DNA from: Ignavibacteriota bacterium | GTDB taxonomy: Bacteria > Bacteroidota > Ignavibacteria > Tepidaquicellales > Tepidaquicellaceae | Assembly: GCA_016218085.1 (NCBI GenBank) | Contig: JACREY010000008.1 | Location: 186,001-250,000 of the forward strand | Direction: 5' to 3' | Length of the DNA: 64,000 nt | Part shown: in pieces, positions 1 to 64,000 of the stretch | How positions within the stretch are numbered: the first letter of the stretch is position 1 | Layout: every line of letters starts with the position of its first letter | Notes under the pieces: generated by a model | What the model was told of the DNA's origin: nothing | The model's database searches: none | Seen by the model: the letters and a program-made list of their open reading frames with translations, nothing else | Program-made: the position numbers and the translations under genes

Positions 1-1
1 A

Positions 2-679
2 AATAATCTTGATTTGACAACTGCACTGAAACTTTCGGGTGATTTTGACTCCTGCTGCAACGGATACGGCAACAATACAAGCTTTAAATTCATCAAATAC
101 AGCGAAACCACTCCGAAGACATTTCCCGGAGATACGAATAAGTACTGGTACAGGTTTGAATATCCAAACCAGCTGAATGGCTTCCAGTATATTTATTCGG
201 TTACTGCTTATGATAAAGGCGACCCTGCACAGGGACTTGAATCTCTCGAAAGCAGTACACTCGCAAATGTAAAAAGATTGATAGTGGGAACAACCGCAAA
301 AGACAATTCAGGTGCGGAAATCGGTGTTTACCCCAATCCCTATTACGGCAGCGCAATCTGGGACGGCTCAGGAACGCAGAAAGAAGTACTAAGGAAGATA
401 TATTTTTATAATCTCCCGTCAAAATGCGACATCAGCATCTGGACATTATCGGGCGACCTTGTTCAGACTCTTCACCACGATGCCGGTACATATAACGGCA
501 GTGATATTCAGTGGTTCAAAACATATGCGGACGGAAGCCAGAAATTCGCAGGTGGTGAGCACGCCTGGGACCTGATTACAAAAGAAAATCAGGCAATTGC
601 AACTGGGCTTTACCTTTTCACCGTTAAAGATGCCGCTACAGGGGAAATCAAAAAAGGAAAATTTTTAATTGTAAAATAA
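2..679 (+). CDS. C-terminal part of a large secreted surface protein (partial)
   Basis: The reading frame is open to the left edge, so only the last 225 or so residues are present. The end has a YPNPYYG motif followed by a beta-rich tail finishing in GKFLIVK. This matches the pattern of the FlgD-like or type IX secretion C-terminal domains that Ignavibacteria use for export and surface attachment. The tail YLFTVKDAATGEIKKGKF resembles the last strands of that fold. The upstream catalytic or binding part is outside the window, so the function is unknown. Confidence 0.75.
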   Translation, partial: NNLDLTTALKLSGDFDSCCNGYGNNTSFKFIKYSETTPKTFPGDTNKYWYRFEYPNQLNGFQYIYSVTAYDKGDPAQGLESLESSTLANVKRLIVGTTAKDNSGAEIGVYPNPYYGSAIWDGSGTQKEVLRKIYFYNLPSKCDISIWTLSGDLVQTLHHDAGTYNGSDIQWFKTYADGSQKFAGGEHAWDLITKENQAIATGLYLFTVKDAATGEIKKGKFLIVK

Positions 680-715
680 AATATTAAAATAAATTATAAA
701 CGTTAAATTAAAATT

Positions 716-3031
716 ATGAAAAAGAAAATAAAATATTTACCACTACTGCTATTATTTGCTCTGTTCTCCTATATAGTGGTTGCAAATATAATGACCTGGC
801 ATGTACTCACACTTCAGCAGATACAAACCGTATCTAATGATTCATTACAATATGGAAAAGACTGGTCACCAAGGATAGGGGATTCAGTTCAGTTTACTTG
901 TCGAGTTGTTGCACCACCGCAAGTATATATTGGTGGAGTATACCGTTCATTATTAAGAGGCAGTGACAGCTATACCTGTTATGCACAGGATACAGCAAGT
1001 GGAGTATTTGGTGGAATTGTTATTAGAAAATCAGGTAGAGTAACCAATACAAATTTACAATATGTTGATACCGGAAACATAATAACTGTAAAAGGTATTG
1101 TTCAGGAATTCTGGTCAGCTAGTCCTAATACGCCTTGGCCTAATAGAAGTAAATCAGGATGGTTAACTCAAATTGCACTTGATTCTTCTGGTCCAATTAC
1201 TATCAACTCTATTGGAGGCAGCAGACCGGTTCCAAAACTTGTGAACATTAACGATTTTGCAATAGGTGATTATCCTAATCCAGGTGGTTCTATAAACTAT
1301 GTAGGCGGGGAAAAATATGAAGGGATGTATGTTGAAATTAGAAACGTAACAGTAGGACCCGGGCTTGTTAGCAGACAGCCCTGGAGTATTGTGGACGGAA
1401 ACGGAAATAAATTATATGTAAGAGATTTTTCTAATTTTTATTCAACCTCTCCCTCACCATCAACAGATACGCTAAGACCCTGGTCGCATCCCGCACAAGG
1501 TACTATTGTTAATTACATTAGAGGAGTGATAATCAATACAAATAGCGAAGGTGTACTAGGGAATCAGCTTCCATATGCAATTGTTCCTATTTATCCTAAT
1601 GACTTAAGTTTAGGCGGTGTACCGCCTCAGCTTTCCGGTCCTAATAAAACTCCCGGCGTTCCTACACCGGCAGACAGCGTTTCTGTAAACGTAACTATAC
1701 AAAGTAATACAACGGTAACAAACGCGAGCGTATATTACAGGATTAATGGCGGAGCATTTGTAAATAAACAAATGAATCTGGCAGGAGGAAATATTTATGC
1801 TACAAAATTACCGCCAACTGCATTAAATAATCTGGTCGAATATTATTTCAGTGCAACAAATACAACAGGATTAACAAGATTGTTACCTTCTGATACTTCG
1901 ATATCAAAATTATTTTATAAAGTTAAAGCTTCAGACTCATTATCTATACAGGAAGTTCAGTATTGCCCGAATAACGGCGGACACTCAGGATACGAAAATG
2001 CTATTGTCAGAGGCATTGAGGGTATAGTAACAGCTGATACGATTGATTTCAAGAATTATTCATACACATCCTGGGGTGGTACTGTTTCAGCTCCTCCCAG
2101 GGTTATTATACAGAACGGAACAGGTCCTTTCAGTGGAATCTGGATTGCAGGTTCACCATCGGACCAATTGAGAAAAGGACAGAAAGTAAGGGTATCCGGT
2201 ACTGTTACTTACAGCTTTGGAATTAATCAGATTATGACTGCTGTACCTTCAGATGTTCAGATTCTTTCAACGGGTAATCCGCTTCCTGCACCGCAGATAC
2301 TAACGGCTGCAGTGCTTGCAAATTATAAATCAGGTGGAGACACTACGATTAAAAAATGGGAAAGTGTTCTCGTAAAAATTAATACACCTGTCTGGATTTC
2401 ATGTATCAATTTGGCAAGAGGTGTTGCTTGCACTTCTCACGAAACTCTTCGTGATTCTATATTCAGAAGAAATTTCGGTGAGTTTAGTGTTGTTGATTAC
2501 ACAAATACCGAAGCAAGAATTATGCTTCCAGGTGCTGGACCTACATATACTGGTGGACCTGGTCACACATACTACAATAATTGGGATTCATTAAATTTAC
2601 CTGGCAGAACATTACTTACACAGAATGATTCAATATCATTTATACAGGGAATATTATATTATGCGTACAGTAATTATAAAATCTGTCCGAGAAGTAACTC
2701 TGATTTTGGAACTGTGACACCTGTAGGAATAAAACACATTGAGGGTGTTGTTGAACAATTTAAATTAAACCAGAATTACCCGAATCCATTTAACCCGGTA
2801 ACAAGGATAGGATTTAATTTGCCAATGTATTCAAAAGTCGAAGTTAGAGTCTATGATGTACTTGGAAGACAGGTACAGACACTTGTTAATGAAAATATGA
2901 ACGCCGGAAGTTTCTTAATTGACTTCAACGGTTCGGATTTTGCCAGCGGAGTTTATTTTGTAAGAATGACAGCTATCGGTAAAGACGGAACAAACTTTGC
3001 TGATACAAAGAAAATGTTGTTAATTAAATAG
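716..3031 (+). CDS. secreted OB-fold-containing protein with type IX sorting domain
   Basis: A 771-residue protein with a hydrophobic N-terminal export signal (residues 5-25). Two regions, about 50-150 and 430-520, look like the bacterial OB-fold seen next to secreted nucleases, with a 'GxxVxVxGxV' strand pattern (ITVKGIVQEF, VRVSGTVTY). The C-terminus from about residue 690 is a typical type IX secretion sorting domain with NQNYPNPFNPVT and a terminal KKMLLIK. No catalytic motif is obvious. It probably acts outside the cell; substrate unknown. There is no Shine-Dalgarno sequence, only an A/T-rich leader, as in neighbouring host genes. Confidence 0.8.
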   Translation: MKKKIKYLPLLLLFALFSYIVVANIMTWHVLTLQQIQTVSNDSLQYGKDWSPRIGDSVQFTCRVVAPPQVYIGGVYRSLLRGSDSYTCYAQDTASGVFGGIVIRKSGRVTNTNLQYVDTGNIITVKGIVQEFWSASPNTPWPNRSKSGWLTQIALDSSGPITINSIGGSRPVPKLVNINDFAIGDYPNPGGSINYVGGEKYEGMYVEIRNVTVGPGLVSRQPWSIVDGNGNKLYVRDFSNFYSTSPSPSTDTLRPWSHPAQGTIVNYIRGVIINTNSEGVLGNQLPYAIVPIYPNDLSLGGVPPQLSGPNKTPGVPTPADSVSVNVTIQSNTTVTNASVYYRINGGAFVNKQMNLAGGNIYATKLPPTALNNLVEYYFSATNTTGLTRLLPSDTSISKLFYKVKASDSLSIQEVQYCPNNGGHSGYENAIVRGIEGIVTADTIDFKNYSYTSWGGTVSAPPRVIIQNGTGPFSGIWIAGSPSDQLRKGQKVRVSGTVTYSFGINQIMTAVPSDVQILSTGNPLPAPQILTAAVLANYKSGGDTTIKKWESVLVKINTPVWISCINLARGVACTSHETLRDSIFRRNFGEFSVVDYTNTEARIMLPGAGPTYTGGPGHTYYNNWDSLNLPGRTLLTQNDSISFIQGILYYAYSNYKICPRSNSDFGTVTPVGIKHIEGVVEQFKLNQNYPNPFNPVTRIGFNLPMYSKVEVRVYDVLGRQVQTLVNENMNAGSFLIDFNGSDFASGVYFVRMTAIGKDGTNFADTKKMLLIK

Positions 3032-3093
3032 CGATAGCTATTTAATTATAAAATCCGCCTGTGGTGGGTTACTGATTAAATAGGTTTATTAAG

Positions 3094-3125
3094 TTTGTCC
3101 GCCGCGGTCCACCTAGGCGGACAAA
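3094..3125. repeat. 10-bp inverted repeat hairpin
   Basis: TTTGTCCGCC at 3094-3103 pairs perfectly with GGCGGACAAA at 3116-3125. It is G+C rich against an A+T-rich background. It may be an intergenic repeat element or a terminator between the two secreted-protein genes, but it has no T-run. Confidence 0.55.
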
Positions 3126-3166
3126 GAACGCATAAAGTTCTTAAAGTTTTCAGTTTATAAAATTAT

Positions 3167-3218
3167 AGCAAAATTTAGAAGCTAAGGAGAACATTTGTTT
3201 TCCTTAGCTGATTTTGCT
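3167..3218. repeat. long imperfect hairpin upstream of a lipoprotein gene
   Basis: AGCAAAAT (3167-3174) pairs with ATTTTGCT (3211-3218), and inside it AGCTAAGGA (3180-3188) pairs with TCCTTAGCT (3201-3209). Together these form a 17-bp interrupted stem. It ends 18 bases before the next start codon, so it could shape the leader of that mRNA or be an old repeat. Confidence 0.5.
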
Positions 3219-3235
3219 GTAATGAAAAATATTAA

Positions 3236-4654
3236 ATGCAAAAAATATCATATAAAATGATAAAATATTTTACTGCTTTAGTTTTATTAATTTCGGGATT
3301 TGTTTTTATTTCTTCTTGTTCCGACCCGATTATAGGAAACAAGAATCACTTACCTCCCGAAACTTACCTTTCTGTTTTTTCGATGCCGGGTGATACACTG
3401 GCTCCGGGAAAGACAGTAAAGAAAATATCATGGTGGGGAGACAGCCCGAATGGTTATGTCGTAGGTTATAAGATTTCATTTGATTCGCTGAACTGGGCTT
3501 ATACAACACAAAATGACAGTACGTTTATATTCTCACTTTTAGGTCAGGATAGTACTTTTAAAATGTGGGTTGCGGCTGTAGATGACCAGCAATATACAGA
3601 CCCCACACCTGCATCGAACAGGTATCCGGTTGTGAATTCAGCTCCTTCCATGGTTTTTGATCCTTCTCTTACATTACCCGATACTATTTTTCCGGTCGCA
3701 ACTGTAAAATGGATTGGTTCAGACCCTGATGGTGATAATACTATTACGAAGTACTGGTATTCGCTGAATGATACTCTGAACTTCAGACCTGTATCTGGCT
3801 CTTTAAGTTCAATGACACTTACAAAGGACAGCGGGCTCGTATCGGGGAATTACTGCATTTATATGAAAGCTCAGGATAATGCAAGAGCATTCAGTTCAAT
3901 AGTCAGAATGCCTCAGGATTCCACTAAATTCATCAGAGTAAAATCTGTTTCATCAAAGATACTTCTTGTAAAAGATATGCCTCTGAATGAAATGCCGGCA
4001 GCAAACAGTTATTTTCCGCAGGCAATGGATACAATTCACTATGATGTACTAGATATCAGGTCCAACAACGGCTCACTAATTCCTAAGATTATTAATCCGA
4101 TGTTTATTGAAACCCTGAAATTATTCAGGATAGTCATCTGGAGCGCTAACAGAAACGGCGGCTCAATTAGTACTGCATCGGATGACCCGAATTTAAATCT
4201 GGCTCAAAATTCCTTGCCTTATTATATTAACTCAGGCGGCAAAGTCCTCTGGTCTTCAGGATTTCCGAATGTTGCAGTCGTTCAGGGAGCATTATTCAAT
4301 TTTGCCCCGATAGACAGCATAAGGGTTAACTGTATAATACAGGTTATACTCGGGATGGATACAACTTTCTTAAATCCTCTTAACGGATATCCGAAATTAT
4401 TTATAAATACCGATGGTACAATAATAGCAGGTACAAAAGGATTTTATCCGTCTTCTTCGGCAAGTCCCGTTTATAAGATCGCCCCGCGTGGAAACTGTGC
4501 TGATACAATTACGATAGGAATAAAAAGTCCGGCAACAAATCCGAATCTGGTGTTTTTCCTGATGCCTGTATACTATATGAACGGAAATATCAATGCATCA
4601 AAAACGTTTTTAAGAAAGGTTCTGATAGATGAATTCCGGCACGGCAGTAAGTAA
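3236..4654 (+). CDS. lipoprotein with fibronectin-III-like repeats
   Basis: A 472-residue protein with a lipobox-like FISSC around residue 28 after a hydrophobic segment, so it is predicted to be lipid-anchored. Residues 40-240 hold two Ig/FnIII-like stretches (SPNGYVVGYKISFD and a repeat around PDGDNTITKYWYSLND). The C-terminal half is a globular domain I do not recognise. The start could instead be the Met at residue 8. It lies 35 bases before the TonB-dependent receptor, so it is plausibly part of the same envelope operon. Confidence 0.7.
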   Translation: MQKISYKMIKYFTALVLLISGFVFISSCSDPIIGNKNHLPPETYLSVFSMPGDTLAPGKTVKKISWWGDSPNGYVVGYKISFDSLNWAYTTQNDSTFIFSLLGQDSTFKMWVAAVDDQQYTDPTPASNRYPVVNSAPSMVFDPSLTLPDTIFPVATVKWIGSDPDGDNTITKYWYSLNDTLNFRPVSGSLSSMTLTKDSGLVSGNYCIYMKAQDNARAFSSIVRMPQDSTKFIRVKSVSSKILLVKDMPLNEMPAANSYFPQAMDTIHYDVLDIRSNNGSLIPKIINPMFIETLKLFRIVIWSANRNGGSISTASDDPNLNLAQNSLPYYINSGGKVLWSSGFPNVAVVQGALFNFAPIDSIRVNCIIQVILGMDTTFLNPLNGYPKLFINTDGTIIAGTKGFYPSSSASPVYKIAPRGNCADTITIGIKSPATNPNLVFFLMPVYYMNGNINASKTFLRKVLIDEFRHGSK

Positions 4655-4689
4655 AAAATTGAAAATATTAAATTGTTTATAAGCAACAT

Positions 4690-7527
4690 ATGAAAAAACT
4701 TTTATTAATTCTTTTTGTCATCTTCCTCTCGAAATCCGGATTTTCTCAGGGGCAGCTCGGCTCAATTTACGGAATTGTGTCTGATTCTTCAAAAGCTCCG
4801 CTGGAAGGTGTTACTCTGAAAATCAAAGGCTCATATCTGGGTGCCGTTTCAGGTTTTAACGGTGATTATAAAATCGAAAGTGTACCCGAAGGAACATATA
4901 CTCTTCAGGTTTCCTATATCGGTTTTAAAACCGTCGAATATACAAACGTGAAGGTTAAAGATGGCGAGCAGAAAGAAATGAACATAGAATTGAAAATCAC
5001 TTCTTTCACTGTTGACCAGGAAATTGTTGTGATTGGGGACAGGCCTTTGCTCGATATAGAAATGACTTCCAGCTCTCACATTACCTCAAGCGAAGAAATC
5101 AGCAAGTCAATCGTTACCGATATCAAGGACATCGTTACCATGCAGGCAGGTGTTGTCAAAGATAATGACGAACTGTATATAAGAGGCGGCAGGAATTATG
5201 AAAACTCTTTTCTACTTGATGGTGTCAGCGTTCAGGACCCGCTGTCGGGAACCGGTTTCGGTATGCAGCTTTCTGCCAATTCACTCGAAGAAGTGGAAGT
5301 TATTACAGGAGGTTATAATGCCGAATTTGGACAGGCTACCAGCGGTGTAATCAACGCCAGGACAAAAGAAGGAAAATGGGGGCAGTATAATATGTTCCTT
5401 TCTTATTACAGGGATAATATAGGCTTAAACAAAAACGATGGTACAAGCTTTAATTCCGATATTCTTGAGTTTAATCTTGGCGGACCGGAGCCCGTTACAA
5501 AATATTTATTCAATGCGCTAAAAATAAAATCTCCCGGTGAAATTACTTTCTTCGGAAATTTTTACATGGGATTGTCTGACGGATTTTATGTAAATAGAAT
5601 CAAGAAAGACGGACTTTATACGGGAACTGAAGGAAAAGCTTCCCAGCTTTATTCATCTACTTTCGGCGGAACAAGATTCGCCCCGAGACAGGATAATAAC
5701 TGGTACTGGCTGGGAAAACTGACCTGGAGAATGACTCCCCAAATGAAACTCGCTTATTCTTTCAATCAGTCGGTTTCGATAAACCAGAGCTCTACATCAC
5801 TCCAGAATAATCTAGAATATGTAGAACCATCTCCCGGCTATCAGTATAATTTTCAGGACCTGCTCGGAAATGCAAATACTTATACGTCTCAGTCCCTGAT
5901 ACATACTTTGACCTGGACACATACAACCAGCCCGAAATCATATTATGAAATCAAGCTCAGCAGGTTTTATACTAACCTGAGGGTAGATGCAAACGGATTG
6001 AACTGGGACCAGTACTCTGAACCGTTTGACATTGTGAAACCTCCGTTTAAGTATTATTACATCGATTCATTGAGAACGGGAATTATACCCGGTGACGGAT
6101 TCTACGATATCGGGAATCCTTATACCTGGCACGACCATTTTGTAATTGAATATTCTGCAAAAGCTGATTATACGAATAACTTTACACCAAAGAGCAAGCT
6201 GAAAGCAGGAATTGAAACAAGCTTTCAGGAAATGCAGCTGATTGACATATACCAGCCGTGGGTTAAGCCGATGGGACTTAATAATGATGTGTATAAAGTT
6301 TATCCCGCATTCGGCTCTGCTTATGCACAGCACTCGCTTCAGTTTAAAGGAATGATTCTGAATTACGGACTGAGGTTTGATTACTGGTTCCCGGGTAAAT
6401 TTGTGGATGATGCTGTGAAAAATCCTGCTGTTGTTACAATACCCGATGAGCTCAGGAAAAAATACGAGGAAGATACTTATACATTATTCGGCCACCACTG
6501 GAAAGGAAGACTGTCGCCGAGACTCGGCATATCGCATCCGATAACCAATAATCAGACTTTGTTCTTCTCATACGGCCAGTTTTCAAAACGACCGAAGCCG
6601 CAGTTTGTATATGCGAAACTAAATCCGCAGTCAGCGCAGTCTACATTTCAGAAATTCGGCAATCCTGACCTGAATCCCGAAACTACCGTTTCATACGAAC
6701 TTGGAATCAGAAACCAATTTACAAACGATGACGTGCTGACCATTACGGCATATTATAAAAACATATACGATTACATATCAACAAAAAATATTATTATAAA
6801 CAGCGGAAGATATATCGGAAAGACTTTCATAAGCTATTTCAACCAGGATTATGCCCGCACAAGGGGTGTTGAGCTTGAGTATAAGAAAAGAATAGGCAGA
6901 TGGTTTAATGGAAAGATAGACTTTACTTATTCGGTTGCAACAGGAAAAAGCTCTACCTCTGACCAGGGATACCTGATTGCAACAAGGGGAGCGCAGGAAA
7001 CAATTCAGGAAAACTTCCTGAGCTGGGACAGGCCGTTCACAGCCAATGCTAACCTTTTCTTCTCGCTTGAAAAAGGCAAGGGACTTTTCGGATTCGGAAA
7101 AAATATACTCGACGATATAAATCTGAAAACAAGAATCTTCTTCCAGTCAGGAAAAAGATATACACCGCAGATTATTACCGGCTATCTTGAAAACGGAAGA
7201 ACTGAATATACTGCTGATTATGATAACCTTAACGGAAATATCGGACAAAACTGGTTTTATATAGATGTTGACCTCGATAAATATATTGTGATTGGAGGAC
7301 TGGAATTCGTGCTTAAGTTTTCCGTGAAGAACCTGCTTGACAACAAGAACCCGACTATTATTAATCCCATAACGGGAAGAGCTTATGAATTAGGTGATCC
7401 GACACCAACAAGCTGGAATGACCCAATGTATCCTGATTTACAGGCTCCGCTGGATCCCTTCCCGTATAATCCGGCAAGGTATCTTGCTCCAAGGCAGTTT
7501 AAATTTGGTTTTACGGTAAAATTATAA
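4690..7527 (+). CDS. TonB-dependent receptor with carboxypeptidase-regulatory-like domain
   Basis: A 945-residue outer-membrane beta-barrel. A signal peptide (1-20) is followed by a CarboxypepD-reg-like beta-sandwich at about 24-110 (IYGIVSDSSKAPLEGVTLKI). A plug domain follows at about 130-230 (LYIRGGRNYENSFLLDGV, EEVEVITGGYNAEFGQATSGVI), then a long barrel. Such receptors import siderophores, vitamins, glycans or peptides using TonB energy. No SusD partner follows, so the substrate cannot be named. The next gene is 15 bases downstream and encodes a PorV/PorQ-type barrel. Confidence 0.9.
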   Translation: MKKLLLILFVIFLSKSGFSQGQLGSIYGIVSDSSKAPLEGVTLKIKGSYLGAVSGFNGDYKIESVPEGTYTLQVSYIGFKTVEYTNVKVKDGEQKEMNIELKITSFTVDQEIVVIGDRPLLDIEMTSSSHITSSEEISKSIVTDIKDIVTMQAGVVKDNDELYIRGGRNYENSFLLDGVSVQDPLSGTGFGMQLSANSLEEVEVITGGYNAEFGQATSGVINARTKEGKWGQYNMFLSYYRDNIGLNKNDGTSFNSDILEFNLGGPEPVTKYLFNALKIKSPGEITFFGNFYMGLSDGFYVNRIKKDGLYTGTEGKASQLYSSTFGGTRFAPRQDNNWYWLGKLTWRMTPQMKLAYSFNQSVSINQSSTSLQNNLEYVEPSPGYQYNFQDLLGNANTYTSQSLIHTLTWTHTTSPKSYYEIKLSRFYTNLRVDANGLNWDQYSEPFDIVKPPFKYYYIDSLRTGIIPGDGFYDIGNPYTWHDHFVIEYSAKADYTNNFTPKSKLKAGIETSFQEMQLIDIYQPWVKPMGLNNDVYKVYPAFGSAYAQHSLQFKGMILNYGLRFDYWFPGKFVDDAVKNPAVVTIPDELRKKYEEDTYTLFGHHWKGRLSPRLGISHPITNNQTLFFSYGQFSKRPKPQFVYAKLNPQSAQSTFQKFGNPDLNPETTVSYELGIRNQFTNDDVLTITAYYKNIYDYISTKNIIINSGRYIGKTFISYFNQDYARTRGVELEYKKRIGRWFNGKIDFTYSVATGKSSTSDQGYLIATRGAQETIQENFLSWDRPFTANANLFFSLEKGKGLFGFGKNILDDINLKTRIFFQSGKRYTPQIITGYLENGRTEYTADYDNLNGNIGQNWFYIDVDLDKYIVIGGLEFVLKFSVKNLLDNKNPTIINPITGRAYELGDPTPTSWNDPMYPDLQAPLDPFPYNPARYLAPRQFKFGFTVKL

Positions 7528-7542
7528 TAAATAATTTTAATT

Positions 7543-8571
7543 ATGATTTTTAATTTTTATAAATATAAGTTGAAAAGAAAAAAAGCAATTTCTTATCTGG
7601 TATTTGCCATATGTTTGCTGATTGTAAATAATGCATTTGCACAGCTGTTTCCGAATCTGGGAGGGCAGAGAGTCGGAACATCCTCTCTGCAGTTCCTGAA
7701 AATAGGTAACAACGCCCGCAGTACGGGTATGGCTGAGACATTTGTTGCAGTTGCAAATGATATGTCCTCGCTTAATTATAATCCCGCAGGACTTGTAATG
7801 TTCAGTGAAAACGGAGTGACATTTAACCATACACAGTGGTTCGTTGATACGCGCCTCGAAAATTTCGGAGCGGTATATCACTTCGGAAGCAATGCCGTTG
7901 GATTGAATGTAATATCGCTCAGAACGGAAGATATGAAAGTGACTACTGAATACCAGCCTTTCGGAACAGGGGATTACTTCAGGTTCTCCGATTTGTCAAT
8001 CGGACTGAGCTTCGCAAGACAGATGACAGACCAGTTTTCATTCGGAGCGACGATTAAGTATGTTGAAGAGCAGCTCGGTGAGCTTAAAATGAAAACCGTA
8101 CTCGGAGACCTTGCAACTTATTATAAGACGGGACTTGGCACTTCACGTTTTGCAGTTATGATATCGAATTTCGGCGGGCAGGTCTCTCCTTCAGGTTCCG
8201 TGGATTTGATAGGCGGAAGAATGGCGAATAATTTCCAGAAATTCCCTCCGCCGACTCTGTTTAAAATCGGGTTTGCAATGGAACCGGTTATGGATAAAAA
8301 TAACAGGCTGACTACTTCTATTCAGCTCAACAGCCCGAATGATAATGCCGAAAATTTCAGTCTGGGTGCAGAGTATGCTTATAAGGACTTTCTTTTCGTA
8401 AGAGGAGGATATAAATTTAATGTTGATGCAGAATCATTTTCCGCAGGAGCCGGTGTAAAATTCCCGATTTCTTTTGCAAGAACAAACATTGATTATTCGA
8501 TTGCAAAATATAAAGAACTTGGATATACACAGAGGTTTTCTATAACAGTGCTTTTCCCAAAATCCCGTTAA
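7543..8571 (+). CDS. PorV/PorQ-family outer membrane protein
   Basis: A 342-residue protein with an N-terminal export segment. Its family-typical start is LQFLKIGNNARSTGMAETFVAVANDMSSLNYNPAGL, a FadL-like beta-barrel signature. In the type IX secretion system PorV shuttles cargo to the attachment complex and PorQ is a close relative. The position among proteins carrying type IX sorting domains fits that role. The sequence alone does not separate PorV from PorQ or other UPF0164 paralogues. Confidence 0.75.
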   Translation: MIFNFYKYKLKRKKAISYLVFAICLLIVNNAFAQLFPNLGGQRVGTSSLQFLKIGNNARSTGMAETFVAVANDMSSLNYNPAGLVMFSENGVTFNHTQWFVDTRLENFGAVYHFGSNAVGLNVISLRTEDMKVTTEYQPFGTGDYFRFSDLSIGLSFARQMTDQFSFGATIKYVEEQLGELKMKTVLGDLATYYKTGLGTSRFAVMISNFGGQVSPSGSVDLIGGRMANNFQKFPPPTLFKIGFAMEPVMDKNNRLTTSIQLNSPNDNAENFSLGAEYAYKDFLFVRGGYKFNVDAESFSAGAGVKFPISFARTNIDYSIAKYKELGYTQRFSITVLFPKSR

Positions 8572-8594
8572 TTAAATTTTGATTTTTTATAGTA

Positions 8595-9689
8595 ATGAAG
8601 AATAAAATAAAAAAAATAAAAAGAATAAGTCTAAAAACAGCAGTGATTTTATCTGTGTTGATTGCTCTTAACGGCTGCGGAGACAAACTTGACCTTGCTC
8701 AGTTTCCCGTAACCAATAACGGTACAATTAATGTCAGCGATACCGTTTATGTCCAGCAGTATCCCGTATGGGGAGGGTTTAACAGACCCGAAGCAGTATA
8801 TGCAGGAACTGACCAGCTTATATATGTTGCAGATACAAAAAATAACAGCATTGTTCAGATGGATGTTGCAGGAGGCAGATACGGGTCATATTATTTCCAT
8901 AGCAGTGTGTTTCCGAAAAAAATATCTCAGGACGGCTTGTTTGATTTACTCGTAATTTGCGATTCGGTGACTTCGACAGATACTATAAGCATTCTGTTCA
9001 GGCTGAAAGTCGTCGACGGCGGCGGAGTGATTACCCAATCAACGCCTGCAGTACGCCTTTTAACGAGCCTTAAGCCTACTCCGAATACGAATAAGCTAAG
9101 GAAGTTCACAGGAATTTCAACCTATCTTGATAATTCATACGTGATTACTCGAACAGGTCCTGAGGACCCGCTTAACATTGACCCGGGTAATGCAATAATT
9201 AAAGCTTCGGGAAGAGATTCGGTCACACAGCTTGCAGTATTAAGCGGATTCCAGACTTCGGGAAACAGTTTCTATTCAATAGATAAAGTTTCTTCAATTT
9301 TAACTATAAAAAATAATCCTCCCAATTTTATAATATCCCGCAGTTCAAAAGATACGCTGAATCTTAATAAGGTTATTTATTTCGAATACAACAGCACTAA
9401 CGGTACTTATGACCCGAAATATACTTCTACGAGCCAGGATATTGTGAATATCAAGTTCGGCTCGCCTGATGCAATTGCTATGGATAATAATTATGCAATT
9501 TATGTAATCGATTCCTACAGAAACTATTTTTACAAGTTCAGCAGCAGCGGCTCGATGCTTAAGGAATCATTCGGTGATGCAACTAAATTCAGCAGTCCGA
9601 AAGGTATTACGATATTCAATAAAGTGGTTTATATAGCAGATACAGGTAATGACAGGATTCTACGATATAAATTATCGACTGACAATTAA
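8595..9689 (+). CDS. lipoprotein with NHL/beta-propeller repeats
   Basis: A 364-residue protein with a basic, hydrophobic N-terminus and a lipobox-like ending LNGC near residue 28. Repeated blades such as FNRPEAVYAGTDQLIYVADTKNNSIVQMD and FSSPKGITIFNKVVYIADTGNDRILRY are NHL-type propeller repeats. They usually act as binding scaffolds. It is probably lipid-anchored in the envelope and co-transcribed with the barrel gene 23 bases upstream. Ligand unknown. Confidence 0.75.
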   Translation: MKNKIKKIKRISLKTAVILSVLIALNGCGDKLDLAQFPVTNNGTINVSDTVYVQQYPVWGGFNRPEAVYAGTDQLIYVADTKNNSIVQMDVAGGRYGSYYFHSSVFPKKISQDGLFDLLVICDSVTSTDTISILFRLKVVDGGGVITQSTPAVRLLTSLKPTPNTNKLRKFTGISTYLDNSYVITRTGPEDPLNIDPGNAIIKASGRDSVTQLAVLSGFQTSGNSFYSIDKVSSILTIKNNPPNFIISRSSKDTLNLNKVIYFEYNSTNGTYDPKYTSTSQDIVNIKFGSPDAIAMDNNYAIYVIDSYRNYFYKFSSSGSMLKESFGDATKFSSPKGITIFNKVVYIADTGNDRILRYKLSTDN

Positions 9690-9719
9690 AATATTTTACT
9701 AAAACAATAATTTTCACAG

Positions 9720-11504
9720 TTGCACAAAATAAGGAAAAAGGAAACAGAAAAAACGGTTGTGAAGGAAAATCCCGTTTTTAATTACATACTTCTTGCGGCT
9801 TTTGCAATTTTCTTGTGTTATTTTACCACCTTCAAGATTACCGGTGATGATGATGTGTTCTGGCACCTTGCTACCGGAAAGCATATCCTGGAGACTCATC
9901 ATGTTCCGTCAACTGATATTTTCGGGTATATGACTCAGGGTCAGGAATGGATGCCCTTCGAATGGGGTTGGGATGTAATTACTTATTCAATTTATTCCTT
10001 CAGCGGCTATAACGGCCTGTCGGTATTCAGGACAATATTATTTCTTCTGATATTTTTTATATATTTCCTGATACTCAGGAAGTTTAATATAAATTATACC
10101 CTGATTTTCATTTCTCTTTTTTTCCTCGCATTTGGCATTATTGACAGGTTATCACCAAGACCTCATATAATGTCATATCTTGCATTTGTTCTGCTTTTGC
10201 TTATCATTGTTCAGTACAGGTATGTAAACAGGCAAAAAAATTCGGTATTGTTTTTTATTCCTCTAATTTTTCTTGTCTGGGCAAATATGCATATGGGAAT
10301 TATTGCGGGAATGTTCCTGCTCGGAATATGGGTGCTTTCAGAAATAATTATTTTTATTAAACCGAATAAATTTTCTTCTAAGGATATTCCCGCTCTTACA
10401 AAACCCGAGCTTGTCAGGCTGCTTTTGATTTTTGCGGCTTCGGTTCTTGTGATGTTTGTTAATCCGAATTTCTATCAGACTTATCTGTATGCATATAATC
10501 ATACTAAGATGAAGATGCTCGAGACTATAAACGAGTGGATGTCTCCTTTCAGCAATAAATACAGCGACAGCTTTGTGTCCGTTATTTATAAAACAATGCT
10601 TTTCCTTGGCGTACTGATTCTGTATTATGCAGGGAAGAAGAAGGATTTATTTTCAGCATTGCTTTATATTGGTTTTGCTGTTTATTCTGTACGCGCAATG
10701 AGGTTTACGGTTGATTATGTCCTGATAATTTTTATTTTCCTTGTGATTACTATCGATTTTATTCTTAATATGCTGAAGAGTGAAAAGTTTAAATCATTCT
10801 TATCTGCCAGTCCGGTTCCGAAAATAATTCTTTCTGTATTCTTCATTTTTCTTGCAGTCAATGTCAATAGCAACGATTTATATCTGAAATTCCTGAAATA
10901 TTACCGCGTTACAGGTTTCGGAATAAATTCGGACTTTATTCCTACGCAGATGTTTGGCTTTATGAAGGAAAATAAAGTACCCGAAATCGGGGACAGGATA
11001 TTCAATCATTTCGGAACGGGCGGATTCTTTGTGTGGAATTTCCCGGGCAAGCAGAATTTCATTGACAGCAGAAATTTAAACGATGATATTTTTTACAAAT
11101 ATAATCAGATTCTGGCAAAACAACCGGGATTCGAGCAGAAGCTCAATGAATATGGAATCGAGTATTCCATTTATCTTGCCCCTGACCTTGTAAGAGGTCC
11201 ACAGGAAATGGAACAGACTGTCATTTCATTTTTCTGCAAGAGCAAGGACTGGAAACTGATTTTCTGGGATGACAAATCATTCCTGTTCGTGAAAAACATT
11301 CCGAAGTTTGCAGACCTTATTAATAAATATGAATATAAATACCTGACTCCTTACAGCGTAATCTATCAGAAAAGCCAGTTTGAAAAAGGCATTACGGAAG
11401 ATAAGGTTCAGCTGAAAAAAGAAATTGACAGGAAAATGGCTGAAGAGCCGAAAGGTGTTGTTTTAAATACAGCACTCAGGTTTATCGGAAACAAATTAAA
11501 TTAA
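9720..11504 (+). CDS. polytopic membrane protein of unknown function
   Basis: A 594-residue protein with about eleven hydrophobic segments between residues 20 and 390 and a soluble C-terminal third. The first loop holds DDDVFWHLATGKHILETHHVP, resembling the acidic loop of GT-C glycosyltransferase-like membrane proteins from Bacteroidota, but no assigned enzyme can be named. It starts with TTG and has no clear Shine-Dalgarno. It lies 11 bases before the PLD-domain gene. Confidence 0.65.
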   Translation: MHKIRKKETEKTVVKENPVFNYILLAAFAIFLCYFTTFKITGDDDVFWHLATGKHILETHHVPSTDIFGYMTQGQEWMPFEWGWDVITYSIYSFSGYNGLSVFRTILFLLIFFIYFLILRKFNINYTLIFISLFFLAFGIIDRLSPRPHIMSYLAFVLLLLIIVQYRYVNRQKNSVLFFIPLIFLVWANMHMGIIAGMFLLGIWVLSEIIIFIKPNKFSSKDIPALTKPELVRLLLIFAASVLVMFVNPNFYQTYLYAYNHTKMKMLETINEWMSPFSNKYSDSFVSVIYKTMLFLGVLILYYAGKKKDLFSALLYIGFAVYSVRAMRFTVDYVLIIFIFLVITIDFILNMLKSEKFKSFLSASPVPKIILSVFFIFLAVNVNSNDLYLKFLKYYRVTGFGINSDFIPTQMFGFMKENKVPEIGDRIFNHFGTGGFFVWNFPGKQNFIDSRNLNDDIFYKYNQILAKQPGFEQKLNEYGIEYSIYLAPDLVRGPQEMEQTVISFFCKSKDWKLIFWDDKSFLFVKNIPKFADLINKYEYKYLTPYSVIYQKSQFEKGITEDKVQLKKEIDRKMAEEPKGVVLNTALRFIGNKLN

Positions 11505-11515
11505 ATTATACAAAT

Positions 11516-13888
11516 ATGAAAAAACTAACATTTTTAATTATATTATTCACAGGAATAATTAATTTTGCATTCTCTCAGGTAATTCCGATTGATTCGGTTA
11601 GACGACTTGATGCCAACGGTGTTCCAATAATGGTCGGACAGCACGTTCTGGTAAAAGGCGTAGTAACAACTCATCAGGAACTTGGCGCTCCTCTTGTATA
11701 TTTTCAGGTAAATTCAGCGGGACTTGTTGCGTACGATGCAGCATTCGGCAACGGTGTTACAAGAGGAGATAGCGTTATTGTCGGAGGATTGGTTACGCAT
11801 TATAACGGTTTAATCGAATTACAGCCGGTTGATTCTTTCAGAGTACTCGCACAAAATGTAACAACTCCTGTACCTAATAAAATCACTCCTACGCAGGGAA
11901 GAAACGGCGAACAATGGGAAGGCAAACTAATAAGAATTGACAGCATTACAATGGTGAAAACTACAGGTGGCGTTCAGGCCACATCCTGGAGCACTACTGC
12001 GAGCGGTACAAATTATTGGATTTTCTCAGGAAGTGATTCCTGCCAGATAAGGATTTATACTTCGACGAATATAGCAGGAACTACAATTCCTCCCTACCCG
12101 TTTAGTATTGTTGCTCTTATGAGCCAGTTTACTTCGAGTCCGCCCTATAATACAGGTTATCAGATTATTCCCAGGGATTTAAGCGATATAATTATTTCTT
12201 CGGGCGGTCCTACAATTCCTTCTGCTCCGGTTGAATCTAATATCACTCAGACAGGCATTACCCTCAGCTTCAATACGATTGCAGCCGGTGATACTAAGGT
12301 AAAATATTTCGTTTCGGATTCAATAGGTCAGCCGGTTGTTTATACTGACTCTGTTTATAATGCTGCATTGGTGACTTCGCACTCCATTAATCTTGCTAAC
12401 CTTTTACCGGGAAAAATTTATTATGCACTTGTTTCATCGACAAATGCAAACGGAACAAGTACGAAAGTAAAATATTTTTCTACTGCATCAAGAAACGGCA
12501 GTACAGGAAGGTTTGAGACATATTTCAATTTTGCAGTAGATACTACAGTTGCTCTGCCGAATAATAAAGCAAGCGGTGGTGTTGACTTTAAAACAAGACT
12601 TATACAAAGAATTGATTCTGCTCAATATTCGATAGATATGGCAATTTATTCTTTCGATGATATAACCCTTGTTAAAACTGCTTTGATTAATGCTATGGTA
12701 CGCGGCGTAAGAGTGAGGGTCATCTATGATTCGAGAAACGTTCAGCCATTGATGCAGGAACTGATAAATGCCGGTATTCGGGTTCAGCAAAGACCGGTTG
12801 ACAGTTATATAATGCACAACAAATTTTTCGTATTCGACGGACGTGATACATCCATAACTTCAGTTCCGCGAAAGTGGCTCTGGGGCGGCTCTGCAAACAT
12901 AACAACAGCACAATTTTATTCGGACGCTCAGAATGTTATTCTTATTCAGGATGAATCACTTTGCAATTCATATACACGTGAATTTGAAGAAATGTGGGGC
13001 TCACATAATAATGTTAATAACTCCACGAATGCAAAATTCGGAAACCAGAAAACTGACAACACCCCGCATATTTTCAATATAAACGGAAAAAGAGTAGAAT
13101 GCTACTTCTCCCCGTCGGATGATGTTCAGGGAAAAATTGTAACAATGCTTGACCAGACTCATAAGTCAATTAATTTCTGCATACTTGATTTTACATCCAC
13201 TACTATAGCAAATAAAATGAAAACAAAGTACTCGTATCCTACAAAGATGGTGAGAGGAGTTTTTGACAGGGGACAATATAATTCTGGTGACAGCCTTCGC
13301 TACAACGAAATGAAGGGAATAAGCAGCAATCCAACCTACAATTGGAATCCGCCTGCAAGAGTGTTTCTTGATAATTACGGCGGACAGATGCACGATAAAT
13401 ACATAATCGTTGATGCAGATTCACTATCAAGCAGTCCATTGGTGGAAACTGGCTCATATAACTTCACTACGAATGCAAACACAGGAAACGATGAAAATAT
13501 TCTCATAATTTATGACTCGCTTGTCGCAAATAAGTACTACCAGGATTTCGTTAAACGCCTTACGGATGCCGGCGGAACAATAGATGTCAGAAAAATTGAT
13601 AATGAGGTCCCTGTAACATATTCTCTTGAACAGAACTATCCGAATCCTTTCAATCCGTCAACAACAATAAAATTCAGGATAAGCAAACCGGAACTTGTTA
13701 TCATACGGATTTATGATTTACTCGGCAGGGAAGTCGCTACACTGCTCAACAGAAAACTCGAAGCAGGAAGCTATGAATTACCTTTTAACATTCAGAATAC
13801 AGGAACAGCTTTGTCAAGCGGACTCTATTTCTATAAAATGCAGGCAGGTAGTTTTTCGGATACCAAGAAGATGGTTTTAGTCAAATAA
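11516..13888 (+). CDS. secreted phospholipase D-like nuclease with type IX sorting domain
   Basis: A 790-residue protein with a signal peptide (1-20) and a bacterial OB-fold region (about 35-230; VKGVVTTHQELGAPLVYFQV). An FnIII-like piece follows, then two PLD half-sites: MHNKFFVFDGRD with SANITTAQF (about 435-480) and MHDKYIIVDAD with SYNFTTNAN (about 625-660). Both HxK(x)4D motifs are intact, so it is expected to be an active phosphodiesterase on nucleic acid or lipid. The tail LEQNYPNPFNPSTTIKF is a type IX sorting domain. A secreted nuclease is most likely because of the OB-fold. Confidence 0.82.
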   Translation: MKKLTFLIILFTGIINFAFSQVIPIDSVRRLDANGVPIMVGQHVLVKGVVTTHQELGAPLVYFQVNSAGLVAYDAAFGNGVTRGDSVIVGGLVTHYNGLIELQPVDSFRVLAQNVTTPVPNKITPTQGRNGEQWEGKLIRIDSITMVKTTGGVQATSWSTTASGTNYWIFSGSDSCQIRIYTSTNIAGTTIPPYPFSIVALMSQFTSSPPYNTGYQIIPRDLSDIIISSGGPTIPSAPVESNITQTGITLSFNTIAAGDTKVKYFVSDSIGQPVVYTDSVYNAALVTSHSINLANLLPGKIYYALVSSTNANGTSTKVKYFSTASRNGSTGRFETYFNFAVDTTVALPNNKASGGVDFKTRLIQRIDSAQYSIDMAIYSFDDITLVKTALINAMVRGVRVRVIYDSRNVQPLMQELINAGIRVQQRPVDSYIMHNKFFVFDGRDTSITSVPRKWLWGGSANITTAQFYSDAQNVILIQDESLCNSYTREFEEMWGSHNNVNNSTNAKFGNQKTDNTPHIFNINGKRVECYFSPSDDVQGKIVTMLDQTHKSINFCILDFTSTTIANKMKTKYSYPTKMVRGVFDRGQYNSGDSLRYNEMKGISSNPTYNWNPPARVFLDNYGGQMHDKYIIVDADSLSSSPLVETGSYNFTTNANTGNDENILIIYDSLVANKYYQDFVKRLTDAGGTIDVRKIDNEVPVTYSLEQNYPNPFNPSTTIKFRISKPELVIIRIYDLLGREVATLLNRKLEAGSYELPFNIQNTGTALSSGLYFYKMQAGSFSDTKKMVLVK

Positions 13889-13980
13889 TGAAATTCAATT
13901 TGAGTTTTGAATTAAGAAAAAAATAGTTAATTTTAAAGGATTTGCAGTTTTGTATTGAAATAACTTAATTAAACCAATTT

Positions 13981-15363
13981 ATGGCAAAGATTTTAGTTGT
14001 AGATGATGAAATAACCTCAATAACTATTTTGAAGAAAGTTCTGGAAGATGCAGGACACAGGGTAACAACTGTATCAGACGGGGCAAAGGCACTTGAAAAA
14101 ATAAAAGAGTTCAAATACGACATACTGCTCACCGATTTTAATATGCCCGGTATGAATGGAGTTGAACTTACCGAGCAGGCTGTTAAAATTGAACCCGATA
14201 TGATTGTTATTCTGATTACAGCTTTCGCTACAATCCGCTCAGCCGTGGATGCTATTAGGTATGGCGCATTTGATTATCTAACCAAACCTGTTAATAAAGA
14301 AGAACTGCTTCTCGCAATAGACAGAGGCATGGAAAGGGTTTCACTCGTTCACGAAAACCTACTTTTGAAGCATAAACTTGAAAAAGTTGAAACAGGGGAA
14401 GCAGATGAAGATTATGCCACTGTGAACAAGGAAATCAAAACAATGCTAAGTGAAGCCGTAAAAGTTGCAAAAACAGATTCAACCGTTCTGATTACAGGTG
14501 CAAATGGTACGGGTAAAGAAGTCCTGGCGAAGCTGATTCATAAAAACAGTCTCAGGAAAGACCAGCAGTTTGTTGTTCTGAATTGCGCGGCTATTCCAAC
14601 ACAATTATTGGAATCCGAACTTTTCGGTCACGTCAAAGGCTCATTTACAGGTGCAATTAAAGACCATAAAGGTTATTTCGAAATAGCTGATAACGGAACC
14701 ATCTTTCTTGATGAAATTGCAGAAATTGATATTATGCTTCAGGTAAAACTACTGCGCGTTCTTCAGGAAAGAGAGTTTTCTAAAGTTGGTGATACAAGAA
14801 CCCAAACTACTAACGTCAGAATTATTGCTGCGACTAATCAGGATCTGAAAAAAATGATCGCTGAGGGTAAATTCAGGGAAGATTTATACTACAGACTTAA
14901 TGTCTTCGAATTTCACCTCTTAAGCCTTAAAGAAAGAACTGAAGATATCGAATTCTATTTTGAAAGATTTCTTAAAGAATTCAGTATAACTAATAAAAAG
15001 AAAGCACCGGCAATCGATAAATCTGTCAGGGATTTCCTCCTTAGCTATTCCTGGCCCGGAAATATAAGGGAATTGAAAAACGTTGCCGAAAGAGTATCAA
15101 TTTTATGCGAAAACAATAAAATTACAAGCGATTTGCTTCCAATAAACATTATTGGAGTTAATCAGAATAAAACTTATTCGGAAGATTATAACGAGAATAA
15201 AGAGAATACAATCAGGGAATTTGAGATTACATTTATTACCAAACACCTGAAAATTCATAAAGGAAATGTAGCTGCTACGGCAAAAGCTATAAATTTTCAT
15301 CCGGTCAGCCTTAGACAAAAAATTGCAAAACTGGGTATCGACCCAAGAGATTATAAGTATTAA
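13981..15363 (+). CDS. NtrC-family sigma54-dependent response regulator
   Basis: A 460-residue protein. The receiver domain (1-120) has acidic pocket DDE at 8-10 and phospho-acceptor D52 in TDFNMPGMNG. The AAA+ domain follows with Walker A-like GANGTGKE, the sigma54-contacting loop as GSFTGA, and Walker B IFLDEI. A Fis-type helix-turn-helix lies at the end (GNVAATAKAINFHPVSLRQKIAKLGI). It activates RNA polymerase-sigma54 once phosphorylated. The HPt protein and hybrid kinase just downstream, and the sigma54 promoter before the kinase, make them likely partners. Confidence 0.93.
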   Translation: MAKILVVDDEITSITILKKVLEDAGHRVTTVSDGAKALEKIKEFKYDILLTDFNMPGMNGVELTEQAVKIEPDMIVILITAFATIRSAVDAIRYGAFDYLTKPVNKEELLLAIDRGMERVSLVHENLLLKHKLEKVETGEADEDYATVNKEIKTMLSEAVKVAKTDSTVLITGANGTGKEVLAKLIHKNSLRKDQQFVVLNCAAIPTQLLESELFGHVKGSFTGAIKDHKGYFEIADNGTIFLDEIAEIDIMLQVKLLRVLQEREFSKVGDTRTQTTNVRIIAATNQDLKKMIAEGKFREDLYYRLNVFEFHLLSLKERTEDIEFYFERFLKEFSITNKKKAPAIDKSVRDFLLSYSWPGNIRELKNVAERVSILCENNKITSDLLPINIIGVNQNKTYSEDYNENKENTIREFEITFITKHLKIHKGNVAATAKAINFHPVSLRQKIAKLGIDPRDYKY

Positions 15364-15435
15364 AAACTTTAAAACAAACTAAAGTGTAATAGCGGGATTA
15401 TGCTTTAAGTTTTAATATATAACTATTATATTTTT

Positions 15436-15795
15436 ATGGCATATACGAAAGAAGACTTAATAGACGTTGCTATTGTTAATAATCTGATTGAACTTGGTGG
15501 CGATGATGGTAAAGCCTTTCTTAACGAAATTTTAGATTTATATGTTGAACAGTATCCCCAGCTTTTTGAGAGTATAAAGTCTAACGCCGGTAAAAATGAA
15601 ATGGTTGAGATGTATCAATCTGCACATGCACTAAAAGGTGCAAGTTTAAATATAGGTGCAAAAGAAATGGCATCGATCTGCAAACAAATCGAGCTGAAGG
15701 GTAAATCCGGTGATATGACGCAGATTCCTGAATTAATTGATTTGCTGGGAAAAGTCTATCCTGTCACACTGGAAGAGCTAAAAAAATTAGCTTAA
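15436..15795 (+). CDS. free-standing histidine phosphotransfer (HPt) protein
   Basis: A 119-residue all-helical protein with the HPt signature SAHALKGASLNIGA; the phospho-accepting histidine is H64. It carries phosphate between receiver domains of a phosphorelay. It sits between the sigma54 activator and a hybrid kinase whose own C-terminal HPt-like domain has lost this histidine. That suggests this protein supplies the missing step. Confidence 0.88.
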   Translation: MAYTKEDLIDVAIVNNLIELGGDDGKAFLNEILDLYVEQYPQLFESIKSNAGKNEMVEMYQSAHALKGASLNIGAKEMASICKQIELKGKSGDMTQIPELIDLLGKVYPVTLEELKKLA

Positions 15796-15828
15796 AATCT
15801 ATCCTTCATATTTAAGTTTCCCGAATTA

Positions 15829-15845
15829 TTGGCATAATTTTTGCA
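15829..15845 (+). promoter_or_regulatory. sigma54 (-24/-12) promoter
   Basis: TTGGCATAATTTTTGCA has the invariant GG at 15831-15832 and GC at 15843-15844 with exactly ten bases between, as sigma54 promoters require. It lies about 160 bases before the hybrid kinase start, and a sigma54 activator gene is only two genes upstream. Confidence 0.7.
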
Positions 15846-16002
15846 AAATATCTATATGTATGATTTGCATTTATTCGTATTTTTTTGATAAATTTGCATT
15901 TTTATTTAGAAATTGAGGTATTATGATTTTAAAAACAATTTATTTAAAGTTTTTTTGATAAAAATATAGTTTGAATACTGTATAAGAAAAAGTTAATAAA
16001 AT

Positions 16003-18771
16003 ATGGAAAATAATCTTTTACGTGAACAAATACTTGATATTCTTGATATTAAAAATGAAGACGAACTTATAAAATCACTTGTGTGGCTTAAAGAGCTGAA
16101 TTCCATTATGAAAGTGCCTTATTATGCGCAGAGTGTAATTGAAAATATTGAAAAATTTATTTTGCTGGTCGATAAGTCTTACACAAAATATGAACAGGAA
16201 ATTCAGCAAAAATTCAAAAATATCCATGCTCTTGCAGAAGATTTAAAGAAAACCAACGAACTTCTATATAACGAATCAAAAAAACAGAAATATCTGTTTT
16301 TTACTTTAAAAGAAATTGCAAAACAACTTCAGAAAATTACCAATCACAAAAATGTTGAAATCGACCATTTTAACCTTGAACAGCTTCTTGATTTTATTTT
16401 GCTTGTTTCTGAAGAAAGTTCTAAAATAAAAGATTCTATTTATATAAGTGAAAATAAATTCAGAACATTCGCAGAAAGTCTTAAGGAAATTATTTACCAG
16501 ACTGATGAAAAAGGAAGATGGACCTACCTTAATCCCGCCTGGACTGAAATTACAGGCTTTTCTGTCACTGAATCCATTAATAAGCATTATAAAACGTTTA
16601 TATATGATGATGATATAAAAATAAATGACAATTGTTTTGAACAGCTTATTAAAAAAGAAGTTGAGTATTGCAGATATCAGATTAGGCTTAAATCGAAAAA
16701 AGGACAACTTAAATGGGTTGAAGTCTTTTCGAGGCTGATGTATAATGAAGATAATAAGATACTCGGGCTTTACGGCATTATATCAGATGTATCCGAAAGA
16801 AAAAATGCCGAAGATGAACTTATTAAAATGAAAGAAGCCGCAGAAGACGCAACTAAGGCAAAATCCGAATTCCTTGCCGTTATGAGCCATGAAATCAGAA
16901 CACCTATGAACGGTGTGCTTGGTATGACTGGACTTCTGCTTGAAACCAGCCTGACTCCGGAACAGAGGGAATACGTGGAAACTATAAGGGTAAGCGGCGA
17001 TACCTTACTCACTCTCATAAACGATATTCTTGATTTCTCGAAAATTGAATCAGGCAAAATGGAGCTCGAGGAAAATCCTTTTGAAATCAAGGAATGCATT
17101 GAAGATGCTTTCGAATTGCTGACTTCTGAAGCCGTGAAAAAAAGATTGGACCTGCTTCATTTAATCGAAACCGAAGTGCCTGATTTTATTATCGGTGATG
17201 TTACAAGGCTCAGACAGGTGCTCGTGAACCTTGTTAATAATGCAATTAAATTCACTGAGAAAGGTGAAGTTTTTGTTAATGTTAAAAAGCTCGGACAGGT
17301 AAATAATGTGGTCGAGTTGCAGTTTTCTGTAAAAGATACCGGAATCGGAATACCAAAAGATAAGTTCAATAAAATTTTTAAATCATTTTCTCAGGTTGAT
17401 TCTTCGACTACAAGAAAATTTGGAGGAACGGGACTCGGACTGGCTATATGCAAAAGATTGGTTGAATTGATGGGTGGAAGAATTTGGCTGGAAAGCGCAG
17501 AAGGCGCCGGTTCGACATTCCATTTTACCATTAAAACAAGGGTATCGAATGTCAACCCGCCAAAGATTTTTCTTAAATCCTCTCTGCCTGCACTAAAAAA
17601 TAAGAGAGTGCTTGTAGTTGATGATAATGATACTAACCTACAGATTATTACTCTTCAGTGCAAGAACTGGGGAATGATTCCCCGAGCAACTCCTAACGGA
17701 AAAGAAGCTCTCTCCTGGATAAAAAATAAAGACCCGTTCGATATTGCTATCCTGGATATGCTTATGCCCGAAATGGACGGATTAACGCTTTCAAAAGAAA
17801 TTAGAGAAATAAGAACTAAGGAAGAATTGCCGATTATTATGCTGACTTCTGCAGGAAGCTATGATATTGATAAAGAACTTGCAGACAGGCTCTTCTCTGC
17901 GTTTGTTTCAAAACCTATTAAACAGTCACAACTGTATAACATTATACTAAATGTTACCTTAAAAGATTCACAGACAGACATCGAAGAAGAAAAGAAAACA
18001 GTTCTGGACAGGAATATGTCAGATAAAGTCCCGATGAGGATTCTTGTGGCAGAGGATAATATTATTAATCAGAAATTGATTCTCAAAATACTTGCCCAGC
18101 TCGGGTATAAAGCGGGTGTTGTTGGCAATGGGATGGAAGTTATAGAAACCCTGAAACGACAAAGGTATGATATGATATTTATGGATATTCAGATGCCTGA
18201 AATGGACGGACTAGAAGCAACAAAAGTAATTAACCAGACCTGGCACAATGAAGACAGGCCGACTATAGTAGCCATGACTGCAAATGTTATGCACGGAGAT
18301 AAGGAAAAATGCATAAATGCCGGAATGGATGACTACATCAGCAAGCCGGTTCTTATTGAAGAAGTTCAGAAAATAATAATTAAATGGGCTGAGTTCGCTA
18401 AAACAAAAAAATCCTCGACCCGTCAGAATATAAAAACAAGTCTGATGCTGGATTCTGATATTATATACGGATTAAAAGAACTCGATGACAGCAATCACTT
18501 TAGGGAAGTCGTCAATCTCTACCTGGAGGTAGCACCGGTTCTGATAGCAGAAATAAAGCGAACATTCGAAGAAAAGGAATTTGACTCTCTCCAAAGGGCT
18601 GCTTTTAACCTTAAAAGAGCCAGCCTTAATCTCGGTGCAAACAGGCTAGCAGAAGTATGCGTAAAAGTTGAATCAATGGATGGAAAGCTGAAATATGAGG
18701 AAGTGGCTAAGCTAATTGAAAGGTTAATTAATATTTATGACCTTACTCTTGCCGAAATTAAACAGTTGTAA
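16003..18771 (+). CDS. hybrid sensor histidine kinase with two receivers and a degenerate HPt
   Basis: A 922-residue cytoplasmic kinase without clear membrane segments. A helical N-terminal part is followed by a PAS domain (about 145-260, with YLNPAWTEITGFS) and HisKA with H296 in MSHEIRTPMNG. HATPase_c follows with DTGIGIP and GGTGLGLAI, then receiver 1 (D585 in DMLMPEMDG), receiver 2 (D728 in MDIQMPEMDG) and an HPt-like tail. In the tail the histidine position is F868 (AAFNLKRASLNLGA against AHALKGASLNIGA of the neighbour). The phosphorelay therefore probably passes through the separate HPt protein. A sigma54 promoter precedes it. Confidence 0.93.
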   Translation: MENNLLREQILDILDIKNEDELIKSLVWLKELNSIMKVPYYAQSVIENIEKFILLVDKSYTKYEQEIQQKFKNIHALAEDLKKTNELLYNESKKQKYLFFTLKEIAKQLQKITNHKNVEIDHFNLEQLLDFILLVSEESSKIKDSIYISENKFRTFAESLKEIIYQTDEKGRWTYLNPAWTEITGFSVTESINKHYKTFIYDDDIKINDNCFEQLIKKEVEYCRYQIRLKSKKGQLKWVEVFSRLMYNEDNKILGLYGIISDVSERKNAEDELIKMKEAAEDATKAKSEFLAVMSHEIRTPMNGVLGMTGLLLETSLTPEQREYVETIRVSGDTLLTLINDILDFSKIESGKMELEENPFEIKECIEDAFELLTSEAVKKRLDLLHLIETEVPDFIIGDVTRLRQVLVNLVNNAIKFTEKGEVFVNVKKLGQVNNVVELQFSVKDTGIGIPKDKFNKIFKSFSQVDSSTTRKFGGTGLGLAICKRLVELMGGRIWLESAEGAGSTFHFTIKTRVSNVNPPKIFLKSSLPALKNKRVLVVDDNDTNLQIITLQCKNWGMIPRATPNGKEALSWIKNKDPFDIAILDMLMPEMDGLTLSKEIREIRTKEELPIIMLTSAGSYDIDKELADRLFSAFVSKPIKQSQLYNIILNVTLKDSQTDIEEEKKTVLDRNMSDKVPMRILVAEDNIINQKLILKILAQLGYKAGVVGNGMEVIETLKRQRYDMIFMDIQMPEMDGLEATKVINQTWHNEDRPTIVAMTANVMHGDKEKCINAGMDDYISKPVLIEEVQKIIIKWAEFAKTKKSSTRQNIKTSLMLDSDIIYGLKELDDSNHFREVVNLYLEVAPVLIAEIKRTFEEKEFDSLQRAAFNLKRASLNLGANRLAEVCVKVESMDGKLKYEEVAKLIERLINIYDLTLAEIKQL

Positions 18772-18788
18772 ATCATAATAATCAATCG

Positions 18789-18824
18789 AAGAGGGTAAAT
18801 GCAGATTTGCATTTACCCTCTTTT
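18789..18824 (+). terminator. strong intrinsic terminator after the hybrid kinase
   Basis: GAGGGTAAATGCA (18791-18803) and TGCATTTACCCTC (18808-18820) form a 13-bp perfect stem with a four-base loop followed by TTTT. It separates the phosphorelay genes from aspS. Confidence 0.88.
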
Positions 18825-18902
18825 CAGTTATATTCACTTCTTTTAATCTTCAAAATGGAATTTATTTTTCGTATTTTCCAAGATTATAGGAATTTATACA
18901 AT

Positions 18903-20702
18903 ATGATATTTAATAAAAGAACACATACCTGCGGAGAATTAAATACCGGTAATATTGGGGAATCTGTCACTCTTAACGGATGGATAGCAAAGCGCAGAGA
19001 TCTTGGCGGATTGCTGTTCATTGATTTGCGCGACAGATATGGACTTACCCAGCTGAAAATCAATCCTGACAAAAAAGACATTTATGAAACAGCCCTCAGT
19101 CTCGGCAATGAATTTGTGATATCGGCAACTGGCAAAGTAATTAAAAGAGAAAGCATTAATAAAAATATTCCTACCGGTGAAATTGAAATTGATGTTGATA
19201 TACTGCAGATATTAAATGAATCGGAAATTACCCCTTTTGTTGTAGAAGAGGAAATTAAAGCAACCGAAGAGCTCAGACTGCAATACAGGTATCTTGATTT
19301 AAGAAGAAAACAGATGACAGATAATCTTGTTATGAGAAATGAAGTATATCAGATTGTTCATCAGTATTATTACAAGCAAAATTTCATAGAAGTTGAAACA
19401 CCTGTCTTAATGAAGTCAACACCCGAAGGCGCCAGGGATTACCTTGTCCCTTCAAGGGTTCATAAAGGTAAGTTTTATGCGCTTCCGCAATCCCCTCAGA
19501 CCTATAAACAACTTCTAATGGTATCAGGGCTGGACAGATATGTGCAGATTTGTAAATGCTTCAGGGATGAGGATTTGAGGGCTGACAGGCAACCGGAGTT
19601 CACCCAGATTGATGTTGAAATGAGCTTTGTTGACCAGGAAGATATTTTCAGAATATCCGAAGGTCTGTACAGGGAAATCTGGAAAAAGATTTTGAATTAT
19701 GATTTACCCGAAACATTTAACAGAATAACCTATGATGAAGCGATGAATACATACGGTATCGACAAGCCTGATTTCAGGATTAAAGATATTATGAAGATTA
19801 CTGATATCACCGATACTGTAAGGAATGTTGATTTTAAGGTTTATCAGGAATCAATTTCTGATGGCGGAATTGTTGCAGCTGTAAACCTCAGCAGGGAAAA
19901 ATGCCTGCTAAAAGGTGAAGTGACACGAAAAATTATTGATAACTACACAGAATTGGTAAAGAAGCTTGGTCTTGGTGGACTCGGTTATGTGAAATACAAT
20001 ACTGACGGGCAGATCCAGTCCCCGTTGTCAAAGTTTTTAGGCGAAGACATAATGATTAACATTAAAAATATCCTTGAAGCTAAAGAAGGTGATACGGTAT
20101 TTATTGCTTCCGGGAAAAAATCTGTCGTGCTTTCGGCACTTGGTCAACTTAGATTGAAAATTGCCGAAGAAAATAATCTGCTCGATGATAAAAAATTTGA
20201 ATTTGTCTGGATAACCGATTTTCCGCTCTTCCATTGGGAAGAAGAAGACAAATGCTTCGTAGGGGAGCACCATCTTTTTACAATGCCTAAACCTGAATAC
20301 TTGCACCTGCTTGACAGCAAGGACAAAGATGAAATCGAAAGCATAAGAGCGAACTGCTATGACCTCGTTCTCAACGGAAATGAAATAGGAAGCGGCAGCA
20401 TCAGGATAAATGTTAGCGATATTCAGAAAAAAGTATTCAGTATTGTCGGATTATCAGACGACGAGGCGAATGAAAAATTCGGTTTCCTTCTGAAAGCTTT
20501 TAAGTTCGGTGCACCTCCACACGGAGGGGTGGCTTTTGGGTTTGACAGAATAATTTCTATTCTGAAAGGAATAAAATCAATAAGAGAAGTTATTGCATTT
20601 CCGAAAACAGTAAGCGCTTCTTCACTTATGGATGAATGTCCTTCGAAGGTTACGGATGTTCAACTGAATGAACTGGGTCTTCGCATTAAAGAAGAAAAAT
20701 AA
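18903..20702 (+). CDS. aspS: aspartyl-tRNA synthetase
   Basis: The 599-residue class II synthetase charges tRNA-Asp. The N-terminal OB-fold anticodon-binding domain (about 1-105) begins RTHTCGELNTGNIGESVTLNGW. Class II motif 2 is CFRDEDLRADRQPEFTQIDVEMSF, and motif 3 is near the end (GAPPHGGVAFGFDRI). The bacterial GAD insertion domain lies between (about 290-420). The start was placed at the Met before IFNKRTHTC because this aligns with family N-termini; the frame is open 32 codons further upstream, overlapping the preceding terminator. Length is normal. Confidence 0.95.
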   Translation: MIFNKRTHTCGELNTGNIGESVTLNGWIAKRRDLGGLLFIDLRDRYGLTQLKINPDKKDIYETALSLGNEFVISATGKVIKRESINKNIPTGEIEIDVDILQILNESEITPFVVEEEIKATEELRLQYRYLDLRRKQMTDNLVMRNEVYQIVHQYYYKQNFIEVETPVLMKSTPEGARDYLVPSRVHKGKFYALPQSPQTYKQLLMVSGLDRYVQICKCFRDEDLRADRQPEFTQIDVEMSFVDQEDIFRISEGLYREIWKKILNYDLPETFNRITYDEAMNTYGIDKPDFRIKDIMKITDITDTVRNVDFKVYQESISDGGIVAAVNLSREKCLLKGEVTRKIIDNYTELVKKLGLGGLGYVKYNTDGQIQSPLSKFLGEDIMINIKNILEAKEGDTVFIASGKKSVVLSALGQLRLKIAEENNLLDDKKFEFVWITDFPLFHWEEEDKCFVGEHHLFTMPKPEYLHLLDSKDKDEIESIRANCYDLVLNGNEIGSGSIRINVSDIQKKVFSIVGLSDDEANEKFGFLLKAFKFGAPPHGGVAFGFDRIISILKGIKSIREVIAFPKTVSASSLMDECPSKVTDVQLNELGLRIKEEK

Positions 20703-20750
20703 ATTAAAGTATATAAATATATTAACAAATAAATTAAGGAGCAAATTAAA

Positions 20751-22016
20751 TTGGCTAAATTCAAAGTTAAAGATCTGAAGCTTGCCGAACAGGGTAAATT
20801 AAAAATCCAATGGGCAGAATCAAGAATGCCTGTACTGGCTGCGTTAAGGGCAAAATACAAAAAAACAAAACCTTTTAAAGGTTTTAAAATTGCAGGATGC
20901 CTTCACGTGACAAAAGAAACAGCGGTATTGATTAAAACTTTTATTGATGCAGGTGCAGAGCTTTCCTGGAGCGGATGTAATCCTCTCTCTACGCAGGACG
21001 ATGTCGCTGCAGCATTGGCAAAAGACGGGGTATCGATTTATGCTTGGCATGGAATGAATACAAAGGAATTTTACTGGTGTATAGACAGAACGCTTGATTT
21101 TAAACCTCATCTTACACTCGATGACGGCGCAGACCTTATTTTCACCGTACATAAAAAATATAAAAATCTTATACCGAATATAATCGGCGGTACTGAAGAA
21201 ACAACAACCGGCGTGCACCGCTTAAGAAAAATGGCGGAAAAAGGTGCGCTTAAATATCCTGTCTTTGCAGTCAATGATATGATTACAAAATGGGATTTCG
21301 ATAACGTATACGGCACGGGACAGTCTTCGATTGACGGTATATTAAGAGCAACTTCAGTACTCATTGCAGGAAAGAATTTCGTTGTCGCGGGTTACGGTCA
21401 CTGCGGAAGCGGCGTTGCAAATAAAGCTAAAGGACTCGGTGCAAACACAATCATTACTGAAGTCAAACCGACAGCAGCCCTTAAAGGCACGCTCGAAGGT
21501 CACGAAGTAATGAAAATGGACGAAGCCGCAAAGACAGGGGATATATTTATCACTGCAACAGGTGTAAAGGATGTAATCACCGGAAAGCATTTCCAAAATA
21601 TGAAAGATGGCGCCATCGTCTGCAATACCGGACACTATGACTGCGAAATAAACATTACTGACCTTGAAAAACTAAAGAAATCAAAAAGAACTATAAGACC
21701 GAACTGTGAAGAATATACTCTGAAAAACGGAAACAGAATATACTTACTGGCAAAGGGAAGACTCGTTAATTTATCTGCAGCTGAAGGGCATCCTTCCGAA
21801 GTAATGGATATGAGCTTTGCAAACCAGTTCAATGCACAGCTTGCATTGGTTAATTCGTATAAGTCAGGGAAAAAATACTCAATAGACGTTCATAAACTTC
21901 CTGATTCAATGGACCAGGATATCGCAGGTGTCAAGCTCAGCACAATGGGTATGAAAATCGACAAGCTTACAAAAGAACAGATTATGTATAATGACGATTT
22001 CTCTGCAGGAACGTAA
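20751..22016 (+). CDS. ahcY: adenosylhomocysteinase (S-adenosyl-L-homocysteine hydrolase)
   Basis: A 421-residue enzyme that splits S-adenosylhomocysteine into adenosine and homocysteine using tightly bound NAD, clearing the product of methylation. Visible landmarks are LHVTKETAVLIKTF, the NAD-binding VVAGYGHCGSGVA, TATGVKDVI, NTGHYDCEI and AEGHPSEVMDMSFANQ. It starts with TTG behind a clear AAGGAG Shine-Dalgarno. The short form without the eukaryote-type insertion fits bacteria. It is 48 bases after aspS. Confidence 0.95.
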   Translation: MAKFKVKDLKLAEQGKLKIQWAESRMPVLAALRAKYKKTKPFKGFKIAGCLHVTKETAVLIKTFIDAGAELSWSGCNPLSTQDDVAAALAKDGVSIYAWHGMNTKEFYWCIDRTLDFKPHLTLDDGADLIFTVHKKYKNLIPNIIGGTEETTTGVHRLRKMAEKGALKYPVFAVNDMITKWDFDNVYGTGQSSIDGILRATSVLIAGKNFVVAGYGHCGSGVANKAKGLGANTIITEVKPTAALKGTLEGHEVMKMDEAAKTGDIFITATGVKDVITGKHFQNMKDGAIVCNTGHYDCEINITDLEKLKKSKRTIRPNCEEYTLKNGNRIYLLAKGRLVNLSAAEGHPSEVMDMSFANQFNAQLALVNSYKSGKKYSIDVHKLPDSMDQDIAGVKLSTMGMKIDKLTKEQIMYNDDFSAGT

Positions 22017-22048
22017 TTCAATGTACAATAATCAATGTACAAGTTACA

Positions 22049-22067
22049 AATGTACAATGTACAATTA
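22049..22067. repeat. left arm of a 19-bp inverted repeat around the S23 gene
   Basis: This 19-base segment, rich in TGTACA, is the exact reverse complement of 22517-22535. More TGTACA-like copies lie just upstream (22021-22045). The pair brackets only the four-helix-bundle gene. Confidence 0.8.
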
Positions 22068-22114
22068 AGAGCATCATTAAAATCTATTTGTTTTTAATAT
22101 TTAATATTAAATAA

Positions 22115-22480
22115 ATGAATGATTTTGAGAAAGATAACGTCATAAAGAATAAGAGTTACAAATTTGCTTTGAGAATCATTAAGTTGTATAAGTATTTATG
22201 TGAGGAAAGGAATGAATATGTACTTTCTAAACAATTGCTTCGGAGCGGTACTTCGATTGGTGCAAATATTGAAGAAGCAATTGGCGGGATTTCGAAAAAG
22301 GATTTTCTGAACAAAATATATATAGCTTATAAAGAAGCCAGAGAAACAAGATACTGGATTAATTTGCTAATAGATTCTGATTATATTACTGAAAAATCCG
22401 CAGAGTCTCTGAAAGTTGATTGTGAAGAAATTATTAAAATTGCAGGTAAAATAATTTCGAGTTCTAGAAAAGTTGATTAA
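22115..22480 (+). CDS. four-helix-bundle protein, S23/23S-rRNA-intervening-sequence family
   Basis: A 121-residue helical protein with the family core LSKQLLRSGTSIGANIEEAIGGISKKDFLNKI and the ETRYWINLL helix. Relatives were first seen inside 23S rRNA intervening sequences but are also common as single genes. Their biochemical role is unclear; some relatives associate with nucleic acid or reverse-transcriptase systems. Here the gene is enclosed by a perfect 19-bp inverted repeat, so it may be a small mobile unit inserted beside the tRNA gene. Confidence 0.85.
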   Translation: MNDFEKDNVIKNKSYKFALRIIKLYKYLCEERNEYVLSKQLLRSGTSIGANIEEAIGGISKKDFLNKIYIAYKEARETRYWINLLIDSDYITEKSAESLKVDCEEIIKIAGKIISSSRKVD

Positions 22481-22516
22481 AGTCCAATAATTTTTTGAAT
22501 TTATTTTATCGTTTTG

Positions 22517-22535
22517 TAATTGTACATTGTACATT
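22517..22535. repeat. right arm of the 19-bp inverted repeat
   Basis: Exact reverse complement of 22049-22067. It ends 20 bases before tRNA-Thr. Confidence 0.8.
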
Positions 22536-22555
22536 GAAAATTGGTAATTGAATAA

Positions 22556-22628
22556 GCTAGCGTAGCTCAGTTGGTAGAGCAGCTGATTCGTAATCAGCAG
22601 GTCGGGGGTTCAAATCCCCCCGCTAGCT
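22556..22628 (+). tRNA. tRNA-Thr (anticodon CGU)
   Basis: A complete cloverleaf. The acceptor GCTAGCG pairs with CGCTAGC, the anticodon stem is GCTGA/TCAGC and the loop TTCGTAA gives anticodon CGT at 22589-22591. The T-arm is GGGGG TTCAAAT CCCCC. The CCA end is not encoded. The 3' end is the probable integration site of the prophage, because the genome changes character here and an integrase gene reads toward it. Confidence 0.96.
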
Positions 22629-22639
22629 CAAATGAAAAT

Positions 22640-22675
22640 AAGGCAGTTATCATATTATTGATACTGCCTTTATTA
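22640..22675 (+). terminator. intrinsic terminator after tRNA-Thr
   Basis: AAGGCAGT (22640-22647) pairs with ACTGCCTT (22663-22670), extended inside by ATCA/TGAT, and is followed by a T-rich run. Confidence 0.7.
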
Positions 22676-22680
22676 TTTCC

Positions 22681-22697
22681 GGCTACGGATTGGCTAC
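22681..22697 (+). other. possible integrase arm-type repeats near the attachment site
   Basis: GGCTAC occurs twice, at 22681-22686 and 22692-22697, 11 bases apart and about 50 bases from the tRNA end. Short direct repeats here are typical of tyrosine-integrase arm sites. The assignment is by position only. Confidence 0.3.
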
Positions 22698-22780
22698 ATT
22701 ATAATCAATTATTTGGATAGAAAATAAAATTCATATTTTATTTTAAGTTATTTTTTTATATTATAAAAAAATAAAATATT

Positions 22781-22969
22781 ATGAAAAGTAAATTCGTTGC
22801 AATTAATATTAAAAACCTTGATATAAATAAAACCCCAGTAAAATTAAAAAATATAATTCTTATTCTGGCTAGTCATAGAAAAAAGCAAAAATCACTTACT
22901 AATCATCAAATGCATGATCATTGGGGTGATAATCCTCCTCACGAACATTATTGTGCTAGCTCAATGTAA
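22781..22969 (+). CDS. putative precursor peptide of a radical-SAM-modified RiPP
   Basis: A 62-residue peptide that ends two bases past the last codon and four bases before the radical-SAM gene. The N-terminal 40 residues are basic and leader-like. The C-terminal 21 are unusual: HQMHDHWGDNPPHEHYC then ASSM, with five His, one Trp, one Tyr and one Cys. Size, position and a compositionally odd tail fit a ribosomal peptide whose core is modified by the neighbour enzyme. W48 in WGD would suit three-residue cyclophane formation, but that is inference. No Shine-Dalgarno is visible. Confidence 0.6.
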   Translation: MKSKFVAINIKNLDINKTPVKLKNIILILASHRKKQKSLTNHQMHDHWGDNPPHEHYCASSM

Positions 22970-22973
22970 TAAC

Positions 22974-24047
22974 ATGAGCGGTGTAATTACTATAATCGTT
23001 CAAACGACAAACAATTGTAATTTATCTTGTGATTATTGCTATGTACTGAATTCGAAAAAAGAAAATAGTACATTAAGAATTGATAATATTGAATTATTAA
23101 TTGATAATTGCTCCAAGAAATATAAAAGTATTGAATTTTGCTGGCATGGTGGAGAACCTCTACTTCTTGGTATAGAGTTCTTTTCCAAAATACGCAAGAT
23201 ACAAAAAAAATATAAAAATATTAGATTTACTAACCTTCTTCAGACTAATGGTACTTTACTAAATAGAAAATGGATTGAGTTTTTTAAAAATAATTCTTTT
23301 AGAATCGGGATTAGTCTAGACTTACCAATTATGCATAGTCAAAAGCATAGATTTTTTAAATCAAACATTAAAATTGATAAATTCTACCCCAAAATATTTG
23401 AGGATTTAAAATCTGCTGAATTAAATTTTGGTATCTTATGCGTAATTACAAAAGAGAATGTACGATATGGTAATGAAATATTTAATTTCTTGAATAGTTA
23501 TAATATTAGCACTTACTCTTTATTACCATTAATAAGAATGAGAAATCATAGTTTTCCTGAAATACCAACAAATGAAGAAGTTTTTGAATTATACAAAACT
23601 ACATATAATTTGTGGATGAAAGCTACAAATAAATTCTCGATAATTGAGCCACTTGATTCTCTGGTAAAAAGTATACTCGGTGAAAAACCTTATTTATGTA
23701 CTTTCGCTGCTTCCTGTTTAAAGAAAATGATAACGATTACTGCTGATGGAAATATAGTTCCCTGCGGTTCATTAATAAATGATGAATTTATTTTAGGGAA
23801 TATATTTGAAACCCCATTACATATTGCGATGGATTCAGTAAAAGCTGATAACCTAAGAAAAAGAAGAGTAAATGCTATAGATACATGGTGCAAAAAATGT
23901 AAATATACTGCTATTTGCAACGGGGGGTGTAGAGAAAGTGCATATTGGTTTTCAGGTAACTATGAAGGTTATTTCCCATACTGTGAATCAAGAAAAATGA
24001 TTTTTAAATATTTACACAAAGAAATATCTTCATATGAAAAAAAATAG
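22974..24047 (+). CDS. radical SAM/SPASM peptide-modifying enzyme
   Basis: A 357-residue enzyme. The radical-SAM cluster cysteines are C15, C19 and C22 (CNLSCDYCY), followed by FCWHGGEPLL, typical of the anSME/FxsB-like branch. The C-terminal SPASM domain has eight cysteines (242, 248, 264, 306, 309, 315, 319, 337) for auxiliary iron-sulphur clusters. This architecture modifies ribosomal peptides through carbon-centred radicals, for example cyclophane or thioether crosslinks. The start was set at MSGVITIIVQ because an upstream in-frame ATG would overlap the precursor gene. No transporter or protease gene accompanies it. It lies within the prophage, so it is probably lysogenic-conversion cargo. 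Confidence 0.85.
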   Translation: MSGVITIIVQTTNNCNLSCDYCYVLNSKKENSTLRIDNIELLIDNCSKKYKSIEFCWHGGEPLLLGIEFFSKIRKIQKKYKNIRFTNLLQTNGTLLNRKWIEFFKNNSFRIGISLDLPIMHSQKHRFFKSNIKIDKFYPKIFEDLKSAELNFGILCVITKENVRYGNEIFNFLNSYNISTYSLLPLIRMRNHSFPEIPTNEEVFELYKTTYNLWMKATNKFSIIEPLDSLVKSILGEKPYLCTFAASCLKKMITITADGNIVPCGSLINDEFILGNIFETPLHIAMDSVKADNLRKRRVNAIDTWCKKCKYTAICNGGCRESAYWFSGNYEGYFPYCESRKMIFKYLHKEISSYEKK

Positions 24048-24070
24048 TTTAAAGTGTTTTTAATATTATA

Positions 24071-24104
24071 AAAGGCAGATGAAATATATAATCTGCCTTT
24101 TTAA
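24071..24104. terminator. bidirectional terminator between radical-SAM and integrase genes
   Basis: AAAGGCAGAT (24071-24080) pairs perfectly with ATCTGCCTTT (24091-24100), with T-runs on both strands. It serves the two convergent genes. Confidence 0.85.
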
Positions 24105-24120
24105 TTTGATAATAATATTC

Positions 24121-25080
24121 TTATAACATTTGAAGATAAATTTGTGTCGTACTTAGATTTTGGTGTCCAAGTTTTGACATGATATCATAGAGGGGAACTC
24201 CATGCTTAGATAAAAGGGAAGCGTAACGATGCCTAAGATTATGGAAACCCCATGGCTTTTGCTTTAATTGCCTGACTTTTCTTTCAAGGAACTTTGGCTG
24301 CTCTTTCCAATCGCCAAAAAGTTTTTCATCGCTTTTAAGTACAATATATTTTAGACATAAAGGCTTTGGTAACTTTCTCGGGACAAGATTAGAGTTCTTA
24401 CTTTTTCTTGTGTAAAGAACTATTTCATTACCAATTATATCCTTACCTTTAAATCTCAATGCTTCGGATATACGCGCGCCTGTTTCCATTATGAAGTCTA
24501 TTAAAAGCCTCTGCCTTTTGTCGCAAATTTTTTTAACGGCTTCTATGTCTTCATCTTTAGGAATGTACTTAAGACGCTTTTCAACAGAAAACTGTTTTAT
24601 ACCTATACAAGGATTCTTAATCGATAAATCATGTTTGCTGATAGCATGATTAAATAAAGCCTTATATACGGCAAGCATTGCATTTACTACATAATTATCT
24701 TTTCCTAGATCCTGAAGTTCTTGAGAAGTTTCCAAGAGCAAATCCTCTATATCAGCTCTCTTTACGCTCTCAATTGGAGTATTGCCTAAAGCCTCTAAAA
24801 TGACCTTATAGTAACGTTTATTGTCTTTATAGTAAGACAGGCTCTTTTTGGTCTTAACATAATCCAGGCGAGCGTTTATGGCTTCTAGCAGTGTTATAGA
24901 GGATTGAACAGAATCCGGATCTCTAGCTCTTTTACTGACTTCATCGAAATGCTTATTTTCTGCCTTTCTTGCTTCTATTTTGGTATGGTAAATACATTTT
25001 GAATGAAATGTTTTTCCTTGATATGAAAACTTGTACCAATATCTAATACCTTCTTTAAGTTTTCTTGGATATTGTGCCAT
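24121..25080 (-). CDS. int: tyrosine recombinase (phage integrase)
   Basis: A 319-residue XerC/D-type integrase. An N-terminal AP2-like arm-binding part (WYKFSYQGKTFHSK) is followed by a SAM-like core-binding domain (about 65-165). The catalytic domain has Arg in ETGARISEALRFKG, the HNLRHRYAS box, LGHQNLSTTQIYL and the tyrosine nucleophile three residues from the end. The protein stops soon after the tyrosine, which is short but complete. It has a strong AAAGGAG Shine-Dalgarno. It reads toward tRNA-Thr, as expected for an element integrated there. Confidence 0.93.
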   Translation of the reverse strand: MAQYPRKLKEGIRYWYKFSYQGKTFHSKCIYHTKIEARKAENKHFDEVSKRARDPDSVQSSITLLEAINARLDYVKTKKSLSYYKDNKRYYKVILEALGNTPIESVKRADIEDLLLETSQELQDLGKDNYVVNAMLAVYKALFNHAISKHDLSIKNPCIGIKQFSVEKRLKYIPKDEDIEAVKKICDKRQRLLIDFIMETGARISEALRFKGKDIIGNEIVLYTRKSKNSNLVPRKLPKPLCLKYIVLKSDEKLFGDWKEQPKFLERKVRQLKQKPWGFHNLRHRYASLLSKHGVPLYDIMSKLGHQNLSTTQIYLQML

Positions 25081-25207
25081 GATTTACTCCTTTCGAGTTT
25101 TATTTTAATGAACTATTTTTAAATTGTGGTAAAATTTTGGTCGTATATGTGAGTGGTGGTGTGTAAGACTTCTGAAAAAATAAAAGGGTGTAGGGTAAGG
25201 AATTGGT

Positions 25208-25444
25208 ATGAAACCGATTACCCGATATCTGTCCGTTAAGGAAGTTGCCGCAATCATTAGACTTAGTGAAAAAACTGTCTATAAGCTGATTAACAGAGGC
25301 GAAATAGCAGGGCATTTTTTGCTTGGGTCTATACATATGATAGATGAAGAAATTTTCATGACGGATTTGAAAGTCAGAGCAACCACAAAAAAACTGACCA
25401 AAAAAGTAACGGAGAGCCGTGACAAGCACGGACTTCTCCGATAA
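25208..25444 (+). CDS. excisionase-like helix-turn-helix protein
   Basis: A 78-residue protein starting YLSVKEVAAIIRLSEKTVYKLINRGEIAGHFL, the MerR-like HTH_17 fold of the excisionase family. The tail is basic. It is divergent from the integrase with an intergenic gap of about 130 bases that could hold control sites. It has a Shine-Dalgarno-like AAGGAA. Probable role: directing excision or regulating integrase. A strong terminator follows at once. Confidence 0.78.
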   Translation: MKPITRYLSVKEVAAIIRLSEKTVYKLINRGEIAGHFLLGSIHMIDEEIFMTDLKVRATTKKLTKKVTESRDKHGLLR

Positions 25445-25451
25445 CGTCTGA

Positions 25452-25483
25452 GGGTAGCCTTTTTCTTGAGGCTCCCTTTTTTT
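25452..25483 (+). terminator. intrinsic terminator after the excisionase-like gene
   Basis: GGGTAGCCT (25452-25460) pairs with AGGCTCCC (25469-25476) with one bulged base, followed by seven T. Confidence 0.82.
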
Positions 25484-25667
25484 ATCGTCTCCTAAGATTA
25501 CGATAATGATCTCTCGCGGCATTTCTCTGTTCTCGACAAAAAGATTGATTTGCCCTGTTGTGTCTGTTTCTGTCATTAAGCCATTGTCTGTCTGAATGAC
25601 TTAATCTTCTTTTTGATTTTGAACCACCAAAAAGTTGTCTGCTGAATTCTCTTGACCATTTACCCAT
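25482..25667 (-). CDS. small basic protein, unknown
   Basis: A 61-residue, very Arg/Asn-rich peptide preceded by a good AAAGGA ribosome-binding site nine bases before the ATG. A longer frame on the same strand (start 25576) lacks such a site and runs antisense through the excisionase-like gene, so this frame is preferred. No homology recognised; the composition suggests nucleic-acid contact. Confidence 0.45.
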   Translation of the reverse strand: MGKWSREFSRQLFGGSKSKRRLSHSDRQWLNDRNRHNRANQSFCREQRNAARDHYRNLRRR

Positions 25668-25748
25668 TTTGAGTTTCCTTTCTTTTAATTTTAAGGTTAC
25701 TCAAAAATATTTATTCGATTGTAAAAGGACATTAAACGCTTTTCTCTA

Positions 25749-26144
25749 TCAGGTTTTATTTTGGAATATCTTCGCTTTTCTTGGTTTCGGAAGTCTAAAT
25801 TTACCTTGTTGAATGATTGTGAGTTTCGTATTTGGCAAGTTAGAATAAAGTGCTTCAAACAATTTCCATTTCAGCCGCCAATAATCAGTAGCATATCCTT
25901 TACACTCAATATATTCAAGTGTTCCGTCCTTGTGATGAATAATAAAATCAATTCGATAAGTACAAACAATGTAACCGTTAACTATCAATTCAAGAGTTAC
26001 TTGTCTTTCGTAGGATTTTATATCTTTAGCCTTTATTCGTAAATCTAATTCTTGGGCGTATGAAGCCTCAAATCCGCTATCATATTGAAATCCGTTATAG
26101 GTATGTGTTTTTGAATTAGACCAACGACGTTGAAAATGGTACAT
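25749..26144 (-). CDS. DUF1064-type phage nuclease-like protein
   Basis: A 131-residue protein with the family pattern KTHTYNGFQYDSGFEASYAQELDL, then YRIDFIIHHKDGTLEYIECKGY and KWKLFEALYSN. The D...E-x-K arrangement in IDFII...IECKG is that of a PD-(D/E)XK nuclease fold. Family members occur in phage recombination regions and are thought to cut branched DNA. A terminator-like hairpin overlaps the region just upstream of its start. Confidence 0.72.
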   Translation of the reverse strand: MYHFQRRWSNSKTHTYNGFQYDSGFEASYAQELDLRIKAKDIKSYERQVTLELIVNGYIVCTYRIDFIIHHKDGTLEYIECKGYATDYWRLKWKLFEALYSNLPNTKLTIIQQGKFRLPKPRKAKIFQNKT

Positions 26145-26150
26145 AAAATA

Positions 26151-26181
26151 GAAAAGCCCGAAACAAAGAACAGTTTCAGGC
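26151..26181 (-). terminator. intrinsic terminator (leftward)
   Basis: On the minus strand CCTGAAAC pairs with GTTTCGGG (plus positions 26173-26180 and 26157-26164), followed by CTTTTCT. It lies after the 103-residue gene. Confidence 0.65.
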
Positions 26182-26211
26182 TAATAAAAATGAAAATGAA
26201 CTACACTATTA

Positions 26212-26523
26212 CTATATCAAGTTAGGATAGTTTTTGCAAACCACATTTCTTAAATCTCTCAGATGATGGAAATAAGGTGCGGCTTTTTCAATGTAGGGAT
26301 TTTGTTCGTCAAATTCTCTAATTATTTCTTCCGATTCAAAAACACATTTTTCAACAATTTCGGCGATAGGTTCAGCTTGAATAAATACAGCTATCAACAT
26401 ATACATAACTTCATGTAATTTATCTTTAATCTGAGGATCATGATTAGTATTTGATAAATCATTCTGGTCTATTGTTGCCTCTAAATCACGAAGTAGTTTT
26501 ACAAAATAGCTTTCTTCCGCCAT
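26212..26523 (-). CDS. hypothetical phage protein
   Basis: A 103-residue, mostly helical acidic protein with a strong AAGGAG ribosome-binding site. No recognised domain. It faces the promoter of the large RNA across about 70 bases. Confidence 0.6.
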   Translation of the reverse strand: MAEESYFVKLLRDLEATIDQNDLSNTNHDPQIKDKLHEVMYMLIAVFIQAEPIAEIVEKCVFESEEIIREFDEQNPYIEKAAPYFHHLRDLRNVVCKNYPNLI

Positions 26524-26595
26524 TAAAGTCTCCTTTTTAGTTAACGCAAAATAATAGTTGTGTATAAGTAAAAAAAGTCCAATAAAATCAAGGTA

Positions 26596-26623
26596 TTGAC
26601 AAATATATTAGGTATGCTATACT
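26596..26623 (+). promoter_or_regulatory. consensus sigma70 promoter with extended -10 for the large RNA
   Basis: TTGACA (26596-26601), a 16-base spacer, then TATACT (26618-26623) preceded by TGC. The spacer end plus -10, TAGGTATGCTATA, is identical to a promoter at 58.7 kb. No gene starts downstream on this strand for more than 1 kb; transcription would begin near 26630. Confidence 0.85.
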
Positions 26624-26649
26624 AATAATATCTTTAAAAAATTAAGTAT

Positions 26650-27166
26650 CTAGAGGAAAACGCAAGTAAAATCATTAACGCATGACTATTAGTTTGGGAT
26701 TTAACATCTCAAACCTACCTTTGCGGGTAGCCTCTAGTAGTCAGCCGTTAGTGATTTTTTGTTTATTTAATTCTGCCTCTCTATTGTTCAGCGACAAACC
26801 ACTTGGTAACAAGTAGGGACATGAGTAATAGAAATTAAAGGTCGGGGGCAGGATTAAGTAAGGAAAAGCAATCATATACTTGTTTCCTAAAATGGAGTGA
26901 TGATGAGTTTTAGCTTTTCTGGTCTATTCACACAGTTTAGATTGGAAGCGGGATTCCGACTTATTATCACTCCGGTTTAGAAAGTAAGATGTTTCGGACT
27001 GTGAGCCGATGAAGATCTAGATATACATTTTGCGAACGAAAGAAGGCCTTACAGCAATAGAAGGCAGTCATCAACTCTTAAATGAGTAAGCTGACATGCG
27101 ATGACATAAGTTCAAAAAAGTGTGATTGCGATATCTGTTGGTCAAACCCAACCATTTTACTTTCTA
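26650..27166 (+). ncRNA. large multi-domain structured RNA (ROOL/GOLLD-like candidate)
   Basis: Long complementary segments fill the whole gap. Helices: 26650-26656/26731-26737 crossing 26670-26688/26738-26756 (pseudoknot); hairpins 26692-26714 and 26715-26730; 26769-26779/26845-26855 stacked on 26780-26790/26822-26832 capped by a GTAA tetraloop stem (26801-26814); 26862-26869/26913-26920 crossing 26894-26906/26961-26973 (second pseudoknot); and 26978-26991/27153-27166 (14 bp) closing a last domain with four inner hairpins. There is no open frame of substance. A consensus promoter precedes it and a tRNA plus terminator follow. Size, phage setting and tRNA neighbour match ROOL and GOLLD RNAs; the class is not proven. 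Confidence 0.85.
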
Positions 27167-27171
27167 TTCTA

Positions 27172-27243
27172 TGGCTTTTAACTCAATGGTAGAGTAACGA
27201 GCTTATACCTCGTAAGTTCTTGGTTCGAATCCAAATAAGCCAA
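27172..27243 (+). tRNA. phage tRNA-Ile (anticodon UAU), weak cloverleaf
   Basis: Acceptor TGGCTTT/TAAGCCA (one T-T mismatch), D stem ACTC/GAGT, anticodon stem ACGAG/CTCGT with loop CTTATAC (anticodon TAT at 27204-27206), five-base variable loop, T loop TTCGAAT with stem CTTGG/CCAAA (one mismatch). CA follows the discriminator base. It would read AUA, a codon favoured by this A+T-rich phage. It begins five bases after the closing helix of the large RNA and probably shares its transcript. Confidence 0.78.
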
Positions 27244-27358
27244 CACAATTCAATTTGCCGGTGGTTAAGTATCTTGACCGGTTTAAAATACAAGAAACTT
27301 CCGAAAAATATTGGTAATCCAATGACCATAAGGCCGTTAAACAATGCCGCAATAAGAT

Positions 27359-27384
27359 CATCACTTCTAAGTGGTGGTTTTTTT
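27359..27384 (+). terminator. terminator of the large-RNA/tRNA transcript
   Basis: CATCACT (27359-27365) pairs with AGTGGTG (27370-27376), with a four-base loop, followed by G and seven T. The unit from promoter to here is about 755 bases. Confidence 0.78.
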
Positions 27385-27545
27385 GCGTTGTTGAAATACA
27401 CCTACGGCATTAAGGCGGGCGCAAATTTTTTGCGATAACAAGCACTCTTGCGGTTTAGCGTTACGTTCAAGGGCTTGTAGTGAAATTGATAAATATAAAT
27501 TTCAGTTAAGGCAATTAGATATTTGCGTTAATAGGTGGCTATTAT

Positions 27546-28514
27546 CTAATTATCAGTTATTAATTTAGAAATAAAATGTTCTATTTCTGGATATTTTGTT
27601 ATTAAGAAGTTTTTTATAGCAGGTAAATAATGAGCAATATTCATAGAATGAGATATCATTGCTAAGTAATCTTTTAGATGATCAAACTTAGGATTTGATT
27701 TTTTAAGTTCCGTTTTAAGTGATTCAATATTTAAAACAGCATCATCTTTTTCTTCCTGTTTCATATTAGAATCTGATCTTAAAATACTAATCATTTTATC
27801 TAGCAATGAGAAAAGCTCATCATTGTTATTAATTGTTACATTTTGTGTCGAGTTTGGAGAATCTACGTTCACTTGAACTTGTCCTGATGTATTTGTAATA
27901 AAAACACGTTTATCAGTAATAATAGATGTTGATTTATTTAAATAACTTTTTAGTATGCCTGTTTTACCTCCTTGTTCAACGTGATGTTCTCCTAACCCGG
28001 ATAATGTAAATATATAAGTTCCATCTTCAAGTGTAGTAAGCACCTCAATTAATCCTGTTTTATGTAAAATCGAAAAAATATTTTGAACCTTTTGCTCGCT
28101 TACAAGAGAAAAATAATCCATAAAATCAGTTGATTCTAAGGCTTCATTAAAACCAGTTTCATAAGTCATTTTATAAATTCTCTTCATAAAAAAATCGCAT
28201 AAAGTTTCAACATTCATCTTACCATTCGAAGTTAACTCTGAATATTTTTCCAAAAACAAATACTCATGATACAAAGGAGTTGCCGCCATTGCGTATGATA
28301 ATTGCTGATCTACTTCTTGCCCTTTACCATTTCGATTAGCTAAATCCAGGTCAGTAGTACTAATTGTAAATTCAGAACGAGCTTTAAGAAATTCACCAAT
28401 TTCGGACATAACACCTGCCATAATCGACGCCTGTGTTCTCCCATAATGCGGCAGTTGATTAGAGATTAGTCTAACAACTTTATCGACAAAAGTTTGAGGT
28501 AATAATAATTCCAT
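27546..28514 (-). CDS. unknown protein in the accessory/defence region
   Basis: A 322-residue protein I do not recognise. The N-terminal 120 residues are helical. The middle (about 130-190) looks like a winged helix (NIFSILHKTGLIEVLTTLEDGTYIFTLS). A short beta segment, VQVNVDSPNSTQNVTINN, precedes a C-terminal helical bundle. Such 'linker plus bundle' ends occur in abortive-infection and other accessory proteins. It is divergent from the restriction-modification methylase. An inverted repeat (27516-27552) overlaps its stop. Confidence 0.65.
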   Translation of the reverse strand: MELLLPQTFVDKVVRLISNQLPHYGRTQASIMAGVMSEIGEFLKARSEFTISTTDLDLANRNGKGQEVDQQLSYAMAATPLYHEYLFLEKYSELTSNGKMNVETLCDFFMKRIYKMTYETGFNEALESTDFMDYFSLVSEQKVQNIFSILHKTGLIEVLTTLEDGTYIFTLSGLGEHHVEQGGKTGILKSYLNKSTSIITDKRVFITNTSGQVQVNVDSPNSTQNVTINNNDELFSLLDKMISILRSDSNMKQEEKDDAVLNIESLKTELKKSNPKFDHLKDYLAMISHSMNIAHYLPAIKNFLITKYPEIEHFISKLITDN

Positions 28515-28672
28515 TATTAAATGTGATTTATTAATTTAAAATTGTTCAAAAAGATTGATAATGAAAAGGGAAAAATTTATTATGATAAGTTACTCAATAA
28601 TGGCTTTATAATGCAATTTTATTTGAAATAGAGATTGCTTATTTTTAAAAATCATAACCATATTATTGAAAT

Positions 28673-29710
28673 TTGAAAACAACTTTAAAAATAAAAAACA
28701 AGAAAGCTGATATACAAAACTATTATAGAAATCGTGGGATTCATTTAATTAATGATGACGTACTTAATCAGTACGATAAATGGGAAAATCCAGTTGTAAT
28801 AATATCAGATGGACCTTATGGAATTGGCGGTTACAAAGGAGATTTTAAAACATTTGAAGAACTACCGGAATTTTATGAACCGCACATAAAAAAATGGTCA
28901 GAAAAATCTAGTCCAATTACAACTTTATGGTTTTGGAATACTGAAGTAGGGTGGGCTACGATTCATCCATTGTTAGTAAAATATGGTTGGAAATTTGTGA
29001 ATTGTCATGTATGGAATAAAGGAATTGGACATATAGCCGGTAATGTAAATGGGAAAAGTATAAGAAAATTTCCTATTGTTACTGAAGTTTGTGTACAGTA
29101 TACAAAAGAACCATATTTTACAATTGGTGAAACTAAAATGACAATGAGAGAGTGGTTAAAATATGAATGGTCTAGGACTGGATTACCGTTTTCAAAAACT
29201 AATGAAGTATGCGGAGTGAAAGATGCTGCAACAAGAAAATATTTTACTCAATCTTGGCTATGGTATATACCACCTGTTGATGCATTTTATAAAATACAAA
29301 GATATGCAAACAAATATGGTGATAAAAATGGAAGGCCATTTTTCTCAGTAGATAGCAAACGACCGATTAACAAAAAAGAATGGTTGAAATATCGATCAAT
29401 TTTTAATTATAAGCATGGAATTACGAATGTATGGCATGAACCTACTGTAAACGGAAAAGAAAGACTAAGGAATGGATATAAGTCACTTCATTTGAATCAA
29501 AAACCAATTAAACTTATGGATATTATTATTAGTTCTTCATCGAATGTTGGTGATATTATATGGGAACCGTTCGGTGGCCTTTGCAGTGGCATATTATCAG
29601 CAGCAGGATTAAATAGAAAAGGATATGCCTGTGAAATTGAAAAAGAAATTTACAATTTTGCTGTAAAAAGACTTACAAATTATTTTAATGAACTCAAATT
29701 ATTTCCTTAA
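28673..29710 (+). CDS. type II DNA methyltransferase (beta-class N6A/N4C)
   Basis: A 345-residue enzyme. The catalytic motif IV is near the N-terminus as SDGPYG (45-50), a variant of (D/S)PPY. The SAM-binding motif lies at the end (WEPFGGLCSGILSAAGLNRKGYACEI, about 300). This IV-then-I order with a central target domain is the beta class, modifying adenine N6 or cytosine N4. It starts with TTG. It converges on and overlaps by 17 bases a nuclease gene, its probable cognate restriction enzyme. Specificity cannot be read from sequence. Confidence 0.87.
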   Translation: MKTTLKIKNKKADIQNYYRNRGIHLINDDVLNQYDKWENPVVIISDGPYGIGGYKGDFKTFEELPEFYEPHIKKWSEKSSPITTLWFWNTEVGWATIHPLLVKYGWKFVNCHVWNKGIGHIAGNVNGKSIRKFPIVTEVCVQYTKEPYFTIGETKMTMREWLKYEWSRTGLPFSKTNEVCGVKDAATRKYFTQSWLWYIPPVDAFYKIQRYANKYGDKNGRPFFSVDSKRPINKKEWLKYRSIFNYKHGITNVWHEPTVNGKERLRNGYKSLHLNQKPIKLMDIIISSSSNVGDIIWEPFGGLCSGILSAAGLNRKGYACEIEKEIYNFAVKRLTNYFNELKLFP

Positions 29711-30569
29711 CCATATTTTCTATTACTTTATCGTCAGATGTTACTAAGCCAGCCCAATCTTTTATTGTTTTATTATCTATTTTAATTTTTAATATTTTAC
29801 TTTTAAATTCTTCAAGTTCTTTATGCTCAATTCTGTCCATTTTTGCGAAATTTGTATCAAGACGATACGAATATTTACCTAAAAGAGTTTTTATTTTTGC
29901 TTGATATTCTTTTGAACTATTAAAAACTTTACCGTCTTTACCCCAAGATAGAACTTCCTTTTCCGCTTTAGCAAAGTCACTTGCTGAATCTTGAAATTTA
30001 TAACCGTTAGTATTAGTTTGTTGTAAATTTTGTGTTCGAGATGATGTATCTTCGGGTTCAAAAACTAAATAATCAGGTGGATTATGATAATGTTTATCTC
30101 TTGATTCAGCAACACTTTTTGCAGAACCAATCCAAACATCAATAATTTTAGGTTTACCATAAATTAGAAACTCCGGTAACCAAGCTACTAATGCTACATT
30201 TATTTGATTATTATCAAAATGACTTACACTGTCTTTAAAGCGTGCTGTTATTTCTGTAGCCAAAGGAAACCATGTTTTAATTTCTATACCCGGTTGTGGC
30301 TCTAATTTACTTTTAAATAATGCATCTGGAAAACCCGGGTCTTGTCTGATCCAAACACCAAGACCTTTCCAATCTAAAGAATTTAATTGTTCGATAATTG
30401 AAAACTCAATCATATTTCCAATTAAAGGGGATATTTTAGATATAACTTTTGCTAAATGTTGTCCATAAGCTAGACTATGAGGTTTTTTAACGTCTAGCAC
30501 ATCAAGAATTTGTCCTTTTAAATTTAATAATTCTTTACATGCTTTGTCTAAAACTTCCTTATAATTCAT
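29694..30569 (-). CDS. type II restriction endonuclease (PD-(D/E)XK)
   Basis: A 291-residue protein with a catalytic PD-(D/E)XK signature: D82 in PGFPDALF and E96-x-K98 in PGIEIKTW. It is surrounded by a beta-sheet pattern, with Glu candidates at 55 and 60 in the preceding helix. The tail-to-tail arrangement with a methylase gene identifies a restriction-modification pair. It would cut unmodified incoming DNA and so protect the lysogen from other phages. Recognition sequence unknown. Confidence 0.82.
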   Translation of the reverse strand: MNYKEVLDKACKELLNLKGQILDVLDVKKPHSLAYGQHLAKVISKISPLIGNMIEFSIIEQLNSLDWKGLGVWIRQDPGFPDALFKSKLEPQPGIEIKTWFPLATEITARFKDSVSHFDNNQINVALVAWLPEFLIYGKPKIIDVWIGSAKSVAESRDKHYHNPPDYLVFEPEDTSSRTQNLQQTNTNGYKFQDSASDFAKAEKEVLSWGKDGKVFNSSKEYQAKIKTLLGKYSYRLDTNFAKMDRIEHKELEEFKSKILKIKIDNKTIKDWAGLVTSDDKVIENMVKEII

Positions 30570-30746
30570 TAGTTATATTTTTTGTTCAAAGACTACTGAT
30601 TATTTATCAGTTAAAATAAGAAAAATCTGTAATAATTTAGAGGTAAATCGTAGCCAGCTACGAAAACAAAAAAAAGATTAGATATTACTTGTTTTATTTT
30701 GTTTGAAAATTTATATTGTACAAACAAATCAAAACCGGAGGGATAA

Positions 30747-31244
30747 ATGCGTTACATATTATTTTTTCTAATGTGTTTTATCTTTATTTCGTGTGGAAAG
30801 AATAAAGAAGTAACAGAAACAAAAAAAACCGATTCAGCCGCAACCCAAAACACTGTTACAGATCAGGAAAAACAAAAATTAGAAAAAGAAAATAAAGAAT
30901 TAAAAGAAAAACTGGAAAAACAAGAAGAGAAATCAAAAAATCAAAGTGAACAAGAAAAAAAGGACATATCAAGCCCGAATGATGATAAAATAAAAAAGGA
31001 TGTTCAAGCATGGTATGATTATCAAAACAGCCTTTATAAACGTAAAGATAAAAGTCAGGATTCAAAAGTTGTTAGTATAGACATCGCAGATAAAATTCAG
31101 GAAGGTGCTAATTTAAAAGTAATATGTAATGTCAGAGTTATTTACCCGGTATTTGGAAAAGACCCAAAATATGCTAAGATCACAATGAATTACGCAAAAT
31201 ATGGAGACGAGTGGAAAGCTAAGATATCTGAAAGTTTACAATAG
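30747..31244 (+). CDS. phage-carried lipoprotein with coiled coil
   Basis: A 165-residue protein with signal peptide and lipobox FIFISC (Cys 16), a Lys/Glu-rich coiled coil (about 40-80) and a small C-terminal beta domain (VVSIDIADKI...LKVICNVRVIYPVF). It has a strong GGAGG ribosome-binding site. It stands alone on the plus strand between restriction and virion genes, flanked by a terminator, as lysogenic-conversion genes often are. A surface role such as superinfection exclusion is possible but unproven. Confidence 0.72.
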   Translation: MRYILFFLMCFIFISCGKNKEVTETKKTDSAATQNTVTDQEKQKLEKENKELKEKLEKQEEKSKNQSEQEKKDISSPNDDKIKKDVQAWYDYQNSLYKRKDKSQDSKVVSIDIADKIQEGANLKVICNVRVIYPVFGKDPKYAKITMNYAKYGDEWKAKISESLQ

Positions 31245-31275
31245 CAAAAATTAATTAAAAATCACTTAAATTGAA

Positions 31276-31301
31276 AAAGAGGTATCAAAGTACCTCTTTT
31301 A
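31276..31301. terminator. bidirectional terminator after the lipoprotein gene
   Basis: AAAGAGGTA (31276-31284) pairs perfectly with TACCTCTTT (31291-31299), with A- and T-runs either side. Confidence 0.82.
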
Positions 31302-31440
31302 TATTTAAATCGCTACAAAACCAATTTTAAGACTCTCAATAGGTATTTATAGCCATATTAGCATGGCTAAGAAGGCCAAAACCATAACTATAGTCATAAT
31401 GCGTTCCACAATGTTAGATTTTGTCTCGTGTTTTATCATA

Positions 31441-34017
31441 CTATTTATAGATATAGAAATTCTCAAATTTGCTTCCAATCCCTCTCTTTAATAATTGGTC
31501 TTCTATATCTCGTCGTAAGTCTCTTTCTTGAAAATACTGTTGTTGCTCTTGATCAATATCATAAACCTTAGCGCCGGATATAAAGGCAGTCCATTTATTT
31601 ATCTTATCTAAGTCTTTATCAAATATCTTTTCTAATGTGCCTTGAAGTCTTGAAGTAGGCAAATTTCTGAGAACATGGAGGGATTTTGGCGACATCGTGT
31701 ATTTATCTTTCCCATCTTTTCCTTTGTATGTTCGGACATTTAGCAATTGATCAATCCAATCAGGCATCATTCCTTTCTCTTTAGCTTTCAATAATAGTTC
31801 GCCCGTACCAGGGGAAACGGAATTTATATCAGTAATTTTTTCTTCTCTAAAAAAATCAAATCCAAGCTTTGCTTCCAAGGGATATTTAATAATAGGATTT
31901 AAGCTTGATAATGTTGACATTATTGGCTTATTCCAACGTTGTAAATGTTCTTCCAGTGGTAAGCCGAATTGTGAAAGATATTTATTATCTTTGACCTTAA
32001 AACCAAGACCTCCCAAAACCCATTCCGGCAGACCCTTTAAATCTTCTTCGGTTGTTTTACCTCCGAACATATTAGATAAAGCGTTAGCTAATTTTGTCTG
32101 ATTAATTATTCTTTCTGGATTATTCAAAATAGTATTGATTTGTAACTCTGCATTCTTTCGTGCGAATGTATAAAATGGAACAAGACGACGCATTACTTTT
32201 GCCTCGAATTTGGTAATCTTTGAATAATCAAAACCGGCTTTCTCAGCTAGAGAAAGAGCTTCTTCAAGAGTTCTACCTTGTTTTAATGCAGTAACAGTTG
32301 CTACTGCTTTCTGATTCATTTCTACAAAGTTTCCTATCTGACGCGCTTTGCCAATTTTGTTTACTCTGAAATTATTACCAGATAATTCATCTATATAATT
32401 CCCAATATCTGAGATATATTGGGATGCTCCGCCAAAACGCTCTTCTAAAACTTTTTTCAATTCACTTGCTTTAAATATTTTACCTCCAAGATTTAATTCC
32501 TTTTCTGAACCCTTTAATATTGCTAAGGCAGAATTAACATTGCTAGGAGCTAAAGCTCTCGTTCCTAAAACTTGATAATTTTGAACGTTACCTGATACAT
32601 AATTTCTTATATGGAATGCTGGGAAGTAGGCTGTGACTGCCGTTTTAAATAACTTTGTAAATCCATCATAGCCAGTTCCTTTTGCTAAAACATCTAAGGT
32701 CTTAAATTCAGGGAATAGGTAATCATTTATAAAGTTCGCATCTTTCTCTTTAAGATAACCAATGACCTTACCAAACTTTTTATCTTTAATTGCAGTATAT
32801 CCAGCTTCAATTGCAGAATCAATATCTGAAAAAGCTTCAAGGGGTTTACCATATATACCAACTAATTTTTCAATGGAATCTTTAGCAATTTTATCCCTGA
32901 CAATTTGGAATTCTTTTCTTGAATAAGCTTCGATAGGTTTTTTAAGTAAACTTTCGTCAGGTATAAGGTTCTTAAATTCTTTCAAATAACCTTCGTTAGA
33001 TTTGAATAGGGGACTTGATTCGTCTGGAGAATTTAATAACGAAGCTGATTTCGTTTTTCCGGTAATTTTAGATTCATCTATAAACGGAAAATAATTTCTA
33101 TAAGCTTTTTCTTCAGGTATACCTGCTTTCTTGGCAAGTTCATTTGCTTTGGAACGAAACAAGGAAACTAATTCATTGACTTTAGGATTGCTTGATTCAT
33201 TGACTGCCTTAGCATTAACAATCTGTTGACTTATTTCAGGCGAAAGAGTATTTGGATTGTTGTTTTTACTTTTTCTAAATAATAATTCTTGTCTCCTATT
33301 TTTAATCATTAATCGACCAGCTTCTTCAAGTTCATCTCTGGTGTATTTAGTACCGAATGATTTTATATTTTCTTCAATGACACCCTCTTTTGCTATTCCC
33401 ATTTTATTTAATGCCAAACTGACTTCATCGGCTAAACCTTTTGATGTTCCATGACCGTACACAAAAGCTGAACCAAAAGCATCTTTTAAGCTTTTACCTG
33501 CGGCTTCCAAATAGGTAAATGTTTCAGGAGCTAACTTTGAACCAGCCTTAAAAGCGGCTTTTCCTGCAACTCCAACGACCTTTCCAACTCCTTTCGTTAT
33601 TGCTCCTCCGAAATAGGTTGTTGGGTCAAGCGCAATATCTAAAGCAAAACCTAAACCTCCCTTAAGAAACTTATTTTGAACTCCGGCTTTTTCTAATACA
33701 TCACTATAAGTCGTCTTGTCTTGCCCTGAAATGCCTCTATAGAACGATTTTAAAGGATTTATGTCACCTCCATCAACTAAGTCTTTAGCAATGCTTGCAG
33801 AGGCGTATAAGGGGCGTGAAAGGACATCTAAGGTACGTCTAAAAATAGAGGGTTTTTTTTCTGTTACTTTTAAACCTCTTTTTTCAGCTTCGGCTTTTAA
33901 TTGGTCAATACTTTCAATATCAACAGTTTTTCTTTCTTTAGTAGTTTTTGATTTTGAAAGTGAGCCTGGCGTGTATCCTTTTGATGATTTAGACAATTGT
34001 CCAGGTGAATAAGGCAT
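31441..34017 (-). CDS. large internal virion protein (ejection-type)
   Basis: An 858-residue protein, last gene of the virion operon. The N-terminus is Ser/Lys-rich. A Gly/Ala-rich, weakly hydrophobic segment lies at about 115-165, typical of membrane-interacting ejection proteins, followed by a long helical body. The stretch MRRLVPFYTFARKNAELQINTIL (about 605-630) is like large-polyvalent-protein-associated domains. In podoviruses, proteins of this size at the end of the structural operon are injected with the DNA and form a channel. No lytic motif was recognised. Confidence 0.68.
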   Translation of the reverse strand: MPYSPGQLSKSSKGYTPGSLSKSKTTKERKTVDIESIDQLKAEAEKRGLKVTEKKPSIFRRTLDVLSRPLYASASIAKDLVDGGDINPLKSFYRGISGQDKTTYSDVLEKAGVQNKFLKGGLGFALDIALDPTTYFGGAITKGVGKVVGVAGKAAFKAGSKLAPETFTYLEAAGKSLKDAFGSAFVYGHGTSKGLADEVSLALNKMGIAKEGVIEENIKSFGTKYTRDELEEAGRLMIKNRRQELLFRKSKNNNPNTLSPEISQQIVNAKAVNESSNPKVNELVSLFRSKANELAKKAGIPEEKAYRNYFPFIDESKITGKTKSASLLNSPDESSPLFKSNEGYLKEFKNLIPDESLLKKPIEAYSRKEFQIVRDKIAKDSIEKLVGIYGKPLEAFSDIDSAIEAGYTAIKDKKFGKVIGYLKEKDANFINDYLFPEFKTLDVLAKGTGYDGFTKLFKTAVTAYFPAFHIRNYVSGNVQNYQVLGTRALAPSNVNSALAILKGSEKELNLGGKIFKASELKKVLEERFGGASQYISDIGNYIDELSGNNFRVNKIGKARQIGNFVEMNQKAVATVTALKQGRTLEEALSLAEKAGFDYSKITKFEAKVMRRLVPFYTFARKNAELQINTILNNPERIINQTKLANALSNMFGGKTTEEDLKGLPEWVLGGLGFKVKDNKYLSQFGLPLEEHLQRWNKPIMSTLSSLNPIIKYPLEAKLGFDFFREEKITDINSVSPGTGELLLKAKEKGMMPDWIDQLLNVRTYKGKDGKDKYTMSPKSLHVLRNLPTSRLQGTLEKIFDKDLDKINKWTAFISGAKVYDIDQEQQQYFQERDLRRDIEDQLLKRGIGSKFENFYIYK

Positions 34018-34021
34018 ATTT

Positions 34022-35716
34022 TTATCTCAAATTTCCACTTCGTTTAAGCTGATTTATTTTATTTAATGCGGATTGATACGTATCTTTGTTTGTGATTCCA
34101 GCATTGGGGTAATCATTTGCCAACCTCGATACACGACTATCTTTTAATCCTAAAAATCTGCCAAAAACATTTCCAAAACCTCCTTCTTCTTTAAAATAAC
34201 CTCTATCGTTGACTGGAGCGATAGAACTTCCGTAATCAACTATGAAATCGCTTGTAGGGTTATTATCTGATTCGATTTGCTGAGGAGTTGCACTTCCTTG
34301 CATGATATTATTGATTTGACTTTGGACCGCTCCTCTTTGTTCTTCGGGAATATCAAAGTCAGACATAAAAGCGGAAATCGCCTGACTATAAGACAAATCT
34401 GTCAATTTACCTTTTCTTCTTAAATCAATTAGATATTGAGCTGTATCTTCCATAGCAGATTGGAAGGTAATGGTCTCTTTGTTACTTCCGCTTCCTTTGA
34501 TTTGAGATTTCTTATATGAATTACTTCTTAGAAGCTTTTGTTGAGCAATTTCAATGGAATCGTTAAATGAAATACCGGCATCAGGAAAATTTAAAATCCA
34601 TTCTTTAAGTATTGAAACTTGTTCAGGATTATATTGAGGGTTCTTTGAAAGGAAAGTACTAACTTTCTCTACCATTGTTTTGTAATCGTCAGATAGAATA
34701 ACTCCTGCCTTGACAGAAACATCGGCATTTTCCAATAAAAAGTCTTGAACTTTAGTTTTTTCTTCGTCAATTCGTTTGAATTCAGATTGAATGGTTTCAA
34801 TACGACTTTGATTTGCTTCCTTTATATCGGAAATTGCTGTCTTTTTTTCATCAGTTAAAGTTAATAGCTTCTGATCAATTAGCCCATTAATGAATTGCAA
34901 ATAATTAAGCTCATCGTTTCTATCTGCAACAACAGCAGAAATACCTCTATCAATAAATGTTCGCCCTAAAGCAATATCATCGCTTAAAGCAGCCATGGCT
35001 GTTTTTGTTAGTGTTATTTTAGTATTGTAATCCTCTTTAATATTGCTCACTCTTCCTTGAGATACCGACAATAAAGCAGGACGGTTTTGCTCAGCTACAA
35101 TATCGTTATAAGCAATATCCGCATAATTTGTTAAACTATTTGCTAGCTCAGAATATTTTTTGTACTTTTCTTTAAGTTGGAACTCTGTGTTACCTAATTC
35201 TTCCATTTGAGCACGAAATGGTTTTGATAATTCTTCATAGCGTTTTGATACCATTGTTTCTCGTTCTGCTTCAAGCGAAGAAATGCTTGATTCTATTTCT
35301 TTTCTGCGCGTTTCGGCATCTTTTAGCTGTTGTTGAAATATACTTAGCGTAGCATTTGCTCCTTCGTTAAATTTTTTCGCATTGTCAATTTCTACTTGGT
35401 GTATTGCATCGGCTGTATTTTCTGGCATTTGTGCTGTAATATTCCCGGTTTTGAGACCAATATCTAAAGTAGAAGTATTCGAATTATTTGTTAAAGGTTT
35501 AATCTTTGGTATTCCTAATAAAGACTTGCCGTCAGCACTTTTTCCGGTTACGTCATAATTTTTAATTTCCGAAGGATTTGGTATAACAACTGAATTATCC
35601 TTTGGTATAGTGACTTCTTGATAGTCTTTACCTGTTCCAAATTGAGTAGCGGATATATACTGATGATTATCAGCATTATAAAAGTCTTTCCCTTTTCGAT
35701 AAAATTTTGTAGCCAT
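34022..35716 (-). CDS. coiled-coil internal virion protein
   Basis: A 564-residue protein with an N-terminal beta-like part (FYRKGKDFYNADNHQYISATQFG) and a coiled coil spanning about 100-330 (LKDAETRRKEIESSISSLEAERETM). It sits four bases upstream of the 858-residue protein, matching the paired internal core proteins of podoviruses. Enzymatic motifs are absent. Confidence 0.62.
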   Translation of the reverse strand: MATKFYRKGKDFYNADNHQYISATQFGTGKDYQEVTIPKDNSVVIPNPSEIKNYDVTGKSADGKSLLGIPKIKPLTNNSNTSTLDIGLKTGNITAQMPENTADAIHQVEIDNAKKFNEGANATLSIFQQQLKDAETRRKEIESSISSLEAERETMVSKRYEELSKPFRAQMEELGNTEFQLKEKYKKYSELANSLTNYADIAYNDIVAEQNRPALLSVSQGRVSNIKEDYNTKITLTKTAMAALSDDIALGRTFIDRGISAVVADRNDELNYLQFINGLIDQKLLTLTDEKKTAISDIKEANQSRIETIQSEFKRIDEEKTKVQDFLLENADVSVKAGVILSDDYKTMVEKVSTFLSKNPQYNPEQVSILKEWILNFPDAGISFNDSIEIAQQKLLRSNSYKKSQIKGSGSNKETITFQSAMEDTAQYLIDLRRKGKLTDLSYSQAISAFMSDFDIPEEQRGAVQSQINNIMQGSATPQQIESDNNPTSDFIVDYGSSIAPVNDRGYFKEEGGFGNVFGRFLGLKDSRVSRLANDYPNAGITNKDTYQSALNKINQLKRSGNLR

Positions 35717-35719
35717 ATG

Positions 35720-35947
35720 TTATGTTACTAGAGTCATAGTAATAAAATACCATTGATCAGAAATGTAGTCATACTCGCAATACTTTCTAGTTCCTGAATC
35801 ATTCCAAATAAGTCTGCTTTCTTTAAAATTCTTGGGTCTATGTGTTGGCTTTACAGTTGTTATTATGATAAATCCCTCAATTTCTTGCAAGTTTGGTTTT
35901 CTTAATATACCAAAATCACTTTGAGGTGTTTCGTTCTGATTGTTCAT
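35720..35947 (-). CDS. small virion-operon protein
   Basis: A 75-residue protein starting MNNQNETPQSDFG; the frame extends further upstream, but this start keeps overlap with the preceding gene to about 30 bases. The C-terminal part (WNDSGTRKYCEYDYISDQWYFI) looks beta-rich. Unknown role, probably structural. Confidence 0.55.
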   Translation of the reverse strand: MNNQNETPQSDFGILRKPNLQEIEGFIIITTVKPTHRPKNFKESRLIWNDSGTRKYCEYDYISDQWYFITMTLVT

Positions 35948-37256
35948 AATAAATCTTAATATAAATAATACTTTGATTCCCAGTAAGCGAAAATGCAATT
36001 GCAAATTGAGATAAACTGACAAATTTGTTTACACTAAATGTTTTTTTAAGTATCCCTTTATCTAATGTATATGATATTTCTTTAGTAAAAGTAGTGTCTC
36101 CTTTTTCATTATAAATATAAAAGTTGTATTTATTACCAGTGACTAATGGAGTTTCAAATAGTATTTCTACCTTTCTAATATTACTATTATCAAGGTCGTA
36201 AATATTAGAGTAAAAAGTACTAACTCCGCTTGAAGAATAGGCTTCATAAAATTTATTACTACTCGTCCACATCTGTAAATAGTCAAATCTACTATTCATT
36301 AACACATTAATTGATTTGTTGTCGTAATAAGGCTGTGTAAGACAATCAAATCTGGCATTATAGCTCATTACTCCTTGATCACCTACAAAAAAGATTTTAT
36401 TTCCATTCGTTGAAATTTGATTGAAGTTAGGAGTCTTGTTAACCTTTGCTCGCCATTTGACATTATATCCGTCAAACAAATACATATCATTGTTGGCAAA
36501 AAGAATATAAGTCTTTTCTGTTTTAGTAATAGCATTGATACTTGATAGTTTAGGGTCAACTTCTCTCGTCCAGAGCGGTGATATTCCATTCCAAACAAAT
36601 ATTCGTGAAGGGGAATTATAGAAAAGCGTACTTCCTCCGAATGAAGCAGTAATATATATTACATCATTATCAGCAAAAGCATCGGTAATTACCCAGCCTG
36701 TAGGTAAGGTCAATTTCCCAAATGTCCCAGTCGAGCCATCAGTCTCATGAATTTTATTTCCGTCCGTAATATAGAGTTTGTTTTGAAATTCAAAAAGCTT
36801 ATGAGGGACATTAGCAGTCAATGGAGCTTTTGTAAGTGTATTCGTCCACCAACGATAATCATTAACAGTAAAAGTTAAATCGTCTCTATAAATATCTGTA
36901 GTGGAAGTTATATAAAGCTTTCCTCCGAAAATGTAAATAGATGAGTTTGTATCATATATTTTATTGGATTCTGTGTGCTTTACTGTATGTACTCTAGAGG
37001 CCGCATCTGTTTGATAGATTTTACCTTGATTTCCAATAGTAAAATACGAACCAAGGGGATTATAATAGCATGAAGCAACCCCACTGTCAGTAACATTAGT
37101 AGAATATTCTGTGGCTACTCTATTAGGTCGTAGAACGCCAATTTGTCTATCTACTTCAAAACCTAAAGACTCTGGGGCAAATCCTCCGCTTGGATAATAC
37201 TTACTCAACGAAAAACCCTTTAAGAATTCTGTTTTATCGATTGTTATTGTTTTCAT
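35916..37256 (-). CDS. beta-propeller-like tail protein (podoviral nozzle candidate)
   Basis: A 446-residue protein built of repeated short beta blades such as YIFGGKLYITSTTDIYR, LFEFQNKLYITDGNKIHE and IYITASFGG. Podovirus tail nozzle proteins such as T7 gp12 carry such propellers. The position between fibre and internal proteins fits. The fold is inferred from repeat spacing. The last 30 bases overlap the next gene. Confidence 0.58.
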   Translation of the reverse strand: MKTITIDKTEFLKGFSLSKYYPSGGFAPESLGFEVDRQIGVLRPNRVATEYSTNVTDSGVASCYYNPLGSYFTIGNQGKIYQTDAASRVHTVKHTESNKIYDTNSSIYIFGGKLYITSTTDIYRDDLTFTVNDYRWWTNTLTKAPLTANVPHKLFEFQNKLYITDGNKIHETDGSTGTFGKLTLPTGWVITDAFADNDVIYITASFGGSTLFYNSPSRIFVWNGISPLWTREVDPKLSSINAITKTEKTYILFANNDMYLFDGYNVKWRAKVNKTPNFNQISTNGNKIFFVGDQGVMSYNARFDCLTQPYYDNKSINVLMNSRFDYLQMWTSSNKFYEAYSSSGVSTFYSNIYDLDNSNIRKVEILFETPLVTGNKYNFYIYNEKGDTTFTKEISYTLDKGILKKTFSVNKFVSLSQFAIAFSLTGNQSIIYIKIYYEQSERNTSK

Positions 37257-37265
37257 GAGAGAATA

Positions 37266-39542
37266 TTATGTTGGTAAAGTATATATCATTAAATCCTTGG
37301 TAGCTACTGTTATAGATGTACCAGTTGATGTTTTTCCCTGAATAGTAATCGATGTAATGTTTGTTGACGGTAAATCAGAGTCAGCTCCGTATTGGACTAT
37401 TGTCCCGGCAAACGTATTAATCATCCAACCCTGCAAACCTCTAAGAAAATTAGTGGAACGTGGAGATATTATAATTTCTGAACAACCACTTTCATTTTGA
37501 TTAGTTGTGCTTCCATACAAAGTATCTAGGGAAACAACAGACCCATTAATTTTAATATTAAATCTGGCTCCAGCAGATGCTCCAGATGTCTTTCGCCAAT
37601 TAAAAACAATTTTTATTGGTACTGCCGGAGATATATTTAAACCAGTCACACTTGAAAGATCTGTTAAAGAGTTACTAGTTGTTGTTCTCTCGGTAGTATC
37701 TGAACCGACTAATGCCAGACCTCCTCCTGTTGGAACTGCCCAAGCTCCATCTCCTCTCAAAAACTTAGTAGTATCATTAGGTGCTTTCGGAACAAAGCCA
37801 TGCTTGGAAGTTGAAACATCTAAAGTTGTAACATCAGATGTAGAAAGCATTGCTTCTGTAATTCCTGAAATTATATTACTGGCTCCAGAAATTGTTTTAT
37901 TTGTTAGGGTCTCTGAAACATCTTTTAAAGAGACATTGTTTAATTTAAAATCCACTGTTGATTCAAGAACACCATTTACTCTAAAAAGCTGATTAGAAGT
38001 TGTTGCATCAAATATTCCGTAAACTAGTGCCTTTATCCTACCGTCAGCTTCATTTGCCCTAACTGCATTATCGATAAATAGTTTATTAGCGGCGGTTTCA
38101 TAATATCCAGCATCTTTACCTATATAAACACCTCCGCCTCCGGTATTACTTCTGCCTGCTCTATAACCTAAATGAGTACCTGAACCATTAGAAGTTAATG
38201 AATAAGCAGCTTGATAACCAATAGCTATTGTGTAAGCACCTGAAGTTAAAGAAGTAAATGCTTCTGAACCAATCCCAATATTATAAGAAGCTGATGAGAT
38301 TGAACCACCACCAGTACTATGACCAATCCAAATATTATTATTAGCTGTACACCCTGCGGCTCCTCGTCCAGAAAATATACCAATGCCTATTTCCATTGTC
38401 CTATTGCCGGTCATTAAAGAGTTTTGTCCTGCGGCAATATTGTAATACCCAGTTGTAGTACCTTGCAATGCTTGACTACTTAGAACAGTGTTTCCATAGC
38501 CAGATGTTATAACAGGGGCGGCATTATAACCAAAGATGTCATTATTTGTTCCTGAAGTAAGAGTTTGAGCAGAACCATTGCCAACGATTGTGTTTCTTCC
38601 TCCTGCCGTTAGATTTACTAAAGCTCCCCAAGTATTAATAGCCAAGTTATATGAGCCTAGATGCATCGCCTTCGTCCCGCCAATCGTAATATATTTTGTT
38701 GTCGTGTTATCTTGAAAATAAAAATTAGCAGAAGAAAGCGTTGCTTTAGCAGCAGTGTCTACATAGCTCGTATCCGTGTTATTTGCAATTGTTGCTACTA
38801 GATATTGAGTTCCAAGTGTGTTTGAATAACGATATAATTTCCTACCAACTACTCGTCCATCAGTAGAAGTTGAAATTGTGACCGTGACAGTTTGATTTCC
38901 TACAGTAACAACAGGGTAAGTTGTTGAGACAGCGGCAACTGTTTCACCTGATGCTGTATAGTAAGTTAAATAATATCTCCAAGTATCAACATCAACACTT
39001 CCACCGGCACTAACAGTACAAACTGGACTAGATGGGGTTGGAACGGGGGTAATTTCTAGTCCCATAAAAGTCTGAATTGCGTCGCTAGAAGTAGTACCAT
39101 AAACAGAAAGTTTATAAGCAGGTGCAACTGTCTCATAAATTGAACCAATACCTACTTTATCAGTAGTTGTTTTAAGTTGTAAATAACCATTTGTGGAATT
39201 CCTAGACCATGCTCCATAATTATTTTCTAATGTTTCGGCTGTCAAAACTAAAGCAAAATTATCACCTTCCTGCCAAGCTTTTGCTATCGTACTCTCCTTA
39301 GCTCTGCCACTTGTAACAATAGTGAAACTGTCTGCACTTGAACGATAACATTCCACAATTTCTCTATCTGGATCTTGCTCAGGTGTTATATATGACGCTC
39401 CCCAAATAACCGCTCTAAAAGGATAGCTAGAACCTATAGAAGGAAATAAAGCACCCTGTCCAGTGTTAAGGCTGAAAGCAGTTGCTGAATTAGATATATC
39501 AGCATATAGATTTCCTTTTGCGAAATTTTTTAATTGAAGCAT
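37266..39542 (-). CDS. tail fibre with YadA-like head repeats
   Basis: A 758-residue Gly/Ser/Thr-rich protein. An N-terminal particle-binding part (LKNFAKGNLYADISNSATAF) is followed by an Ig-like region (about 165-265). A run of NxxxGxxA repeats of about 14-28 residues (NIWIGHSTGG, NIGIGSEAFTSLTSGAYTIAIGYQAAYSLTS) resembles the left-handed roll of YadA/Hia adhesin heads, and a lectin-like C-terminal domain follows. It probably recognises the host surface. Short spacers between the repeats vary. Confidence 0.75.
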   Translation of the reverse strand: MLQLKNFAKGNLYADISNSATAFSLNTGQGALFPSIGSSYPFRAVIWGASYITPEQDPDREIVECYRSSADSFTIVTSGRAKESTIAKAWQEGDNFALVLTAETLENNYGAWSRNSTNGYLQLKTTTDKVGIGSIYETVAPAYKLSVYGTTSSDAIQTFMGLEITPVPTPSSPVCTVSAGGSVDVDTWRYYLTYYTASGETVAAVSTTYPVVTVGNQTVTVTISTSTDGRVVGRKLYRYSNTLGTQYLVATIANNTDTSYVDTAAKATLSSANFYFQDNTTTKYITIGGTKAMHLGSYNLAINTWGALVNLTAGGRNTIVGNGSAQTLTSGTNNDIFGYNAAPVITSGYGNTVLSSQALQGTTTGYYNIAAGQNSLMTGNRTMEIGIGIFSGRGAAGCTANNNIWIGHSTGGGSISSASYNIGIGSEAFTSLTSGAYTIAIGYQAAYSLTSNGSGTHLGYRAGRSNTGGGGVYIGKDAGYYETAANKLFIDNAVRANEADGRIKALVYGIFDATTSNQLFRVNGVLESTVDFKLNNVSLKDVSETLTNKTISGASNIISGITEAMLSTSDVTTLDVSTSKHGFVPKAPNDTTKFLRGDGAWAVPTGGGLALVGSDTTERTTTSNSLTDLSSVTGLNISPAVPIKIVFNWRKTSGASAGARFNIKINGSVVSLDTLYGSTTNQNESGCSEIIISPRSTNFLRGLQGWMINTFAGTIVQYGADSDLPSTNITSITIQGKTSTGTSITVATKDLMIYTLPT

Positions 39543-39543
39543 T

Positions 39544-40134
39544 TTAATCTAGGTCTTTATTATATTTTGTAAATGAATCTGATTCTGATTTATCGTGAGG
39601 AGTCCAAGCTTCTGATTCTGATTTATCGTGAGGAGTCCAAATGTCAGATTCTGATTTATTTGCTTCGCTCCATATATCTGATTCTGACTTGTCATATTCA
39701 CTCCAAATACTAGACTGTGTTTTATCGTGAGGTAACCATGTTCTAATTCTTCTTATGAGATTTATCGTAGAATAGATTCTGCTAGCCAATGAACGAACCA
39801 ATGAAAACTGTTTATACAGCCGACTCTGAATTGCGCGAATAACATTTATAGAATTGCTGACAATATTTAGAATATTTCTTTTTATTGTGATTGATTTATC
39901 AAAAGTATTTAATATGTTTCTTACAAACGAGATTGCCCAAGTTATTTGCTGTTGAACATTACGGATTAAATAAAAGTTTTTTATTACAATGTTGTTTACA
40001 TTTCTGATTATGGTTATAGATTTTGAAATAACACCAGTTATGCTTCTTTTTAGAGTAGTGGTTAAAATTGCTCGAAGTTTGGAAAATCCAGTATTACCGA
40101 TTGTTGTATTGCCAATTAAATGATTACCTAACAT
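39544..40134 (-). CDS. repetitive virion-associated protein
   Basis: A 196-residue basic protein. The first 130 residues repeat an amphipathic motif of about 19 residues (ITIIRNV, FYLIRNV, ISFVRNI, ITIKRNI). The C-terminal 60 residues are five 11-residue repeats of the type DKSESDIWTPH. It sits between fibre and decoration-type genes with gaps of only two bases, so it is almost certainly structural. Tryptophan-containing charged repeats could bind a surface polymer. Confidence 0.62.
   Translation of the reverse strand: MLGNHLIGNTTIGNTGFSKLRAILTTTLKRSITGVISKSITIIRNVNNIVIKNFYLIRNVQQQITWAISFVRNILNTFDKSITIKRNILNIVSNSINVIRAIQSRLYKQFSLVRSLASRIYSTINLIRRIRTWLPHDKTQSSIWSEYDKSESDIWSEANKSESDIWTPHDKSESEAWTPHDKSESDSFTKYNKDLD
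39581..39745. repeat. five tandem 33-bp repeats inside a coding region
   Basis: Units start at 39581, 39614, 39647, 39680 and 39713. The first two are nearly identical over 27 bases and the others have diverged. In frame each encodes one 11-residue unit of the repetitive protein. Copy number may vary between isolates. Confidence 0.85.
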
Positions 40135-40136
40135 AA

Positions 40137-40643
40137 TTAAGCTTCAGTATCGCCGTAAGTCTTTAAAACTAGAGTGTCATTAGCATAAGCGGCTGCTCCT
40201 GCTCCAACTGTCCATTTAATCCATATAGCTTTAGTCTCTCCTGGAGCTAAATCGCCAATATCTAAGGCATTAACAGCTCCATCTGCTGTCGAAAAAGTTT
40301 GTCCGCTAGGTGCCACTCCTTCATTTGCAATAGTTTGAACTGGTGAACCATTTTCAGTTGCAACGGAAATCATAGCGGAAGTATCAGATGATGTCGTTTG
40401 TGAATGAATATATACTTTAGCAGATTGATAAGTTAAAGTTGCATGGGTGTTTTTAATAAAAATACAACGATATTCATTATCGCCAGCATCAGCTTCCGAA
40501 CCGGTAATCTTATCAAAAAGATTATGTAATGAATTATCTACTAACTCTACTGATGAAATTACGCCTCCTAAGGATGCGTTTGGATCAGAGTTAGAGGCTC
40601 CTCCTGAAAGATATATTTTGATGTCAGTTGAAACAATAGGCAT
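40137..40643 (-). CDS. phage structural protein, beta-sandwich
   Basis: A 168-residue protein beginning with IKIYLSGGASNSDPNASLGGVIS. A CARDB/Ig-like layout follows (EYRCIFIKNTHATLTYQSAKVYI, then DLAPGETKAIWIKWTVGAGA). It has no cysteine pattern or enzyme motif. The family is seen in other phage structural operons as a particle-surface or adaptor component. Function inferred from position. Confidence 0.62.
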   Translation of the reverse strand: MPIVSTDIKIYLSGGASNSDPNASLGGVISSVELVDNSLHNLFDKITGSEADAGDNEYRCIFIKNTHATLTYQSAKVYIHSQTTSSDTSAMISVATENGSPVQTIANEGVAPSGQTFSTADGAVNALDIGDLAPGETKAIWIKWTVGAGAAAYANDTLVLKTYGDTEA

Positions 40644-40654
40644 AAAATTATTTA

Positions 40655-41323
40655 TTATCTAAAATTTCTTTTCTTGAATGTCATTATTAGGGGGCGTTTT
40701 TCAGAACGTTGAGCATAAAATTTCTTTATAGAATCTTTTAATATTTCAAGATCATAATCCAATGATTTTACTCTATTCCACATTTCATTATCCTGACAAT
40801 ATTCTCTTGCTCCGTATTTATAAATAAAAGGTAGAAAAGCTGTAGGTATTTTTGGTTCATCCGTAGTATTAACTAATGAGGTAAATTCATTTTCAGAATG
40901 TATTCTGATACCTTCAGTAACGTCTACAATTTCATCTTCCGGAATATAGAAAAACAAATTTTTATCAGTTAAATCATATTCAGGAGTAGGCGGATTATAA
41001 TTTGTTAAAGGATCAGAAATAATTGTACTGACATCTCTTAAAATAGCTTTTATGTAATCACCAGTTGGCCTTGTCTTAATATAAACTTCATTTACTTTTA
41101 AAAGTGATGATTCAAATGCAACATCATGCTTACCGGCTACTATATTTGCTGTATAAAAGTTAGAATTTATTTGCCATCCACCATTTGCCGATAAAGCTTC
41201 AATTAAAAACGCCTGATAACCAATATTTAGATAATCATCAATGACCGTATTAGCAACGGTTGTTTCGTTTTCGTCTGAAAAAACCTTTTGATTAAATTTA
41301 TTGCGTAATTTTGTTAAGTCCAT
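40655..41323 (-). CDS. head-tail adaptor protein
   Basis: A 222-residue protein with N-terminal LTKLRNKFNQKVFSDENETTVANTVIDDYLNIGYQAFL and a C-terminal helix pair (YKYGAREYCQDNEMWNRV...DLEILKDSIKKFY). This layout is typical of podoviral adaptor proteins that join portal to tail. Lies between the lysis genes and the tail genes. Confidence 0.65.
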   Translation of the reverse strand: MDLTKLRNKFNQKVFSDENETTVANTVIDDYLNIGYQAFLIEALSANGGWQINSNFYTANIVAGKHDVAFESSLLKVNEVYIKTRPTGDYIKAILRDVSTIISDPLTNYNPPTPEYDLTDKNLFFYIPEDEIVDVTEGIRIHSENEFTSLVNTTDEPKIPTAFLPFIYKYGAREYCQDNEMWNRVKSLDYDLEILKDSIKKFYAQRSEKRPLIMTFKKRNFR

Positions 41324-41338
41324 AAGAGACTATTATGA

Positions 41339-42175
41339 TTAAAAGTCCTTATCTTTTGGTAATTTCTCAATTGTTTCTCCGTCTATTGTCGTTCCAAATC
41401 CATTATTGTTTAGGATATATAAAGCAGCGCTTGCCTCTCTTTCCTTTTTAATTTCATGAAGCTTACCGTTTATCACAATAAATTTGCGACCTTTGCCATC
41501 GCCCTCAATTATAAGTTTTTTTTCATTGTCTTTCATAAATTTTAAAGGATTAAGATTATTATGATTTATTAAAGTTTGTTTGTCGTAAACTGGTTTTTCT
41601 ATAAATAGCTCGGTTAAATCTACATAGCCTCTAGCTGCTTGACTCTCTTCATCTTGAAATAGATAAACCCAGCTTCCGTCTTGCTTCCTAACAAGCGGTC
41701 TGCCTCCAAAATGAGTATGATCTCCGGTTGACATTCCTGTGCTTCCCATATATCCAACAAATGTTCCTACATCGTGCCAGCGATTAAGAGAGATGGTTGG
41801 TAATTCTCTCATGTGAGCTAATACAAATTCAATCTTGACAGTTTCGCCGTTTATTGATTTAGCTTCAGTTTCCATAAAACAGAAATATCCATAACCCCCT
41901 TTATCATAACCGATAAAACTTACCCAAACTTTACATGGAGTTACTAGTGGGGGATTACCTTGACCAGCAAAGTCATGCCCGTTATGAGGGCGTTTCTTTC
42001 CGTTGTAATAACCATAGACTCCTGTTTCAGCATAAGGAGTATGCCCAAATTTCTGTGAGTAATTTAAATTAAATCCAATATTTGAAAATTCATCAGGTTT
42101 ACCATTCCAATACTTGCCTTTATTAGCGATTGGTAGGTGTATAGGAAATAGTTGTGCTAATTCTTTAATGTTCAT
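41339..42175 (-). CDS. M23-family endolysin (peptidoglycan endopeptidase)
   Basis: A 278-residue protein with the LytM/M23 zinc signature: HNGHDFAG (His and Asp ligands near 65-70) and the distal HTHFGG (about 152-157), with an intermediate His in LAHMREL. It would cut peptide crosslinks in peptidoglycan to release progeny. It has no signal peptide, so it depends on the holin-like genes next to it. Its ATG overlaps the stop of a 28-residue membrane peptide. Confidence 0.87.
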   Translation of the reverse strand: MNIKELAQLFPIHLPIANKGKYWNGKPDEFSNIGFNLNYSQKFGHTPYAETGVYGYYNGKKRPHNGHDFAGQGNPPLVTPCKVWVSFIGYDKGGYGYFCFMETEAKSINGETVKIEFVLAHMRELPTISLNRWHDVGTFVGYMGSTGMSTGDHTHFGGRPLVRKQDGSWVYLFQDEESQAARGYVDLTELFIEKPVYDKQTLINHNNLNPLKFMKDNEKKLIIEGDGKGRKFIVINGKLHEIKKEREASAALYILNNNGFGTTIDGETIEKLPKDKDF

Positions 42176-42258
42176 ATCTCTGAAATAAGTAAAATGAAGA
42201 TTATAGCCAAAGCAATTAATTCAATTAATATAAAATAGAATAAAAACTTACCAATCAT
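42172..42258 (-). CDS. 28-residue membrane peptide, lysis region
   Basis: A tiny frame, MIGKFLFYFILIELIA then LAIIFILLISEI, which is almost entirely one membrane helix. An AAAGGAT ribosome-binding site precedes it. It overlaps the gene before by 11 bases and the endolysin by ATGA. The coupling suggests a small holin or lysis-timing peptide. Confidence 0.5.
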   Translation of the reverse strand: MIGKFLFYFILIELIALAIIFILLISEI

Positions 42259-42346
42259 ATCCTTTAAAAATAATAATCAACCAAAAAGGGGAGCTTATTA
42301 CACCAATCAACCAAAATATTTTGTTGATGATGTTAAAAATTCGCAT
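42248..42346 (-). CDS. 32-residue membrane peptide, lysis region
   Basis: MRIFNIINKIFWLIG followed by VISSPFWLIIIFKGYDW: one hydrophobic helix with positive ends. It starts one base after the stop of the previous gene. It fits a lysis-cassette membrane peptide; no homologue recognised. Confidence 0.45.
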   Translation of the reverse strand: MRIFNIINKIFWLIGVISSPFWLIIIFKGYDW

Positions 42347-42347
42347 A

Positions 42348-42548
42348 TCACTTTTGCAATTGAAGTTTAATCCAAGAAAGATCAGTCTGTATTTGAGAAA
42401 GCTGTGATTGGATTTTCTGATTTTCTACTTGGTAATTATCAAGCTTGGTATTAATTGAGGCTTGAGCAGCAAATACTACAGAAAGAACAATAAAGATAAT
42501 TCCAATAGCCCAAATAAATACTGCCCAACTTACATATTTCTTCTCCAT
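42348..42548 (-). CDS. membrane-anchored coiled-coil protein (possible spanin-like or holin partner)
   Basis: A 66-residue protein with one N-terminal membrane helix (about 8-32) and a heptad-rich tail (INTKLDNYQVENQKIQSQLSQIQTDLSWIKLQL). This inner-membrane anchor plus coiled coil resembles i-spanin or accessory lysis proteins. Flanked by a two-helix holin candidate and tiny membrane peptides. Confidence 0.6.
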   Translation of the reverse strand: MEKKYVSWAVFIWAIGIIFIVLSVVFAAQASINTKLDNYQVENQKIQSQLSQIQTDLSWIKLQLQK

Positions 42549-42550
42549 AC

Positions 42551-42715
42551 TTATTGATTAATAGGTGTATCTTTTTTAGTAAAGTAATAAGTGAAAGCCA
42601 TTGCGGCTAACATAACAAAGTCTTTTGCTTCAACAGTTCTTATAAATGTTAAGGCAACTAAAGCTAAAGCCATTAAAATAAACACTAACTTTGATGCTGA
42701 TTTTAACCAAGGCAT
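42551..42715 (-). CDS. holin-like protein
   Basis: A 54-residue protein with two hydrophobic segments, LVFILMALALVALTFI and FVMLAAMAFTYYF, separated by a short charged turn (RTVEAKD), ending in a polar tail. Small two-helix proteins next to an M23 endolysin are usually holins that open the membrane at lysis. It is too short for standard gene thresholds. Confidence 0.65.
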   Translation of the reverse strand: MPWLKSASKLVFILMALALVALTFIRTVEAKDFVMLAAMAFTYYFTKKDTPINQ

Positions 42716-42775
42716 ATGATTAATAATTAATTTACTTATTCTTGCCTGCCTTTAAAGACAAGCAAGGAAAGCAAA

Positions 42776-43153
42776 CTAATTGGAATTATCAAGTTCTAAG
42801 CGATCTGCATTAGGAACTTGACGTTGAGCTGCTTCAAGTGCTTCCATTGTTTGCTTTTGAGAATCCATGATTATTTGAGCAATTTGTTCTGGAACTTCGA
42901 CGTATACGCCTTTCATGAGTTGATAAGTATATCCGTTTAGTTGAACAGTCTCAAATGCTAAACCCTTTTTCTCGTTAGGTTCTAAAGGAATCATGATGCT
43001 TCGTTTTGGTTGTTTAGCCAAAGCTTCTTTCATTAATTCTATTTTTGTTTTTGGTCGTTCAATTTTTGATTCGATGACAGCTTCTTTTGGAGCTTTAGGT
43101 TCTTTTGGAGCTTTAGTCTCCTTAGTAGCCTCAAGATTCTTAGTTCTTGGCAT
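42776..43153 (-). CDS. hypothetical virion-region protein
   Basis: A 125-residue protein. A Lys/Pro/Glu-rich N-terminus (repeat KAPKEPKAPKE) is followed by a compact part (IMIPLEPNEKKGLAFETVQLNGYTYQLMKGVYVEVP) and a C-terminal helix. This type of gene is often found next to capsid genes. Exact function unknown. Confidence 0.6.
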   Translation of the reverse strand: MPRTKNLEATKETKAPKEPKAPKEAVIESKIERPKTKIELMKEALAKQPKRSIMIPLEPNEKKGLAFETVQLNGYTYQLMKGVYVEVPEQIAQIIMDSQKQTMEALEAAQRQVPNADRLELDNSN

Positions 43154-43171
43154 AAATGTAACAATTAGTAA

Positions 43172-43666
43172 TTAAAGGGAAACGATTGCAGGATTGAATG
43201 GGAACGGAGTATTGACATATGTAACAGTCAAACTTGCTGTATCTAAAGCAGTCGTTCCTCCAACGAAATCTGAGCCGGTGGCGTTTTCAACGATAATAAA
43301 ACCGATGACAACTTCACCTGCCGGAATTGTTGGGAAAGAAATGCCGGATAGGGCACTAGCCGTTAAAGTACCTGCTCTTGTAGTAAGAGTACCGTCAGCC
43401 TTTAAAGTAAATACAAAAATACCTTTCTTACCTGTAGCAATAGTACCAGAAAGGGCGGCCATATCGGCAGCCGCTTTCTGCACAAGAACACCATCAACTA
43501 AAGCATTAATGGTATTTACAGTTTTAGCTAATGCTGAACTAGAGGTTTTAATAGCAAGTGCTCCTGAATTAAAAACGAAATCACAAAAAGCAGTCTGAAA
43601 CTTTAAAAGCAGAGCCCTCAAATTTTCATTACTTGTGCTTTCCGTGTAAGCCATTGATTTAGCCAT
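43172..43666 (-). CDS. putative capsid decoration or head-fibre protein
   Basis: A 164-residue protein rich in Ala, Thr and Gly. An N-terminal helical part is followed by beta strands (GKKGIFVFTLKADGTLTTRAG, GEVVIGFIIVENATGSDFVGGTTALD). It is the first gene after the major capsid protein, the usual place of decoration proteins. Confidence 0.6.
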   Translation of the reverse strand: MAKSMAYTESTSNENLRALLLKFQTAFCDFVFNSGALAIKTSSSALAKTVNTINALVDGVLVQKAAADMAALSGTIATGKKGIFVFTLKADGTLTTRAGTLTASALSGISFPTIPAGEVVIGFIIVENATGSDFVGGTTALDTASLTVTYVNTPFPFNPAIVSL

Positions 43667-43725
43667 ATTGGAAAATCTTAGTGAATAAGGTTAAGAGGGC
43701 GAAGTTTCCCTCGCCCTCAAAACGT

Positions 43726-44694
43726 TTAGGCTGTAACGCCATGTTCAAGGCGCAACATAAAGAGCTGTTGCAAAATCTTAGTAACGCGAGTTCCTTTCCA
43801 ACCGATAGTTGAACGCTGATCGAGAGGGTCAGTAGTGCCTCCAGTACCAAGCTGTTTGCGAATAATCTTCATGGCTTCACCAGAAATTCTGGTAACACCA
43901 TATGCATCTTGACCAATAATCAAAGTTGCATAGACATCCGCACCACCACTTCCGCCACCAGTAAATACTTTTGCAAGGGTGGTTTCAACGAAGCGAACTT
44001 CATCGAGTTTACCAACTTCTCCAGGAAGTGGACCTCCTTTCAAACCAGCCGCATACTTTTCGATCGGTACGAAAGCTGAATCTGATTTAAGGTCGTAGGT
44101 ACTATTCGGGTGAACAATACCAATATAACAAGCATCTACCGGAGTGGTGTTATAACCAGTCTGAGGATCTACCATTCTTGTAATACGCTTGGCTTTGTTA
44201 TTCTTCAATGTTCTGACAGCTTCACGGATTTCAGCGGCCGTTAGTTTCATAGCGGCAGTAATATCTGTTCGCTGTGTAGCAGTAGAAGCGTATTGAATAG
44301 TTGTACCAGCCGCAAGAATATCGCGGTCAAGAGTTTCAAACGTTTCAGCTGCTTGTTCACCCAAAATGTCCGTTGCTTCGGTTTCTACCGGATCTTCGGT
44401 TTCCATTTTAAGTTTATCTGTCAAAGTAACGAAGTCACCATACTGTAGGACAGTAGCAGTTGAATCAGTGACTGACAATGCACTACCAGCCGGGGTTACT
44501 CCTTCAGACAGCGGAGTTGTTGCGACTGATAATGAATTATACTTTCTAAACTTAATAACATCGCTGTTATTACGAGGGATATCGCGGATTTGCGCCCAAC
44601 GGCTGTGAACCAATAGAGGCAAAGCACGCGACAAGAAATTTTTGTCGTAAAAAGCATTTACGTTTGCGATTTGCGACTTACCAATATTTGGCAT
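43726..44694 (-). CDS. major capsid protein, N4-gp56 family
   Basis: A 322-residue HK97-fold capsid protein of the N4-gp56 family. Characteristic segments are FLSRALPLLVHSRWAQIRDIPRNNSDVIKFRKYNSL, TPLSEGVTPAGSALSVT, YGDFVTLTDKLKMETEDPV and ETFETLDRDILAAGT. It assembles the icosahedral shell around the scaffold encoded just upstream. The family is typical of podoviruses and some other tailed phages. Confidence 0.9.
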   Translation of the reverse strand: MPNIGKSQIANVNAFYDKNFLSRALPLLVHSRWAQIRDIPRNNSDVIKFRKYNSLSVATTPLSEGVTPAGSALSVTDSTATVLQYGDFVTLTDKLKMETEDPVETEATDILGEQAAETFETLDRDILAAGTTIQYASTATQRTDITAAMKLTAAEIREAVRTLKNNKAKRITRMVDPQTGYNTTPVDACYIGIVHPNSTYDLKSDSAFVPIEKYAAGLKGGPLPGEVGKLDEVRFVETTLAKVFTGGGSGGADVYATLIIGQDAYGVTRISGEAMKIIRKQLGTGGTTDPLDQRSTIGWKGTRVTKILQQLFMLRLEHGVTA

Positions 44695-44706
44695 ACAAAG
44701 TTAAAA

Positions 44707-45309
44707 TTAAGCTCTTCTCTCAGATAAAATCCTTGCTCGTTCATCTTCAAACTCTTTACTACCTGCTGGTATTTCTGACCAATTAGGTGAGCCTGAAGCT
44801 CCCGAGGATTTGGATTTTGTTGAGGGATTTGTTGAGCTAGCTCCGTCAACACGTTCTTTAGATTTAGCCGTATCAATGGCTATTTGAATTACAGGGTTTT
44901 TTAAACCCTCGTCATATTCAATCCCAGAACCTTTGCACAGAGCCTTTAATGAATTAAAGATATCATCCGTTAATTCAGGATGAACCTGTCGGAACTTGAG
45001 GTCTTTGTTTTCTTCCTCAATTTTATCAAGGCGTGAAACAGTATGCTCATGTTCCTCTCGGCTTACGCCGTCCTTAGAGTGGCGTTTCTCATAACCTTTT
45101 CGATTATGATCCTTAATATCCTTTTTATCGGATTTTAAGGACTTATCGCCTTCTTCTTTGGACTTGCCCTTAGATTTATCTTCATCTTCGGACTTATCAT
45201 CTTCCTCAGATTCGGATTCTTCTTCCTCTTCTTCGGAGCCCTCATCTACATCGAGTTCAGAATTTTCTTCTTCTTCGTTTTCGATGGATTTGTCTTTTTC
45301 TTCAGACAT
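44707..45309 (-). CDS. scaffolding protein
   Basis: A 200-residue protein. The first 60 residues are almost all Glu, Asp, Ser and Lys. A charged coiled coil (REEHEHTVSRLDKIEEENKDLKF) and a Ser-rich tail ending in a basic helix (EFEDERARILSERR) follow. An acidic helical protein directly before the capsid gene and after the portal is the usual scaffold arrangement; the basic end contacts the coat protein. Confidence 0.75.
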   Translation of the reverse strand: MSEEKDKSIENEEEENSELDVDEGSEEEEEESESEEDDKSEDEDKSKGKSKEEGDKSLKSDKKDIKDHNRKGYEKRHSKDGVSREEHEHTVSRLDKIEEENKDLKFRQVHPELTDDIFNSLKALCKGSGIEYDEGLKNPVIQIAIDTAKSKERVDGASSTNPSTKSKSSGASGSPNWSEIPAGSKEFEDERARILSERRA

Positions 45310-45351
45310 ATTTGTCTCGCCAATGGCGGTTAATTATTAGTCTCTCTGATT

Positions 45352-45576
45352 TTATTCAGAGGTTAAAAACTTAATTATGGAATTCAGTTCATCCTGTACT
45401 TCTTTTTTCACTAAGAATGAATATCCGACTTCTTTGATTGGTTTCTTACTATCTATTGTATCATATCCGTGTTTTGCAATGCAATATTTTAAATATTCAA
45501 TTAAAATTTTTCCTGCTTGAGTTTCTGCAATGCTTTTAAGTTGTTTTAAAATTGCTTTGTCATTAAAATCTATCAT
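45352..45576 (-). CDS. small phage protein after portal
   Basis: A 74-residue helical protein (FNDKAILKQLKSIAETQAGKILIEYLKYCIAKHG). It overlaps the portal stop by four bases. Similar short genes between portal and scaffold are widespread but lack an assigned role. Confidence 0.6.
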   Translation of the reverse strand: MIDFNDKAILKQLKSIAETQAGKILIEYLKYCIAKHGYDTIDSKKPIKEVGYSFLVKKEVQDELNSIIKFLTSE

Positions 45577-47516
45577 ACTTTTTGATTAGATAATTCCTGC
45601 TCTGAAGCAGATTGTTCTCGTTGTGGTAAGTTGTTATTATTTTGCTGTCCTAACGGTTGTAATGTAGGTGAACCAGTCGTCGCTGACGGACTTATTTTTA
45701 TACCTAATTCATTAGCAATTTGAACAACTACGTCTCTCGTTTCAGGATTTTGCATTAATAGGGGATTAGAAATATATTGTAATAGCTGTAAACCATTTGT
45801 TATTCTATTCTGCTTATTCCATATCTCGCCGGTCGGATTTATACCAACATAAAGCTCAACTCCTTTGAAGAAATCATTTTCGAGTTTTGTGAACAACTTA
45901 GACTGTTTAAGTAATTCTTGTTTCTTCATCTCAATAACTTGTTCAGCTTGTTGTTTTGAGATAACCTTGCCTTGAATAGCTGAATTAAACAAGACTTCAT
46001 TAATGAACCACCCTTGAGCAACTGCGTGAGTATATTCTTCCATGTAATTTGGATCACCAATTATTTCAATAACTTCTTCTGTGGTTGTATTCTTTAACAA
46101 TTCAGGAATAACCCAGCGTTTAAAAACAGAGGTAAAGAATAATCCAATCTTCTCTCGTTTATAATTAAAATATTTTCCGACAGCTTGATTTTGTACAGCG
46201 ATTGCAGTAGCAGATGCTGTTGAAGGTGTACTCTCACCTGTAGCAACTTCAAAGGCTTTAAGAGCTTTTTGAGCCTCATTGACCAATTTATTCCATTCAA
46301 CAGAAAAAGCACTTAAATCAGGGAATTGATTGTTTAAAACTGCTAAGTCTTTGGCCTGTAATATCTGACAGTTCTCTATAGAAGTAATAATGTTTTTACC
46401 AGCAATTCCTTCATCAGTTGTCCAAAATACAATTTTTGCAGAATCGAATATTTCTCTTAATTGATTGTGGAGTTCATTGAATCGGTTTTGGAATGGTATA
46501 GCTGTTTCTCTCATACCAACACGTAGCCAGCGACCATTATAATCTCCAAAGTGAGCCTCCTCGTAAGGCTTATATTTCTTGATAATAAGTTTATCTGAAA
46601 TTTTAATAATCTCAGGTACAAGCTTCTCAGCAAATACAATTATTCCCTTTGAACTCGAGTTATTAATACCATCAACCTGTGAATATTCTTTCTTGCCTTT
46701 TTTCGCTCGGGCAACTACTACTAATGCAGGTATATAAGAATTGTTTTGTAGATCAGATTTAATATCTTTTGTCTGTATTGAGTTATCCACAGTCTCGCTT
46801 TCTTCAACACTATCATATTCTTCTTCATTTAAATCTTTCATTACTGTTTCCAATTCAGATTCTAAAACATCGCCGTATCGGTAAAACAATTCATAATATG
46901 GTAATTCTTTTCCCTTTGCCAAATTGCAATCATTAATTACTTTGTCGATATTTTTAAATCCTAATGACTTCAAAGCTCTTAACTGAGATTGGTTCATTAT
47001 GGATTTTTCGATAACGTCAGTATCTTCTAATGTCTCTGCGGTCTGGTCGATTACATATAAATTTTGAAGCTGAACCAACTTATAAATTTCTCCGTCTTTA
47101 TTAACCTTTCGAGCTACAACGTTTCCATCATCAGAGTATTTTTCAATAATGGAATTTATTTTTTCGCCGTGATTAGTTTGTTTGAGGAAATTAAAAAGCA
47201 AGGATTTTCCAATAAAACCTTGCGCTTGGTGTCTTTCACCTACCGTAAAGATATCAAAACTTTCTGAGTCAATATCAACATTTACAGTCGTTGTTTGAAT
47301 CATCGGGGTAATATTTGGTATAAAATCCCGATCATCGGTTTGTCCCTCTTCCAATTCAGTCAAAAAACCATTATTCTGGTGTGTTTGAATAGTCTGAACT
47401 GTCTCGTATTGAGAATAAGGAACTCTATCAGTTAGCATTGTTATTCCTACCTCAAAGTCTCTAACCTCTTTAAATAATGTGTCAACGATATTTGTTTTTG
47501 ACATACTTTTGTTCAT
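45573..47516 (-). CDS. portal protein
   Basis: A 647-residue protein upstream of scaffold and capsid genes and immediately after the large terminase. Typical regions are a long central helix segment (FQNRFNELHNQLREIFDSAKIVFW), the STASATAIAVQNQAVGKYF segment and a Gln/Asn-rich C-terminus. It forms the dodecameric ring through which DNA is packaged. Assignment rests on size, order and these features; it overlaps the terminase gene by 35 bases. Confidence 0.8.
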   Translation of the reverse strand: MNKSMSKTNIVDTLFKEVRDFEVGITMLTDRVPYSQYETVQTIQTHQNNGFLTELEEGQTDDRDFIPNITPMIQTTTVNVDIDSESFDIFTVGERHQAQGFIGKSLLFNFLKQTNHGEKINSIIEKYSDDGNVVARKVNKDGEIYKLVQLQNLYVIDQTAETLEDTDVIEKSIMNQSQLRALKSLGFKNIDKVINDCNLAKGKELPYYELFYRYGDVLESELETVMKDLNEEEYDSVEESETVDNSIQTKDIKSDLQNNSYIPALVVVARAKKGKKEYSQVDGINNSSSKGIIVFAEKLVPEIIKISDKLIIKKYKPYEEAHFGDYNGRWLRVGMRETAIPFQNRFNELHNQLREIFDSAKIVFWTTDEGIAGKNIITSIENCQILQAKDLAVLNNQFPDLSAFSVEWNKLVNEAQKALKAFEVATGESTPSTASATAIAVQNQAVGKYFNYKREKIGLFFTSVFKRWVIPELLKNTTTEEVIEIIGDPNYMEEYTHAVAQGWFINEVLFNSAIQGKVISKQQAEQVIEMKKQELLKQSKLFTKLENDFFKGVELYVGINPTGEIWNKQNRITNGLQLLQYISNPLLMQNPETRDVVVQIANELGIKISPSATTGSPTLQPLGQQNNNNLPQREQSASEQELSNQKV

Positions 47517-48921
47517 TACGCTTCATTACGCGTTCAAATTTATTTAATCCGCTTTCAGCGATTTGTAATTGATAAGCTGTCGCATCCATTGTATCATCAT
47601 TTATTGATTTTGGAAATGTTAGAAGTTCATTTTCTAAATCCGAACATTCGTTGGTGATATGATAAATACTTCTGCTTGAATATCTAGGAATTAATCCTCT
47701 GATTCTAATTTCCTTTTGAACTGACTTATGCTCAAGTTCGACTATTGGTAAAAATTTACCTCGCTTTCTCATTTCTTCATCTAAGTAAGGCTTAAGACCG
47801 ATAGTAAAAGCAGTTCTCTCTATACCAATTTTTTCAAAATTCCTTTTATCGTGAATGGTAAAAAGATAATCTATTAAATCTTTTGGATTAAGTTTCATTC
47901 TATAAGCTGCAATATTCCATTTATTTTCAGTATCAACATAATTTTCGCATAAACCTGTATAATCTGCCCCTTCTTTATCGCTTAATGCTGTGTCGATTGT
48001 TAAAAAATTACGGGTATTAAGTCTTTGAATCTCGTTTCGATCGATATACTCAAACCATTCTTTTTTGAACTCTTGGTTTTCAGTTAAAATTGGATTCTGT
48101 TGATATAATGCAGACCAATCATAAATTCCAATAGTTTGTTTAATTTGTTCTAGAGCATCTAAATCATATTTAGATTTCCATAATGGTTCGCCCTTTTTTC
48201 TAAAAGTTTCGTCATGAATAGCTATAGCAGGGAAGCAAATTAACTTAGTAACATTTGAAAGATCATGATGTTGTAATATTCGTCCAGCTAAGTCATCCAA
48301 ATGCCAACGAGTTAAGATTAAAATAATAACTCCATTTGGTTCAAGACGTGTATAAGCAACTGAAGTGAACCATTCCCATTGCTTATTGCGAATGACAATA
48401 CTGTTAGCCTCTTCTCGGTTTTTTAATGGATCGTCAATTATAAATACATTTGCACCTCTTCCGGTTATTGCTCCTCCAATACCGACTGCCGTATAACTTC
48501 CTCCTTGTTCAGTCCTCCATTTGGCTTTGCTTTTTTCATCGGCTCTTAATCTTACATTAGGAAAAATTCCTTGATATTCAGGACTTTCAACTAGATTTTT
48601 AGTTTTTCCTCCAAAATCTAAGGCCAATTCAGCAGAATACGATGAAGTAATCACTTCTTTATCGGGATTTCTTCCTAAATACCAAGAGGGGAAATCAATT
48701 GTTGCTTGTTGTGATTTACCATGTCTAGGAGGAACTTCCAAAATCAAAATTTTAAAACCTTGTGATTGAAATGAACCATTCTCTATAGACTCTAATGCTT
48801 TGGCTATTTCTTCATGGTGCCAATTTGGTTCGTATTTATAATTGGTGAGTATTTCAAAGTCGATTAACTGATTTCTTGCTTTACTTTTTGCGACTTCGAT
48901 TATATCTGTCGATAATGGCAT
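47482..48921 (-). CDS. terL: terminase large subunit
   Basis: A 479-residue packaging motor. The ATPase domain has Walker A PPRHGKSQ (about 63-70) and Walker B VFIIDDP (about 160-166), with coupling motif LTRWHLDDLAG. The nuclease domain begins FLTIDTALSDKEGADYTG, an RNase H-like Asp site, with a second acidic cluster near SINDDTMDATAYQL. It pumps DNA into the prohead and cuts concatemers. It overlaps the small subunit by 41 bases. Confidence 0.92.
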   Translation of the reverse strand: MPLSTDIIEVAKSKARNQLIDFEILTNYKYEPNWHHEEIAKALESIENGSFQSQGFKILILEVPPRHGKSQQATIDFPSWYLGRNPDKEVITSSYSAELALDFGGKTKNLVESPEYQGIFPNVRLRADEKSKAKWRTEQGGSYTAVGIGGAITGRGANVFIIDDPLKNREEANSIVIRNKQWEWFTSVAYTRLEPNGVIILILTRWHLDDLAGRILQHHDLSNVTKLICFPAIAIHDETFRKKGEPLWKSKYDLDALEQIKQTIGIYDWSALYQQNPILTENQEFKKEWFEYIDRNEIQRLNTRNFLTIDTALSDKEGADYTGLCENYVDTENKWNIAAYRMKLNPKDLIDYLFTIHDKRNFEKIGIERTAFTIGLKPYLDEEMRKRGKFLPIVELEHKSVQKEIRIRGLIPRYSSRSIYHITNECSDLENELLTFPKSINDDTMDATAYQLQIAESGLNKFERVMKRNEQKYVKNKYR

Positions 48922-49366
48922 TTATTTGTTCATCAGAGTAAGTAATTTGATGTCCTTTTGAAGTGTGGTCAAATTCTTGTTTGTCGCGCCAGCCAAACAT
49001 GTTCTTTCCTGCGAATATTGAAAAGGTAGGATTATAAAGGCCTTTTAATGAATTCTTAAGCCATAAATCAACTTGTAAATCTTTTGCGACATTATAGGCG
49101 TTGGAAAACTCTTTATGAGCTTTTACCCATTCGTGCAAAGTTGACTTATTAATTTTGATAGTTCTACAAAATCCTTCAATGGTCGGAAGCTCATTTGCAA
49201 CCTCAATTTCTTTTTCTTTCTCGTCTCCATTTTTATAAAAAAACCTCTCTGTAATTGTCCGGGTAGGTTCAATATCAAAATATTTGATTATATCATCACA
49301 ATAATCCTCTTTGTACTTAGTTGGTCGTCCGCCTTTATTATCATTTATTTGTTTTTTGACTGCCAT
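48881..49366 (-). CDS. terS: terminase small subunit
   Basis: A 161-residue protein with a helix-turn-helix-like segment (TIEGFCRTIKINKSTLHEWVKAHKEFSNAY) and a Trp/Lys-rich middle, as in DNA-recognition subunits. Directly upstream of the large subunit. The first gene of the late operon; a promoter lies about 360 bases before it. Confidence 0.8.
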   Translation of the reverse strand: MAVKKQINDNKGGRPTKYKEDYCDDIIKYFDIEPTRTITERFFYKNGDEKEKEIEVANELPTIEGFCRTIKINKSTLHEWVKAHKEFSNAYNVAKDLQVDLWLKNSLKGLYNPTFSIFAGKNMFGWRDKQEFDHTSKGHQITYSDEQINAIIDRYNRSRKK

Positions 49367-49417
49367 ATCTTATCATCAATGATTATTTTATTGCTAACTT
49401 TAAATTTAAAATTATTT

Positions 49418-49588
49418 ATGAGATATTTTATAGTACACTACGAATGGAAATATCTTAAAGGACAGCAACCGAATCCCTTTGATCATTTTAATAGTTTAGT
49501 TAATGACTTAATAGTAAAAGGGTGGAAGCCAATTGGTGGAATATGTTTTTATGATTTTTCACTTTCTCAGGCAATGATACAAGAATAA
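49418..49588 (+). CDS. small protein, DUF1737-like
   Basis: A 56-residue protein starting MRYFIVHYEWKYLKG with the pattern NSLVNDLIVKGWKPIGGICF, which resembles the short DUF1737-type phage proteins (LxxxVNxLIxxGWxPxGG). It lies on the plus strand, antisense to the leader between the late promoter and terS. The upstream part of the open frame was rejected as it gives a poor start. Confidence 0.6.
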   Translation: MRYFIVHYEWKYLKGQQPNPFDHFNSLVNDLIVKGWKPIGGICFYDFSLSQAMIQE

Positions 49589-49732
49589 TTACCTATTACC
49601 GCTCGCCAAGTCCTCAAACTTGGCAAGGGTAGTCTATGAAACGCCGAATTATCACCTTTTTTCAAAGTGATATTAAATTGTACCTCACAAAAGAGCAACC
49701 CTTTCGGGCGATAATAAGTAACTAATACATAA

Positions 49733-49760
49733 ATTATACCATATTAAAAAACTCCGTCAA
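49733..49760 (-). promoter_or_regulatory. late-operon promoter
   Basis: On the minus strand TTGACG (plus 49755-49760), a 16-base spacer, then TATAAT (plus 49733-49738). It would start a transcript near 49726 with a hairpin-rich leader (stem GCCAAGT/ACTTGGC and others) leading into the terminase and virion genes. Confidence 0.72.
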
Positions 49761-49782
49761 ATAAAATTATCAACTGACGGAG
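49745..49782 (-). terminator. terminator after the primase-like gene
   Basis: CTCCGTCA (plus 49752-49759) and TGACGGAG (49775-49782) form an 8-bp stem, followed on the minus strand by a run of T. The -35 box of the late promoter is built from its distal arm. Confidence 0.82.
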
Positions 49783-49788
49783 TAATAC

Positions 49789-50580
49789 CTACGACTTAAT
49801 AAGGAGATGTATGTCTTGGTCTGACATATCTTTTAACGGCTGTTTAAGAAGAGGGCATTTAATATAAACTGACGATACAAGACGACCGGAAATGTTTTGA
49901 GGTTCTTTATGAAGTAACAGAATTCGCTTGAATTTCTTTAATACTGTTTCTTGGTCTTCTGTCATAGATATTCCCAATAGGGAAGTAACCATGGGATAAC
50001 CAATTGAAGTAAGATGTAGAGCATCAAACGGATCTGTTACTACGATAATAACATCATTGCTTTTCGCTTTATCAGCAAGATAAACCGGTCTTTTAAAACC
50101 TTTCGGGAAAAACCATGAATTATCTTCTTGTTTGAAGCCGACATATCCGACAAGATTTCCGTCATAATCATTTACCTTAAAGGCTATGCGACCTGCAACG
50201 ATACTCCTTTGCTTTACTAACCCGACGTTATATTGCTTTGCCACTTCTGGTGATATTCCTCTTTGTGCAAGATAATCGCAATAATGAAGTTCAAGGTCGG
50301 GGATTTCTTTCTTAACTTCTTTTCCATTAAAGAACTGATCTTTGAGAAACTGTGCCGCTTCTCTTAAACCAATTCCCTTTAAATTAGAATAAAAGTTAAT
50401 CACGCTCCCTTTGGCTTCTTTATCTTTTGGATTAAAGTAAAGGTTTTTATCTATGGTAATAATGAAATCATTTCCGATAAGCTCGCCGTCTTTTTCCTTA
50501 TAGGGTAGGTTAAGAAAATCTAAAAGAGATTTAAATTTTACCTCTTTTGAAATTTCCGCGAAGTTTAAATAATTGTTCAA
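49789..50580 (-). CDS. primase-like protein with degenerate zinc finger and TOPRIM
   Basis: A 263-residue protein from a TTG start chosen because AAAGGAG lies eight bases upstream. Residues 20-90 follow the CHC2 region of DnaG-like primases without its cysteines (LYFNPKDKEAKGSVINFYSNL...LREAAQFL). Residues 175-245 follow the TOPRIM fold, but the catalytic Glu is Thr (VVTDPFDALHL) and the DxD is replaced by HKE (ILLLHKEP). It keeps the fold but probably not catalysis, so it may be a replication initiator or accessory factor. Confidence 0.7.
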   Translation of the reverse strand: MNNYLNFAEISKEVKFKSLLDFLNLPYKEKDGELIGNDFIITIDKNLYFNPKDKEAKGSVINFYSNLKGIGLREAAQFLKDQFFNGKEVKKEIPDLELHYCDYLAQRGISPEVAKQYNVGLVKQRSIVAGRIAFKVNDYDGNLVGYVGFKQEDNSWFFPKGFKRPVYLADKAKSNDVIIVVTDPFDALHLTSIGYPMVTSLLGISMTEDQETVLKKFKRILLLHKEPQNISGRLVSSVYIKCPLLKQPLKDMSDQDIHLLIKS

Positions 50581-50611
50581 GGTACAACTCCTTTCGGTTT
50601 TAATTTGTACC
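50581..50611 (-). promoter_or_regulatory. hairpin holding the ribosome-binding site of the primase-like gene
   Basis: GGTACAA and TTGTACC (plus 50605-50611 and 50581-50587) form a 7-bp stem with the Shine-Dalgarno (plus 50588-50594) in the loop, and the TTG start follows directly. A second 9-bp GC-rich hairpin (GAGGGCTCC/GGAGTCCTC) lies further upstream. Confidence 0.6.
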
Positions 50612-50695
50612 TCTATTATACCATGCAAAGAGGACTCCCGTAAAGGAGCCCTCAAGCTATTTATTAACCGAGAAGCCACGAATGGTCTCAATGAT

Positions 50696-50723
50696 ATTAT
50701 ATAACACCTATAAAATATGTCAA
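50696..50723 (-). promoter_or_regulatory. consensus promoter for the primase-like gene
   Basis: On the minus strand TTGACA (plus 50718-50723), 16-base spacer, TATAAT (plus 50696-50701). Both boxes are perfect. The transcript leader is about 110 bases. Confidence 0.83.
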
Positions 50724-50765
50724 TAAATATAAGTGTTCACACATCACTTATAAACCTTATTAAAA

Positions 50766-50784
50766 GCAAAAAGGCTGTAAGCCT
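50766..50784 (-). terminator. terminator of the 190-base RNA
   Basis: On the minus strand AGGCT-TAC-AGCCT is followed by TTTTT. It lies 30 bases after the closing helix of the RNA. Confidence 0.62.
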
Positions 50785-50812
50785 GTTTTTGTGGTTACAA
50801 CCTTTTCGCAAA

Positions 50813-51002
50813 TTAAGCCGCAAGAGCGTATAAAAGCGTTTTTGGACTCACCTCGTATATCACCCCAGTGCCTGCCGAGAGTCCTCCCTGTTTAATATCT
50901 ATTTTATCAATTACGATATACCTAATCTCTTAGGACAATACTAAACAGGTAACGGCAAACATTTACTAATGAACTTATGCCCAGAGTTTAGTAGCGGCTT
51001 AA
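50813..51002 (-). ncRNA. pseudoknotted structured RNA, about 190 bases
   Basis: Closed by a perfect 9-bp helix joining its ends (plus 50994-51002 with 50813-50821). Inside: hairpin 50988-50993/50964-50969; helix 50953-50957/50873-50877 continued by 8-bp 50942-50949/50887-50894, capped by hairpin CCTAA-GAGA-TTAGG with a GNRA-type loop. GGACTC in an internal loop (plus 50879-50884) pairs with GAGTCC (plus 50844-50849), crossing the helix at 50953. A TGTTATAAT extended -10 lies just before its 5' end and a terminator follows. No coding frame. It matches no RNA class I can name. Confidence 0.7.
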
Positions 51003-51005
51003 GTC

Positions 51006-51014
51006 ATTATAACA
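51006..51014 (-). promoter_or_regulatory. extended -10 promoter of the 190-base RNA
   Basis: TGTTATAAT on the minus strand, with a weak -35. The same 14-base string TTAATGTTATAATG recurs at 54.47 kb. Its position places the start of transcription at the closing helix. Confidence 0.65.
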
Positions 51015-52217
51015 TTAAAAATCTATCCAAGTATCGCTTAAAAAATCATATTCTTGTTTTGGTATGAATTGTAAATCAGGAGCTTCTAAAATTTTTGGTG
51101 GGTAAGTTTCAATTAGAATGTTGTCAGTACCAAGCCTAAGCCATGCTTGATATTTTGGAATATTTAATAAGTCTTTGCTACTTACATCAAAAATAGGGGC
51201 AAAGCGTTCCGCTTCTTCATCTCCACAACGAAAACAAATTGTCGTACCTACATTTCCGAATATAGAGCCTAGTATGTCTTTAGGAATTTGCTGAAAATTT
51301 TGGTGTGCTAAAGTAAAACCTACTTTAGAGCTTCGGCTTCTTGCTAAAAGTTCTGAAAATAATTTAGATACAACTATTTGAAATTCATCAACGTAAACCA
51401 ACAGGGGATTGGTGTGTTGATTGGAAAATTCGCAATAAGAGAGAACGGCATAGACAATAAGGTTAGATAAATAAATTCTTGAGTTTCTATTCATCTTAGA
51501 AGTATCAACTAATACTACATTTTTATTATTAACTATTTCTGTAATATCCAGTTCGTTTTTTCCAATAACAAAATCTTTCATTTCTCCAGTAGATATTTCT
51601 GCCAATCTAGCGGCAACTCTTTTAGCACTTTCCTGTACTTGCCAATTTTGTTTATAGTCAAACTCTTTCCAAAAATTATGCTCATCACTACCGGGCTGAA
51701 GTCCGTTTAAAAGTTTATGTCTTGAGTCTTTGTATAATAAAAGGTCAGTAATATATTTGATATTCTTGTCTTCCTCTTTTTTAATAGAACGCATAGCATA
51801 CCCGATAATCATTCTCATCATAACAGTACTTTCAGGATTAGAAGCCGTTAAGGTAATAAGAACGTCTAAAATCTGAATAAACTCTTGAATTAGGTTATCT
51901 AGTTTATAGTCTTCTTTGTTTATGGGGTTGATTACTACAGGGCTTTGAATCGAGATATATTTTATTCTAGATTTATCTTCGGTAAGCTCGTAAAGCTTTT
52001 TAACGCTTTCACCTTTCGGATCAATAAATATAACAGCCAATCCTTGATTAACGTCATATTCAGCCATTCTTTCCAAAAGGCTAGATTTACCCATACCAGT
52101 TTTACCAACAATATAAGTATGCTCAAACCTATCTCGTAAATCCGTTATCTCAGGTATCTCATGTGAAAGGTCGTCTTGATAACCAAACCTAAAATTATAT
52201 TTATTTGTTTCGCTCAA
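51015..52217 (-). CDS. TraG/VirD4/HerA-type DNA-translocase ATPase
   Basis: A 400-residue ATPase with Walker A VGKTGMGKSS (37-46), FIDPKGES motif, Walker B LLVYVDEFQ (about 265-273) and the sensor region AHQNFQQIPKDILGSIFGNVGTTICFRCG. This is the signature of conjugative coupling proteins of the TraD/TraG family and related hexameric translocases. It has no membrane segment itself; the overlapping upstream gene encodes two, as if the anchor were a separate protein. Unusual in a tailed phage with its own terminase; DNA transfer, segregation or replication roles are possible. Confidence 0.87.
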   Translation of the reverse strand: MSETNKYNFRFGYQDDLSHEIPEITDLRDRFEHTYIVGKTGMGKSSLLERMAEYDVNQGLAVIFIDPKGESVKKLYELTEDKSRIKYISIQSPVVINPINKEDYKLDNLIQEFIQILDVLITLTASNPESTVMMRMIIGYAMRSIKKEEDKNIKYITDLLLYKDSRHKLLNGLQPGSDEHNFWKEFDYKQNWQVQESAKRVAARLAEISTGEMKDFVIGKNELDITEIVNNKNVVLVDTSKMNRNSRIYLSNLIVYAVLSYCEFSNQHTNPLLVYVDEFQIVVSKLFSELLARSRSSKVGFTLAHQNFQQIPKDILGSIFGNVGTTICFRCGDEEAERFAPIFDVSSKDLLNIPKYQAWLRLGTDNILIETYPPKILEAPDLQFIPKQEYDFLSDTWIDF

Positions 52218-52929
52218 ACTTCCATTCTGTATTATCGTTATCTAACTTAGATTTTCTTAGTTCTTGTTCTTTCATCTTTTTAATAATATCTCTCAACTCT
52301 CTTTGAAGTTCTAAATCTTCGTCAAACTCTTTGGAATTACCAGCTAAGGAAGTAATGATATACGATTGCCACATAGGCGGCATATCTTTTAATAATTTAA
52401 CTCCTTCTAAAAGTATTGAGGCTCTAGCGCGTTCAGTTTCAGATTGAGCGTTCTGCAAGTTGGTTTCTGCGTTTGCCCTTAATACTTTAACGTATGTATC
52501 AGATGACATCTGCTCTACCTTTGCCATTTTTTCTAATACTCCTAATTTTTCTGTGGCTATTTTAGTATCAAAAGCATGTAGCCTAGATGCATGCTCTTTA
52601 TATTTTATTTCATCATCATGTAATTGCTCAGCAAAGTAATAATGTATTTTTTTCCTAATAACATCAATTTGTTTTCCTTTAAATTCTTTAAGTAATTCAG
52701 GAAGTTCTTTTTGAGTTAGAGTGTAATATATTCCCCAAATTGCAATAGAAACAGGAGCCCAAACTATTAATGATAATAATCCGAAATGCCCCCAAAGAGT
52801 GTCTAATTTGCCATATGGCTGATAAAAAAGCTTAAATTTTTCTCCAAAAAATACATAATGAATCTGTAAGCCAGTCCAAACTATGAATATTAATAGAAAT
52901 ATATTTCTAAGAGTAAATAGTTTTTTCAT
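52201..52929 (-). CDS. two-helix membrane protein with cytoplasmic coiled coil
   Basis: A 242-residue protein with membrane helices at about 8-28 and 45-68 and a long charged coiled-coil region (75-190). It overlaps the translocase by 17 bases and the upstream wHTH-type gene by four (ATGA). It probably anchors the ATPase to the membrane, as the N-terminal domain does in VirD4. Confidence 0.7.
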   Translation of the reverse strand: MKKLFTLRNIFLLIFIVWTGLQIHYVFFGEKFKLFYQPYGKLDTLWGHFGLLSLIVWAPVSIAIWGIYYTLTQKELPELLKEFKGKQIDVIRKKIHYYFAEQLHDDEIKYKEHASRLHAFDTKIATEKLGVLEKMAKVEQMSSDTYVKVLRANAETNLQNAQSETERARASILLEGVKLLKDMPPMWQSYIITSLAGNSKEFDEDLELQRELRDIIKKMKEQELRKSKLDNDNTEWKFERNK

Positions 52930-53573
52930 TTTATTATCTTATAATTAAATTTAAAATCTACAATTTGAGGTTTAGGAAATCCAAGCTTTTCGCAAACAAT
53001 TAACCAATAATCATATACCTGATAATCTTTAGATAGTTTAAAATAATTGTTCTTTTTATTTTCAATCCAATATTCCCAGTCTGGTTTAGGTCTTTCCACT
53101 TCTATAAAAGTCAAACGATATTTTCTTTCATTTTTTTCAACCAATAAAGCATCGGGTATTAAGTATCCGAAATTAGGATAAAGTAATGTATAAAAATATG
53201 GTTCTTTAATGAGTTGGATAAAAGCAGACGTATTAGAAATCTCATTTATATCACCTTTACCTCTTGGCTCACTAGGTAAAGTCATATTATATCCAACCGC
53301 TTCTAAAATTGGTAAGACTTTATTAGAAGCACAATAGACATCTTGACTAGGGGAATAAAGATAACCTTTTTCACATAGATCCTTAAGTTTCCAATCTGCT
53401 GTAATCTTAAAATAATGACTCTTTATTGTTTTATACTGAGATTTGTGAACATACTTTAATAGACGAGTATAGTATAAGACATCGTATAAGGCTCGCCATG
53501 TACCACCTCCGCTTTTTGAAATTAGATGCTCTAATTCTTTTACTTTTACTGTTTTTTGGGTTTCTATAATCAT
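52926..53573 (-). CDS. replication-relaxation-like protein (wHTH plus nuclease-like fold)
   Basis: A 215-residue protein. N-terminal winged-helix-like segments (KVKELEHLISKSGGGTWRALYDVLYYTRLLKYV) precede a C-terminal PD-(D/E)XK-like core (LIPDALLVEKNERKYRLTFIEVERPK). The layout resembles the replication-relaxation family found with conjugation or plasmid ATPases. A paralogue of similar design is encoded at 60.6-61.3 kb. A perfect 7-7 palindrome lies one base before its start, suggesting autoregulation. Confidence 0.65.
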   Translation of the reverse strand: MIIETQKTVKVKELEHLISKSGGGTWRALYDVLYYTRLLKYVHKSQYKTIKSHYFKITADWKLKDLCEKGYLYSPSQDVYCASNKVLPILEAVGYNMTLPSEPRGKGDINEISNTSAFIQLIKEPYFYTLLYPNFGYLIPDALLVEKNERKYRLTFIEVERPKPDWEYWIENKKNNYFKLSKDYQVYDYWLIVCEKLGFPKPQIVDFKFNYKIIK

Positions 53574-53588
53574 ATACGAGACTCGTAT
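53574..53588. promoter_or_regulatory. operator-like palindrome ATACGAG-A-CTCGTAT
   Basis: A perfect inverted repeat with 7-base arms and one central base, abutting the start codon of the wHTH-type gene. A dimeric repressor bound here would block the operon. Confidence 0.7.
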
Positions 53589-53596
53589 AAAATAAA

Positions 53597-53622
53597 CAAA
53601 AAAACCGTAATTTTATATACGG
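53597..53622 (-). terminator. intrinsic terminator (leftward)
   Basis: CCGTA and TACGG (plus 53605-53609 and 53618-53622) form the stem and the minus strand continues with seven T. It ends the operon of the two hypothetical genes upstream. Confidence 0.75.
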
Positions 53623-53733
53623 CTTTTTGTACCTAACCCTTTTATTATTAATGTAGTTATTATCTAAATACGAACTGACATTATTAGTATTTTATACTAT
53701 CTTAATAAAAGGTTTTTTGGGTGGGACGTGGGT

Positions 53734-54168
53734 TTATCCTTGCTTTATCAACCAATCCAAATCTACTAGCACATTAGTTGGCAAACTAAACGTTTCATTA
53801 TTGCCCTTTAATTCACTATATGTAATTAGAGGTACATCAATCTCAATCTCTTGCTTCAGTAGCTTTTCAATTTCTTTCTTGTATTTTTCCTCATTTTCAG
53901 GCTTCACTTTATACCTACCGGTAAATACTTTATTTCCGTCTAGTACTTTTTCTCCAAGTTCCTTAATCTTTTGATTACTAATTTCTGTGTAACTTTGATA
54001 TTCATTTCTTGCCTTCTTAATTATCGGCACTAATTTCCATTGAGTAACAACTCCAAGTCCTTCTTTTTGGCCTAATAGAATTAAAGAATCTAAGGATTCC
54101 ATAATTGTTTTTAGAGATATTTTCATAGGTATACCTGTGATTAAATTTTTAAAATTCTTCTTAGACAT
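53734..54168 (-). CDS. hypothetical phage protein
   Basis: A 144-residue helical protein with a charged middle (RYKVKPENEEKYKKEIEKLLKQEIEIDVPLITYSEL). The Met at residue 15 (MKISLKTIMESLDSL) is an alternative start. Not recognised; the tail suggests a small phage helper protein. Confidence 0.6.
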   Translation of the reverse strand: MSKKNFKNLITGIPMKISLKTIMESLDSLILLGQKEGLGVVTQWKLVPIIKKARNEYQSYTEISNQKIKELGEKVLDGNKVFTGRYKVKPENEEKYKKEIEKLLKQEIEIDVPLITYSELKGNNETFSLPTNVLVDLDWLIKQG

Positions 54169-54172
54169 AGTT

Positions 54173-54397
54173 TTAATCTAATAATGTTAATTTATCTACT
54201 CCAACAAAAGTTATCTTCTTTTTCATCAAACTCCAATACTTCTGAGTTCTAACTTCAATAGAAGCCCCTTTGCCTTGCTTTTTACCTCCGAAGGTAGAAG
54301 CTTCAATTTTCCGGATTATACCATTACAGACAAATGGTTTTCCGTTATAAGGCTTGCAAGTCCACTGGACTTTATCACCAATATGAATCGATTTCAT
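54173..54397 (-). CDS. small SH3-like hypothetical protein
   Basis: A 74-residue beta-rich basic protein (IHIGDKVQWTCKPYNGKPFVCNGIIRKIEAST) resembling SH3-type domains. Five bases before the next gene. Its own extended -10 promoter lies about 75 bases upstream. Confidence 0.6.
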   Translation of the reverse strand: MKSIHIGDKVQWTCKPYNGKPFVCNGIIRKIEASTFGGKKQGKGASIEVRTQKYWSLMKKKITFVGVDKLTLLD

Positions 54398-54471
54398 ATA
54401 TTATTTTTTATTCCCTATTAAAATCAGGGTTTGTTTTTATTAAACCACACTTCGAGTGAAAGTCATTGAGC

Positions 54472-54480
54472 ATTATAACA
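54472..54480 (-). promoter_or_regulatory. extended -10 promoter TGTTATAAT
   Basis: The minus-strand string TTAATGTTATAATG is identical to that before the 190-base RNA at 51.0 kb. It lies directly after the terminator at 54.49 kb and before the small SH3-like gene. Confidence 0.6.
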
Positions 54481-54488
54481 TTAAGCAT

Positions 54489-54621
54489 AAAAAAAGGCTG
54501 GAAAGCCCCCTCCTGACCATCCAGCCTGCTGTTCTTATAGCAAGTGGTAGCCTGCCGCTGTCAAGCCCCTTGTGGGCTTTACTGCGGAAAGGCTCTTGCT
54601 AAAATTAATTGCTGGCTGGAT
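54489..54621 (-). ncRNA. structured RNA ending in a terminator with competing antiterminator
   Basis: Minus strand: ATCCAGCC (plus 54614-54621), then a stem-loop TAGCAAG/CTTGCTA with inner AGCC/GGCT, CCGC/GCGG and AAGCCC/GGGCTT pairs, then GGCTGGAT (plus 54519-54526), then CCAGCCT (plus 54495-54501) and seven T. GGCTGG can pair either with the upstream ATCCAGCC (antiterminator) or with downstream CCAGCC (terminator). It is either a self-terminating small RNA or an attenuator for the genes to its left. No coding frame lies in 54398-54694. Confidence 0.65.
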
Positions 54622-54694
54622 TGTGCTGTTGGGAATTATGCTGTTGTCTAAAGAGCTCTTGCGATATTGACTTTCTTAACGAGAATGTGTGGTA

Positions 54695-55183
54695 TTATTT
54701 TATAATTATTGGTTGATAATTCGTATATTCTAAGGATATAAGTTTATTGTATCCACTTAGTATTTTATTAAAACCTGGCTCATTCCTTCTATGATCTGTA
54801 TCATGAAAATGCCCGTGGTAATTTATATCAAAATATCCGTCCCAAGCTATAGGAAAATGAGTGAAACACATTTTTTTACCAAACATATTTATATCAATTC
54901 TATCAGCAACAACGTCCCAACCATTTTCTAAATAAAATTTAGTAGATTTTTTGTCGTGATTCCCTCTTATTAAATATGTTTTACATTTAAGATTTTCCTT
55001 AAACCAATTGTTGCTTTCTATGTCATTTCCAATACAAACATCTCCCAAATGAATCAATAAATCATCTTCTTTTACAATACTTATTAATCCTTTCTTTATT
55101 TTTTCTTCAAAATTTTGAGGTCTACCGTATTGAATTAATTGCTTGTGATTAAAATGTGTATCTGTAGTCAATATTAATCTCAT
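54695..55183 (-). CDS. calcineurin-like metallophosphoesterase
   Basis: A 162-residue enzyme with the full metal-binding set: TDTHFNH (D8, H10), HLGDVC, RGNHD, THFP and HGHFHD. Such phage proteins hydrolyse phosphodiesters or nucleotides; the size matches small YfcE/MJ0936-like members. No signal peptide. Substrate unknown, perhaps 2',3'-cyclic ends or signalling nucleotides. Confidence 0.88.
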   Translation of the reverse strand: MRLILTTDTHFNHKQLIQYGRPQNFEEKIKKGLISIVKEDDLLIHLGDVCIGNDIESNNWFKENLKCKTYLIRGNHDKKSTKFYLENGWDVVADRIDINMFGKKMCFTHFPIAWDGYFDINYHGHFHDTDHRRNEPGFNKILSGYNKLISLEYTNYQPIIIK

Positions 55184-55188
55184 AAAAA

Positions 55189-55623
55189 TTACTTTATTAA
55201 TTCTACCATTAATTTTTGCTTACCGAATTTTTTTGCCGCTTCAATATCCTTATCAAAACTTATATCAAATCTTCCATTATACTTACTAGCCGTCCAATCC
55301 ATACAGGTATAAACTTTATTTTTAATCTTAACCTTTAAGCCTTGAGGAATATTTCTCGGACAAGCGATTACATCTGTTCGACCGCAAATGTAACCTGACT
55401 TTGCCATACAAGGATTGCCGTCTGTCTGTTCCGATACTGTATTAAATCCCGTAACAGTAGCCTCAAAGGTCTTATTTTTGTTTATAGGAAGCGTAAAGTA
55501 GTTTGGTGGAGTTACATAGCTTTCATTATTTTTATACATCCAAGTACGCGCTATAACTATATTTAAGCCTACCAATATTACAATTAGTAAAAAAAGTATT
55601 ACATCGAGTTTACGGTCTTTCAT
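55189..55623 (-). CDS. membrane-anchored 3D-domain protein (double-psi barrel)
   Basis: A 144-residue protein with one N-terminal membrane helix (about 7-27) and a C-terminal 3D-like domain: ATVTGFNTVSEQTDGNPCMAKSGYICG, IACPRNIPQGLKVKI, MDWTASKYNGRFDISF. The three Asp of lytic-transglycosylase-type 3D domains are partly present. It probably acts on peptidoglycan outside the membrane. The start at MKDRKLDV was preferred over the ATG seven codons upstream because of less overlap. Confidence 0.7.
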   Translation of the reverse strand: MKDRKLDVILFLLIVILVGLNIVIARTWMYKNNESYVTPPNYFTLPINKNKTFEATVTGFNTVSEQTDGNPCMAKSGYICGRTDVIACPRNIPQGLKVKIKNKVYTCMDWTASKYNGRFDISFDKDIEAAKKFGKQKLMVELIK

Positions 55624-55867
55624 ACTTATTTTTTTTAATAACATCTCTAGTAATTTCTGACCACGTCAATTCAACATTAGCTTTTCCATTCCAAATACTA
55701 AATAAATCTATAAGAGCTATTGAAAGTTTTACAGTTGTTCGGTTGTACATATTACCAATGACTTCGTTCACACCTCTCGCAAAATCTATGTTTCGGGAAG
55801 AATAAACGGAATATAAAATTATAAAAGCTAAGTTTGAATATTGCGAAGTGTTTATAACACATTCCAT
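55610..55867 (-). CDS. hypothetical phage protein
   Basis: An 85-residue protein (MECVINTSQYSNLAFIILYSVYSS) with no recognised domain. It slightly overlaps the 3D-domain gene. Confidence 0.5.
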   Translation of the reverse strand: MECVINTSQYSNLAFIILYSVYSSRNIDFARGVNEVIGNMYNRTTVKLSIALIDLFSIWNGKANVELTWSEITRDVIKKNKYERP

Positions 55868-55947
55868 TAAAAATTGACATAATTATTAATATTTATACTT
55901 GATATTTAAATCTGGTAAGATTATTTTATAAAAAAGAGGGGAATAAC

Positions 55948-56142
55948 ATGTCTAATAAAAAAGAAAAAAAAGAATCTAGAGAATTACTAAAGTCCTATCT
56001 TAAAAGCGAGGGTCTAAAAGATGATGATTCAATAGATAGGAGTCTTGATGAATACGAAGAAAGAGGAAAAGATAATTTAGGCGATACAGGTGAAGATAGT
56101 TCTAATGATGATCCTAATGATAGTTGTGGTGCTGGTGACTAA
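55948..56142 (+). CDS. small acidic protein
   Basis: A 64-residue protein; the second half is nearly all Asp, Glu, Ser, Asn and Gly (GEDSSNDDPNDSCGAGD). A strong AGAGGGG ribosome-binding site precedes it and a possible promoter TTGATA-17-TATTTT lies upstream. One of few plus-strand genes in this block. Strongly acidic small phage proteins can be DNA mimics or inhibitors; this is speculation. Confidence 0.6.
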   Translation: MSNKKEKKESRELLKSYLKSEGLKDDDSIDRSLDEYEERGKDNLGDTGEDSSNDDPNDSCGAGD

Positions 56143-56192
56143 CTTGGTTAGTATTCCATTCTTACATTCAAACAACTATCATTAAATATTTC

Positions 56193-56585
56193 TTATAAAT
56201 CCGCTTCGTCAGGATTTGGCAGATTAATATTAAAGTCAGCCATTTTCCTTGCTATCTTTTCCATGTACTCCATAAACTCAAAAGTATTAAGACTTGTCGT
56301 GCTTTTGACGATAGGAAACTTTTTGCTTCTGTCAGTCAAGAACATTGCCTTAAAAGTTGAATGTAAATCCTCAGGTTCCTCTCCAATCTCATTACCGATA
56401 CATGTTAGCCATATCCAGTATAAAGAGTTTTGTTTGGTGCTTCTTGATCTATAATACTTCTTTACTGATACTAAAACTTTCTGTCCGTTAAGATTATTTA
56501 AATAAGTTTTAAATAATTCTAGTCTCTTGAAGTTTAACTGTCCTTTTTCTACATCAGCTAAAAATGTGGGGATTATCTTTGCCAT
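56193..56585 (-). CDS. NinB-like recombination protein
   Basis: A 130-residue protein with the pattern KKYYRSRSTKQNSLYWIWLTCIGNEIGEEPEDLHSTFKAMFL and TTSLNTFEFMEYMEKIARKMADFNINLPNPDEA, found in NinB/Orf-family ssDNA-binding recombination proteins. It would help phage recombination with the Rad52-like and SSB-like proteins encoded just upstream. Confidence 0.72.
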   Translation of the reverse strand: MAKIIPTFLADVEKGQLNFKRLELFKTYLNNLNGQKVLVSVKKYYRSRSTKQNSLYWIWLTCIGNEIGEEPEDLHSTFKAMFLTDRSKKFPIVKSTTSLNTFEFMEYMEKIARKMADFNINLPNPDEADL

Positions 56586-56605
56586 AAATTAGTTATTTTT
56601 GTATG

Positions 56606-56827
56606 CGGCTTGTTTCGCGGCAAGTCGTCCATGTCGAGGCACTATCATGGAATTGATGAGAAATGTACGGTTGAGCGACAGCCAGATTTAAAACAAGCGA
56701 ACAATGTTAATTTACATTGAGCCCAGGGTAATACTCTGGACCGTGGCTCTTATAGCCATTTTGATTAAAATCTTGTGGTTATAATCCAAAAGGTTTCCAC
56801 CGTCAATTTACCGGCGGTGGTTTTTTT
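56606..56827 (+). ncRNA. structured RNA on the opposite strand to its neighbours
   Basis: Helices: 56606-56612/56621-56627; 56629-56633/56646-56650; AATGT/ACATT around 56703-56718; 56720-56723/56745-56748 enclosing the 7-bp 56723-56729/56733-56739; 56752-56758/56776-56782 with an inner ATTTT/AAAAT hairpin; and the terminator. GACCGTGG (56739-56746) could alternatively pair with CCACCGTC (56797-56804), seven of eight positions, and undo the terminator. No coding frame. All flanking genes run the other way. No clear promoter was found. Confidence 0.6.
56797..56827 (+). terminator. rightward terminator of the opposite-strand RNA
   Basis: CCACCG (56797-56802) pairs with CGGTGG (56815-56820), followed by seven T; there is no T-run on the other strand. 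Confidence 0.8.
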
Positions 56828-56930
56828 ATTTACTTCTGCTATTCCGTCTTTCCTCTTTTAATGTTCTCGCAACTTTTTTATTAAACTTATTTAAGGCGGC
56901 TCTTAATTTTTTCCTAAAGCTTCTTTTCAT
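56826..56930 (-). CDS. tiny basic peptide
   Basis: A 34-residue frame, MKRSFRKKLRAALNKFNKK then VARTLKEERRNSRSK. Its ATG overlaps the stop of the preceding gene by ATGA, which supports translation by coupling. Strongly basic, perhaps nucleic-acid binding. Below standard length thresholds. Confidence 0.45.
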   Translation of the reverse strand: MKRSFRKKLRAALNKFNKKVARTLKEERRNSRSK

Positions 56931-57262
56931 ACATCATAATGACTTAACCTTTTAGGTTGAATAGCGAATAATTGTGGCTGTTTTGATTGAATATGAACTT
57001 TAGTTAAATTTTCGACTTCCCCTTTAGGAAGTTGGACCGGCTTATAGCCCTGTACTGGCTTTGTTCTTTCCTTTGGTACTCTTTCAATCAAACCACTTTC
57101 TTCAATCTGTCTTAAACGGCGCTCTCCATTAGAGATTTTATAAGAAACCATTATACCATCTGAATTTTTATGCTTTAAGGAAACCGTGTACTCGTTTAAA
57201 CCATTAATAGACACAAAGCCTCTGGCATCTATGTAATTTTTTAATTCATCAGCTAAAGACAT
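56927..57262 (-). CDS. hypothetical protein with helix-turn-helix-like part
   Basis: A 111-residue protein from MSLADELKNYIDARG. The N-terminal half is a likely winged helix (SYKISNGERRLRQIEESGLIERV) and the C-terminal half Lys/Pro/Gln-rich. The upstream part of the frame overlaps the SSB-like gene and was left out. Confidence 0.58.
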   Translation of the reverse strand: MSLADELKNYIDARGFVSINGLNEYTVSLKHKNSDGIMVSYKISNGERRLRQIEESGLIERVPKERTKPVQGYKPVQLPKGEVENLTKVHIQSKQPQLFAIQPKRLSHYDV

Positions 57263-57263
57263 A

Positions 57264-57536
57264 TTAAAAAGGTACGTTATCAGTATTAGTTTCTTCAGTT
57301 CCATTATTCTCTGCTTCGTCGTAATTTATAACAGGCTCTGAACCTTGCTGTGGCTGACTTTCTGCTCTAGCTTCTTGTTCAAAAACAAAAAAACTTTCAC
57401 TTGGTATTAGGTTTAACGTAATAAACCTTTTTCCGTCGTCAGTTTCTTTTAAAGTACCGACCTTAAACCATTTATTTATTGGTTTGTTTTCTCTGTCTGT
57501 ATAAGTGTGCTTTGAACAAATATCAAAATATTTCAT
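57264..57536 (-). CDS. SSB-like phage protein
   Basis: A 90-residue protein. The front half, FDICSKHTYTDRENKPINKWFKVGTLKETDDGKRFITLNL, is a common phage/plasmid beta-barrel unit. The back half is acidic and ends in NTDNVPF, matching the DxxPF tip by which single-strand-binding proteins recruit partners. Located between the Rad52-like and wHTH-like genes, it probably protects single strands during recombination. Confidence 0.65.
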   Translation of the reverse strand: MKYFDICSKHTYTDRENKPINKWFKVGTLKETDDGKRFITLNLIPSESFFVFEQEARAESQPQQGSEPVINYDEAENNGTEETNTDNVPF

Positions 57537-57540
57537 AATT

Positions 57541-57993
57541 TTAACTTAGTGAATTAATATAATCAGTTAAGTCGTAAATTCTCTTTCCTATATCATCAAT
57601 ACAGTAAGGAAAATTATTCTTTGTTTTAATCTCGTTAGCTTTGACATACTTTATATCAAGATCATATAAGAAACGACCGACACCCCACTTAACAGCCGCA
57701 CGCTTAAAGCTATCGCTAGCTTCACCCTTTTGTGCTTCCATATTACTTTCCGTACCGCAGTCCCACTTCCATACCCACTCATTATCAATTTTAATACCGA
57801 TACCGGCATAAACATTACCTTTGACTTCCTTATAATCTGATTGCCAATTTTCAGCGCCTAAAACCTCGTCTAGCAATTTCATTACATCTCGGCTATCAAT
57901 ATAAGCAACGCATTGAGCCATTGGCTTATTCTTTGAGAAAGATTGAACTCTCCATTGATAAGGAATTTCTTTTGTTAGTTGTTTTATATCCAT
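57541..57993 (-). CDS. Rad52/22-family annealing protein
   Basis: A 150-residue protein from MDIKQLTKEIPYQWRVQS with the Rad52/22 core: VAYIDSRDVMKLLDEVLGAENW, YAGIGIKIDNEWVWKWDCG and KGEASDSFKRAAVKWGVGRFLYDL. Phage members (Sak type) anneal single strands for recombination and replication. The upstream Met five codons earlier would overlap the preceding gene. Confidence 0.87.
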   Translation of the reverse strand: MDIKQLTKEIPYQWRVQSFSKNKPMAQCVAYIDSRDVMKLLDEVLGAENWQSDYKEVKGNVYAGIGIKIDNEWVWKWDCGTESNMEAQKGEASDSFKRAAVKWGVGRFLYDLDIKYVKANEIKTKNNFPYCIDDIGKRIYDLTDYINSLS

Positions 57994-57997
57994 ATTA

Positions 57998-58162
57998 TTA
58001 AATCCCATAAGGGAATAAAGCGGCTACAGTTATTAAGATTGAGAACATTATTATAAGCATTATTATCCAGTGTCTATTTAGCCAATTATCTTTTTTATAT
58101 TTCATTATTTCTATTGGTACATTATAGATAGGATTAAATTGTCGCCAAGTTTTTTGATACAT
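57998..58162 (-). CDS. small membrane protein
   Basis: A 54-residue protein with a polar first half (MYQKTWRQFNPIYNVPIEIM) and one membrane helix (WIIMLIIMFSILITVAALF). It starts one base after the stop of the preceding small gene and ends four bases before the Rad52-like start, so it is embedded in the early operon. Function unknown. Confidence 0.55.
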   Translation of the reverse strand: MYQKTWRQFNPIYNVPIEIMKYKKDNWLNRHWIIMLIIMFSILITVAALFPYGI

Positions 58163-58163
58163 A

Positions 58164-58307
58164 TTAGTGTCCTCGATTATCTTTCCACTCTTGAAGTTGG
58201 CGTTCTGCTTCTGGGTCTTCTTCTTCAGTTCTTAGATCTTTTCTTAATTTTAAATCTTTATCAGCCCACTTCTTTCTAATGGATTTTGAAAATTTATATT
58301 TTTTCAT
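58164..58307 (-). CDS. small charged protein
   Basis: A 47-residue peptide, MKKYKFSKSIRKKWADKD then a Glu/Arg-rich helix. Chained closely to both neighbours (one and one base gaps). No recognised family. Confidence 0.5.
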   Translation of the reverse strand: MKKYKFSKSIRKKWADKDLKLRKDLRTEEEDPEAERQLQEWKDNRGH

Positions 58308-58308
58308 A

Positions 58309-58515
58309 CTAGAAAAATTTAGCTACCTCTGGACCAACTACTGCTTTAAAAATATTCAATCCAATATTTTCAGTAGGTATTTCTACCTCACATTTAAGGC
58401 TTCCGTCTGGGTTAAATAAATTATGCTCGACCTTTTTCTCATAAGAAGCAATATCATCAAAAGGCTTTAATCCTCTTTCCTCACAACGAACAATGTGATT
58501 TGACGTTTTACTCAT
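58309..58515 (-). CDS. hypothetical early protein
   Basis: A 68-residue protein with no recognised domain (HIVRCEERGLKPFDDIASYEKKV). Second gene after the strong early promoter, preceded by the ribbon-helix-helix gene. Confidence 0.52.
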   Translation of the reverse strand: MSKTSNHIVRCEERGLKPFDDIASYEKKVEHNLFNPDGSLKCEVEIPTENIGLNIFKAVVGPEVAKFF

Positions 58516-58519
58516 AGAC

Positions 58520-58672
58520 TTAGTTTAAAAGGTTTATAATATAGGTTTCTAAATCCTCCTGCATTGTCCGACCTTTAGATATCATTAAAGCTTTATATCT
58601 CTTTAATGTTTCTGGGGTAAGCTTTAATCGAATTGTTTTAGGTGGTTCAAGTTTCCAACGAGGTTTTGGCAT
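58520..58672 (-). CDS. ribbon-helix-helix (Arc/MetJ-like) regulator
   Basis: A 50-residue protein, KTIRLKLTPETLKRYKALMISKGRTMQEDLETYIINLL, with the beta strand plus two helices of RHH DNA-binding proteins. It is the first gene behind a perfect promoter and likely represses it. Too short for most gene callers. Confidence 0.68.
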   Translation of the reverse strand: MPKPRWKLEPPKTIRLKLTPETLKRYKALMISKGRTMQEDLETYIINLLN

Positions 58673-58694
58673 AGTTTTAAATCTTTATATAATC

Positions 58695-58722
58695 ATTATA
58701 GCATACCTATTAATCCTGTCAA
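58695..58722 (-). promoter_or_regulatory. consensus early promoter
   Basis: Minus strand TTGACA (plus 58717-58722), 16-base spacer, TATAAT (plus 58695-58700) with extended TGC. Its core TAGGTATGCTATA equals that of the large-RNA promoter at 26.6 kb. It drives the RHH gene and the recombination operon behind it. Confidence 0.88.
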
Positions 58723-58805
58723 GCACTTATAAATAAAGGGGTTTTTAATGATTTTGCGGAATTGTATAACATTACAGAGCAAAATAAATTAGGTTATCCA
58801 CAATT

Positions 58806-58833
58806 AAAAAGACTGTCTATTCTCAAGACAGCC
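58806..58833 (-). terminator. terminator after radC
   Basis: CTGTCT/AGACAG stem (plus 58826-58831 with 58813-58818) and a T-run on the minus strand. Confidence 0.72.
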
Positions 58834-58867
58834 TTATTAAAGAACGATTTTGTTAATTGGCCTCCTT

Positions 58868-59398
58868 TTAAATTAATCCTTTATTTTTGAGTGAACAGTA
58901 AGAGTTGCCAGTGAAGACAATATGATCTATTAATTCTATTCCTAATATCTTTCCTGCTTCATATATTCGCTTGGATATTTTTATATCATCTTCGCTAGGG
59001 GAACAATCACCAGAGGGGTGGTTGTGAGCAATCATTATACTTGCTGAATGTTTTTTGATAGCCAGTTCAAATACTTCTCTCGGGTGTACAAGACTTGACG
59101 TCAAAGTACCGACACTTATTACTTCAACCGTAATTATCCTGTTTCTGACATCTAAACAGCATATAATAAAATGTTCTTTAAAGTAATCAGTAACTTTATC
59201 TTTAAACATTTTAAAAGCGATTGAAGGCTCTGTAATAGCCTCCGTTGTAACCCTTAACTTTTCCGCTACTATGGCTTCGTCTTTGACAAGTACCGGTCTT
59301 ATTATCTCATCAACTACTTTAGTCATGGGTTTTCTTGTTTCTTTTCCTATACGATAAAGTATAGGAATTAAATCGGGTTTAATTTTAGGTGTGTACAA
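58868..59398 (-). CDS. RadC-like JAB/MPN domain protein
   Basis: A 176-residue protein with the JAMM zinc motif HNHPSGDCSPSEDD and catalytic-type surroundings (VHPREVFELAIKKHSASIMIAHNHP). TTG start behind AAAGGAG. The helix-hairpin-helix part of chromosomal RadC is missing, as in mobile-element forms. Lies directly after ardC in an operon with a structured leader. Function of such proteins is unsettled; a role in mobile-DNA establishment is likely. Confidence 0.85.
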   Translation of the reverse strand: MYTPKIKPDLIPILYRIGKETRKPMTKVVDEIIRPVLVKDEAIVAEKLRVTTEAITEPSIAFKMFKDKVTDYFKEHFIICCLDVRNRIITVEVISVGTLTSSLVHPREVFELAIKKHSASIMIAHNHPSGDCSPSEDDIKISKRIYEAGKILGIELIDHIVFTGNSYCSLKNKGLI

Positions 59399-59401
59399 AA
59401 T

Positions 59402-60172
59402 TTACTCCTTTCCTAATATTAGATTTAAGATTTTTTCAACATCTGATACTACTCTAAGGACTGCCGTTTGAGGAGTGATTTTCAAATCTTTGGCGTAGTG
59501 TTCTATGTAGTGGTAGGAGTTTCCGAAATACTTATTGCCGTCTTTGCCAACGATATTACAGAGAGCATGGGCTCCTAGTTCGGCAATAATTTCTTGAAGC
59601 GGATCCTGACCTTGTTTTAGTTTTCCCTTTATTTTCTCGTCGGCAACATGAACCAGTTCATGAAAGAATGTTTTTTCTTCAGGAGTGGCTAAGGCGATTA
59701 CTTTTTTGTTTGGCTGATAATATCCATAGTGTTCGTAATTTCCGGGGATAGCTGTTACAGAAATTCCCCATTCGGAGGCTCTTTTAAGCAAGGGTAGTTT
59801 CGGCAATTCAATATTTTGATAATCAAGAGTCTGGCCGTCAGTGTCCTCAAGTCTAAAAACATTTCCCGATACAAAACCGACTAGCACTGGGACTTCTTCG
59901 CCTTTGTCATTTTTATTCTTTTTAAAGTAGGGGACAAGTATCGTAAATGATTTTGCTCCCTTTTTAACAAAGCGATTAACATTATGCCACTGACGATAAC
60001 CTCTTGCGTCCTTTGTACCTGAGAAAAACATTATGAGGTGATTCATCAAACTCCATTTAGCAGAGGGTATATTAGGAATGGGAAACATCGAATAGGCAAT
60101 TGCTTCAGGTATATCAGAACCTCTGAACTGCTCGATAACTCTGTCTAATATCTGTTTTACTTTGGGGAGCAT
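59402..60172 (-). CDS. ardC: ArdC-like antirestriction protein
   Basis: A 256-residue protein. The N-terminal ssDNA-binding ArdC domain (WSLMNHLIMFFSGTKDARGYRQWHNVNRFVKKGAKSF) is joined to a zincin-like metallopeptidase domain with HExxH as FHELVH and Glu in EIIAELGAHAL. It protects incoming DNA from host restriction in conjugative elements and phages. Strong AAGGAGG ribosome-binding site. An attenuator-like leader precedes it. Confidence 0.85.
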   Translation of the reverse strand: MLPKVKQILDRVIEQFRGSDIPEAIAYSMFPIPNIPSAKWSLMNHLIMFFSGTKDARGYRQWHNVNRFVKKGAKSFTILVPYFKKNKNDKGEEVPVLVGFVSGNVFRLEDTDGQTLDYQNIELPKLPLLKRASEWGISVTAIPGNYEHYGYYQPNKKVIALATPEEKTFFHELVHVADEKIKGKLKQGQDPLQEIIAELGAHALCNIVGKDGNKYFGNSYHYIEHYAKDLKITPQTAVLRVVSDVEKILNLILGKE

Positions 60173-60197
60173 AACTCCTCCTTTCTTGACGGATATT

Positions 60198-60331
60198 AAA
60201 AAACCGAATGCGCCCGTCTTAACGCTATCCGGCTGTATCTTTAAAGCAACGGAGACCTCGTTCTTATCAAGGTGGAATTTTACCTTGATAGGAAAAGAGG
60301 TGTTGCTAAAATTAAAAAGACTGGATAGCGT
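60198..60331 (-). promoter_or_regulatory. attenuator-like structured leader of ardC-radC
   Basis: Minus strand: ACGCTATCC (plus 60323-60331) pairs with GGATAGCGT (60222-60230), enclosing AGCAAC/GTTGCT, ACCTC/GAGGT and a 9-bp TATCAAGGT/ACCTTGATA hairpin. The 3' arm GGAT is also needed for CCGGAT/ATTCGG (plus 60227-60232 with 60204-60209), which is followed by TTTTTT. The two folds exclude each other, as in riboswitch or protein-controlled attenuators. The ligand is unknown. The gene starts 26 bases after the T-run. Confidence 0.72.
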
Positions 60332-60352
60332 GTTTGTTAAGGTGCTAACTAG

Positions 60353-60363
60353 ATTATAGCATA
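60353..60363 (-). promoter_or_regulatory. extended -10 promoter of ardC operon
   Basis: TATGCTATAAT on the minus strand, related to the other phage promoters. A TTGACT further upstream is spaced 21 bases, too far. A GACTT/AAGTC inverted repeat overlaps the spacer and may be an operator. Confidence 0.65.
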
Positions 60364-60407
60364 GACTTGTCGCTTAATAAGTCAAGCTTATTAATAATGT
60401 CTTGTTC

Positions 60408-60575
60408 TTATAATTCTAATTCAATAATACGGTTACCAAATGTATAATCTTTTAAAGCTAAAAGTTCTTTCTTCTCACTGGTAACAATTTCAAGTTCTTT
60501 AATCAGTAATACCTTTAATACGTCCTTAATCCAAGTCTGCGTACCGTATATTTTTCCATTATATTCAATGATCAT
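60408..60575 (-). CDS. small hypothetical protein
   Basis: A 55-residue protein, MIIEYNGKIYGTQTWIKD then a helix (LKVLLIKELEIVTSEKKELLAL). Its ATG overlaps the preceding stop (ATGA), so it is translationally coupled to the wHTH/nuclease-like gene. Not recognised. Confidence 0.52.
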   Translation of the reverse strand: MIIEYNGKIYGTQTWIKDVLKVLLIKELEIVTSEKKELLALKDYTFGNRIIELEL

Positions 60576-61333
60576 ATTAATTTTATTCTATTCCCATCAG
60601 ACTTATACCATACGACGTCATTAAGTTTATAAAAATCAGAAAACGGCATGAATAGGAAATCAGAACGGCATTTTTTCGCCAATTCCTTTGTCATTTCATG
60701 TAGTACTTTAATTTCACCTAGATAATATTCGTATTGCTGTGGTCTAGCAAAAACGTTATACCAAGTATTTGTAAATACAAACAAAACTGTATAGTTCTTA
60801 GGATTATCGTATTTCTTTTCTTTCATTTCCATAAACATCTTTTCGTAATGGATAAACTTTTCTCTTACTGTTCTATCAATTGTTTTCTTGCGTTCTAATT
60901 CAACAAGATATTTACGACCTTTATATGTTATAGTAATGTCCGGTCTGACCTTAGAAAAACTTCTTTGATATTCTATCTTTGTTTCTCGACTTCCAAAATG
61001 TTTAATCCAAGATAACGCAAAATCAAACTTCATACTTTCATGAAAAGTATTAAAAGGGGACTTAGGTACTCCTTTCCATTTATAATCTTCTCTACCGACA
61101 AAATCAGCTCCTTGCTTAGTTATAAAGTAAAAAATTTCCTGAGAGGGATTACGAGGATTTATTATCGGATCTAAATGTTTTATTAATCCATTTGCAACAT
61201 AAAACTTAAAAAGCTTTCTTGCCTGTAGTATGCCTCCCTTATAGCTTTTAGCTTCAAGGGAATACATATTATTGATAGTCGCAACACCTCCGATATCAAT
61301 TAAATAATTAAGTAATAATTTTCGGTTTGTCAT
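60572..61333 (-). CDS. second replication-relaxation-like protein
   Basis: A 253-residue protein: N-terminal winged helix (INNMYSLEAKSYKGGILQARKLFKFYVANGLIKHL) and a nuclease-like core (SKVRPDITITYKGRKYLVELERKKT, Asp plus Glu/Lys). Its design parallels the 215-residue protein at 52.9-53.6 kb. Such proteins are linked to plasmid replication or transfer; the presence of two in a prophage is unusual. Confidence 0.63.
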   Translation of the reverse strand: MTNRKLLLNYLIDIGGVATINNMYSLEAKSYKGGILQARKLFKFYVANGLIKHLDPIINPRNPSQEIFYFITKQGADFVGREDYKWKGVPKSPFNTFHESMKFDFALSWIKHFGSRETKIEYQRSFSKVRPDITITYKGRKYLVELERKKTIDRTVREKFIHYEKMFMEMKEKKYDNPKNYTVLFVFTNTWYNVFARPQQYEYYLGEIKVLHEMTKELAKKCRSDFLFMPFSDFYKLNDVVWYKSDGNRIKLI

Positions 61334-61377
61334 ATATTTATAATATTTTTATTTTTACAAAAATTAAGGAGATAAAA

Positions 61378-61782
61378 ATGAAAGAATTTAAGCCAGTAAA
61401 TATCCAAATCACAAAAATACAAGAAGAGAAAATGTCAATTTTAAAAGGTAGTTTGTTGATAATACCTATTGGCATAAACAGCAATCCACCCCATGAGTGG
61501 ATAAACTTTTTTATAGATTATTTTAATAATCCAACATCATTTACAAGTCATCATCGTCCGGGCATTGCTAATGTAATCGGAAATGAAATAATACTAAACG
61601 GTACTACTGTTGATGAAATCGAGAAATGTCATAGAACTACAATCATAGAAGCAGTTAATAGAGCGAACGAGTCATATAACACTTATAAAAGAGCAGAAAT
61701 TGAAAAGGAAAATCAGAAAGAAGAAGCTGAACGAAGAAAATTGAGTGAAGAACAGAATAAAGCGAAAAACATAAAATTTTAG
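61378..61782 (+). CDS. hypothetical accessory protein
   Basis: A 134-residue protein from MKEFKPVNIQITKIQEEKM, chosen for its AAGGAG ribosome-binding site. A globular front (VIGNEIILNGTTVDEIEKCHR) is followed by a charged C-terminal helix (IEKENQKEEAERRKLSEEQNKA). Divergent from the wHTH-type gene and convergent with the CBASS-side RNA. Not recognised. Confidence 0.6.
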   Translation: MKEFKPVNIQITKIQEEKMSILKGSLLIIPIGINSNPPHEWINFFIDYFNNPTSFTSHHRPGIANVIGNEIILNGTTVDEIEKCHRTTIIEAVNRANESYNTYKRAEIEKENQKEEAERRKLSEEQNKAKNIKF

Positions 61783-61825
61783 AAAATACCTTATTAAGTT
61801 TTATTTTATTAGATATTTTTATTAT

Positions 61826-61949
61826 GCCCGCTTTCGACGCAAGGAGAGCAACCGATTTCGATATAGTACTAAAGTCAATATTATTAGGCTATTCGGAAGC
61901 GGTTGCTGTCCTTTTTGTTGAGGAACGAAACAAAAGACGTAGAGCGGGC
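61826..61949 (-). ncRNA. three-way-junction RNA beside the CBASS operon
   Basis: Closing helix GCCCGCT/AGCGGGC (plus 61943-61949 with 61826-61832). Inside, a 12-position helix plus 61843-61854 with 61900-61911 (one G-G mismatch) extends through TTTCG/CGGAA and ATAG/CTAT, and there is a hairpin TTTTGTT/AACAAAA (about 61913-61937). A promoter-like TTATCA-17-TACAAT with TATGC lies at 61991-62019 on the minus strand. A 45-codon frame on the plus strand (61824-61961) lacks a ribosome-binding site; the symmetry favours RNA. Confidence 0.6.
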
Positions 61950-61990
61950 ACTATATTATAAATTGTCCTTTATATTAAAGGTACAATTCT

Positions 61991-62019
61991 ATTGTAGCAT
62001 AACGATAAAAAATTGATAA
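61991..62019 (-). promoter_or_regulatory. promoter candidate for the CBASS-side RNA
   Basis: TTATCA (plus 62014-62019), 17-base spacer, TACAAT (plus 61991-61996) preceded by TATGC, sharing the extended element of other phage promoters. Confidence 0.5.
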
Positions 62020-62078
62020 GTATATAATATTGTGGATAACTCTTGGTATATAATAGATAATATATTGAATAGTTTATC

Positions 62079-62513
62079 CTAAGGTAGGGTAGGATTATCG
62101 TCGATTTTAATATCAGAAGGCTCGTCGTTATGAGGTGCTTCTGGTCCAAGCCATTCATCAGTTAGTATAAATATCTCATAATAATAAAGCCACATTGCAG
62201 TTAATGGGACTATATATTTAGATACTAAAAGATCTTTTCTCCACTTTAATTCTGATCTTTTGTAAATACATAAAGAACCATCTTGATACATATGTTTTCT
62301 TGATTTTAATTCAGGGCTTAATACAAATACTTTAGGGTGAGCAAATTCACCGTAATTTATGTGAACTTGATATTCAGTGTCCCTTGGTTTTAAGATTCCT
62401 ATAAAATCATATCCATTCTTTTTCCTTACAGCCTTAAACTGAGGAAACTTAGACCTCATATTTAAGGCTTGTAAAGAATAATTATAAGGTTTTATTTTTG
62501 GAAAACTGGCCAT
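62079..62513 (-). CDS. CBASS E2-like conjugating protein (E2 only)
   Basis: A 144-residue protein with the bacterial E2 core: YQVHINYGEFAHPKVFVLSPEL, then HMYQDGSLCIYKRSELKW, where C82 is the expected catalytic cysteine, and TAMWLYYYEIFILTDEWLGPEAPH. In short type II CBASS an E2 without E1 and JAB acts on the CD-NTase. It overlaps the CD-NTase stop as TAATG, so they are coupled. The last gene of the operon. Confidence 0.82.
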   Translation of the reverse strand: MASFPKIKPYNYSLQALNMRSKFPQFKAVRKKNGYDFIGILKPRDTEYQVHINYGEFAHPKVFVLSPELKSRKHMYQDGSLCIYKRSELKWRKDLLVSKYIVPLTAMWLYYYEIFILTDEWLGPEAPHNDEPSDIKIDDNPTLP

Positions 62514-63568
62514 TAATAATCTCCATGAGATCCATAACCGCTTGGAATATTTTCTCTTATTAATCCTAAAACTGTTGTCGGTACTCCCATTTGAGTTATA
62601 CCAGCTTTGCCTGACTTTATAGATTCTGCCATGTCCATAGCTTTCTTCATTTCAGATTCATACAAGGTAACAGGAAAAGTATCTTTAAATAATTCAGCCG
62701 AGTTTAATATCTTTATAGATTTAGCTTCATCTTCTTCATTAAAAGCCTCTGTAATCTTTTCGGTAGCAGTTTTAAACCTACTCTTGAAGCTTACAAAATC
62801 ACTATAGGAAAAACTTTCTGCTAAATTTTCAGTGCTTAGAGAAGGATTTTTAATCTCTGGTACTTCAGAAAATCCTTGAAGATATTTATTAAGATTCTTC
62901 ATCGTTATAACAAGAGATTCGTTTGCAGTAATACCTTCCTTTGTTGAGATATTTTTACCGATTAAAGTAGTCAGTAATATAGATTTTGGGTGGCTACCTA
63001 CTCCGGTCTGAATATCTCTCCAGTACTTGAGAATCCTTGTTACAAAATAAAACTGCTGTTTTGAATTTTCTTGTACACTAACACACCATTTTTTAAATCC
63101 TTTTGGATTTGTTGGTTTCCAGTCTGGTACTATTAAAACCGGATCTTCATCGTTATTAAAGTGAACAGGGGATATATCAAGCCTTAAAGTATCAGCGTAT
63201 TTTACTCTCACGCTTCTGCTTTTAGGTGGGTACTCAACTTTATCCTTATATGCCGGAATATTTGTAAGGATATCATAGAGCCAATTGGTTACTGAATAAC
63301 CGTTCATAATGTAGTTTCCGTTATCATCTTTTAAATTTAATTCCAAGATAACGTCTACATCGTATTCACCTCCATTCACAGGTTTTATACCGGTCTTTAG
63401 TTTGTAAGATCCCTGTAAATAGTCATTAACATAAATCTTTTTTACTTCTTCCTGACCAGTCAATACGTTTCTTAATTCGTTATGGGCTGACTTCAGTCTG
63501 TCAATCCTTGTTTTATCCAGATTGACTTTGTTGTCTAAAAATTTCTCAAAGCCTTTCTTTAGGTTCAT
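62513..63568 (-). CDS. CD-NTase (cGAS/DncV-like nucleotidyltransferase) of CBASS
   Basis: A 351-residue enzyme with QGS (52-54), EYDVDV (D70, D72) and a third Asp at D131 in LRLDISP. This is the catalytic triad of cGAS/DncV-like enzymes. On infection it makes a cyclic nucleotide that activates the effector. It ends in SGYGSHGDY, a flexible tail suitable for conjugation by the E2-like partner. Preceded by a patatin-type effector gene. Confidence 0.9.
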   Translation of the reverse strand: MNLKKGFEKFLDNKVNLDKTRIDRLKSAHNELRNVLTGQEEVKKIYVNDYLQGSYKLKTGIKPVNGGEYDVDVILELNLKDDNGNYIMNGYSVTNWLYDILTNIPAYKDKVEYPPKSRSVRVKYADTLRLDISPVHFNNDEDPVLIVPDWKPTNPKGFKKWCVSVQENSKQQFYFVTRILKYWRDIQTGVGSHPKSILLTTLIGKNISTKEGITANESLVITMKNLNKYLQGFSEVPEIKNPSLSTENLAESFSYSDFVSFKSRFKTATEKITEAFNEEDEAKSIKILNSAELFKDTFPVTLYESEMKKAMDMAESIKSGKAGITQMGVPTTVLGLIRENIPSGYGSHGDY

Positions 63569-63586
63569 TTTACTTACTACCCTTTC

Positions 63587-64000
63587 TTAATTCGGCACCG
63601 GTTGAAATGCCGTAACTTTATTTTGAAAATATTTCGTTTTAACGCTTATTATAGAATTCTTTGCTTCGTTTTTACCAAAGTTTTTCAAACTGTTAACACT
63701 GCCAGTTTTATCAATCCCAAATTTAGAAAAGAAAATATAACTACTCGTTTTTGGTAAAGTTATATCCATTCTATCGAACCTGTCTTTAAGTAAGTACTTC
63801 GCAATGTTTAAAACACCTTGCGACTGTGCTTGAAAAGTAATATCTACTAAAGAAGTTCCGTAACCAATTAAGCCTAAACATTTATATTTCCAACCGTCTT
63901 TATGTATTAAATTACTACCTGTTCCTAACGATAAAATCTTAATTTGTTCTAACGAATATCCAAGTTTTAAAGCTTCTGCTATACCAATCAATGAAGGATT
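63587..64000 (-). CDS. CapV-type patatin-like phospholipase effector (C-terminal part)
   Basis: Partial gene; the frame is open to the window edge, 137 codons plus stop present. NPSLIGIAEALKLGY followed by ILSLGTG is the C-terminal signature of patatin-like phospholipases, and the position before a CD-NTase identifies CapV. When bound by cyclic dinucleotide such effectors degrade the inner membrane and kill the infected cell. The GxSxG and the catalytic Asp segment lie largely outside the window. Confidence 0.82.
   Translation of the reverse strand, partial: NPSLIGIAEALKLGYSLEQIKILSLGTGSNLIHKDGWKYKCLGLIGYGTSLVDITFQAQSQGVLNIAKYLLKDRFDRMDITLPKTSSYIFFSKFGIDKTGSVNSLKNFGKNEAKNSIISVKTKYFQNKVTAFQPVPN

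Follow-up and report, generated by a model that had tools for sequence, protein, structure and literature searches.

A large structured RNA encoded with tRNA-Ile(UAU) in an Ignavibacteriota prophage is probably a new large phage RNA

ROOL RNA assembles as an octameric cage, and GOLLD RNA builds up in the course of lytic growth. It is well established that phages can encode large, abundant RNAs close to tRNA genes (PMC12286853, PMC9241854). ROOL and GOLLD, which lie near phage tRNAs, form RNA-only cages, and it has been stated as an open question whether large natural RNAs commonly do so (PMC12286853). The GOLLD of mycobacteria sits in a tRNA cluster, and the same study also reports a rare tRNA-Ile(TAT) (PMC6582537). 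Phage K has large, abundant, unclassified noncoding RNAs near tRNA genes, likened to ROOL and GOLLD by setting only (PMC9241854), and ICP1 has large unclassified noncoding RNAs, without tRNAs (PMC7567579). Here we describe an RNA found in a window of 64,000 nucleotides (the whole stretch of DNA analyzed) from an Ignavibacteriota bacterium. Like the RNAs of phage K and ICP1, it is large, phage-encoded and without an assigned family; those RNAs are known from RNA-seq, whereas this one is known from its sequence and resembles no record of the phage collection in sequence.

The locus lies within a prophage. The 20-mer TGATTCGTAATCAGCAGGTC was found inside tRNA-Thr(CGU) (tRNA 22556-22629), where it spans 22584-22603; a second copy lies 42.8 kb away, at approximately G000:C21 251387, which corresponds to window coordinate 65387. 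Since a repeat of a tRNA-gene segment at the other end of an element is the usual mark of tRNA-gene integration, the two copies delimit a 42.8-kb prophage integrated in tRNA-Thr. The prophage contains an integrase (24124-25080), a terminase and a major head protein, and the chromosome flanking it carries type IX secretion genes, a sign of Bacteroidota or a nearby lineage. A CD-NTase gene followed by a gene for a patatin-type phospholipase effector (62513-64585, the last part in L250) was observed as CBASS cargo at its right end.

Analysis of the prophage revealed a promoter, a strand-specific fold of about 540 nt, tRNA-Ile(UAU) and a terminator (Table 1). With the ends of the element found, these parts form a single unit by sequence, in agreement with an earlier note on this DNA, which had proposed a large structured RNA and a tRNA in one prophage transcript. 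The promoter, which that note called perfect, is a sigma70-type site but only near-perfect, with 11 of 12 positions matching the consensus. It ranked first among 36 promoter-like sites in the 24-31 kb region, although a total of 36 is close to the shuffle expectation, so the site count carries no meaning. As placed from the promoter, transcription is expected to start at about 26629-26632. A near-twin of the promoter, sharing a 36-nt pattern, recurs at 58722-58687 (- strand), 5' of a phage early gene in the prophage. The pattern had 0 matches in shuffles of the window, which is not a blind test because the pattern was derived from both its sites. Promoters of similar style were observed in the related viral contigs L012 and L018. 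Both copies of the word TTAAGTATCT that the window contains fall inside the unit, one in the leader (26642-26651) and one in the gap between tRNA and terminator (27265-27274); the word was as frequent in 4 of 100 shuffles.

Table 1. Predicted features of the RNA-tRNA unit (window positions; P, pairing probability; MFE, minimum free energy fold)
Feature	Position	Strand	Remarks
Promoter	26596..26623	+	-35 TTGACA 26596-26601, 16-nt spacer, extended -10 TG-C-TATACT (TATACT 26618-26623)
Structured noncoding RNA, ~540 nt	26632..27171	+	5' end placed from promoter, 3' end from tRNA 5' end
Leader strand CUAGAGGAAAACGCAA	26650..26665	+	pairs with 26721-26737 (candidate pseudoknot, collinear 7 + 5 bp)
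Alternative leader helix in MFE	26654-26668/26877-26888	+	P ~0.95
5' domain	26668..26758	+	13-bp and 9-bp helices, two hairpins; P 0.94-0.99
13-bp helix, 5' domain	26668-26680/26746-26758	+	11 bp of 13 in MFE (26670-26680/26746-26756)
9-bp helix, 5' domain	26683-26691/26735-26743	+	
Two hairpins, 5' domain	26692-26714, 26715-26730	+	
Long arm	26762..26862	+	18-bp helix, 11-bp helix, GUAA tetraloop stem; P 0.88-1.00
18-bp helix, long arm	26762-26779/26845-26862	+	
11-bp helix, long arm	26780-26790/26822-26832	+	
GNRA (GUAA) tetraloop, long arm	26806-26809 on stem 26801-26805/26810-26814	+	
Linker strand GCAAUCAUAU	26868..26877	+	pairs with 27120-27129 in 3' domain; long-range pseudoknot candidate, 10 bp, some G-U
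16-bp hairpin arm	26894..26973 (26894-26909/26958-26973)	+	P 0.98
3' domain	26978..27166	+	closing 14-bp helix 26978-26991/27153-27166, P 0.99
tRNA-Ile, anticodon UAU (tat)	27172..27244	+	Rfam 59.5 bits; without encoded CCA
Intrinsic terminator	27354..27381	+	12-bp stem, loop 4, then T run

The fold of the RNA exceeds chance. Its minimum free energy (MFE) was -173.4 kcal/mol, whereas shuffles averaged -121.05 (sd 5.64; z -9.28) and 0 of 100 folded as well; the antisense strand of the same interval reached a z of -3.07. The energy excess over shuffles, -50.7 kcal/mol, was the strongest in the window, where the other 540-nt stretches (n = 118, both strands) had a mean excess of -3.7 kcal/mol (sd 7.8, extreme -30.4). 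An unusual fold energy on its own does not prove that a structure is under selection. No sense ORF in the interval is longer than 44 aa, which bears out the view that no protein gene is present, and an Rfam scan of the interval gave no family match. A real structured noncoding RNA at this interval is, in our judgment, very probable.

The helices listed in Table 1 are thermodynamic predictions on one sequence, with a pairing probability of 0.88-1.00 for the main ones. The earlier note had described about 520 bases of interlocking helices, and the sense-strand z together with the recovery of the 11-, 13- and 14-bp helices and the GNRA tetraloop stem agrees with this description. Both of its pseudoknots were found as candidates that pair better than most shuffles. 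The leader duplex (-18.3) was equaled by 1 of 1000 shuffled leaders. The linker duplex has -11.2 kcal/mol, against a cost to the MFE of 6.8 kcal/mol for leaving both of its strands unpaired, and was equaled by 6 of 1000 shuffles. However, the leader pseudoknot competes with the alternative leader helix of the MFE; the two are mutually exclusive, so not all of the drawn helices can coexist. RNA thermodynamics suggests that the leader may switch between the local pseudoknot and this domain-closing helix, and that the 5' and 3' domains would be linked by the pseudoknot of the linker strand.

The tRNA starts 5 nt past the 14-bp helix, and the unit ends in a 12-bp stem and a run of T, so the tRNA "five bases later" and the terminator of the earlier note were both present; no strong terminator was found between the RNA and the tRNA. 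RNase P generates the 5' ends of tRNAs. Host RNA polymerase would read the sigma70-type promoter, which appears to belong to the phage's own promoter set, and a single transcript would comprise the large RNA, the tRNA and the terminator. As expected from tRNA biology, RNase P would then cut at 27171/27172, by which the large RNA would gain a fixed 3' end and the tRNA would be freed, and both would accumulate. Where its acceptor stem meets the T stem, the tRNA has two non-standard pairs, and these mismatches make its recognition by RNase P uncertain. Formation of the 3' end of the large RNA by RNase P is nevertheless likely.

Relatives of the RNA were sought by DNA search and with a covariance model. 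The DNA search of 99 relatives' genomes, including its own, returned one 32-nt chance match besides the RNA itself, and there was no relative in 50,697 phage records, 72,556 plasmids or 21 terminase-related viral records. The covariance model R1, built from one sequence (the 5' domain, 26646-26762) and of limited reach, detected only the RNA itself in three genome samples that overlap (391 of the class, 44 of the order and 396 of the phylum) and in 90 terminase-linked genomes or records. A match to R1 in G212 (27.5 bits) was rejected as a palindrome with an equal score on both strands. The homologue collection for which the earlier note had called therefore yielded no homologue; because R1 derives from a single sequence and its scan was confined to genome samples and terminase-linked records, this does not prove that relatives are absent. 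The protein products of the integrase gene, of 26215-26523 and of the convergent gene 27546-28514 (protein 27549-28514) had no relatives in the viral contigs, and the major head protein matched nothing in 390 further genomes of the class.

One viral contig, L012 (IMGVR_UViG_3300006927_000100), encodes a terminase 59% identical to that of the prophage. Its intergenic element at 1700-2085 resembles the RNA in having a similar promoter, the same 10-nt leader word AATTAAGTAT and a strong fold (z -6.2), but it has no significant similarity to the RNA beyond promoter and leader, and its locus is without a tRNA. A two-sequence consensus fold of the RNA and this element contained zero pairs. In L239 (2341-2600) and also in L221, a similar promoter and leader are followed by repeated GAACTGAGTTC hairpins; these look-alikes were rejected as GAACTGAGTTC repeats of an unrelated phage. 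Other folded elements were observed in the course of the analysis. The regions 5017-5225 of L012 and 2075-2285 (- strand) of L201 are noncoding stretches of about 200 nt with an elaborate fold, 98% identical to each other, and that of L012 had no Rfam match. In the prophage, a promoter-like TTGACG/TATAAT followed by about 140 strongly folded nucleotides lies 5' of the small terminase gene (49600-49790, - strand), with a folded element at the equivalent position of L018 (7530-7950), and the intergenic regions 61825-61960 (+) and 60180-60290 (+) have strong folds (z -7.0 for the first and -6.3 for the second, per 200 nt).

The earlier note had raised membership in ROOL or GOLLD. The Rfam check did not support this: the ROOL (RF03087) and GOLLD (RF02032, with its conserved 3' region) models gave no match to the RNA interval up to E = 10 and none in the host genome. 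Under the same cmscan settings, the divergent ROOL of L. salivarius pMP118 scored 130.4 bits over 574 positions, whereas the GOLLD scan had no positive control, which makes its null result weaker than that for ROOL. The RNA, which is noncoding, several hundred nucleotides long, folded beyond chance, under its own promoter and in a prophage beside a tRNA, therefore belongs to the large phage RNA kind and to no family that the models recognize. A very divergent ROOL or GOLLD beyond the reach of the Rfam models is improbable, despite the likenesses. ROOL shares with the RNA a phage or prophage location often adjoining tRNA genes, a similar length (about 520-660 nt), pseudoknots and a noncoding nature (PMC12286853), and the RNA has a GNRA loop. 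GOLLD is likewise large and multi-domain, is located in phages or prophages within or beside tRNA genes, and has the mycobacterial association with a tRNA cluster and a study reporting tRNA-Ile(TAT) (PMC6582537). On the other hand, a ROOL as divergent as the control was readily detected, and the ROOL consensus closes both ends by a long helix, with further long-range helices, whereas the fold predicted here from one sequence has sequential domains without an end-to-end helix. Many GOLLD members exceed 800 nt, so that the RNA is about 300 nt shorter, and its tRNA lies downstream rather than internally.

Other explanations place the function of the locus elsewhere. The RNA could be a structured leader serving solely the control or processing of the tRNA, with the tRNA as the product and the RNA as a by-product. 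Nothing in the unit but the tRNA looks like a gene, and the lack of a strong terminator between RNA and tRNA would fit such a leader, as would the use of AUA, the codon that the tRNA decodes, which is slightly commoner in phage early genes than in host genes (35.0 vs 27.4 per 1000 codons). However, AUA is also a frequent codon in the host and is rarer in phage structural genes (22.8 per 1000), and an elaborate fold of 540 nt is far beyond the needs of tRNA processing; we consider this explanation rather unlikely. A partnership with a neighboring defense cargo gene, which we judge very improbable, is suggested by the autonomy of the unit and its cargo-like surroundings. The left cargo region contains, 1.3 kb downstream of the unit, a type II pair of DNA methyltransferase and restriction enzyme (28673-30569; PADLOC REase_II, 1.8e-49), the convergent gene has a weak PADLOC match to the phage-defense candidate PDC-M14B (2.8e-8), and CBASS lies at the opposite end of the prophage. 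To our knowledge, such an RNA is required neither by type II restriction pairs nor by CBASS. No match to an RNA-binding family passed the cut-off of that family, and the AlphaFold model of the convergent gene product (pLDDT 37.8) was uninformative. Finally, since the sequence is an orphan and long hairpins can come from inverted repeats, the interval might be a remnant without function, or DNA that is palindromic by chance, such as old mobile-element debris, with a very stable fold. The strand asymmetry (z -9.3 vs -3.1), the G-U pairs in the sense helices, the promoter and terminator in register and the tRNA at the exact 3' edge all argue against this, as does a fold composed of numerous distinct helices instead of a single palindrome, and such an origin is highly doubtful.

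On balance, we favor as probable an autonomous phage RNA-tRNA unit, in which RNase P would make the 3' end of the RNA at the tRNA and the RNA may be a stable structural RNA. This role is assigned purely by its analogy to ROOL and GOLLD; the RNA would be neither message nor antisense, and possibly a homo-oligomer through loop and tetraloop contacts. A structural or oligomeric role is put forward only tentatively, with oligomerization itself a possibility. A stable structural role is thus our leading guess, and the leader serving the tRNA is its main rival.

The feature is real and unusual, probably representing a new large phage RNA, known from one sequence. It is conceivable, as a speculative proposal, that it represents a new class of large phage structural RNA, unrelated in sequence to ROOL and GOLLD and separated by RNase P from a co-transcribed tRNA, which may form an RNA-only multimer. 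If this is true, a large RNA of independent origin that shares this setting, in a Bacteroidota-like host, would suggest that RNAs of the kind arose in phages more than once, and the order of RNA then tRNA would itself be informative on the making or use of such RNAs.
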